DNA from: a virus
Reading direction: 5' to 3' (one strand)
Length of the DNA: 28,434 bases
Virus record (IMG/VR): IMGVR_UViG_3300031565_000267
Span: 1 to 28,434 of that record
In this document: positions 1-28,434 of the stretch, piece by piece
How the letters are laid out: every line of letters starts with the position of its first letter
How positions within the stretch are numbered: position 1 is the stretch's first letter
Made by a program: the position numbers and the translations under genes
Notes under the pieces: model-generated
Seen by the model: only the letters and a program-made list of their open reading frames with translations
What the model was told of the DNA's origin: nothing
Database searches by the model: none

Positions 1-27
1 GTAGGACGACCTCTAACAGTCTAAAAC

Positions 28-49
28 CTTAAGTTATCCATAATTTAAG
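28..49. repeat. 22-bp near-perfect palindrome
   Basis: The sequence reads CTTAAGTTAT, CC, ATAATTTAAG. Ten bases on each side are complementary, with one G-T mismatch. The loop is too short for a stable hairpin, so a protein-binding dyad is more likely. It lies just upstream of the terminator and promoter. Function unknown. Confidence 0.4.
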
Positions 50-51
50 CG

Positions 52-86
52 AACCCTCGCAGTGTAAAAGCTGCGGGGGTTTTTTC
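52..86 (+). terminator. Rho-independent terminator of an upstream operon
   Basis: A GC-rich stem (54-62 pairing with 71-79, one G-U pair, 8-base loop) is followed directly by seven T residues at 80-86. It ends transcription arriving from outside the window and isolates the next promoter. The end of an upstream gene may lie in 1-32 but cannot be identified. Confidence 0.85.
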
Positions 87-116
87 TTGACAACTCAAAA
101 CTTTCCATGCTAGTAT
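87..116 (+). promoter_or_regulatory. Sigma70-type promoter P1
   Basis: A perfect -35 box TTGACA (87-92) and a -10 box TAGTAT (111-116) are separated by 18 bp. The sequence after the -10, TAAGTATGGA, also follows the promoter at 3064-3093. It drives the small-gene operon 122-2715. The predicted transcription start falls at about 122-124, on the first start codon. Confidence 0.8.
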
Positions 117-121
117 TAAGT

Positions 122-379
122 ATGGATAACAAATTACAACTAAAAGAACTTAGGCAGGCCCGGAAGATTAAACCCTCGGAATTTGACTTCGAGCCATATA
201 TTGTCCGGGGGAATCCTACGATCTCTGATATGATCTCGGAGTCCTTGACGGACGAGCACGGGATCATTCACCTACAATGCATCGGGTGTACATGTCATTG
301 CACCCGCAATACTAAATATGAGACTTCCGCTTTAATCACTTGCGCTGTTTGCGGCGCACCCATGGAGGAGATATGTTAG
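122..379 (+). CDS. Small cysteine-rich protein, possibly leaderless mRNA
   Basis: An 85-residue protein I do not recognise. The C-terminal third holds a cysteine cluster (CxxCxCxC, then CxxC about 20 residues later) typical of a zinc ribbon, so metal and possibly nucleic-acid binding is inferred. An in-frame ATG exists at 107 but lies between the -35 and -10 boxes and could not be on the transcript. ATG 122 sits at the predicted transcription start with no Shine-Dalgarno site, implying a leaderless message. The end overlaps the next gene by 7 bases. Confidence 0.65.
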   Translation: MDNKLQLKELRQARKIKPSEFDFEPYIVRGNPTISDMISESLTDEHGIIHLQCIGCTCHCTRNTKYETSALITCAVCGAPMEEIC

Positions 380-570
380 TTATCAATCAGAGATATATTA
401 AAAATCAAGTAGGGTATTACCGCCGAGCATGGATCGAGGCCCGGGACATAGCTCATGTGTGCGCGAGGACAAATAAGTTCTCCTTGGGTAAGGATCACTA
501 TGACAAGGCTTTGTACTTTCATAAAAAAATGCAAACCTTTGAAGACATGATGCGGGTGTATTTCGTATGA
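373..570 (+). CDS. Hypothetical protein
   Basis: A 65-residue basic protein rich in Tyr, Arg and Lys, of unknown function. ATG 373 is chosen because GGAGG (364-368) lies four bases upstream; the longer in-frame ATG at 340 has no ribosome site. The start overlaps the previous stop (ATGTTAG) and the stop overlaps the next start (ATGA at 567-570), so translation is probably coupled. No domain recognised. Confidence 0.65.
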   Translation: MLVINQRYIKNQVGYYRRAWIEARDIAHVCARTNKFSLGKDHYDKALYFHKKMQTFEDMMRVYFV

Positions 571-761
571 ACCTCGATAAAATCATAGATGAAATTTATG
601 CTAATTCAATCATAGATCCCCTCACGGATCTTGCCTCAGGAGGTGAAGATGCTCAAGGAAAGGCCGGTCGTCCTAGAAAAGGACGTGAAAGACTTACTGC
701 TACAACTACTAGACTTACTAGGGTTCCAAGTCGAGGAAAAATTCGTGGAAGAAAAAGTTGA
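567..761 (+). CDS. Hypothetical protein with a basic tail in overlapping frame
   Basis: A 64-residue reading frame whose ATG overlaps the preceding stop (ATGA). The first 25 residues are acidic and helical-looking. The rest is rich in Arg, Gly, Thr and Ser and overlaps the next gene by 113 bases in another frame. The tail may be only the shadow of the well-supported downstream gene, or the two may be truly overlapping. No known family. Confidence 0.45.
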   Translation: MNLDKIIDEIYANSIIDPLTDLASGGEDAQGKAGRPRKGRERLTATTTRLTRVPSRGKIRGRKS

Positions 762-831
762 CTTCGGCTCCGGGGTAGCTGCAACGCTCCCCTGCCGGCG
801 ACTTGTCATAAAGGATAAAACCAATGTTTAA
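649..831 (+). CDS. Hypothetical acidic helical protein
   Basis: A 60-residue protein starting at ATG 649, well placed after a strong GGAGGTGA ribosome site (639-646). A longer in-frame start at 631 has no such site. The middle is amphipathic with Leu- and Glu/Lys-rich helices (DLLLQLLDLL), so a small helical bundle or coiled coil is likely. It overlaps the preceding frame by 113 bases and the next gene by 8. Function unknown. Confidence 0.6.
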   Translation: MLKERPVVLEKDVKDLLLQLLDLLGFQVEEKFVEEKVDFGSGVAATLPCRRLVIKDKTNV

Positions 832-1174
832 AGACGATGATGAGATGAAGGATAAAATTTCCGACAAGAAAGTAAAAGAATACGGCATGGAGGACAAGGA
901 CCACGCGCTTAGAATAATCGATGCTGCGACGGAGCACATAAAATCCTTGGGACGCGCAGATGGGACAACGAGTTTGCGGACCATGCTCTATTCCATAAAA
1001 TCCTTGGTAGGCGATTTTTCCTTGCAAGTATTCAAGGGTAGGCCGGAGATTGAACACTTAGTGTGGGTCGAGGACGTTTTGAAGGCTGTTCAAGAAGCCT
1101 TTGTATTATCCTTGAAGGTAGCCATGGAAGACAATTTAGAGAAAGGGCCGGGGGATGATGATATCGTCCATTAA
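824..1174 (+). CDS. Hypothetical helical protein
   Basis: A 116-residue, mostly alpha-helical, charged protein without recognised motifs. The start at 824 follows an AAAGGA site (811-816) and overlaps the previous stop by 8 bases. Regular spacing of hydrophobic residues and acidic ends suggest a soluble cytoplasmic protein. It overlaps the next gene by about 20 bases. Part of the coupled small-gene operon; no function assigned. Confidence 0.65.
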   Translation: MFKDDDEMKDKISDKKVKEYGMEDKDHALRIIDAATEHIKSLGRADGTTSLRTMLYSIKSLVGDFSLQVFKGRPEIEHLVWVEDVLKAVQEAFVLSLKVAMEDNLEKGPGDDDIVH

Positions 1175-1373
1175 GAAGACCCTCCAGTTCGTCAAAGGCG
1201 TGCACATGTGGCTTGGACTGTCCGCGCCTTTACCTGACGGGCTGTCTGAGGTTAGGGGCCGAGACTTACTTGTTGGTAGCGACGGGACTTTCTGGGTGGC
1301 TACGGACGAGGACGGGGTGGAGTACGTGATGTATAGAAAATTAATGACCGAGACGGAAGGGAAGGCCAACTGA
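1155..1373 (+). CDS. Hypothetical protein
   Basis: A 72-residue protein. Two adjacent ATG codons (1155, 1158) can start it, after a G-rich stretch at 1147-1154. Residues from about 20 look like a small beta-rich fold (LLVGSDGTFWVATDEDGVEY), but no family is recognised. The stop overlaps the next start as TGATG. Confidence 0.6.
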   Translation: MMISSIKKTLQFVKGVHMWLGLSAPLPDGLSEVRGRDLLVGSDGTFWVATDEDGVEYVMYRKLMTETEGKAN

Positions 1374-1594
1374 TGAATTTCGACGAATGGATAACACAAG
1401 ACCCTTATTCTAGCGATCGAGAAGTAGCCGAGGAAGCCTGGAGTCAAGTAGACGCCATGAAACCTCACGAGGTAAAAGAGCGGCTAGAGGAACTTGGACA
1501 GGAGACCTCTTTTATGCGCAACGAACATGCGCGGGAAATACTCGCGGGTATTATTATAGATGAACTCTTAAACGGCGAAGGGACTCATACATGA
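1373..1594 (+). CDS. Hypothetical acidic protein
   Basis: A 73-residue acidic, helical protein of unknown function. ATG 1373 overlaps the preceding TGA (TGATG), and its own stop overlaps the next start (ATGA at 1591-1594). Its AGIII segment contains one copy of the repeated nonamer GGTATTATT. No domain recognised. Confidence 0.6.
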   Translation: MNFDEWITQDPYSSDREVAEEAWSQVDAMKPHEVKERLEELGQETSFMRNEHAREILAGIIIDELLNGEGTHT

Positions 1595-1686
1595 TACCTG
1601 TAATCCTAGAAGCCCTCTCTGACGCTTTGATTGTTTTTGTAGTCCTCGCCGTCTTACTAGGCAGTTGCTTCATGGGAGTATCTTAA
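1591..1686 (+). CDS. Single-pass membrane peptide (31 aa)
   Basis: A short reading frame supported by context: ATG 1591 overlaps the previous stop (ATGA), AAGGGA lies about 8 bases upstream, and its TAA overlaps the next ATG (TAATG at 1684-1688). After a short polar start the peptide is almost wholly hydrophobic (IVFVVLAVLLG), long enough for one transmembrane helix. Role unknown; such phage peptides can act in lysis, exclusion or membrane remodelling, but nothing here decides. Confidence 0.5.
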   Translation: MIPVILEALSDALIVFVVLAVLLGSCFMGVS

Positions 1687-1946
1687 TGTATCCAAATCGT
1701 ACTTTATGCGAAGTCCTCGAGGAGATGCGACAGTTGATAAAGCATCTAAATTTTTCGCCACTCCCTGGACTTATCGAAGAAGCTCAATCCTTGGGCAATC
1801 GCATGGAAGCCTCTTTAAATGACCGGAATGATGCCGAGTCATATCGCCTTGAGAGATCCAAACTTAGGAAGGCCGTAAGGAAGCTTGAAGAAAAACTAAA
1901 TACCTTGCAAGGAGACGTTGATGAAAAAGAAAAACTTCAGAGTTAG
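1686..1946 (+). CDS. Coiled-coil protein
   Basis: An 86-residue protein whose second half is highly charged with heptad-like spacing (RLERSKLRKAVRKLEEKLNTL), a likely coiled coil. The ATG overlaps the preceding TAA and follows GGGAG at 1674-1678. An upstream in-frame ATG lies inside the preceding gene and has no ribosome site. It overlaps the next gene by 26 bases. Function unknown. Confidence 0.6.
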   Translation: MYPNRTLCEVLEEMRQLIKHLNFSPLPGLIEEAQSLGNRMEASLNDRNDAESYRLERSKLRKAVRKLEEKLNTLQGDVDEKEKLQS

Positions 1947-2208
1947 GCCCGGAGACTTGGTAGAGGTGCATTGGCTGGACGCTGCCTTCCTCGTGGACGA
2001 GGGCGATGAGGGCGGAGTCAAAGCAGCGATAAAACGCGGAGGATTTCCGAGGAAAAACGTTGGGTGGCTGCAGCACTTGGACGACAAGATAGTAGTCATA
2101 GCCTCCGAGCTTGAGACTTACGGCGTGGATCCTAGCAACCGAGACTACAATGTAATTCCAAGGGGAATCATTACAAAAATCCGTAGAATAGAGACGGAGG
2201 ATAAGTGA
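1921..2208 (+). CDS. Hypothetical small basic protein
   Basis: A 95-residue protein starting at ATG 1921, six bases after AAGGAG (1909-1914); a TTG codon directly upstream is not needed. The N-terminus (FRVRPGDLVEVHWLDA) resembles a small SH3-like beta barrel beginning, with further strand-forming segments, but no family is named. The stop overlaps the next ATG as TGATG. Confidence 0.65.
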   Translation: MKKKNFRVRPGDLVEVHWLDAAFLVDEGDEGGVKAAIKRGGFPRKNVGWLQHLDDKIVVIASELETYGVDPSNRDYNVIPRGIITKIRRIETEDK

Positions 2209-2393
2209 TGTGGCCGTGGAATCCTAAAGCAAAGCCTCCTAATCCTTCCCTATTTATCTTTCTGACCGCCCTTTGGCATTCTCTTGAGGGTCAACAAGGG
2301 CGAATGCTTGAGTATGAAGTCCTTAACGAAAACGTGATACGTTGGCGTCACCCGGAGACTAATACATGTATACGAAGTCGATTGAAGAAGTAA
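2208..2393 (+). CDS. Hypothetical protein
   Basis: A 61-residue Trp- and Pro-rich protein. ATG 2208 is placed 7 bases after CGGAGG (2195-2200) and overlaps the previous stop. The N-terminal stretch includes a moderately hydrophobic segment (SLFIFLTALWHSL) that might associate with membranes. It overlaps the next gene by 28 bases. Function unknown. Confidence 0.55.
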   Translation: MWPWNPKAKPPNPSLFIFLTALWHSLEGQQGRMLEYEVLNENVIRWRHPETNTCIRSRLKK

Positions 2394-2572
2394 AGGCCGA
2401 GTTCTCCGAGAAACAGCTCGATTCTTGGATTATGGTAGGCTACAGACAATACATGAAGCGTCGGGCCAAGAAGCCGCAGACTGCTTTGACGAAATTCAAT
2501 AAAGCTTTGAAGAGTAAAAATCCCGGAGAGATCCATGCGCTTATACACAAGCTTAGGAAGAAGATAAAATGA
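2366..2572 (+). CDS. Hypothetical basic helical protein
   Basis: A 68-residue lysine-rich protein, predicted helical, with a strongly basic C-terminus that suggests nucleic-acid contact. ATG 2366 follows GGAG (2353-2356). The stop overlaps the next start as ATGA (2569-2572). Unknown family. Confidence 0.6.
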   Translation: MYTKSIEEVKAEFSEKQLDSWIMVGYRQYMKRRAKKPQTALTKFNKALKSKNPGEIHALIHKLRKKIK

Positions 2573-2715
2573 GTATTTTGATACTAAATCGGGTAATTCA
2601 GCCTTTTAGTTGTGAATTACATGCTAAATTAAAACCTGCTAAAGCAAGTAAACAACTAAGATTGTGCAAGGGAGAGTATTATTTGGATGAAATCGGATGT
2701 GGAAATAGAGGTTAG
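2569..2715 (+). CDS. Small hypothetical protein (48 aa)
   Basis: A short frame supported by an ATGA overlap with the preceding stop and by AGGAAG 8 bases upstream. The 48-residue product has three Cys residues (about 15, 33 and 44) and a basic middle. It is the last gene of the first operon; an AT-rich gap follows. No function can be given. Confidence 0.5.
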   Translation: MSILILNRVIQPFSCELHAKLKPAKASKQLRLCKGEYYLDEIGCGNRG

Positions 2716-2850
2716 GGGCTTAGTATAGAATAATGTAATTATATTAATATGTTATAAAAATCAAAACCACACAAAAATACGACAACCCCCTGAAATATTC
2801 TTAGTTGTTTACTTACTTTTTGACAAAATGGCAAAGAAAAGGAACCTAAA
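2716..2850. other. AT-rich intergenic gap
   Basis: 135 bases, very AT-rich in the first half (2720-2762). A perfect TTGACA lies at 2820-2825, but no credible -10 box follows at 16-18 bp, so a promoter cannot be claimed. No terminator hairpin with a T-run is visible. Confidence 0.5.
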
Positions 2851-3087
2851 ATGAACGTCCACATACCCCTTTATACCTCTGAGAAGTTCGCCAAGCTCCT
2901 CGAAACGCACCCGAGAAGGGCCGATTTTCGCTCCAGGAACGCTTTTTTGAACGCTATCCTAGCTGGGTACTTCCAAGAGGAGTTTCCGTTGCGCTCAGGC
3001 AAGAATAAGCCTAAGGGCGATATGAAAGAGGATACCATAGCGCGTGATTTCCGCAATAAATACTTGACACCCCCGAAAAGTACATGA
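2851..3087 (+). CDS. Ribbon-helix-helix-like DNA-binding protein
   Basis: A 78-residue basic protein. The first 45 residues fit a ribbon-helix-helix pattern: a short polar/hydrophobic strand (VHIPLYTS), a helix (EKFAKLLETH), then a second helix after SRNAFLNAILAGYF. The tail is charged and probably flexible. Such proteins bind DNA as dimers and often repress phage promoters, so it is a candidate ligand for the dyads near 26307-26360, which is inference only. AAGGAA lies 6 bases before the ATG. Confidence 0.5.
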   Translation: MNVHIPLYTSEKFAKLLETHPRRADFRSRNAFLNAILAGYFQEEFPLRSGKNKPKGDMKEDTIARDFRNKYLTPPKST

Positions 3088-3093
3088 TAGTAT
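3064..3093 (+). promoter_or_regulatory. Sigma70-type promoter P2, twin of P1
   Basis: TTGACA (3064-3069), an 18-bp spacer and TAGTAT (3088-3093), followed by TAAGTATGGA exactly as at promoter P1. It overlaps the end of the preceding gene and drives the lipoprotein gene at 3111 and probably the genes after it. The GGAGGG ribosome site at 3101-3106 lies right at the transcript start. Confidence 0.8.
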
Positions 3094-3110
3094 TAAGTAT
3101 GGAGGGTATT

Positions 3111-3602
3111 ATGAAAAAGATCGTCTTTATTACAGTATTTACTTGGGTCTTCCTAAGCTGCGCGAGTAAGCCGGGGAATAGCCTGCGGTTGGATCTGCAG
3201 CTCAAGAACTACAACCAGTCCGAAGCCTCGCTCGTAGTCGAAGGCATGTATACGTCTCTGGATAAGCTCCGGGGGTGTACGTACTTGTCCACGCACTACC
3301 CCGTGGAATACAAGGAGCTGCAACTACTACTTTTGCTGCCTATTGTTGTAGAAAACGCGGACCACCCTAAGGAATACAAGTATTGTGCGAAAACGCGGAT
3401 GTTTGACCACCGGATTATCCTAGACGGTGCGCGGACCTCCTCTGAAGTATCCTGTCACTCCGTAGAACATACAATAGCGCATGAGGTATTACATGTTATT
3501 GGCTTCCAACACGGGGCGTCCTTGAACACGCTTATAATCGAATGCGGCCTACCTCCGAGAGAGGTACTAACCGCAGTTGACCCAAGAAGGAAAACGTGGT
3601 AA
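3111..3602 (+). CDS. Putative lipoprotein with metzincin zinc-protease motif
   Basis: A 163-residue protein with a signal peptide: basic start (MKKI), hydrophobic core, then FLSC, a slightly relaxed lipobox predicting lipidation at Cys 16. Residues 124-134 read HEVLHVIGFQH, matching the metzincin motif HExxHxxGxxH: three His to bind zinc and a catalytic Glu. It is therefore probably a membrane-anchored metallopeptidase outside the cytoplasm; substrate unknown. The domain is short for the family. ATG 3111 is chosen because of GGAGGG upstream and because earlier in-frame starts precede the transcription start. Possible roles are altering the host surface or excluding other phages (inference). 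Confidence 0.7.
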   Translation: MKKIVFITVFTWVFLSCASKPGNSLRLDLQLKNYNQSEASLVVEGMYTSLDKLRGCTYLSTHYPVEYKELQLLLLLPIVVENADHPKEYKYCAKTRMFDHRIILDGARTSSEVSCHSVEHTIAHEVLHVIGFQHGASLNTLIIECGLPPREVLTAVDPRRKTW

Positions 3603-3610
3603 TATAAGTA

Positions 3611-4177
3611 ATGCGTAAGATTAAACGAGGCATACTACAGACGTACTCCGGAAGAGTGATTAGCCTTACTAGGCCCGATCCTAGAAGTTTTCACGCCCGG
3701 GACATAGCCGAAGGGCTGGCGAAAGTATGCCGATTCTCAGGGCAGGTTCACGGTTACTACTCAGTTGCGGCGCATACCCTCAACGTCTATGCGTTAGTTC
3801 GTCTGGCAGGTGGCACCTTACAGGAGCAGCTTGCCGCCCTCCTTCATGACGCGACCGAGGCGTATATCGCGGATCTGCCCTCCCCCGCCAAAATTAAATG
3901 TCCAGGTTATGTACGCCTGGAGAAAAGACTCAACAAAGCTATAGCTAAAAGATTTAACGCCCCGGAGACCATGCCCGCGATAGTAAAATGGGCGGATGAT
4001 GAAATGCTCGATTACGAGCGGGGGCTTTTATTCCACGGTCGCTGTCCAGACCTAAAAGGGGCGGGGGAGATTTACAGTCTTATCCCCCAGTTCTTAAATG
4101 CGTTGAACCATGTACTAGACGAAATTTGGAGGGAAGAACAATGGAACAAGAAAGAATTATACTCGGATTTTTACTAG
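3611..4177 (+). CDS. HD-domain phosphohydrolase (YfdR-like; possible dNTP hydrolase)
   Basis: A 188-residue HD-superfamily protein with the full metal-binding signature: His 55 (AAHT), His 79-Asp 80 (LLHDATEAYIADLPSP) and a distal Asp around 129-130 (KWADDE). The N-terminal layout (YSGRVISLTRPDPRSF..DIAEGLAKVCRF) matches the YfdR-like group of phage and prophage HD hydrolases, which act on nucleotides. DatZ, the dATPase of 2-aminoadenine phages, also has an HD fold, so that role is possible but unproven. The ribosome site is weak. It ends in a 37-base overlap with the next gene and lies close to the diphosphohydrolase-like gene at 4611. Confidence 0.75.
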   Translation: MRKIKRGILQTYSGRVISLTRPDPRSFHARDIAEGLAKVCRFSGQVHGYYSVAAHTLNVYALVRLAGGTLQEQLAALLHDATEAYIADLPSPAKIKCPGYVRLEKRLNKAIAKRFNAPETMPAIVKWADDEMLDYERGLLFHGRCPDLKGAGEIYSLIPQFLNALNHVLDEIWREEQWNKKELYSDFY

Positions 4178-4341
4178 AGAACCCCGCCTTCAGGGAATAC
4201 TTCAAGCTCACGGACACCCGCATGGAGGTGCATGGGTTGGTCGTGGACTTTCTGAACCCCACGAATAATAAGCTGTATACGATTACGATTAGCGAGCATG
4301 ACGTGACAGGGAATGTCAATCACCTCATGTCGAAGATTTAG
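4141..4341 (+). CDS. Hypothetical protein
   Basis: A 66-residue protein starting at ATG 4141 after GGAGGGA (4128-4134); the upstream in-frame TTG overlaps that site. The sequence looks like a small alpha/beta fold with no recognised motif. It overlaps the HD hydrolase by 37 bases. Confidence 0.55.
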   Translation: MEQERIILGFLLENPAFREYFKLTDTRMEVHGLVVDFLNPTNNKLYTITISEHDVTGNVNHLMSKI

Positions 4342-4350
4342 GGGGCTAGG

Positions 4351-4614
4351 ATGAATAAATGCACATGCGGCGCTAAAAAATGCGGGCACCCGGTTCATTC
4401 CGATTGGTGCGACACGAACAATTGTGCCAGTAACTATCGAAAAAGCATAGTTTCTGACACAAAAGAGCAGTTCAAAGTCGGCGATTGGGCCCAGTACGTG
4501 TCTACCATGGGTTATGACTGCGTAGCGAACACCAAGGAAAATCACGTAGGAAAGGGCTACGTCTGCGGCTGTCAAGAAGGCGACTCGTGTGCAGATTGCG
4601 TGCTGGAAGTATGA
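4351..4614 (+). CDS. Cysteine-rich (zinc-ribbon-like) protein
   Basis: An 87-residue protein with two Cys/His clusters: one at the N-terminus (CTCGAKKCGHPVH, then CDTNNC) and one at the C-terminus (CGC, CADC). Two structural zinc sites are plausible, with a beta-type segment between (FKVGDWAQYV). Function unknown. The stop overlaps the next start as ATGA (4611-4614). Confidence 0.6.
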   Translation: MNKCTCGAKKCGHPVHSDWCDTNNCASNYRKSIVSDTKEQFKVGDWAQYVSTMGYDCVANTKENHVGKGYVCGCQEGDSCADCVLEV

Positions 4615-5135
4615 AAATATTTAAGTGTCCATCCTGCGGAGACACCTCAGAATACAACGACGAGACTTGGGACTGCGCTTGTTTGGAGTGTGACCATAAG
4701 TTTTTAGAAATTATAGAAGGTAGCACGGGAGGCCGTAAAGATGACCAAGAAAAAATCAGAATGGAATTACTCCCCTGGCCCGCTCTTGAAGAAATTGCGC
4801 GAGTTCTCACATTCGGTGCTAAAAAATACGATCCCTGGAACTGGGCTAAAGGTATGGCGTGGGGAAGAATCCTCGGCGCAATTTATCGGCATTTGTCCTC
4901 CTGGATACGAGGCGAGCATAAAGATCCGGAAACGGGGATCTCCCACTTGGCACACGCTGGATGCTGTATTCTCTTCCTCCTCACATACGAACTTGAAAAG
5001 CTAGGAGAGGACGACAGGCATGACTATAGGAAAGAACGTTCTAAAAATGAGCACTCAGGAGCTACAGAATTTTGTTTCAACGCGCCGGCTTGCCCGTGCT
5101 CAAACTGTGTACAAAAGCCTAAAGAGAAAGTCTAA
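4611..5135 (+). CDS. Zinc-ribbon fused to dATP/dGTP diphosphohydrolase-like domain
   Basis: A 174-residue protein. Residues 6-27 hold a zinc ribbon (CPSC, then CLEC). Residues about 40-130 match the phage family named dATP/dGTP diphosphohydrolase, N-terminal (PF18909 / MazZ-like), with hallmarks ALEEIARVLTFGAKKYDPWNW, RHLSSWIRGE and GISHLAHAGCCILFL. The fold is the all-alpha NTP pyrophosphatase type. MazZ of 2-aminoadenine phages belongs here, but the family is also common in ordinary phages. A second Cys cluster (about 153-165) closes the protein and overlaps the next gene. Probable role: shaping the nucleotide pool. Confidence 0.75.
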   Translation: MKIFKCPSCGDTSEYNDETWDCACLECDHKFLEIIEGSTGGRKDDQEKIRMELLPWPALEEIARVLTFGAKKYDPWNWAKGMAWGRILGAIYRHLSSWIRGEHKDPETGISHLAHAGCCILFLLTYELEKLGEDDRHDYRKERSKNEHSGATEFCFNAPACPCSNCVQKPKEKV

Positions 5136-5235
5136 GGATCAGACCGTGGGCAAGATCGCAAAAGATTTGGGAATTCAAAGTGAGGAACTCATGGAACTCC
5201 TTGAGGTGGAGTTTGAAAGCGGAGGCAAGCTATGA
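5020..5235 (+). CDS. Small helix-turn-helix-like protein
   Basis: A 71-residue basic protein overlapping the preceding gene by 116 bases. The second half (TVGKIAKDLGIQSEELMELLE) looks like a helix-turn-helix, so DNA binding is plausible. ATG 5020 follows AGGAGAGG (5003-5010); ATG 5047 is an alternative with a weaker site. The stop overlaps the next start as ATGA. Confidence 0.5.
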   Translation: MTIGKNVLKMSTQELQNFVSTRRLARAQTVYKSLKRKSKDQTVGKIAKDLGIQSEELMELLEVEFESGGKL

Positions 5236-5477
5236 AGACTACCATCACTCGAGTACAAAACGGTTACATCCTAGAAGATGCGGAAGGAGCCCGCGAAGTT
5301 TTTGAGATACAACAAGGATGGTCCGAAGAGCAATGCCGGGAAGAAAACATAAAGGCTTTCAAAAATTTACTACAAGCACTAATTGAGAATAGTGACGTGG
5401 CTTATGATAAGTGGAAAAAACACAACTTGTCTATTACCCTAAAGGCAGGACATAAGGTGGACGAAGTAGATGCCTAA
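5232..5477 (+). CDS. Hypothetical protein
   Basis: An 81-residue protein with ATG 5232 six bases after GGAGG (5221-5225) and overlapping the previous stop. It begins with strand-like segments (TTITRVQNGYILED) and continues in an acidic helix. It directly precedes the recombination nuclease and is probably co-translated with it. No family recognised. Confidence 0.55.
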   Translation: MKTTITRVQNGYILEDAEGAREVFEIQQGWSEEQCREENIKAFKNLLQALIENSDVAYDKWKKHNLSITLKAGHKVDEVDA

Positions 5478-6444
5478 AGTCAAGAAAATAATCCTAGGAT
5501 ACTCGGTCCTCAACGAATATCGTAAATGCCCACAGAAGTTCGCCTTCAGGTATTTGCACGAGCTAGAACGGCCCCATAAGGACTTCGCTTTGCTAGACAA
5601 AGGATCTCCGCTGGAATTCGGCACCTTCATCCATGAATTCATGGAGCGCATTTACGCCAAGGAATCAGGCAAGGCAGTAGTCAAGGACGTACTTTTAAAG
5701 GCCGCACAGACGAACCTCGTGAAGGTTCCCGAGAGGAAACTCCGGAGTGTAAAGCATTTAGAAGACCTCATGGAATCTTACTTGAAGCACTACCCAGATT
5801 TGTTCGAGAAGTTCCAAGTCTACGAGCATGAAGGAAAAGCCATGCTGGAATTTGAATACGACTTCCTCCTCACCCCTCCAGGTACGACTCCGGAGATTGT
5901 GTGGCGACAACATTTCGACGGGGTGCTCAAGGATAAGCACGGGATCCTGAAAATGTTCGAGCACAAGACCTGCTCCGGGAATCTCGCGTTCGAATTGATA
6001 AACAGGATGCTCCCGAATGATCAGCCCGTAGGCTACGTCTACGGCGCCCGCCACATGGGATTGGATGTATCTCGGGTGCTATTCAACGGATTGTGCACCC
6101 AGCAGACCACGCTAAAAGCCTTCATGAGCAAGGATTACAGGGATGCGTACGTGAAGAGGTATAAGAAAATACCCGCGCCGCTTTTTATGCAGCACGAAAT
6201 TCACATCGAGGATTGGATGCTCGAGGAATGGCGCGAGAACGTGCTCAAGGACTCGCTAAGACTCATTGAGGACATTGAGTCCCTGACCTTTTCCAAGAGT
6301 GCCCCGGACGCTTGCCAAGCTTTTAATAGCCGTTGCAAGTACGCCGAAATCTGCTTGACTCACCCGGAGGCTCGAGGAGTCGCCGCGGTTTTTGACTTCA
6401 TCACAGAGCCTTGGAAAGGGTGGGAGATCGAATGGGACGCATAA
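5470..6444 (+). CDS. RecB/AddB-type PD-(D/E)XK nuclease with Fe-S cysteines
   Basis: A 324-residue nuclease of the PDDEXK_1 (RecB/Cas4/AddB) group. Visible catalytic elements are GTFIHEFME with His 55, FDGVLKD with Asp 150, FEHKT with Glu 164 and Lys 166, then QPVGYVYG. Cys 20 (YRKCPQKF) plus Cys 282, 289 and 295 near the C-terminus reproduce the four-cysteine layout that holds an iron-sulfur cluster in AddB and Cas4 relatives. It probably resects DNA ends in the cytoplasm for recombination. Two downstream genes (Sak4-like, SSB-like) complete a familiar phage recombination set. It overlaps its neighbours at both ends. Confidence 0.85.
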   Translation: MPKVKKIILGYSVLNEYRKCPQKFAFRYLHELERPHKDFALLDKGSPLEFGTFIHEFMERIYAKESGKAVVKDVLLKAAQTNLVKVPERKLRSVKHLEDLMESYLKHYPDLFEKFQVYEHEGKAMLEFEYDFLLTPPGTTPEIVWRQHFDGVLKDKHGILKMFEHKTCSGNLAFELINRMLPNDQPVGYVYGARHMGLDVSRVLFNGLCTQQTTLKAFMSKDYRDAYVKRYKKIPAPLFMQHEIHIEDWMLEEWRENVLKDSLRLIEDIESLTFSKSAPDACQAFNSRCKYAEICLTHPEARGVAAVFDFITEPWKGWEIEWDA

Positions 6445-6785
6445 TACTTTTAACGCTTTTTCTTACCGCAAACATCAGTACATGGGTTGTAGTATACGAC
6501 ATGGCTCTTACCACTAACGAATATCATACACAATTCGTATCCAAACTCAAGAATAATCCCGCCGAACTTGCCCAGTCGCACTATAGGCTTAATCGCTGCG
6601 AAGCCTGGTTTGAGGTCTATATTGCTAGAATCCGCAACGACGAAGTAGCACGCAAGGAAGTCTACGGGGAACTCCGGCGAAGATATTGTACGGAAAAGAA
6701 AAAGAAATGTATCGTCACAGCCCCGCAACTCAATGAATTCTTTATTGACAAATTCATTATGTGCCTAGATGGCGAAGACGTGTAA
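6432..6785 (+). CDS. Membrane-anchored hypothetical protein
   Basis: A 117-residue protein with one N-terminal hydrophobic helix (IILLTLFLTANISTWVVV) and a charged, helical outer or cytoplasmic part containing three Cys. ATG 6432 lies after GGGAG (6422-6426); a longer TTG start at 6411 has no comparable support. It overlaps the nuclease by 13 bases. An inner-membrane spanin is conceivable, but no partner lies next to it, so no function is given. Confidence 0.55.
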   Translation: MGRIILLTLFLTANISTWVVVYDMALTTNEYHTQFVSKLKNNPAELAQSHYRLNRCEAWFEVYIARIRNDEVARKEVYGELRRRYCTEKKKKCIVTAPQLNEFFIDKFIMCLDGEDV

Positions 6786-6791
6786 TAAAGC

Positions 6792-6820
6792 TTGCAAAAG
6801 ACAGGCTGATATATTATAAT
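6792..6820 (+). promoter_or_regulatory. Sigma70-type promoter P3
   Basis: TTGCAA (6792-6797), a 17-bp spacer and a perfect TATAAT (6815-6820), followed by AAGATCGAGGTGA containing the ribosome site. It makes the Sak4-like and SSB-like genes independently transcribed. Confidence 0.75.
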
Positions 6821-6838
6821 AAGATCGAGGTGAGAGAC

Positions 6839-7582
6839 ATGAAACTAAGCGAACTCAAGGAAAAAGAAACCCGGCTCAAACTCGTCCAATGGGGAGAGTC
6901 TAAGGCAGGGAAAAGTTACCGAGCGGCTTCGGCTGCAGCCTTCGGACCCGTGTACATTTTTGACTTCGATGGCAACATACAAAGGACGATTGCTGACTAC
7001 GAAGGTCATCCACTGTTTGACAAAATCGAAGCGGATGTGTACAATAACCCGAAGGATCCCGAGAGCGTAAAAGTCGCCGTTGAGAAAAAGCTCGAGGAGA
7101 TCGAAGCTAGTATCAAGGCAGGCAAACCCAAGTACGCAACCATCGTATTTGATTCTTGGACAGCATGGCAGCAAATAGTCTTAGAAGCTATTATGGGACC
7201 GAGGAGACAAGGCGGTAAGCCGGAGAGCGTGGACTGGCAACGGAATGCGTCGTATCAAAGATATGTTATTAACAAAATTTTCAATGGCTTCCGTCCCCTT
7301 AACATCATTGTAAACTGTCACGTGAAATGGATCAAGGACGAACAGCTCGGAATGATCTCCCCCGAACTCAATGCCTATGGACAGGTTGCTCTAAATCTAC
7401 ATCGTTTCTCTAACGAACTTCACTGGCTCGATTACAAGAATGGTAAGCACCTTGTCAAAGTGGTGCCAGATAATAGAATCAAAGCCTACACGGACTTGAA
7501 GCCATTACCAAACAAGGGTCTCATGGAAGACACAAGTTTGGCACCTTTTAAGGAATTAGCTTTTACACTTTCCGAGGAATAA
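6839..7582 (+). CDS. Sak4-like RecA-fold ATPase (AAA_24)
   Basis: A 247-residue nucleotide-binding protein. Walker A is GESKAGKS (19-26, Lys 25) and Walker B ends in Asp 105 (ATIVFDSW). Length and layout fit the AAA_24 / Sak4 group, short RecA-like proteins that promote single-strand annealing together with a phage SSB. ATG 6839 is chosen because promoter P3 lies just upstream and GAGGTGA precedes it; the longer frame from 6761 would start before the promoter. Neighbours (PD-(D/E)XK nuclease and SSB-like gene) support a recombination role. Confidence 0.85.
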   Translation: MKLSELKEKETRLKLVQWGESKAGKSYRAASAAAFGPVYIFDFDGNIQRTIADYEGHPLFDKIEADVYNNPKDPESVKVAVEKKLEEIEASIKAGKPKYATIVFDSWTAWQQIVLEAIMGPRRQGGKPESVDWQRNASYQRYVINKIFNGFRPLNIIVNCHVKWIKDEQLGMISPELNAYGQVALNLHRFSNELHWLDYKNGKHLVKVVPDNRIKAYTDLKPLPNKGLMEDTSLAPFKELAFTLSEE

Positions 7583-7616
7583 ATCCCGGAATAACCCGAC
7601 ATATAGGAGGTTTCAT

Positions 7617-8138
7617 ATGTCATTTATCACACCAGAAATCACGGCAAAGGACGTAGAGGATGTCAAAAAAGGCAAGACCTTTACAAAGGACGCAGTGCCG
7701 GCGGGCGAGTATGAAATGCTCGTACGTTTCGCCCCAAAGGTACGGACTTCTCGAGCAGGGAATCCATACCTAACGCTTATGCTCACGCACCTAAATGAAT
7801 TGTCCAAAGGTACGCTCGCAGTGTATCCCAATATTAACAACAATGAGATTGGGCAAAAACAGTTCATTGAGCTTTTACTCGCACTCGGTTTTAGCACCAG
7901 CGAGATCGTACAGCCTGGTACAGGTTGGGGCGCAGTGGAAGGCGCTGAGGCTGACGATAAAGGCCGGATCCCTGCGGAAATCCGAGTAGGAAGCGATTCC
8001 GTAGACTTGGAAGGGCGCACATTGAACGTGTACCTAACGCAGAAACCGCGCAAGAATTACGCTACCGGCGAAGTTCTCGTAGGGGAGTTTGGCGAAGAAC
8101 TCACCAATGAAGTTGCGCGTTTCATCGTAGCGGACTAA
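7617..8138 (+). CDS. DUF669-like single-stranded DNA-binding protein
   Basis: A 173-residue protein resembling the DUF669 phage SSB-like family: a beta-rich core beginning PAGEYEMLVRFAPKVRTSRAG, a conserved small-domain helix region (QKFIELLLALGF), and a C-terminal strand (GRTLNVYLTQKP). It probably coats single-stranded DNA during replication and recombination. A very strong ribosome site (AGGAGG at 7605-7610) predicts high expression, as expected for an SSB. It follows the Sak4-like ATPase and ends before a hairpin-rich gap. Confidence 0.7.
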   Translation: MSFITPEITAKDVEDVKKGKTFTKDAVPAGEYEMLVRFAPKVRTSRAGNPYLTLMLTHLNELSKGTLAVYPNINNNEIGQKQFIELLLALGFSTSEIVQPGTGWGAVEGAEADDKGRIPAEIRVGSDSVDLEGRTLNVYLTQKPRKNYATGEVLVGEFGEELTNEVARFIVAD

Positions 8139-8145
8139 AACCCCG

Positions 8146-8188
8146 CAAACAGGTCTGTAAATCGTCGCAGTAGCGGCCCGCCTGTTTG
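8146..8188 (+). terminator. Possible hairpin after the recombination genes
   Basis: CAAACAGG (8146-8153) pairs with CCTGTTTG (8181-8188) around a 27-base loop. There is no T-run, so it is only a weak terminator or an mRNA-stability element. Confidence 0.35.
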
Positions 8189-8223
8189 TCATGACAAAGA
8201 GCAGATATGTCATGACGCTCTTT
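8188..8223. promoter_or_regulatory. Two GTCATGAC palindromes 21 bp apart with overlapping hairpin
   Basis: The perfect 8-bp palindrome GTCATGAC occurs at 8188-8195 and 8209-8216, centres 21 bp apart (two helical turns), as expected for paired operator sites. AAAGAGC (8196-8202) also pairs with GCTCTTT (8217-8223), giving a 7-bp stem followed by TTC, which may act as a weak terminator just before the lipoprotein gene. Confidence 0.5.
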
Positions 8224-8237
8224 TCTTCGGAGGTCTC

Positions 8238-8462
8238 ATGAAATTAAAACTAACAGCAGGTATTATTGCCTTAACCTTGGTTATCTTAGCTTGCGGGATT
8301 GAGCCGCAACTAGCGCTTACCTATCAACCTTCTTTCATATGCGAACCTAACTCAACAGTGATAATTGATATCCCGGATCCTGTTGGTCCTTTAAATCTTG
8401 TATACTTATGCAAGAAGCAGGATGATAAAACGGAGTGTACAATAGTCGACGAGAATGACTAG
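8238..8462 (+). CDS. Small lipoprotein (74 aa)
   Basis: The start MKLKL, a hydrophobic core and VILAC form a clear lipoprotein signal with lipidation at Cys 19. The mature part is only about 55 residues, with three further Cys that could form a disulfide outside the cytoplasm. ATG 8238 follows GGAGG (8229-8233). It sits alone between the recombination and replication genes and after a possible regulatory region, like an added cargo gene. Function unknown; an exclusion or envelope role is possible. Confidence 0.65.
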   Translation: MKLKLTAGIIALTLVILACGIEPQLALTYQPSFICEPNSTVIIDIPDPVGPLNLVYLCKKQDDKTECTIVDEND

Positions 8463-8917
8463 TGTACGAGCACGAAAAAAACTGCGACTGTCCACGCTGC
8501 AAGCCTGAATCTCAGATTTGGTGTAGTAAGCACAAGTGTGACAAGACTTGGCTTGTAGTAAGTACCTTCTGCCCCAAGTGCGAGAAAGAGACGCACGGAG
8601 ATAAGGGTACTACTCCTCCCAAGAAAGAGTGGATGGAACTCACGGACGTTGAGGACATTTTCGGGCAGATTGACCTCGAGTTGGATGATCCGAAGGTTAA
8701 GTTTGCTAAAAACTTCGGGGCATTTATTTGTTATTCCTTGGCTAGGGCTCCATACTGTCTAAGCTACCACCTAAAAGTTAGGACTGACGAAGACACCTGG
8801 CATAAAAAGGTAAGTCATAAAGAGTTAATCGGAGTAAGTGGTCCGGAAGGGTTTTTGTACGATTACTGGTATCACGAGTGGTTCGACGGACTTTGGGAGT
8901 TGCTAAAAGATGATTAA
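8462..8917 (+). CDS. Zinc-ribbon hypothetical protein (GTG start)
   Basis: A 151-residue protein. GTG 8462 overlaps the preceding TAG (TAGTG); the ribosome site is weak, so coupling is likely. Residues 8-40 contain CDCPRC, CSKHKC and CPKC, enough for two zinc sites. The C-terminal half is Trp- and Tyr-rich and unrelated to anything I recognise. It overlaps the polymerase gene by 8 bases, so it may be a replication accessory factor (context only). Confidence 0.6.
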   Translation: MYEHEKNCDCPRCKPESQIWCSKHKCDKTWLVVSTFCPKCEKETHGDKGTTPPKKEWMELTDVEDIFGQIDLELDDPKVKFAKNFGAFICYSLARAPYCLSYHLKVRTDEDTWHKKVSHKELIGVSGPEGFLYDYWYHEWFDGLWELLKDD

Positions 8918-11237
8918 CATAATAACACGTCACCCCAAGGAGATCGCCAAGTACATCGGCGAAGTAGGTCTCGCGCAGCACCAAGTGGGATTCAATCTAC
9001 GCTCCGGAGATATCACCGTACTCGTCGGGGGACGAGGCGTGCGGAATACTCATTGTTATGTGCAATCCGATAATGTAATTCAATGCCTGGACCCAAGGAC
9101 GGTCCGCAAAGAGCCCATGAATAGGGTCTTCATCCTCTGTGCCTTACACAAGGCGTTATTACTCGCGGAAGGCAAGGAGCTAGGACCGGAAGTAAATATT
9201 AGAGTTGCAGAAAACGCGACCGATGTGCTGGATTTTCTCACGCAAGTATCCCTCAGCTCCTCGGAACTCTCCGTGGATATTGAATGCACGACCGACACGC
9301 AAGAACTTACGTGTATTGGATTGGCCTATAAAACGGACATTATATACAGCTTAGTAGTGCCCTTTGCTAAGTATACTGGCCAAAGCACCATTTCTTACTG
9401 GTCAGAAAATGATGAGATCAATATTTGGCACATGATCGCACAATGGCTAGGCGACGAGGACATACCGAAAGTTTTTCAGAACTTCATCTTTGACACGATG
9501 ATCTTAAGTAAGCATGGAGTAGAAGTAAAGGGAAAAATCTTTGACACCATGATCGCCGCGCATTTAGTGCAACCCGAGCTGCCTAAAAGCTTGGAAGACC
9601 TCGCAAGGCTTTACTTGATGTGCGAGCCTTGGAAAAATCTGGGGCACTATAACCCTACGGACGACTTGTTTAAGTATTGTGCGCGTGACGCAGGCTACAC
9701 GCTGGCGCTACATCATTTACTAAACGATATGCTCGCGGAAAAGAACCTACTTGTATTTTACAAGGATCACCTCTGTGCACTTACTACAGAAGTTTTAGAT
9801 ATGTGCGAGCGCGGTTGGACGCCGGACACGGAAGCAATAAGGAGGATGAAAGATGAAATTCAGCCTGAGATTGATTCTTTGTTATCCGATCTTGGAAATA
9901 TTGCGAATCCTATTCTTCCGCCGAAAGAAGTTTATACTTATAAGCGCGGAAAGAAAAAAGCAGATGCAACATACTGCGTTGGTGTTGGCGATCCAATTAG
10001 GTATGTTGAAAAAACGAATAAGAAAAAGGAAAAGGTTTTATCGTCTGCGTCTTATGACCAGTATCAAGTGGTGGACCTACCGGAAGATTTGGCATGGCTC
10101 CGAGACTTTGATCTACCTCTTTTCGAGCGAGTTATTGAAACACGAGATTTTAATCCACGATCTCCGGAGCATGTCAAGGACGCAATTGCAGGACTAGGTT
10201 TTGCAATCCCCACACACATGGGCAAGGAAACGACGGACGAGCTAGCGCTCAAAAAAATGCAGTACAAAACCAAACATCCGTTCTTTGACAAAATGCTCGA
10301 CCACCGAAGACTGTCCAAGATGATGTCCTCGTACTGTAACGTATTATTGGATGACGATGGAAAACTCAGGTTCTCCGTGAACATCGCGGGGACAGTTACA
10401 GGACGATTCTCTTCTAGGAAGACCGCTTGGAATACGGGCTGGAACGCCCAGAACACGCCGAAGAGGTTCCGGCATATCTCCTTGCCTAGCATGGCAGATG
10501 GTGTTATACTAAACGTGGACTTTAAGCAGGCTGACCCGCACTTAGTGGCTTGGCTCTCCGGAGAGGAAGAAATGCTTAGGATTCTGCAGGATCCTCAAGG
10601 AGATTTACACGCACACACTGCCAAACTTATTTACGGGCATGAAGTGGGTAAGGACTCCAGGGAAAGAAAAGTAGGCAAGGCTTGCAACAACGGACTCAAT
10701 TACGGAATGGGCGTGAACCGATTCATGGAGACTTGCAGAAAGGAAGGACTGATTCTTAGTTATGAAGAAGCCAACAATATCCACAAAGCCTACTTTGAAG
10801 CTTATCCCCGGATCAAAGAATGGCAAGAAAGTATCGAAAACACGCTGGCAAAGAAGAGGGCGCTTAGGACACCATTCGGGAGGGAAAGGTATTTCTACGG
10901 GCACTGGTCGTATAAATTGGTCCAGGATGCTCTTGCCTACATCCCACCTACTACTGTGGCTGACGCTCTCAATGTGGCTTGGCTTAATTTCGTGGCTCTT
11001 GCTGCTAGCGAGCAGGTAGACGCGCGGGTTTTGCAACAGTGTCATGACTCCTTGAAGCTGGAATGCGCAAGGAAAGATGTGCCCATTGTTGCTCAATTAC
11101 TTAGGCAGGCTTTTGCTTCGGTATTTTTCACTATCAAGGATAGGGTATGTAATTTACCAATTGATATTGAGTGTGGACCAAACTGGGGCGAACTGAGACC
11201 TTTGGAGAAATTATGTTTTCAGAATTATAAATTATAA
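8910..11237 (+). CDS. Family A DNA polymerase with 3'-5' exonuclease domain
   Basis: A 775-residue replicative polymerase. The exonuclease domain has Asp 123/Glu 125 (VDIECT), Asp 195 (NFIFDT) and Tyr 256/Asp 260 (YCARD). The polymerase domain has TGRFSS, motif A NVDFKQAD (Asp 537), motif B (Arg 586, Lys 590, Tyr 598) and motif C HDS (Asp 713). Catalytic Asp residues are kept, but several normally fixed positions differ: Asn 594 replaces the Phe equivalent to E. coli F762, motif A has Asp in place of Glu 710, and motif C reads HDS rather than HDE. DpoZ of 2-aminoadenine phages is also family A. Starts at ATG 8910 with GGGAG upstream. Confidence 0.92.
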   Translation: MINIITRHPKEIAKYIGEVGLAQHQVGFNLRSGDITVLVGGRGVRNTHCYVQSDNVIQCLDPRTVRKEPMNRVFILCALHKALLLAEGKELGPEVNIRVAENATDVLDFLTQVSLSSSELSVDIECTTDTQELTCIGLAYKTDIIYSLVVPFAKYTGQSTISYWSENDEINIWHMIAQWLGDEDIPKVFQNFIFDTMILSKHGVEVKGKIFDTMIAAHLVQPELPKSLEDLARLYLMCEPWKNLGHYNPTDDLFKYCARDAGYTLALHHLLNDMLAEKNLLVFYKDHLCALTTEVLDMCERGWTPDTEAIRRMKDEIQPEIDSLLSDLGNIANPILPPKEVYTYKRGKKKADATYCVGVGDPIRYVEKTNKKKEKVLSSASYDQYQVVDLPEDLAWLRDFDLPLFERVIETRDFNPRSPEHVKDAIAGLGFAIPTHMGKETTDELALKKMQYKTKHPFFDKMLDHRRLSKMMSSYCNVLLDDDGKLRFSVNIAGTVTGRFSSRKTAWNTGWNAQNTPKRFRHISLPSMADGVILNVDFKQADPHLVAWLSGEEEMLRILQDPQGDLHAHTAKLIYGHEVGKDSRERKVGKACNNGLNYGMGVNRFMETCRKEGLILSYEEANNIHKAYFEAYPRIKEWQESIENTLAKKRALRTPFGRERYFYGHWSYKLVQDALAYIPPTTVADALNVAWLNFVALAASEQVDARVLQQCHDSLKLECARKDVPIVAQLLRQAFASVFFTIKDRVCNLPIDIECGPNWGELRPLEKLCFQNYKL

Positions 11238-11374
11238 AGCATCGTCACCCAACCGCGCCTTATAGTCTTCTTGAACTATTGGCCTGCTATCTTGCGCAAA
11301 CCTGGGGTTGGGTGAATCTTGATGAGTTGAATGTTTTCGTTGAACTCTACCACTGCGCAGGAGGTGAAGGATGA
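11234..11374 (+). CDS. Candidate small protein with AUA start
   Basis: An open frame of 46-47 codons with no ATG, between the polymerase stop and the next ATG. ATA 11234 overlaps the polymerase TAA (ATAA), and its own TGA overlaps the next ATG (ATGA at 11371-11374), as usual in this genome. The peptide is natural-looking (YSLLELLACYLAQTWGWV..FVELYHC). There is no clear ribosome site, and GTG 11312 or TTG 11279 are weaker options. It could be non-coding. Confidence 0.35.
   Translation: MKHRHPTAPYSLLELLACYLAQTWGWVNLDELNVFVELYHCAGGEG
11245..11315. repeat. Perfect 10-bp inverted repeat
   Basis: TCACCCAACC (11245-11254) and GGTTGGGTGA (11306-11315) are exact complements separated by 51 bp, just downstream of the polymerase stop. 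They may pair in RNA; no T-run follows, so it is not a standard terminator. Confidence 0.5.
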
Positions 11375-11547
11375 ATGAAAAGAAAATAATTGTCTTAGAG
11401 GGGCGGCTTCTATGTCCAGGTCTTAACATAAAACACGGTTACATGGCCCCCTACACCAAAGTCACCCAGTGGTGGAGTGACGGCAGTGTTACGGAGAAAA
11501 AAGAGCCAACCGACATTCCGATTAAGTTCTTCCCGAGGGTTGGTTGA
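11371..11547 (+). CDS. Hypothetical protein (58 aa)
   Basis: A 58-residue protein. ATG 11371 follows GGAGGTGAAGG and its stop overlaps the next start (TGATG at 11545-11549). The composition is beta-type and Trp-rich (KVTQWWSDGSVTEK). No family recognised. Confidence 0.55.
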   Translation: MNEKKIIVLEGRLLCPGLNIKHGYMAPYTKVTQWWSDGSVTEKKEPTDIPIKFFPRVG

Positions 11548-11909
11548 TGAATGACTCTTTAAAGCAGCGGATCGCGGAGTGGAAGGAAGAAGAGTCTAGG
11601 TCGATGGTAACGCGAGAGTTTATAAGCGACTTTGGCCAACATGAATTTATAGCCGACCTCATCGACGCCCTTGAAGATGCACAGCGTGGTGCAGCAGCAG
11701 AAGCCCACCAACTAGACCTGACGGTTAAGGAGTTGAACATAGCGAAGGCCACGCTTGAACATTATGCTGACGCGAGCAAGTGGGGCGGTGACGAGTACGG
11801 GCACTTTATTTATTTCTCTCAAGGCCCAACCCCAGCCCAAGAAGCCCTAGCCAAAATCACCGGGAATCCTGGCACTAATAATAACGACCGGGATTCTAGG
11901 AACAAATGA
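11547..11909 (+). CDS. Hypothetical helical protein
   Basis: A 120-residue protein, mostly acidic helix over residues 1-75 with a likely coiled-coil segment, then a Gly/Tyr-rich part and a polar Asn-rich tail. ATG 11547 overlaps the preceding TGA. Its stop overlaps the 19-codon frame below (ATGA at 11906-11909). Function unknown. Confidence 0.6.
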   Translation: MNDSLKQRIAEWKEEESRSMVTREFISDFGQHEFIADLIDALEDAQRGAAAEAHQLDLTVKELNIAKATLEHYADASKWGGDEYGHFIYFSQGPTPAQEALAKITGNPGTNNNDRDSRNK

Positions 11910-11965
11910 GTCTAAATACACACTACGTTTCTGAAGTCTGTATTGATACTAGGAGGATGAGATAA
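11906..11965 (+). CDS. 19-codon mini-ORF upstream of the ATPase
   Basis: ATG 11906 overlaps the previous stop (ATGA) and follows AGGAA. The frame ends ..AGG AGG ATG AGA TAA, its TAA (11963-11965) overlapping the proposed AUA start of the ATPase. The tandem AGG codons form the ATPase ribosome site. It may be a leader controlling re-initiation rather than a functional peptide. Confidence 0.4.
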   Translation: MSLNTHYVSEVCIDTRRMR

Positions 11966-13155
11966 CCTTACTCGACAAATACGTAGACTTAGTAAAGGAC
12001 TACAAGTGGTCCGAGCTATTCGTCCGCTGGGCTTTTCTCGGTTGTATCTCTGCGGTCCTAGAACGCAAGTGTTGGCTCAATGAACAAGGGCTTGGCTTTT
12101 TGTATCCCAACATGTACATTGTACTAGTCGGCCCGCCAGCTTCAGGTAAGACTACGTGTGCAAAACTGCCTATAGACCTGTTCTTGAAGGACATGCACAA
12201 CGGGCCGCTGATTTGCTCTAACCAGCTAACCCCCGCCAGCTTAATCGACGAGATGAAGGACGCCTCGCAAGAAAGATATCACTTTGAAACTTCGCCCTTG
12301 TTTGCCTTCGCCGGCGAATTCGGTACGCTGTTCAAGGATATAGGGGGCGGACAGATCGTGGACCTCCTTCTAGATTTTTACGACACTCGTAAACCCGGCG
12401 AGCTTTGGAAGAAGCATACGAAAAAATGGGGCAAGCAGGAATTCCCAAACCCCGCGCTGACTCTTCTCGGGTGTACGACTAGCAAGGCTATCATAGAAAC
12501 TCGCTTGGTGGACACCGCTGGGCTAGGCTTCATCTCGCGTGTAATTTTTGCCTGCGAGCCTTCCTTTATTGCAAACGCCGAAGAATTTGTCGTGCTAAAC
12601 TCCGCGAAAATTGCGGAGCTACAAGCACATTTTGTCCGCATGAACTCTATTATCGGAGCGTTCACCCTCTCGGAAGGGGCGAGGATTGAGCGCAAAAGAA
12701 TCAACGACGACAATGCAGAGTGGTTGCATAACAACGTAGGTACGACCATCCTATCATCATACCTTGCGCGGAAGCCTACGCAGATCCGCAAACTCGCCAT
12801 GATCTACTCCGCCATGCGCGATAACAGAAAGATCATAACCCGCGAGGATATGCTCGAGGCCGAGAAAATGTACAAGTTCACGGAGCCAACTATTATGAGC
12901 GCGTTCGGTATGCAGATAGAATATAGGGATCCCGCTCTTATGACTAAAATTATGGATAAGATCCCGCCCTACATTGGGATCTCTGAGCCTGAGCTTTTCA
13001 AATCCTTTTACTATGACGGTCAGGGAGTCCCTTACGGGTATGAATTCCGTGACTGTATATCAGGGCTAAAACGTACCGGCGTTTTAGTTATCGAGATAGA
13101 TAAAAAAACCGGCGACCTAATCTACAAACGACGGGAGATCCGCGGTGAAGCCTAA
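11962..13155 (+). CDS. P-loop ATPase, DUF3987-like replication helicase/primase
   Basis: A 397-residue ATPase. Walker A is GPPASGKTT (57-65, Lys 63), preceded by a segment (about 40-56) typical of DUF3987-like phage proteins, where a short helical N-terminus leads into PNMYIVLVGPP. A FAGEFG segment and LGCTTSKAI follow as candidate Walker B and sensor regions. The open frame begins after a stop at 11950-11952 and contains no ATG before residue 50. AGGAGG (11951-11956) is placed five bases before ATA 11962, so AUA is the best start; the alternative TTG 12100 would strip 46 residues. Next to the exonuclease and polymerase, it probably acts in replication. Confidence 0.8.
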   Translation: MTLLDKYVDLVKDYKWSELFVRWAFLGCISAVLERKCWLNEQGLGFLYPNMYIVLVGPPASGKTTCAKLPIDLFLKDMHNGPLICSNQLTPASLIDEMKDASQERYHFETSPLFAFAGEFGTLFKDIGGGQIVDLLLDFYDTRKPGELWKKHTKKWGKQEFPNPALTLLGCTTSKAIIETRLVDTAGLGFISRVIFACEPSFIANAEEFVVLNSAKIAELQAHFVRMNSIIGAFTLSEGARIERKRINDDNAEWLHNNVGTTILSSYLARKPTQIRKLAMIYSAMRDNRKIITREDMLEAEKMYKFTEPTIMSAFGMQIEYRDPALMTKIMDKIPPYIGISEPELFKSFYYDGQGVPYGYEFRDCISGLKRTGVLVIEIDKKTGDLIYKRREIRGEA

Positions 13156-13873
13156 AATTCTTATTTACGACATTGAGACAAGCCCCATGCTCGCATGGAT
13201 TTGGCGAATCGGAAATAAAATCTCCGTCTCGCACTCACAGATCGAAGCACTAGGCGATATTATTTGCATCTGCTACAAGTGGGTAGGAGGCAAGGAGACG
13301 TACGCTTTGGACTGGGGAGCCAAACAGGACAGCACGCGGATGCTCAAGGATTTTGAGAAAGTTATCAAGGACGCGGATGTTGTCATTGCACACAATGGCG
13401 ACCGCTTTGATGTCAAGCATATTAACACCCAGAGACTTTTAAAAGGCTTGGACCCGCTGGCATGGCCAACCTCCGAGGACACGCTTAAAATGTTGCGCCG
13501 GCATTTTACCTTCCCTTGCTTCAAGCTTGATTTTCTCTCAGGTTTACTAACGGGCAGCGGCAAAGATAAAATGGAATTCCAAGACTGGATTAGCATAGTT
13601 CGTGACAAGGACGAAAAAGCCTTGGCTAAGATGATTAAGTATTGCAAGAAAGACGTGCGGCAGTTGGAGCAAGTTTTCTTGTCTACTAAAAAATACCTGA
13701 CTCCTATAGCGCATAGAGGTATTATTATCCAAGGAGACAGGGACTCCTGCCCTTCATGTGGATCTCTCGACAGAATAAAGAATGGGTCAAAAATAAAACG
13801 AACAGGCAGGCATCAGACATATCAATGTAAAGATTGCGGGCATGTATCTACAGACACGAGAAAGCTGCCCTAG
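13145..13873 (+). CDS. DEDD-family 3'-5' exonuclease with C-terminal zinc ribbon
   Basis: A 242-residue protein. The RNase H-like exonuclease domain (YprB/RNase_H_2 type) shows Asp 9-x-Glu 11 (YDIETS), Asp 89 (AHNGDRFD) and Asp 170 (YCKKDV), a complete DEDD catalytic set. Residues 202-231 form a zinc ribbon (CPSCGS, then CKDCG) resembling those of transposase and replication proteins. GTG 13145 is supported by GGGAG 7 bases upstream and overlaps the ATPase end. Its stop overlaps the stop of the minus-strand gene. A DNA or RNA end-processing role in replication is likely. Confidence 0.8.
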   Translation: MKPKILIYDIETSPMLAWIWRIGNKISVSHSQIEALGDIICICYKWVGGKETYALDWGAKQDSTRMLKDFEKVIKDADVVIAHNGDRFDVKHINTQRLLKGLDPLAWPTSEDTLKMLRRHFTFPCFKLDFLSGLLTGSGKDKMEFQDWISIVRDKDEKALAKMIKYCKKDVRQLEQVFLSTKKYLTPIAHRGIIIQGDRDSCPSCGSLDRIKNGSKIKRTGRHQTYQCKDCGHVSTDTRKLP

Positions 13874-14175
13874 TCTTTTACTTTTTTGTCTTTTTTCTCA
13901 CAGTGCCGGGTCATCTTCCCTCGACAATCCATGATTGACTGAAGATCCCGGTTCTGTCGATTCTTCCGATCATAACAATCACGCCGAAGCTCGTCCGTAT
14001 TGTGTAAATTATCCGTCTTAGTCTTAGGCACATTGCCGTCGTAGTATTCCTTGACAAATTGATTCAACCAAGATTTTTCATCCTCGGATAATTGGTCCAA
14101 GTAATCGAAATCATGCTGCCAGCGGTGATTCTTAGGGAGTCGTCTCCGGAACAGGTGATATTTGTGTCTTGACAT
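13870..14175 (-). CDS. Lone minus-strand conserved phage protein
   Basis: A 101-residue basic protein, the only clear leftward gene. Starting at 14175 it reads MSRHKYHLFRRRLPKNHRW, then a helical part (LSEDEKSWLNQFVKEYY) and an Arg/Asn-rich part (ELRRDCYDRKNRQNRD). I recall similar proteins beside terminase genes in other phages, without a known function. The longer frame up to 14367 is rejected because the promoter at 14206-14234 lies inside it. It converges with the exonuclease gene, sharing stop-codon bases, and its N-terminus overlaps the rightward -35 box. DNA binding is plausible. Confidence 0.75.
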   Translation of the reverse strand: MSRHKYHLFRRRLPKNHRWQHDFDYLDQLSEDEKSWLNQFVKEYYDGNVPKTKTDNLHNTDELRRDCYDRKNRQNRDLQSIMDCRGKMTRHCEKKDKKVKD

Positions 14176-14197
14176 ACCCTCTTCTTTTTGGTAAACT
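14169..14197 (+). promoter_or_regulatory. Rightward promoter for the late operon
   Basis: TTGACA (14169-14174), 17 bp, TAAACT (14192-14197, 4 of 6 matches). A better -10, TATACT at 14197-14202, would need a 22-bp spacer. The predicted start is near 14204, only a few bases from the leftward start, so both promoters cannot be occupied together. Confidence 0.5.
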
Positions 14198-14205
14198 ATA
14201 CTTAC

Positions 14206-14234
14206 AGTGTAACAAAAGTTCCGGAGGATGTCAA
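14206..14234 (-). promoter_or_regulatory. Leftward promoter for the minus-strand gene
   Basis: Read on the minus strand: TTGACA (14234-14229), 17 bp, TACACT (14211-14206). The start of transcription is predicted near 14199, leaving a leader of about 24 bases. The iteron-like copy (14209-14223) covers the -10 and spacer. Confidence 0.7.
14209..14223 (+). promoter_or_regulatory. Single copy of the 16-bp iteron (putative operator)
   Basis: GTAACAAAAGTTCCG matches 15 bases of the first and third tandem repeats at 26458-26521. It lies over the -10 and spacer of the leftward promoter and downstream of the rightward one, where a bound protein would affect both. Confidence 0.7.
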
Positions 14235-14236
14235 GT

Positions 14237-14524
14237 ATGGACCCAAAAACGCAATTAAAACAGACACTTAATTTGATACAAGGAATGATCCGCTTAATTA
14301 AGAGAGGGTTTTTTCCTGCAGGACCAAGCCAGTATGTGCAACCTGCGTTGCAGTTCTTAAACGCCACAGAAGCGCAGATTGTATTTAACCTAAAAAATTG
14401 GAAGGAAGCAGCAGATGTTCAAGCCGAAGATGGATCAGTTTCTAGCACCGGGGGCGACGTACCTGACGATAAGGAAAGTGGGGAACGGGAAGTGGGTAGC
14501 GGAGAAACTGTTCCTGAAGGATGA
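14237..14524 (+). CDS. Hypothetical protein, first gene of the late operon
   Basis: A 95-residue frame. ATG 14237 lies 9 bases after GGAGG (14223-14227); ATG 14228 touches that site and is unlikely. The first 60 residues form a convincing helical protein (QTLNLIQGMIRLIKRG..ATEAQIVFNLKNW). The last 35 are Gly/Asp/Ser-rich and overlap the next gene by 110 bases. Function unknown. Confidence 0.6.
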   Translation: MDPKTQLKQTLNLIQGMIRLIKRGFFPAGPSQYVQPALQFLNATEAQIVFNLKNWKEAADVQAEDGSVSSTGGDVPDDKESGEREVGSGETVPEG

Positions 14525-14624
14525 CGAATTAGTCATCGAGAAGATATCCGAAATCGGCGGACGTTCTCAAGCGGTTGTAAAATTCAAAGTAGCCGCTACG
14601 GAGGTTCTACGTGCGAAAGATTAG
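14415..14624 (+). CDS. Hypothetical protein
   Basis: A 69-residue protein with small beta-type sequence (YLTIRKVGNGKWVAEKLFLKDDE), starting 8 bases after AAGGA. It overlaps the end of the preceding gene by 110 bases and the following gene by 14. No known family. Confidence 0.55.
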   Translation: MFKPKMDQFLAPGATYLTIRKVGNGKWVAEKLFLKDDELVIEKISEIGGRSQAVVKFKVAATEVLRAKD

Positions 14625-14913
14625 AAAATTTCTAGGCTTCCTACGCCTCTTGGACGAAAATGCGCAATTATCGATAACAAACATTGCCGTTATTATCGTT
14701 ATGACAAAGGTGGCTATGACACCTTTGCTCAATTTTGCTCAAGTCGCCACCTTACTAGGGGTCATCTCTACGTATTCCTTCAAGCGTTTTGTACAAAGGA
14801 AAGCACCGAAGAAGGAAAAGGTCAGCATAGTGGAGAAGCTAATGGAAGACCTCACGCTTGTGAAAGGTGATATTGATAAGATCAAGATAGGTATCGGAGT
14901 AATCCCGCGATGA
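14611..14913 (+). CDS. Holin-like membrane protein
   Basis: A 100-residue protein with a basic N-terminus, two hydrophobic segments (about 22-34 and 38-56), then a basic stretch (KRFVQRKAPKKEK) and a short helix. Small size, two likely membrane passes and a charged tail resemble phage holins and a family often encoded beside terminase genes; function is not proven and no endolysin is nearby. GTG 14611 is supported by GGAGG (14600-14604). The stop overlaps the next start (ATGA). Confidence 0.5.
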   Translation: MRKIRKFLGFLRLLDENAQLSITNIAVIIVMTKVAMTPLLNFAQVATLLGVISTYSFKRFVQRKAPKKEKVSIVEKLMEDLTLVKGDIDKIKIGIGVIPR

Positions 14914-15164
14914 AGTCCAAGGAAGTAAGCCCTGATAAATTACTAGACAAGATCCTACTTGTGCTAGATCAGCAAGTCACTTTCCTCGCCGACAAGTCCA
15001 AGAAAGAAAAGCTGACGGATGTTGAGTGCGAGCGCCTGCACTTACTCTCTGCCACCGTTGTTAGTATTATAACCAAAGGCAAGGCTTTAAAGCCTAAGCG
15101 TCCATACAAGAGTGGCGAGCGCATAAGCGATGAAGAACTCACGGGCTACGCTCGGGTGAAGTAA
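14910..15164 (+). CDS. Possible terminase small subunit
   Basis: An 84-residue, basic, helical protein directly before the large terminase, its stop and the next ATG overlapping (TAATG). Position and size suggest the small packaging subunit, which recognises phage DNA, but no helix-turn-helix is obvious and the middle (LLDKILLVLDQQVTFL) looks more like an oligomerisation helix. Confidence 0.4.
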   Translation: MKSKEVSPDKLLDKILLVLDQQVTFLADKSKKEKLTDVECERLHLLSATVVSIITKGKALKPKRPYKSGERISDEELTGYARVK

Positions 15165-16570
15165 TGCCAAAACTTAGCAAGGAGCACGCCAGGTATCTTC
15201 TGTGGGAACGCGGAAATCTTAACTGGAAACTACATGCCGGCCAAGACACTATCGAGAAGTATTATCGCGGAATTAGTAAAAAACTGTTCGTGGCGAATTG
15301 CTCTCGGCGACTCGGGAAAACATTTTGGGCCTGTACCAAAGCCATCGAGTGCGCCCTGGGTAGCAAAAATAGATGGCCAAGAATTAAATATGCCTCAGCA
15401 TTTAAGAATGATCTTAAAGAATTTGCCATCCCTGCCTTTGAATTCCTGCTCCTTGACTGCCCAGATGAATTTCGACCTATATGGCGATCAACCGACTCAA
15501 AATATATCTTTCCACACAACGGCGCGGAAATCCAACTTATTGGTCTCGATAAGAGGCCGGACGGTGGGCGTGGGAACTATTGCGATCTCTATATATTTGA
15601 AGAGGCTGGACAGATTGAAAACCTAGAATATCTTTTCTCCTCCGTCGTCTGGCCGATGACGCTAAGACGCGACGGAGCCAAGATTGTTATGATATCCACT
15701 CCATCACCTTCCCCGGCACATCCTTTTGAGGAATTCTGCGAACGGGCAAGAATAGATGACGCCTACGTGGAATTGGACATTTACAAGAATCCCCTGCTCA
15801 CGGAGAAGGAAATCTCCGAAGCTCGGGAAGCCTGCCTCACGGAATCGGACTGGCTCAGGGAATTCATGTGTCAGCACGTAGTGGATGAAAATCTCGCTAT
15901 CGTCCCCGAGTGGAAGCCCGAGTATGCAAAGGACTTAAAGAAGCCCACATATTATGATTACCTGCATAGGTACGTGGGGATGGATCTTGGAACCCGCGTC
16001 GATCTCACGGCGATATTATTCGGGTACTGGGACTCCATTGAGAGATTCTTGTACATTGAAGACGAGGCGGACATTACGGGCCCGAAGATGACCACGCCGG
16101 ATTTGGCGGATCTTATACAAACCAAGGAAGAGAATCTATGGCATGGGTTGGATGCTCCCTATAGGCGAATCTCGGATAATGACAACCCGCTACTCTTACA
16201 AGACTTGGGCGCCTTACACGACATGCACTTCATGTCCACGGGGAAGGATGAGCTGAAGGCCATGGTCAATGATATCCGTCGGCTGGTAAAGGCCGGTAAG
16301 CTTATCATCCACCCTAGATGCAAGAAGCTGCTCGGAGCTTTAAGGGGCGGTATTTGGGATAAGCACCGGAGAAAGTTCGGTCGATCCAAGATGTACGGCC
16401 ACTTCGATCACGTCGCGGCGCTCATGTATTTGGTGCGCAACCTGAATCAGCACGAGAATCCGGTCCCTTGCGAACGTGGCGTAGTCACGGATTCCTATTA
16501 TCTTCGGGAAGTTAAGAAAGAAACCAAGCTGGTGAAGACCGTCAAGAAAATGTTCGGCTTTAACAGATAA
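15164..16570 (+). CDS. terL: Terminase large subunit
   Basis: A 468-residue DNA-packaging motor. The ATPase domain has a Walker A variant CSRRLGKT (46-53), Walker B LYIFEE (Glu 146/147) and the coupling motif MISTPS. The C-terminal RNase H-like nuclease has Asp 274 (GMDLGT), Asp 338/340 (SDNDN) and Asp 415 (HFDHVAAL). Full length, with all motifs intact. It cuts concatemeric genomes and pumps DNA through the portal encoded just downstream. Confidence 0.95.
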   Translation: MPKLSKEHARYLLWERGNLNWKLHAGQDTIEKYYRGISKKLFVANCSRRLGKTFWACTKAIECALGSKNRWPRIKYASAFKNDLKEFAIPAFEFLLLDCPDEFRPIWRSTDSKYIFPHNGAEIQLIGLDKRPDGGRGNYCDLYIFEEAGQIENLEYLFSSVVWPMTLRRDGAKIVMISTPSPSPAHPFEEFCERARIDDAYVELDIYKNPLLTEKEISEAREACLTESDWLREFMCQHVVDENLAIVPEWKPEYAKDLKKPTYYDYLHRYVGMDLGTRVDLTAILFGYWDSIERFLYIEDEADITGPKMTTPDLADLIQTKEENLWHGLDAPYRRISDNDNPLLLQDLGALHDMHFMSTGKDELKAMVNDIRRLVKAGKLIIHPRCKKLLGALRGGIWDKHRRKFGRSKMYGHFDHVAALMYLVRNLNQHENPVPCERGVVTDSYYLREVKKETKLVKTVKKMFGFNR

Positions 16571-16585
16571 TTCAGAGGCACACTA

Positions 16586-18553
16586 ATGGCAGAAACCAAG
16601 ACCGCAGTTTATTTTGCGAATCTTCCAGTCGGCGAAATCGAAGACGCGATCTTGTCTCGTAAGGATGACTATTATCAATACCTTATGGAGACAGGACGTA
16701 CCGCACTCCTGCGTAATGTCTATGATACGTATCACCGGCCAGCCTTGCATGAGGGCAGGCTAAGACGGGCCGGCGAGCAAGGTGAGTTTGTCAAGCTCAC
16801 CGTTAATGATTTTAGGAATCTCGTCCAACACAGAATCTCAATGACCACGACTCAGAGGATTCACTTTGAGCCCAAGGCCATTAACACGGATTACAAGTCC
16901 CAGGCGCAGGTAACACTCTCGAGAGGACTGCTTGAATACTACAACCGCATAAAGCACATGGAGACTCACACGGGACAAGCCGTGGAGTACGCCGTGGCTT
17001 ATGGCGAGGGCTTTCTCTTCGCCGGCTGGAACCCAACAAAAGGCGATAAGCTTACGGCAGATCCTGAGACCGGGGAGCAGGTCAATGAAGGGGATTTGGA
17101 ATTTGAATCCTTCAGTACCTTTGACGCCATTAGGCCCGTTGAGAATAGCAACAATGAGGAAATGGATTGGGTAACCATCCGCAGGTTCAAGAACAAGTAT
17201 GACCAAGCCGCTAAGTATCCCGAACTCGCCGACAAGATTTTAGATTTAGACTTGAACGAGGAGCACGGGGTTAGGACGGATTTTGTAGATCGCTGGGAGC
17301 ATGGGAAGGAAAACTCCTTGATCCCCGTATACACTTTCCTTCATCGTAGGTCTGAGGCTGTTCCGGAAGGGCGCATTGTTGAGTTCTCAGAGTCAGGCGT
17401 TACCTATCACGAAGGTCCGCTTCCTTACCGAAGCCTTCCTATTAAGCGGATCGCCCCGAGTGAGCAGAAAGGTAAAATTTACGGCTACACCGCAGCCTTT
17501 GACTTACTCCCCATCCAAGCCGCGCTGGATAAATTAGACAGTACCATTCTTACAAACCAGGCAGCCTTTGGTGTACAGAACGTCGCTATTCCTAAAGGCA
17601 GTGGCGTGAACGTGCTTGACATTGGTGGAGCTTTGAATATTGTAGAATATGATGCTAAGTGGGGGCCGCCGACTACTCTCCAGTTACTCGCCACGCCTCC
17701 AGAAATTTTTACCTACCGCGAAATGCTCAAGAAAGATGCCGAGACAATTATCGGAATCAACTCCGTTACTCGCGGAGACCCGCAGGACAGTCTCAAGTCT
17801 GGGGCGGCACTTGCGCTTGTACAATCCATGGCAATTCAATTTGCACAAGGGTTACAATTATCCTACATTCAATTCCTCGAGGACATAGCTACCACGGTCA
17901 TTGAGATCCTACAGGACTTCGCTACGGTTGAGCGTGTCGCTTTGATTACTGGCCGCAACACCCGCTCCATGCTCAAGGAGTTTAAGAATGAGGATATCGA
18001 AAACATTTCCCGTGTCGTAGTAGACGTGGGTAATCCGCTTAATCAAACCGTCGCCGGTAGGGTAAACCTTGCCGAGCAGTTACTAAACAATCAAATGATT
18101 GAGACCCCGCAGCAATTCATTGAAGTTATCACCTCCGGGCGCTTCGAGCCTGTCATCGAATCCGAACACGCCGAGCTTATGCTTGTAAGGAATGAGAACG
18201 AAGCCTTGCAAGAAGGCACGCAGCCTCCGGTGATTCGGACGGATAATCACGAATTACACATTAAAGAGCACCGCGTTGTCCTCGCTTCTCCTGAGTCTCG
18301 TACTGAAATGCCTGTGGTGAAGGCCACACTCGCGCATATCCAAGAGCATGAAACTATGCTAGCCCCGCCGCCTCTTCCGGGCACCGAGGTTGATTCAAAC
18401 GCAGAACAAGACCAGGCGCAACTTGCCGAGTCCGAGCAGGGAAATATCCCGGGGCAGCTCGACCCAACCGCCCCAGTATTACAAGAGGCAGGGGGACAAG
18501 CTTTGCCAAATCTACCAAACAATCCGTTAACAGGGGAACCCAATGAGCAGTAA
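16586..18553 (+). CDS. Portal protein
   Basis: A 655-residue protein directly after the large terminase, the usual portal position. The N-terminal half (about 60-130) has the typical helical/strand pattern (FRNLVQHRISMTTTQRIHFEPKA is split over this region), followed by YAVAYGEGFLFAGW; a long helical crown-like part and an acidic Gln/Pro-rich tail complete it. Length fits portals of podovirus- or siphovirus-type phages. It forms the dodecameric DNA gate at one capsid vertex. Ribosome site AGAGG. Its end overlaps the next start by 11 bases. Confidence 0.85.
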   Translation: MAETKTAVYFANLPVGEIEDAILSRKDDYYQYLMETGRTALLRNVYDTYHRPALHEGRLRRAGEQGEFVKLTVNDFRNLVQHRISMTTTQRIHFEPKAINTDYKSQAQVTLSRGLLEYYNRIKHMETHTGQAVEYAVAYGEGFLFAGWNPTKGDKLTADPETGEQVNEGDLEFESFSTFDAIRPVENSNNEEMDWVTIRRFKNKYDQAAKYPELADKILDLDLNEEHGVRTDFVDRWEHGKENSLIPVYTFLHRRSEAVPEGRIVEFSESGVTYHEGPLPYRSLPIKRIAPSEQKGKIYGYTAAFDLLPIQAALDKLDSTILTNQAAFGVQNVAIPKGSGVNVLDIGGALNIVEYDAKWGPPTTLQLLATPPEIFTYREMLKKDAETIIGINSVTRGDPQDSLKSGAALALVQSMAIQFAQGLQLSYIQFLEDIATTVIEILQDFATVERVALITGRNTRSMLKEFKNEDIENISRVVVDVGNPLNQTVAGRVNLAEQLLNNQMIETPQQFIEVITSGRFEPVIESEHAELMLVRNENEALQEGTQPPVIRTDNHELHIKEHRVVLASPESRTEMPVVKATLAHIQEHETMLAPPPLPGTEVDSNAEQDQAQLAESEQGNIPGQLDPTAPVLQEAGGQALPNLPNNPLTGEPNEQ

Positions 18554-18866
18554 GATAGGCGTAAATTTTAAAGTGGTCGATGCCGTCGCCGGACCAGTCT
18601 CGGAGATTGTCGACATTACTAAGCACGAGGACTTCTCCATACAAGTAGATTATGGACCGAACGCTGGCGGAGATATGATTTTGGAAGCAAGCCTAGATGG
18701 CACCTCCTTCTCTCCAATAACGGGCAGCACGCAGGCGATGGACGTAGGCGGCGACACCCATGTATGGAATGTTACGGACTTACACTGTAAGTACATAAGA
18801 ATCGGAATCCCCGTGGCTGCTAGCCCAACTACTGTACGCTTCCAAGGCTCCGTAGACTTCGACTAA
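18543..18866 (+). CDS. Beta-sandwich virion protein (unassigned)
   Basis: A 107-residue protein made almost wholly of beta-strand-like segments (FSIQVDYG, MILEASLDG, YIRIGIP, TVRFQGSVDF). Length and placement after the portal suggest a small structural, connector or decoration component. It has an AGGGG site and overlaps the portal gene. No family is recognised. Confidence 0.55.
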   Translation: MSSKIGVNFKVVDAVAGPVSEIVDITKHEDFSIQVDYGPNAGGDMILEASLDGTSFSPITGSTQAMDVGGDTHVWNVTDLHCKYIRIGIPVAASPTTVRFQGSVDFD

Positions 18867-18876
18867 AGGATAAACA

Positions 18877-20310
18877 ATGCCAACATTTATTGCGCTACGA
18901 ATTGGCGAAAGCTCCGGCGGCGGAGGAGGGACTCCGGTCTGGCAACGAGTCGGAACGGAAGTATCTCCGGTAAACGTAGATGACGCGTTCACGGTAAAAG
19001 GACTTGAAGTAAAAACCGCACCCGATTTATTCGGCTCCAACGCTGCTCTTGTAGAATACTTCGACGATCTTGGGCGTCGATTCCTTCAAGTGTCTGCCGA
19101 GAGTCCTGGTTATATTCCGATATTTTTTGAGAACGCCACAGGATCCGGAGGAACTACACTAGAGTTTTACGGAACCAACGACTGGTCCTACGCGTCCGGA
19201 TACAAAGACGCGTTTGTTGATATTGATTCTAACACGCCAAATATTGCATTCGGACTAAACGAGGACGGAACTTCCTTACACCAAACGTCTTTCACTACTC
19301 GCGCTTTCACTACTGTTGTGCAGAATGCCGCAGCCGACAAAAGAGTCGGCGTTGCTTTCTCTACGCTAGGCCTATCTGTTGGTACGTTGAGCGAAATAAG
19401 GATGCAATTAACGACTGGGGCGCAAGCGGCTGGCGGCTTCCACGTGTTTGGAATCAACGAGCTGGGCGTCATAGCCGGAGGCACTAAGGATCTTTTAACC
19501 GCCGCCGCACCCTACACAAAATGGCGCTTTGAGTCCTTGGCTCCTGACTCGGCTAGTGCTGTTGGTTTTCAGCTTGATACCCAAAACACCTTGGCCACTG
19601 ATGGGGCAAAGTTTTTAGAATTACTTAACAATAATGTTAAGGTGTTTGAAGCAAAGAGAGACGTTGACCTAGTAGGAGATTTCTCCGGCTCTAACATATT
19701 CAATTTTTATAACGACGCTGCCGACATCGCTATTCAACGGGCCGTCAAGGATTCCGCGGGCGATGGAAACATCTACGACCTCTTCCCCGTAAACACAGAT
19801 GCTAGTACGCAACTACTCGCTATCATGTCCGACGACTTTACTCAAGGGGCCGGACATAGTACGCTATGGAACGAGACCTCAGTAAGCGCCGGCGCTGGCG
19901 GATACGTTCAACACGAAATTTTTTGCGAGCGACAAGGCGAGTCGGACGCAACGATAAGAGTAAATGCAAACAACACCACCTCCTCGGATGTAACTCTTCG
20001 AGCATCCGGCGCACTAGTAGCCTCCGGTGCCGAGTATAAAGTGAGCGGCTTTGACCAATCAGCCTTGGGCATGACGGATGTTCGACATACCTGGGTGGAG
20101 GCAAGCGCGACTCCTGTAGCAGCCATGAGTCACGGCGGGGACATGGCGATTGCCGGCGAGATGAAGATTAAAGTAATTTCTCAAGCCGCCGAGCCTACGC
20201 TAGGGGCGGACAGCTTCATGGCGCTGTGGATCGACACGGATGACGCCAATAGGACTTACTTGTTATTTCGCCGCGGAGTTGGCGATCATGTAAAAGTGGA
20301 GCTAGCATAG
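18877..20310 (+). CDS. Large virion protein, probable spike/fibre
   Basis: A 477-residue protein poor in Cys and rich in Gly, Ala, Ser and Thr, with alternating hydrophobic pattern typical of beta-structured fibres or spikes. It has a Gly-rich linker at residues 12-18 and no enzymatic motif that I can see. AAGGA lies before ATG 18877. The next gene is also fibre-like, and together they suggest a receptor-binding apparatus. Confidence 0.6.
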   Translation: MPTFIALRIGESSGGGGGTPVWQRVGTEVSPVNVDDAFTVKGLEVKTAPDLFGSNAALVEYFDDLGRRFLQVSAESPGYIPIFFENATGSGGTTLEFYGTNDWSYASGYKDAFVDIDSNTPNIAFGLNEDGTSLHQTSFTTRAFTTVVQNAAADKRVGVAFSTLGLSVGTLSEIRMQLTTGAQAAGGFHVFGINELGVIAGGTKDLLTAAAPYTKWRFESLAPDSASAVGFQLDTQNTLATDGAKFLELLNNNVKVFEAKRDVDLVGDFSGSNIFNFYNDAADIAIQRAVKDSAGDGNIYDLFPVNTDASTQLLAIMSDDFTQGAGHSTLWNETSVSAGAGGYVQHEIFCERQGESDATIRVNANNTTSSDVTLRASGALVASGAEYKVSGFDQSALGMTDVRHTWVEASATPVAAMSHGGDMAIAGEMKIKVISQAAEPTLGADSFMALWIDTDDANRTYLLFRRGVGDHVKVELA

Positions 20311-20311
20311 C

Positions 20312-21427
20312 ATGTCGTTTAGTAACGTACCAAAAGATCCCGCCGAGGAAATTCTCTATACCCCAACGGCGCCTCTCACTACCGAGAACGTACAAGAAGC
20401 CTTGGATGAAGTTGCGGGTATTATTAGCTCAGGCATACCTCCTACTTCTAAGGTTGTAAACTACGCAGCTCTTCCTGCTCCCGGCTCCGTCCCAGCAGGC
20501 ACCACAAAGTACGTACAGAATCAAACCGGGGTGTACCTGCTAGGCACAAGGAAGTTGCGCGGTTGGTATGAATCCGACGGCGCAGCCTGGAAGTACGCAG
20601 GGGATAACTCTAGAGTATCAGCAGACTCCATTTACGATAATGCTACCTCGGGATTAACCGCGAATAACGTCCAAGCCGCCATTGATGAGGTCGAGGCAAG
20701 GGTTGACGCGAACGACGCCAAAGTCTCCGCGGATGGATCGGTAGCTACGCACTCCGATGTAACGTTAGCGGGCTCGGGTGCGATCATAACCGTAGCAGAA
20801 CGCGCCGACCTTCACACTCACACGAACAAAGCCCAACTTGATTTAGTAACCGACGGCGATCATGATGTCCGGACGGATAACCCGCACAGCGTTACAGCCG
20901 CCCAAGCGGGCGCAGACCCAACCGGCACAGCCGCGGGCCTAGTAGGGACGCACGAAACCGATCTTGCCTCTAATGCTAACCTGCTTGGCGCGTCCTTGGT
21001 AGGTATCGAAGACGCAGCGGGAAATTTTGTAGGCACGACCGTAGAAGCCGCGCTTGCTGAGGCAAAGGCAGTTCCTTACGTTGCAATAACTGCGGCGGGG
21101 CCCACGGTTACCACCTCTCCTACGTACGTAGTGCTTACGGGTATTACCACCACGCCTCCTGCAGGTACGTATGTTGCTATGTTTAGCACCACGGTTTTTA
21201 ATACTAATAACAATCGTCAAATGACTTTTGGAATACACGTCGCCGGAACTTTACAAGCCACGACGCAACGCACCGTTAGCAACAGTTCCGCAAGCGAAAC
21301 AAACTCCATTAATTGTCTGGGAATGGTAACCGTCAATGGTGCACAGGCCGTGGATGTTCGCTGGTTTTGCTCGGGAAATACCGCGACAGCAGGCAGGCAA
21401 ACTTTAATCCTTACTAAGGTGGCATAA
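20312..21427 (+). CDS. Tail fibre protein with ENVQEALDE-type repeats
   Basis: A 371-residue protein with three short repeats of the phage-fibre motif: LTTENVQEALDEV (about 22-34), LTANNVQAAIDEVEARV (about 113-130) and FVGTTVEAALAEA (about 238-250). These alpha-helical repeats link trimeric shaft segments in phage fibres. The middle has a His-rich TDGDHDVRTDNPH segment, and the C-terminus is beta-rich (a probable receptor-binding head). TAATG overlap with the next gene. Confidence 0.7.
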   Translation: MSFSNVPKDPAEEILYTPTAPLTTENVQEALDEVAGIISSGIPPTSKVVNYAALPAPGSVPAGTTKYVQNQTGVYLLGTRKLRGWYESDGAAWKYAGDNSRVSADSIYDNATSGLTANNVQAAIDEVEARVDANDAKVSADGSVATHSDVTLAGSGAIITVAERADLHTHTNKAQLDLVTDGDHDVRTDNPHSVTAAQAGADPTGTAAGLVGTHETDLASNANLLGASLVGIEDAAGNFVGTTVEAALAEAKAVPYVAITAAGPTVTTSPTYVVLTGITTTPPAGTYVAMFSTTVFNTNNNRQMTFGIHVAGTLQATTQRTVSNSSASETNSINCLGMVTVNGAQAVDVRWFCSGNTATAGRQTLILTKVA

Positions 21428-22086
21428 TGAAACTTTGGGCGCTTAAAGTAAATGGCACGGCAATTACGAACAACGCGGGTTGGAACGAAAGCGAGCTTCA
21501 AGGAAACGAACCTTTAATCGTTGCCGGCATACAGCCTTCAGTAGACTACGAGGATGTTAGCACAATAGAAAACTGGAAAACTTATGGACCCCTGCTCAAG
21601 GATTATAAATTCATCCGCCGCGAAATTCAAGTCCTAGTAGTTATGATCGGTTGGGAAAGCCTCACCCTAGAAGAGAAGAGGATAGCCTCAAGTATGTTCG
21701 CCGTTGCTCAGGCCGAACGTAACGAAGTGGACACGACACAAGAACAGGTTGCACACGGCGTTGACTTTCATGAATGCTCGATAGAATCCCGAGAGGCTAG
21801 ACTAAACCGCGGTGTGTCCGAGATTCTTAATCGACTTGAGTGGGCCGATGCTCAGGACGTGGTATCTAGCCTAGGCACGCAATCCTTGGACACTTCGTAC
21901 CTGCACTTCGGAAGAGAAGGAACCTTGGAAGGGGATCCTGAAGGACTCTTTGACTATATAGAGGCCAGAGTTGGAACTTCTTTTGAGACTACGGGCCTTG
22001 CTGCACAAGCCTACGTCCCTACCTCTGGCACACTCGCAAGTTTAATCGTGGATCTCATGAGCATTTTAAAAGATGGCATTTACTAG
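21427..22086 (+). CDS. Hypothetical virion-associated protein
   Basis: A 219-residue protein of mixed alpha/beta type. Its start overlaps the fibre stop (TAATG), so it is coupled to it. The middle is helical and charged. It could be a fibre chaperone or a virion component; nothing in the sequence decides. Confidence 0.6.
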   Translation: MKLWALKVNGTAITNNAGWNESELQGNEPLIVAGIQPSVDYEDVSTIENWKTYGPLLKDYKFIRREIQVLVVMIGWESLTLEEKRIASSMFAVAQAERNEVDTTQEQVAHGVDFHECSIESREARLNRGVSEILNRLEWADAQDVVSSLGTQSLDTSYLHFGREGTLEGDPEGLFDYIEARVGTSFETTGLAAQAYVPTSGTLASLIVDLMSILKDGIY

Positions 22087-22095
22087 GAGTTTAGT

Positions 22096-22230
22096 ATGAC
22101 ACCCGAGCAAGCATTAAAAATACTTGATAGCATCACAGCCCAAATGAGAATGTCCCGCCAAGAGCACGAAACGGCAATAAAAGCTGTAGAAGTAATCAAG
22201 GCCGAGCTAAAGAAGAATGTCAAAGACTAG
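22096..22230 (+). CDS. Small helical protein (44 aa)
   Basis: A 44-residue charged helical peptide (EQALKILDSITAQM..HETAIKAVEVIKAEL) with heptad-like hydrophobic spacing, starting 6 bases after AGGAG (22085-22089). It overlaps the next gene by 14 bases. Possible small assembly factor; no known family. Confidence 0.55.
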   Translation: MTPEQALKILDSITAQMRMSRQEHETAIKAVEVIKAELKKNVKD

Positions 22231-22477
22231 GTGCTTCTGCGGTCCCGCGTACGCGCCGAAATTTCTTCGCCTTTTCCTCTCCCTGCCCTTCAACGCAGCG
22301 TGTAGACTCCACGACATTCACTATGCTAAGAGAATGTATCCACGTCTGGAGTGCGACCAAATATTCAGTCGCAATATGATTCGTCTTTGTAAGCGTAAAA
22401 ACCTCACCAATTCCAAGTACATCCTAGCGCATGTATACTATTACCTAGTCCGACTCTTCGGCTGGCTCTCCTACTAA
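22217..22477 (+). CDS. Phospholipase A2-like small protein
   Basis: An 86-residue protein. Residues 26-36 (NAACRLHDIHY) match the core CxxHDxxY of secreted and parvovirus-type phospholipase A2, where the His-Asp pair is catalytic; Cys 29, His 32, Asp 33 and Tyr 36 are present. A second Asp follows at 47 (ECDQIF), as in the parvovirus group where an AD.xF segment supports the fold. The N-terminal CFCGP might be a shortened calcium loop, but the classic YxGxG is absent. The C-terminus is hydrophobic and aromatic. A lipid-cleaving or entry/lysis role is inferred; activity is not proven. Confidence 0.5.
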   Translation: MSKTRCFCGPAYAPKFLRLFLSLPFNAACRLHDIHYAKRMYPRLECDQIFSRNMIRLCKRKNLTNSKYILAHVYYYLVRLFGWLSY

Positions 22478-22581
22478 CAGATACTCTCAAGCGTATAAAA
22501 CGGATTTATGCGCTAAAACGTATTATGTGCGGTCTCTGATGTACTATAAGCCATCAGTTTCCAAGCTACAAGGAGTTTGTC
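22478..22581. other. Intergenic leader with hairpin before the scaffold gene
   Basis: GCGTATAAA (22491-22499) pairs with TTTATGCGC (22505-22513) with one G-U pair and a 5-base loop. No T-run follows. The AAGGAG ribosome site for the next gene lies about 10 bases before its ATG at 22582. No convincing promoter was found. Confidence 0.45.
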
Positions 22582-23496
22582 ATGTCCGAAGAAACCCCAG
22601 AAATATCTGAACCTATGGTCGAAATCGAAGACGCCCTCGAAGAGGATTCTGAGGAGCTAGTCGCCTCTCCTACCGGTGAGGGCGGTGACGCCGCCGCCGG
22701 CGAAGAAGAGGAAGAGACTCTCGAGGAAGAAACTGAACCTACTAAGTACAAGGTGAAGGTCGACGGCGAAGAGATCGAAGTAACCTTAGAGGATATGCAG
22801 AGGGACTATCAACTACGCCGCGCTTCTGATAAAAAATTCCAAGACGCCGCAGCTATTAAAGCTCAGGCCGAGGAATTCCTAGAAGCATTGAGAACAGATC
22901 CCCGCAAAGTCCTAGAACACCCAAACATCAACGCCGACATCCGAGCCCTTGCCGAGGAAATCTTATCCGAGCAATTAGAGGACGAGATGCTTGACCCCAA
23001 GGACAGGGAGATCAAAAAACTACAACGAGAGCTAGAGGCCAGAGAGGCAGAGAAGAAAGCGGAGGAAGATGCCAAGACTACTACGAAGCAAAAAGCAGAA
23101 GAGGCCGAGTTACTTGCCGGGTATGAAAAACAAATAGACACCGCGCTGTCTACCTCTGGGCTTCCTAACACATCCTTTACTATAGACCGCATGGCGTATT
23201 ACATGCAACAGGCAGTCCGCTCCGGGTATGACCTCACTGCTGCTGACGTAGTACCCTTGGTAAAAGAAGACTACATAAATGACTTCAAGAAATTCTTCGC
23301 AGGTAGCGACGACAAGGTAATCGCCGAAATCCTCGGCGGCCCCGCAATGAAGAAGATCCGAAAGATGGACCTGAGCACCTTAAAGGATCCAAAGGGAAAA
23401 ACCCCCGCGAATCAACCAGATGTAAAGCCCCGGGCTAAGGGCGAGAAGCAAACTTTCGAGGACTTCTTCGAAGCCTTGAAGGATGACATGGATTAA
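22582..23496 (+). CDS. Capsid scaffolding protein
   Basis: A 304-residue protein. The first 55 residues are extremely acidic (runs of Glu), residues 56-75 contain a short domain (KYKVKVDGEEIEVTLED), then a long charged coiled coil (about 140-175), and a helical C-terminus with basic patches likely to bind the capsid. This composition and its place immediately before the putative major capsid gene are typical of scaffolds, which guide procapsid assembly and leave or are degraded. ATG 22582 follows AAGGAG. Confidence 0.8.
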   Translation: MSEETPEISEPMVEIEDALEEDSEELVASPTGEGGDAAAGEEEEETLEEETEPTKYKVKVDGEEIEVTLEDMQRDYQLRRASDKKFQDAAAIKAQAEEFLEALRTDPRKVLEHPNINADIRALAEEILSEQLEDEMLDPKDREIKKLQRELEAREAEKKAEEDAKTTTKQKAEEAELLAGYEKQIDTALSTSGLPNTSFTIDRMAYYMQQAVRSGYDLTAADVVPLVKEDYINDFKKFFAGSDDKVIAEILGGPAMKKIRKMDLSTLKDPKGKTPANQPDVKPRAKGEKQTFEDFFEALKDDMD

Positions 23497-23507
23497 CAGA
23501 TAATTAC

Positions 23508-23543
23508 GAGAGCGTAGGACTCTGCGGATATCCTACCCTCTTT
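23508..23543 (+). terminator. Attenuator-like hairpin before the capsid gene
   Basis: GAGAG, C, GTAGGA pairs with TCCTAC, C, CTCTT (one C-C mismatch), giving an 11-bp stem with an 11-base loop, followed by only TTT. A weak terminator or processing site separating scaffold from capsid mRNA is likely. Confidence 0.5.
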
Positions 23544-23613
23544 GGCTGCTTGACCGATGCACCCGCTACCGAACAACTGTCAGGAATGTTTAACTTTTTA
23601 AGGAGACTCTGTA

Positions 23614-24867
23614 ATGGGACAAGAAGTTACTGTAAAGAGTCAACTTGATGGTCTATATAAGGAGGTCTACGGTGATAAAATCGAAGACCTCATTCCTGAT
23701 GTAGGTAGACTAGTCAAGAAGATTTCTTTCCGAGAAGCTGAAAAATTAGGCGAGGCGTTTAACGTGCCTGTCATCGTTAGTGATGAACAAGGCGCCACTT
23801 ACGCTGGGCCAGAAGAAGATGCCTTCGACCTCGATCCACCCGAGGCAATGACCACTAAGAACGCGAAAGTCAAGGGTTCTCAGATCCTTATGCGTGCTGC
23901 GATTGGCTACAAAGCCGCCGCTGCTGCTGTTAAGGGCGGGAAAAAAGCCTTTGTTAACGCTACTGAATTGGTTATCCGCCGGCTCATGAATTCGATCACT
24001 AAGCGTGTCGAAGCCATGTTGCTCTACGGCGGCGACGGTCTGGGCGAAGTTACCTCCTCAGTCAATCAAGGCGCTACCGAAACAACGCTTACTATTGATC
24101 CTAAAACCTGGGCACCTGGCCTATGGGTAGGCAGTCAGAAAGCTAACCTAGAAATCTGGGACGAAACTGGCCCAATCAAGGTCGCTGACGTTCAAGTAGG
24201 TAGGGTTGATTGTAAGGCAGGCACTTTGAATGTTACCGGCCTAGCTGCGCAGATCACGGCTCTTGACGCCGCGCTCCCTGGCACGCTAACCGTGTACTTC
24301 AAAACGGCTCGTGGTAAAGAAGCTCTGGGCCTCGCTCAGATCATCAAAACCTCCGGCACTCTGTTTGGTATTAATAACAACGAATTCGACCTTTTTAAAG
24401 GCCAAGAGTTTGACGCCCTAGGCGCCGCGCTCTCCTTTGACAAAGTAACCGACGCTGTTGTCTGTGCTGTCAATTATGGCTTGGATGAGAACGTAACGTG
24501 TCTCGTCAGTCCTAAAACGTGGCAATCACTAAACAAGGACGAAGCTGCTCTGAGACAATACGACGCATCCTTCAAGGATGACGCCAAAAAAGGTAGCCGC
24601 TCTATCGTATATCAAGGCCAAGCCGGCTTGATCGAAATTGAGGCTCACCCAATGGTGAAAGAGGGCGAGGCTTTTATCGTCCCCATGCGTAGACTGAAAC
24701 GTGTTGGTGCATACGAAATTAGCATGAAGACCCCAGGTCACGGCTCAGAGATGTTTAGGCATCTTGAAAGCAAAGCGGCCTTTGAGCTTCGCGCTTATAC
24801 GGACCAGGCGCTCTTTACTGAGCACCCAAGTCATCTCGTGCGCATTAGCAATATCGTTAATCCGTAA
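23614..24867 (+). CDS. Major capsid protein (probable HK97 fold)
   Basis: A 417-residue protein directly after the scaffold gene, with a strong ribosome site (AAGGAG) as expected for the most abundant virion protein. It begins with a short N-arm, then a segment like an HK97 E-loop (GATYAGPEEDAFDLDPPEA), a long spine-like helix (TELVIRRLMNSITKRVEAM), a beta-rich insert, and a C-terminal part (AFIVPMRRLKRVGAYEI..ELRAYTDQALF) of the kind seen in capsid proteins of this fold. Assignment rests on context and pattern, not on a named family. Confidence 0.75.
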   Translation: MGQEVTVKSQLDGLYKEVYGDKIEDLIPDVGRLVKKISFREAEKLGEAFNVPVIVSDEQGATYAGPEEDAFDLDPPEAMTTKNAKVKGSQILMRAAIGYKAAAAAVKGGKKAFVNATELVIRRLMNSITKRVEAMLLYGGDGLGEVTSSVNQGATETTLTIDPKTWAPGLWVGSQKANLEIWDETGPIKVADVQVGRVDCKAGTLNVTGLAAQITALDAALPGTLTVYFKTARGKEALGLAQIIKTSGTLFGINNNEFDLFKGQEFDALGAALSFDKVTDAVVCAVNYGLDENVTCLVSPKTWQSLNKDEAALRQYDASFKDDAKKGSRSIVYQGQAGLIEIEAHPMVKEGEAFIVPMRRLKRVGAYEISMKTPGHGSEMFRHLESKAAFELRAYTDQALFTEHPSHLVRISNIVNP

Positions 24868-24876
24868 ACCTCCGAT

Positions 24877-24905
24877 GGGGAGTAGGGCTTAGTGTCCTAC
24901 TCCCC
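24877..24905 (+). terminator. Strong hairpin after the capsid gene
   Basis: GGGGAGTAGG (24877-24886) and CCTACTCCCC (24896-24905) form a perfect 10-bp stem with a 9-base loop. No T-run follows; the next gene starts 10 bases later. It may stabilise capsid mRNA or lower translation of the fibre gene rather than terminate. Confidence 0.55.
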
Positions 24906-24914
24906 TGGAACCCT

Positions 24915-26042
24915 ATGCCTAAGCCACTTACCATAGATGAAGTAGTTTATAACTACCCAGAGATCGACGACTTAGAATGGGGACCAACCGCGTCTCAATG
25001 GGCTGATGCAGTTAGTACGCTCCTGGAAATGCTACGAGGACCAACGGCTCCTATAGCACTCTCAGGTATTATTCGTTTAGGTACGGATGATAAAATCTCC
25101 TGGCGCAACACCTTGGACACGTTGGACGCGTCCTTGTTTATTGACAGCTCTGACCGCCTCATTTATGACGACGGCGTAGCACAGAAGGATCTAGGACTCA
25201 CCGGCGCCTCCGGTAATGTACAGCACTTAAGTCCTAGTACGGATCATGCACTTGCAAGGTTCGATGGTACTATGGGCACGGTGTTACAAAACTCCGGCGC
25301 AATTCTTGATGACTCGGACAATCTTACGGGCCTTACCACCTTGGGCGCCACCACTGTTACGGCCACCACGGTTGGCGCTACGGATGTCAACACTACGAAT
25401 ATTAACAGCCTGGACTTTCTAAAGGTTCTTCCCCCGATCGGAAGTATTATTCCTTTCTACGACTTCAACGGGGCGCAGAGTTTTGACGCCGCTTACTGGG
25501 CAGTTTGTGATGGCTCCGCGGCGACAGTCGGCGGAACTCCAGAGACTCTTCCGGACTTAAGCGGCAGGTACTTAGTTGGCTTCGGTACGGATGGTGGCGG
25601 GGATAATGCCTCCGCCGCTTGGGCTACCGCCGCGGTTGGTAATGCGCTGCACGAAATCAGTTTAATACACGGTCACACCGTCGACGCTCATGCTCACACA
25701 AACTCAACTCATACTCACGGACCGGGAACGCTGCAGTTTCAAGTAGCAAACTTCACCGGAGGCAACAGCGGCGTACTGCAGATGTACCAAGCGGGAGGAG
25801 GCATAGATACCGTGCATGTTCTAACTCAAAGAGCTGGTGCAGATGGTAATGTCAACTTATGGGCCTCCAGCTTTGTCCTCGGCGCAGAGCAGTATTATAC
25901 TAAAGGTGGTCTTAATGCCACAGCTTCCGACGGCGGAGCAGGGACAGGCAACACAAGCCCCGGAACCTCAACTACTTTATCCGCCACACAAAGCATCCAA
26001 CCTCGGAGCATCCAAGTTCGCTACATCATGAGGATTAAGTAA
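24915..26042 (+). CDS. Tail-collar-domain fibre protein
   Basis: A 375-residue fibre. The N-terminal part includes a common phage-fibre motif (DHALARFDGTMGTVLQNSG, about 110-128) and a low-complexity Thr-rich stretch (about 140-165). Residues about 173-215 match the phage tail collar domain: PIGSIIPFYDF, then AYWAVCDGS and LPDLSGRYLVGF. A His-rich segment (GHTVDAHAHTNSTHTHG, about 254-270), probably metal-binding, and the closing QPRSIQVRYIMRIK are also typical. The ribosome site is weak and sits next to the hairpin above, suggesting lower expression than capsid. TAATG overlap with the next gene. Confidence 0.8.
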   Translation: MPKPLTIDEVVYNYPEIDDLEWGPTASQWADAVSTLLEMLRGPTAPIALSGIIRLGTDDKISWRNTLDTLDASLFIDSSDRLIYDDGVAQKDLGLTGASGNVQHLSPSTDHALARFDGTMGTVLQNSGAILDDSDNLTGLTTLGATTVTATTVGATDVNTTNINSLDFLKVLPPIGSIIPFYDFNGAQSFDAAYWAVCDGSAATVGGTPETLPDLSGRYLVGFGTDGGGDNASAAWATAAVGNALHEISLIHGHTVDAHAHTNSTHTHGPGTLQFQVANFTGGNSGVLQMYQAGGGIDTVHVLTQRAGADGNVNLWASSFVLGAEQYYTKGGLNATASDGGAGTGNTSPGTSTTLSATQSIQPRSIQVRYIMRIK

Positions 26043-26290
26043 TGAACCTCCGGCCATTCCTCAAGAAACAGGACAATAAACTTCCGGACTCTTACGAGAT
26101 CACGGTCACATATCATGATGGCCCCAAGGATACTTTTAATATCGCACAACATAGACTCCTTCCTTCACAGGTATTAGAGTTTGTCACAACCGAAGATGAG
26201 TGGTTTATCATACCTCTTACCTCTATTAAAAAACTAGCCTTCGACAAAAATCTCTCCCGCATTGTAGCACTAAAGCAAGAAAAAATCTAG
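26042..26290 (+). CDS. Hypothetical protein
   Basis: An 82-residue protein coupled to the fibre gene by a TAATG overlap. Strand-like segments (YEITVTYHDG, DEWFIIPLTSIKKLAF) suggest a small beta-rich fold. It is the last gene of the late operon. No family recognised; a tail accessory role is a guess from position. Confidence 0.55.
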   Translation: MNLRPFLKKQDNKLPDSYEITVTYHDGPKDTFNIAQHRLLPSQVLEFVTTEDEWFIIPLTSIKKLAFDKNLSRIVALKQEKI

Positions 26291-26306
26291 TCTCGGGTAT
26301 TATTGC

Positions 26307-26360
26307 TTGGTGAAGTATGCGTCACCAAACTTTCTATTTATGGTGAACTCTATGTCACCA
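26307..26360. repeat. Two TGGTGA-N8-TCACCA dyads
   Basis: TTGGTGA-N8-TCACCAA at 26307-26328 and TGGTGA-N8-TCACCA at 26341-26360 have the same arms and spacer length but different spacer bases. The dyads begin 33 bp apart, about three helical turns. This fits dimeric regulator sites. Confidence 0.7.
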
Positions 26361-26381
26361 AATAAAACTAATTTCAGGTAT

Positions 26382-26411
26382 TATTATAATCTATTATAAT
26401 CTATTATAATC
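26382..26411. repeat. Three perfect tandem copies of TATTATAATC
   Basis: Three exact 10-bp units lie head to tail in a strongly AT-rich stretch. One unit per helical turn would put the same face outward in each, and the sequence would melt easily. Confidence 0.85.
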
Positions 26412-26457
26412 TAATTTTTGGTATTATTAATAGTACGCAAAAAAAAATCTCGCCGAA

Positions 26458-26521
26458 GTAACAAAAGTTCCGTGTAATTAAAGTTCCCTGTAACAAAAGT
26501 TCCGTGTAAGATAAGTACCCG
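26458..26521 (+). repeat. Four contiguous 16-bp iterons
   Basis: Units begin at 26458, 26474, 26490 and 26506 with no gaps. Units 1 and 3 are GTAACAAAAGTTCCGT; unit 2 is GTAATTAAAGTTCCCT; unit 4 is GTAAGATAAGTACCCG. A partly inverted copy (GGAACTAAAGTTAC) follows at 26521-26534. The same motif recurs at 14209-14223. Confidence 0.9.
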
Positions 26522-26585
26522 GAACTAAAGTTACTTTCTTATCAATACATTATATATAGCACCAAAAAATACTTGAAAATAAAAC

Positions 26586-26613
26586 TTGCGCTTTTTTCTC
26601 AGGTATGTATAAT
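26586..26613 (+). promoter_or_regulatory. Sigma70-type promoter of the right-hand operon
   Basis: TTGCGC (26586-26591), 16 bp, TATAAT (26608-26613), then AATAAGTAGGAGG containing the ribosome site of the next gene. The iterons lie about 65 bp upstream of the -35 box. Confidence 0.7.
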
Positions 26614-26630
26614 AATAAGTAGGAGGCAAA

Positions 26631-26855
26631 ATGATTAATAAAACAAAAGAAAAGATTTTAGAAGTAGTAAAAGATGAAGTTGATATTTGTAATCGAAATT
26701 ATACTCGCGCTTTTGACCACTATTTTTCCCTAGCAGGAAAGGTTAGCAAGAGAACTAAAGCATATAAGGCCGCGGTGGAAGAATGGCGGCAAAGTTGCTC
26801 ATGGTTAATCGAGGCGCAGTCTATACTTGCAAAAATTGAGTTGCTAGATGTTTGA
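26631..26855 (+). CDS. Hypothetical helical protein
   Basis: A 74-residue, lysine-rich, helical protein, first gene after the non-coding hub. AGGAGG lies 6 bases upstream of ATG 26631. Position directly beside iterons makes a regulatory or replication role conceivable, but no motif supports it. Confidence 0.6.
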   Translation: MINKTKEKILEVVKDEVDICNRNYTRAFDHYFSLAGKVSKRTKAYKAAVEEWRQSCSWLIEAQSILAKIELLDV

Positions 26856-26910
26856 ATTAATTCTATACTTTTCAACCATGGCAATATTTTGGAATTTCTT
26901 AGGGAGATAG
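26848..26910 (+). CDS. 20-residue hydrophobic peptide
   Basis: ATG 26848 overlaps the preceding stop by 8 bases. The product, mostly hydrophobic and aromatic (FELILYFSTMAIFWNFL), could span a membrane once. The ribosome site is poor, so it may only be a spacer carrying the GGGAG site of the next gene. Confidence 0.3.
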   Translation: MFELILYFSTMAIFWNFLGR

Positions 26911-26914
26911 TACA

Positions 26915-27325
26915 ATGAAATATTTCACAATACTAACAGACGAAGGGCCGATGTTTGATACCGGCGCAAGTAAATGGTTTTTCCTTGAGCAGCATTTGAT
27001 TGACAAGGGCGTCACGTTTCAAAAAGTAGAAGGATTTTATGTCAATGCACATAATAAAAAAGCAAAAGAAAATGCTTTTTTAATTTCCTACTCTGATACC
27101 CAAGCGGCCAAGATGCAAAAACAATGCGAATCCTTAGCGCGGCAATTAGGTCAAGAAGCTGTGCTACATATTGAAAATGCCTCGCGAGCCATATTGTCAT
27201 ATGTCAATGGCTCGGATAATAATAAATGGCATGTTTCAAGAAGTATAGAATACTGGGATTATCAACCGCCATTAGATCGCGGATTTACCAAAATTGATAA
27301 TACTTTTCTTGTGGTGACGTTCTAA
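26915..27325 (+). CDS. Hypothetical protein
   Basis: A 136-residue alpha/beta protein after GGGAG. Its centre (NAFLISYSDTQAAKMQKQCESLARQLGQEAVLHI, split by motif into strand-helix-strand) suggests a compact fold, but I do not recognise the family with confidence. Its TAA overlaps the next ATG. Confidence 0.6.
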   Translation: MKYFTILTDEGPMFDTGASKWFFLEQHLIDKGVTFQKVEGFYVNAHNKKAKENAFLISYSDTQAAKMQKQCESLARQLGQEAVLHIENASRAILSYVNGSDNNKWHVSRSIEYWDYQPPLDRGFTKIDNTFLVVTF

Positions 27326-27408
27326 TGTTAAGGAAAATTTTACAAAAAATAAAGCGCCGCCGCCGCGCCGTCACGCGATCTAAAGTTTTAGCAAGAAAGG
27401 GATTCTAG
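27325..27408 (+). CDS. 27-residue arginine/lysine-rich peptide
   Basis: ATG 27325 overlaps the previous stop (TAATG), and the stop is followed by the next ATG after one base. The peptide (MLRKILQKIKRRRRAV..) has about eleven Arg/Lys in 27 residues and could form a basic amphipathic helix that binds RNA, DNA or membranes. No upstream ribosome site except coupling. Confidence 0.4.
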   Translation: MLRKILQKIKRRRRAVTRSKVLARKGF

Positions 27409-27409
27409 T

Positions 27410-28069
27410 ATGAGGCACTATAGACAATGGGTGATGAAGTATAAAAAACAGTATAGCGAATTTCTAGCGAATTCATGCCTTGACGAAAAAGGCCGACGGG
27501 ATCCAATGAGAGTCTACAACCGCGCCTTGTTCGCCTTGCTATCCGTCAACACATCTTTTGACATTACAGAAAAGGCATATGCCGATATGAAAGGAAAATA
27601 TTGGACAGGACAAAAACGAATCATGCATAGATATATGAGGCACGGCATTCACTACGCGTACGCTCGCGGTGGCTACTTGCATGACTTTACAAAAGCATAT
27701 AAGAAAAACGCCGCGGTATTTCTAAAGCAATGCGACGAATCCTGGAATGAATACCGACGCCGTTTAGTGCGTGAAGTGAAAGGCTTGGGGTTTATAAAGA
27801 TATCCTTTTTCATAACCTTAGTCTATCCCGCCGCCGATCTATGCTGTATAGACCGCTGGATCCTTCGGTGCTTGGGTTTACATGCTAACAATATGCCGCG
27901 CCTCTCTAACCAAATTTTTTACCAATCTCTAGAAAATATCATGCGTCAAGAGTCTAAAATTTTGGGCGTCGATATGTTTCAGTATCAATGGGCGATATGG
28001 GACTGCATCCGATTTGATACCGGCAATGATAAGGGTTTAAACCCCATGGCAAGCTTGAATAATTCATAG
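27410..28069 (+). CDS. HhH-GPD-like DNA glycosylase (probable)
   Basis: A 219-residue protein. Residues 41-50 (FALLSVNTSF) resemble the LLSxxT start of helix-hairpin-helix DNA glycosylases; residues 123-140 (VKGLGFIKISFFITLV) form the hairpin with Gly-Leu-Gly; and Asp 148 in CIDRWILRCLGL occupies the catalytic position of the family (usually (V/I)DxHxxR). It would flip and excise bases or bind altered DNA in the cytoplasm. A second lysine catalytic residue cannot be placed with certainty. Located in the right-hand operon, expressed apart from the virion genes. Confidence 0.55.
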   Translation: MRHYRQWVMKYKKQYSEFLANSCLDEKGRRDPMRVYNRALFALLSVNTSFDITEKAYADMKGKYWTGQKRIMHRYMRHGIHYAYARGGYLHDFTKAYKKNAAVFLKQCDESWNEYRRRLVREVKGLGFIKISFFITLVYPAADLCCIDRWILRCLGLHANNMPRLSNQIFYQSLENIMRQESKILGVDMFQYQWAIWDCIRFDTGNDKGLNPMASLNNS

Positions 28070-28080
28070 GAGGAAAAACG

Positions 28081-28314
28081 ATGGAAAATAGACCACTATC
28101 AGTAATAGCTAGAGAAATTTACCAGACATGGCCAAAGATCAATTATGCTGCAAAGCCATACCTTGACGCTATGTCATGCCTTGAGTCAATCAAAGATAAT
28201 TACTTTCAGGACAGCGGACAAGGTATAGTGCGTTACTTTCTAAGCAACGCCACCACATGGCGCGGCGCCGACGCGCGTAGAATTAAAGCGGAATTAAAAA
28301 ATCTTTGCAAGTGA
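28081..28314 (+). CDS. Hypothetical protein
   Basis: A 77-residue protein with a strong AGGAGG site. The composition is helical (SVIAREIYQTWPKINYAAKPYLDAMSCL region) with a basic C-terminus. Proteins beginning with VIAREIxxxW..NYAA are, from memory, frequent in phages as uncharacterised small proteins. Function unknown. Confidence 0.6.
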   Translation: MENRPLSVIAREIYQTWPKINYAAKPYLDAMSCLESIKDNYFQDSGQGIVRYFLSNATTWRGADARRIKAELKNLCK

Positions 28315-28326
28315 AAGGAAAACCCT

Positions 28327-28434
28327 ATGGACATAACCAACAAAATAATAGACTATGAAAACGGCGAATTAACTGTAAAAGAATGCATTGAACTATTTCA
28401 AGAATTGCTAAACACTGGACTAATTAACCAATTG
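28327..28434 (+). CDS. Conserved phage protein (DUF7417-like), cut by the window edge
   Basis: Only the first 36 residues are present. The pattern IIDYENGELTVKECIELFQ followed by ELLNTGLINQL is that of a very common small phage/plasmid protein (YENGEL..ELFQELI.TGL, named from memory as DUF7417). Function unknown. AAAGGA precedes the ATG. Confidence 0.7.
   Translation, partial: MDITNKIIDYENGELTVKECIELFQELLNTGLINQL

Follow-up and report, generated by a model that had tools for sequence, protein, structure and literature searches.

A repeated dyad over the face-to-face promoters of a late-gene switch and at a distant hub of a phage genome as a candidate operator of one dimeric regulator

Introduction

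The operators of temperate phages such as lambda and 434 (OR/OL), PY54 and phiKO2 are several similar dyads about 16-18 bp apart across opposing promoters, and a second operator cluster lies elsewhere in the genome. A similar arrangement was found in the stretch of DNA analysed here (the window), one linear virus record of 28,434 bases without a terminal repeat. The window is probably incomplete, since tail genes of a relative, G001, have no counterpart in it. Its promoters face each other, whereas those of lambdoid switches diverge, and its switch is found where the late genes begin, next to a small lone gene. Unlike in the lambdoid systems, no Xre-type (HTH_3) repressor gene was found in the window or in G001. 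The stoperators of mycobacteriophages are many scattered copies in one orientation, whereas the copies in the window occur at two places only and one of them is inverted.

Three other described elements are also comparable. The motif of HcpR2, of the Crp/Fnr family, was published as GTAACnnnnGTTAC (PMC1274295); the unit in the window is like it in core and geometry, and that in G001 is identical. The boxes of the window, however, are in a phage, stand five in a row at 16 bp and have GGAAC as one arm in every strong site. In T4-like cyanophages, NtcA sites (GTA-N8-TAC) are thought to serve the phages for timing (PMC3037559). They too are Crp/Fnr-type boxes in a phage, and a perfect box of the present kind contains GTA-N8-TAC, but they are scattered upstream of many genes whereas ours are clustered at two places, and by its genes the window is not a cyanophage. 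Finally, iteron origins (lambda ori, R6K, pSC101) have short direct repeats beside an AT-rich stretch, as the hub of the window does; the window differs in its dyad units, in a copy over the late promoter and in having no recognised initiator or hub DnaA box. A literature search for phage switches with face-to-face promoters, or with iterons at a late promoter, found nothing specific.

Results and Discussion

The repeat unit

The sequence GTAACAAAAGTTCC occurs in exact copies at 14209, 26458 and 26490. By chance, 1.4e-4 exact copies are expected per window and 3e-7 per 66-bp promoter region. Allowing up to three mismatches, ten matches were found in the window, compared with a mean of 2.5 and a largest number of 7 in 100 dinucleotide shuffles. 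The unit is an imperfect 14-bp dyad, and the consensus of its strong sites is G(T/G)AAC-W4-GTT(A/C)C, with only A/T in the spacer. Four of the five arm pairs are complementary in four of the six sites, three at 26474 and two at 26506. An opposite dyad, GTTNC-N2-GTAAC, arises at the joints when the units repeat with a 2-base gap; the distant copy at 14209, being single, shows the N4 form to be the unit. This dyad form resembles the operator of a dimeric regulator and not an asymmetric iteron. With a matrix built from the window's own sites, the listed sites scored 13.6-19.8, and the next best (12.8 at 25440 and 9.7 at 20327) were both coding. Thus neither the matrix nor the mismatch scan of the window revealed many scattered copies away from promoters, the observation that had been named as speaking against a regulatory role.

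The hub

The larger group of sites lies in a non-coding stretch, the hub, with the following features.

26458-26471, plus strand: hub operator 1, GTAACAAAAGTTCC, exact
26474-26487, plus strand: hub operator 2, GTAATTAAAGTTCC, 2 mismatches
26490-26503, plus strand: hub operator 3, GTAACAAAAGTTCC, exact
26506-26519, plus strand: hub operator 4, GTAAGATAAGTACC, weak, with 3 mismatches and 2/5 arm pairs
26521-26534, minus strand: hub operator 5, inverted, GGAACTAAAGTTAC (on the minus strand GTAACTTTAGTTCC), from the mismatch scan and the matrix
26382-26413, plus strand: AT-rich 10-bp repeat beside the array, TATTATAATC x3.2, found by TRF and absent from the hub of G001
26586-26613, plus strand: candidate promoter of the gene after the hub, TTGCGC-N16-TATAAT, with a weak -35, read from the sequence
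26631-26855, plus strand: first gene after the hub, 74 aa, without a family match

The hub therefore holds five 14-bp sites, four of them direct (26458-26519, 16-bp pitch) and the fifth inverted. TRF reported the 16-bp tandem array (score 83) independently of motif matching. The first-pass annotation had described four contiguous 16-bp repeats at 26458-26521 that match the distant element. The repeat and its 16-bp spacing are real and four direct copies are present, but only two of these match the 14209 copy exactly, while the copies at 26474 and 26506 have diverged by 2 and 3 bases, and the inverted fifth copy at 26521-26534 had been overlooked. Transcription from the candidate promoter, which the promoter scan did not report, would be expected to start about 92-155 bp downstream of the hub operators. 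Since they overlap no consensus promoter, repression at the hub is not obvious.

Other features were observed in and near the hub. The most over-represented 9-mer of the window, GGTATTATT, has 8 copies, all on the plus strand (1547, 8259, 13718, 20417, 25065, 26296, 26377 and 26420), where about 0.1 is expected; three of them are in the non-coding hub, and it is not over-represented in G001. Two GGTGA-N8-TCACC dyads (26309-26326 and 26342-26359), 33 bp apart, are possibly a second kind of operator. Shortly 3' of the hub are an S-adenosylmethionine lyase-like gene (26915-27325; Pfam 7e-7) and an Ogg-HhH glycosylase-like gene (27410-28069).

The late switch

The distant copy lies among the following features.

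14169-14197, plus strand: late promoter, TTGACA-N17-TAAACT, consensus match, conserved in G001
14206-14234, minus strand: promoter of the lone gene, TTGACA-N17-TACACT, consensus match, conserved in G001
14209-14222, plus strand: late-switch operator, GTAACAAAAGTTCC, exact, homologous to site 17208 of G001
14191-14205, no strand assigned: putative degenerate second operator, GTAAACTATACTTAC, over the plus -10 and aligned with operator 17191 of G001
13870-14175, minus strand: lone gene, of a widespread family of small phage proteins
14228-14524, plus strand: first gene of the late operon, syntenic with G001

The start of the first late gene is more likely the ATG at 14237, which has an SD at the proper distance. 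The two promoters overlap face to face, with outer edges 66 bp apart. With only 8 bp between their -10 boxes, the two could not be occupied by RNA polymerase at the same time. The operator at 14209 covers part of the spacer and the -10 of the minus promoter as well as sequence transcribed early from the plus promoter. Hence, as proposed earlier, the distant element lies over both promoter-like elements between the lone gene and the late operon. It had been taken for a single element; the copy at 14209 is indeed the only exact one there, but a degenerate partner appears to lie at 14191-14205, opposite the first operator of the relative.

A relative with sites at both places

A portal-based search yielded G001 (IMGVR_UViG_3300043447_000765; L013), whose coordinates are given for the reverse complement of the record. 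It is 38,688 bp long, probably the complete genome in view of a 127-bp terminal repeat. Identity with the window is 57% for the portal, 54% for the terminase and 48-50% for the lone gene. At its switch, TTGACA is present on both strands 65 bp apart in the same 65-bp module, and the two -10 boxes are covered by a pair of perfect GTAAC-W4-GTTAC sites at a spacing of 17 bp.

A matrix was built from the six sites of the window alone and applied to G001 without using the sites of the latter. The two switch sites ranked first (17191, score 19.8) and second (17208, 18.4), followed by 479 (16.3) and 6062 (16.2). Among 200 Markov-simulated sequences as long as G001, none scored above 19.4 at its best site or above 15.1 at its second-best. 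Site 479 is in a non-coding stretch between a leftward scaffold operon and rightward early genes. Site 6062 is coding, inside the exonuclease gene, and transcription from a TTGACT promoter would be expected to start about 85 bp downstream of it. One of three sites at the hub of G001 is strong; two weaker resemblances, at 460 and 550, were picked out post hoc and left out of the count. We infer that the 479 region is the equivalent of the window's hub, as both are intergenic before rightward genes, although the structural genes are arranged differently. Since G001 has sites at both hub and switch, the link between the two places appears conserved, and the full arrangement is known in two phages, the window and G001. 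The presence of the site at both places in an independent relative also makes it probable that one protein serves both, as had been suggested.

Searches of viral contigs with single proteins found no close relatives, and a search of them for the exact array pattern gave no match. DNA similarity of the hub and the switch module to known phages was not convincing in any case, and a major-capsid search of bacterial genomes had no match. Distant relatives sharing the terminase or polymerase were considered and set aside; they are without the module, and their occasional dyads are coding or isolated.

Proposed mechanism

The sequence itself shows the sites, that they are dyads, that they lie over promoter-like hexamers and that the relative has them at both places. 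From this we propose, with moderate confidence, that the repeat is the operator of one dimeric regulator that denies RNA polymerase access to the two switch promoters and accumulates at the hub; protein binding, repression, promoter activity and a common protein for the two places are the predicted parts of this proposal. A dimer bound across the -10 boxes would keep RNA polymerase off both face-to-face promoters. When the operator is free, one promoter at a time would fire, transcribing either the leftward lone gene or the rightward late operon. At the five hub sites the regulator would be gathered in front of the promoter from which the next gene is read, and there it may control or sense transcription. 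At the switch, repression is more likely than activation because the sites overlap the -10 boxes. Activation is nevertheless possible, since a tandem box of this kind adjoins crp genes in two bacterial genomes. Points that weaken the proposal are the poor hub site 4, the single strong site at the hub of G001, the coding position of site 6062 and the observation of the full arrangement in two phages only.

If correct, the proposal would describe a compact late-gene switch in phages without a known regulator, in which two overlapping face-to-face promoters have one common operator set and the switch is tied to a second operator cluster, the hub.

Candidate regulators encoded by the phage

The two readings that follow, a phage protein and a host regulator, are nested within the operator explanation. 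Phages usually encode their own switch proteins. That the operators are read by a small phage protein of unrecognised type, for example the product of 5020-5235, of the lone gene or of the RHH-like 2851-3087, is plausible, though we hold it only tentatively. Such a binder would be a switch protein missed by current family libraries. The first candidate is the following.

5020-5235, plus strand: 71-aa HTH-like protein, candidate binder, 33% conserved in G001, weak

Its homolog in G001 lies immediately before the exonuclease gene, and its C-terminal half is HTH-like, but family and structure matches of the phage candidates are weak; the structure model of the 5020-5235 product has moderate confidence and no match. 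No HTH_Crp_2, HTH_3 or RHH_1 match was obtained in the window and G001, and the remaining DNA-binding families were covered through individual proteins compared with Pfam.

The family of the lone gene (motif DYDYLDKLS..ELxWLNxF..EY...RNNxRNRD) was found in 11 further phage contigs (L056-L066), often of larger phages and including contigs of 33-86 kb. No Pfam or PHROG family was matched by more than one member. None of the 11 contigs has such a site beside the gene, and the model of the lone-gene product consists of two helices only, with no structural match in the PDB. The lone-gene product is hence a weak binder candidate, and the family was set aside as the binder.

The same box in other phages

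Viral contigs were scanned for tandem boxes with A/T spacers, as in the window and G001, a restriction that would miss boxes with other spacers; nine contigs, G001 among them, matched. In three other phage lineages, tandem pairs or arrays have boxes 17-19 bp apart. One lineage (L125, L126, L128 and L132; 63-65% GC) has a box pair against a ribosome-binding site, and the gene behind it may encode a scaffold. Its location in one member is:

L125, 2442-2473: box pair against the ribosome-binding site

L127 and L133 form one low-GC lineage with three perfect copies and one partial copy at a 17-bp pitch (L127, 4179-4226). L131 has about four copies (3069-3160) upstream of a gp157/ERF operon. The pair in L130 is inside a coding gene, is probably due to chance and was rejected as an operator.

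By blastp and pair profiles, the array-bearing lineages had no regulator-like gene in common with the window and G001, and no homolog of the phage candidates was found in them, which speaks against these candidates. A box that recurs in lineages without similar regulator-like genes is as expected of an operator.

In repeated sequence of the Silvanigrella phage CP017838.1 (L006), GTAACGGTAGTTAC is found three times, with a spacer that is not A/T and not directly beside the lone-gene homolog of that phage. In the same record, the palindrome TATAGTAAC-N4-GTTACTATA is present at 25444, 34506 and 37793 in repeated segments, and a 3.3-kb duplication covers 22520-25802 and 31582-34864.

A possible host regulator of the Crp/Fnr family

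The binding protein had been expected to be new, since neither a repressor nor an initiator was recognised. This expectation was not borne out as a necessity, because the box is the published HcpR2 motif and adjoins crp genes of Flavobacteriaceae, so that a host protein could bind it. In a core test against HcpR2, the boxes of G001 were exact, and the strong sites of the window differed by one arm base. The tandem pattern was matched six times in 84,980 scanned genomes of bacteria and archaea; L142, L144 and L145 are among these matches. In two Flavobacteriaceae, the tandem box, apparently part of a Crp/Fnr regulon, has a crp-type gene on one side and a sulphur-transport gene on the other:

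L143, 3595-3625: tandem GTAAC-W4-GTTAC
L146, 991-1021: tandem GTAAC-W4-GTTAC

Exact single boxes outnumbered a reversed control 7:0 and 10:0 in these two genomes, and 6:3 in a third.

A host Crp/Fnr-family (HcpR2-like) regulator that reads the operators and is used by the phage to time its late genes is thus a candidate to be taken seriously, though a rather unlikely one. This reading gains from the shared HcpR2 core, from the flavobacterial boxes, from the cyanophage precedent of NtcA (PMC3037559), from the lack of any Crp_2, HTH_3 or RHH_1 match in G001, a probably complete genome, and from the unrelated phages that have the box in common but no regulator-like gene. Against it, the promoters and SD sequences of the window look proteobacterial and not bacteroidetal. 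The closest named relative infects Silvanigrella and is too distant to settle the host. In addition, Crp dimers would fit tightly at a pitch of 16 bp, the strong sites of the window are consistently asymmetric (GTAAC/GGAAC), and the flavobacterial search pattern admitted A/T spacers only. If a host regulator does bind, the phage would read host physiology before committing to its late genes. A broader form, to which we give slightly less credence still, is that the phage places both the late-gene start and the hub under host Crp/Fnr through the tandem GTAAC-W4-GTTAC-type box, and that unrelated phages have converged on this box; the late genes would then be gated by the redox or nitrosative state of the host.

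A replication origin or RNA element as less likely readings

The repeats had been called iterons. The hub could in principle be an iteron-type replication origin with an adjoining unwinding element, the copy at 14209 being a side effect or an autoregulatory site, and its direct repeats do adjoin an 82-86% AT stretch with the TATTATAATC x3 repeat. However, the hub units are dyads at a 16-bp pitch, the window has no DnaA-like box closer than 10 kb to the hub, the GC skew does not turn at the hub and no initiator gene was recognised. The hub of G001 has no AT-rich stretch and a single strong site, against two at the late promoter of that phage. The term did not hold in its replication sense, and we regard an origin of this kind as improbable. 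A role as a small RNA hairpin that governs how the first late gene is translated, suggested by the ribosome-binding sites that the 14209 copy and the pair of the G021 lineage abut, is highly improbable, as the hub copies are upstream of a candidate promoter, hub site 4 is unable to form a stem, the sites of G001 do not adjoin an SD and Rfam has no match at the hub.

At the other end of the window, DnaA-box-like TTATCCATA is present at 34-42 and 121-129 in opposite orientations, flanking a promoter at 87. The early-type promoters at 86-126 and 3063-3103 have in common a 41-bp stretch, TTGACA...CATGNTAGTATTAAGTATGGA, that is 78% identical.
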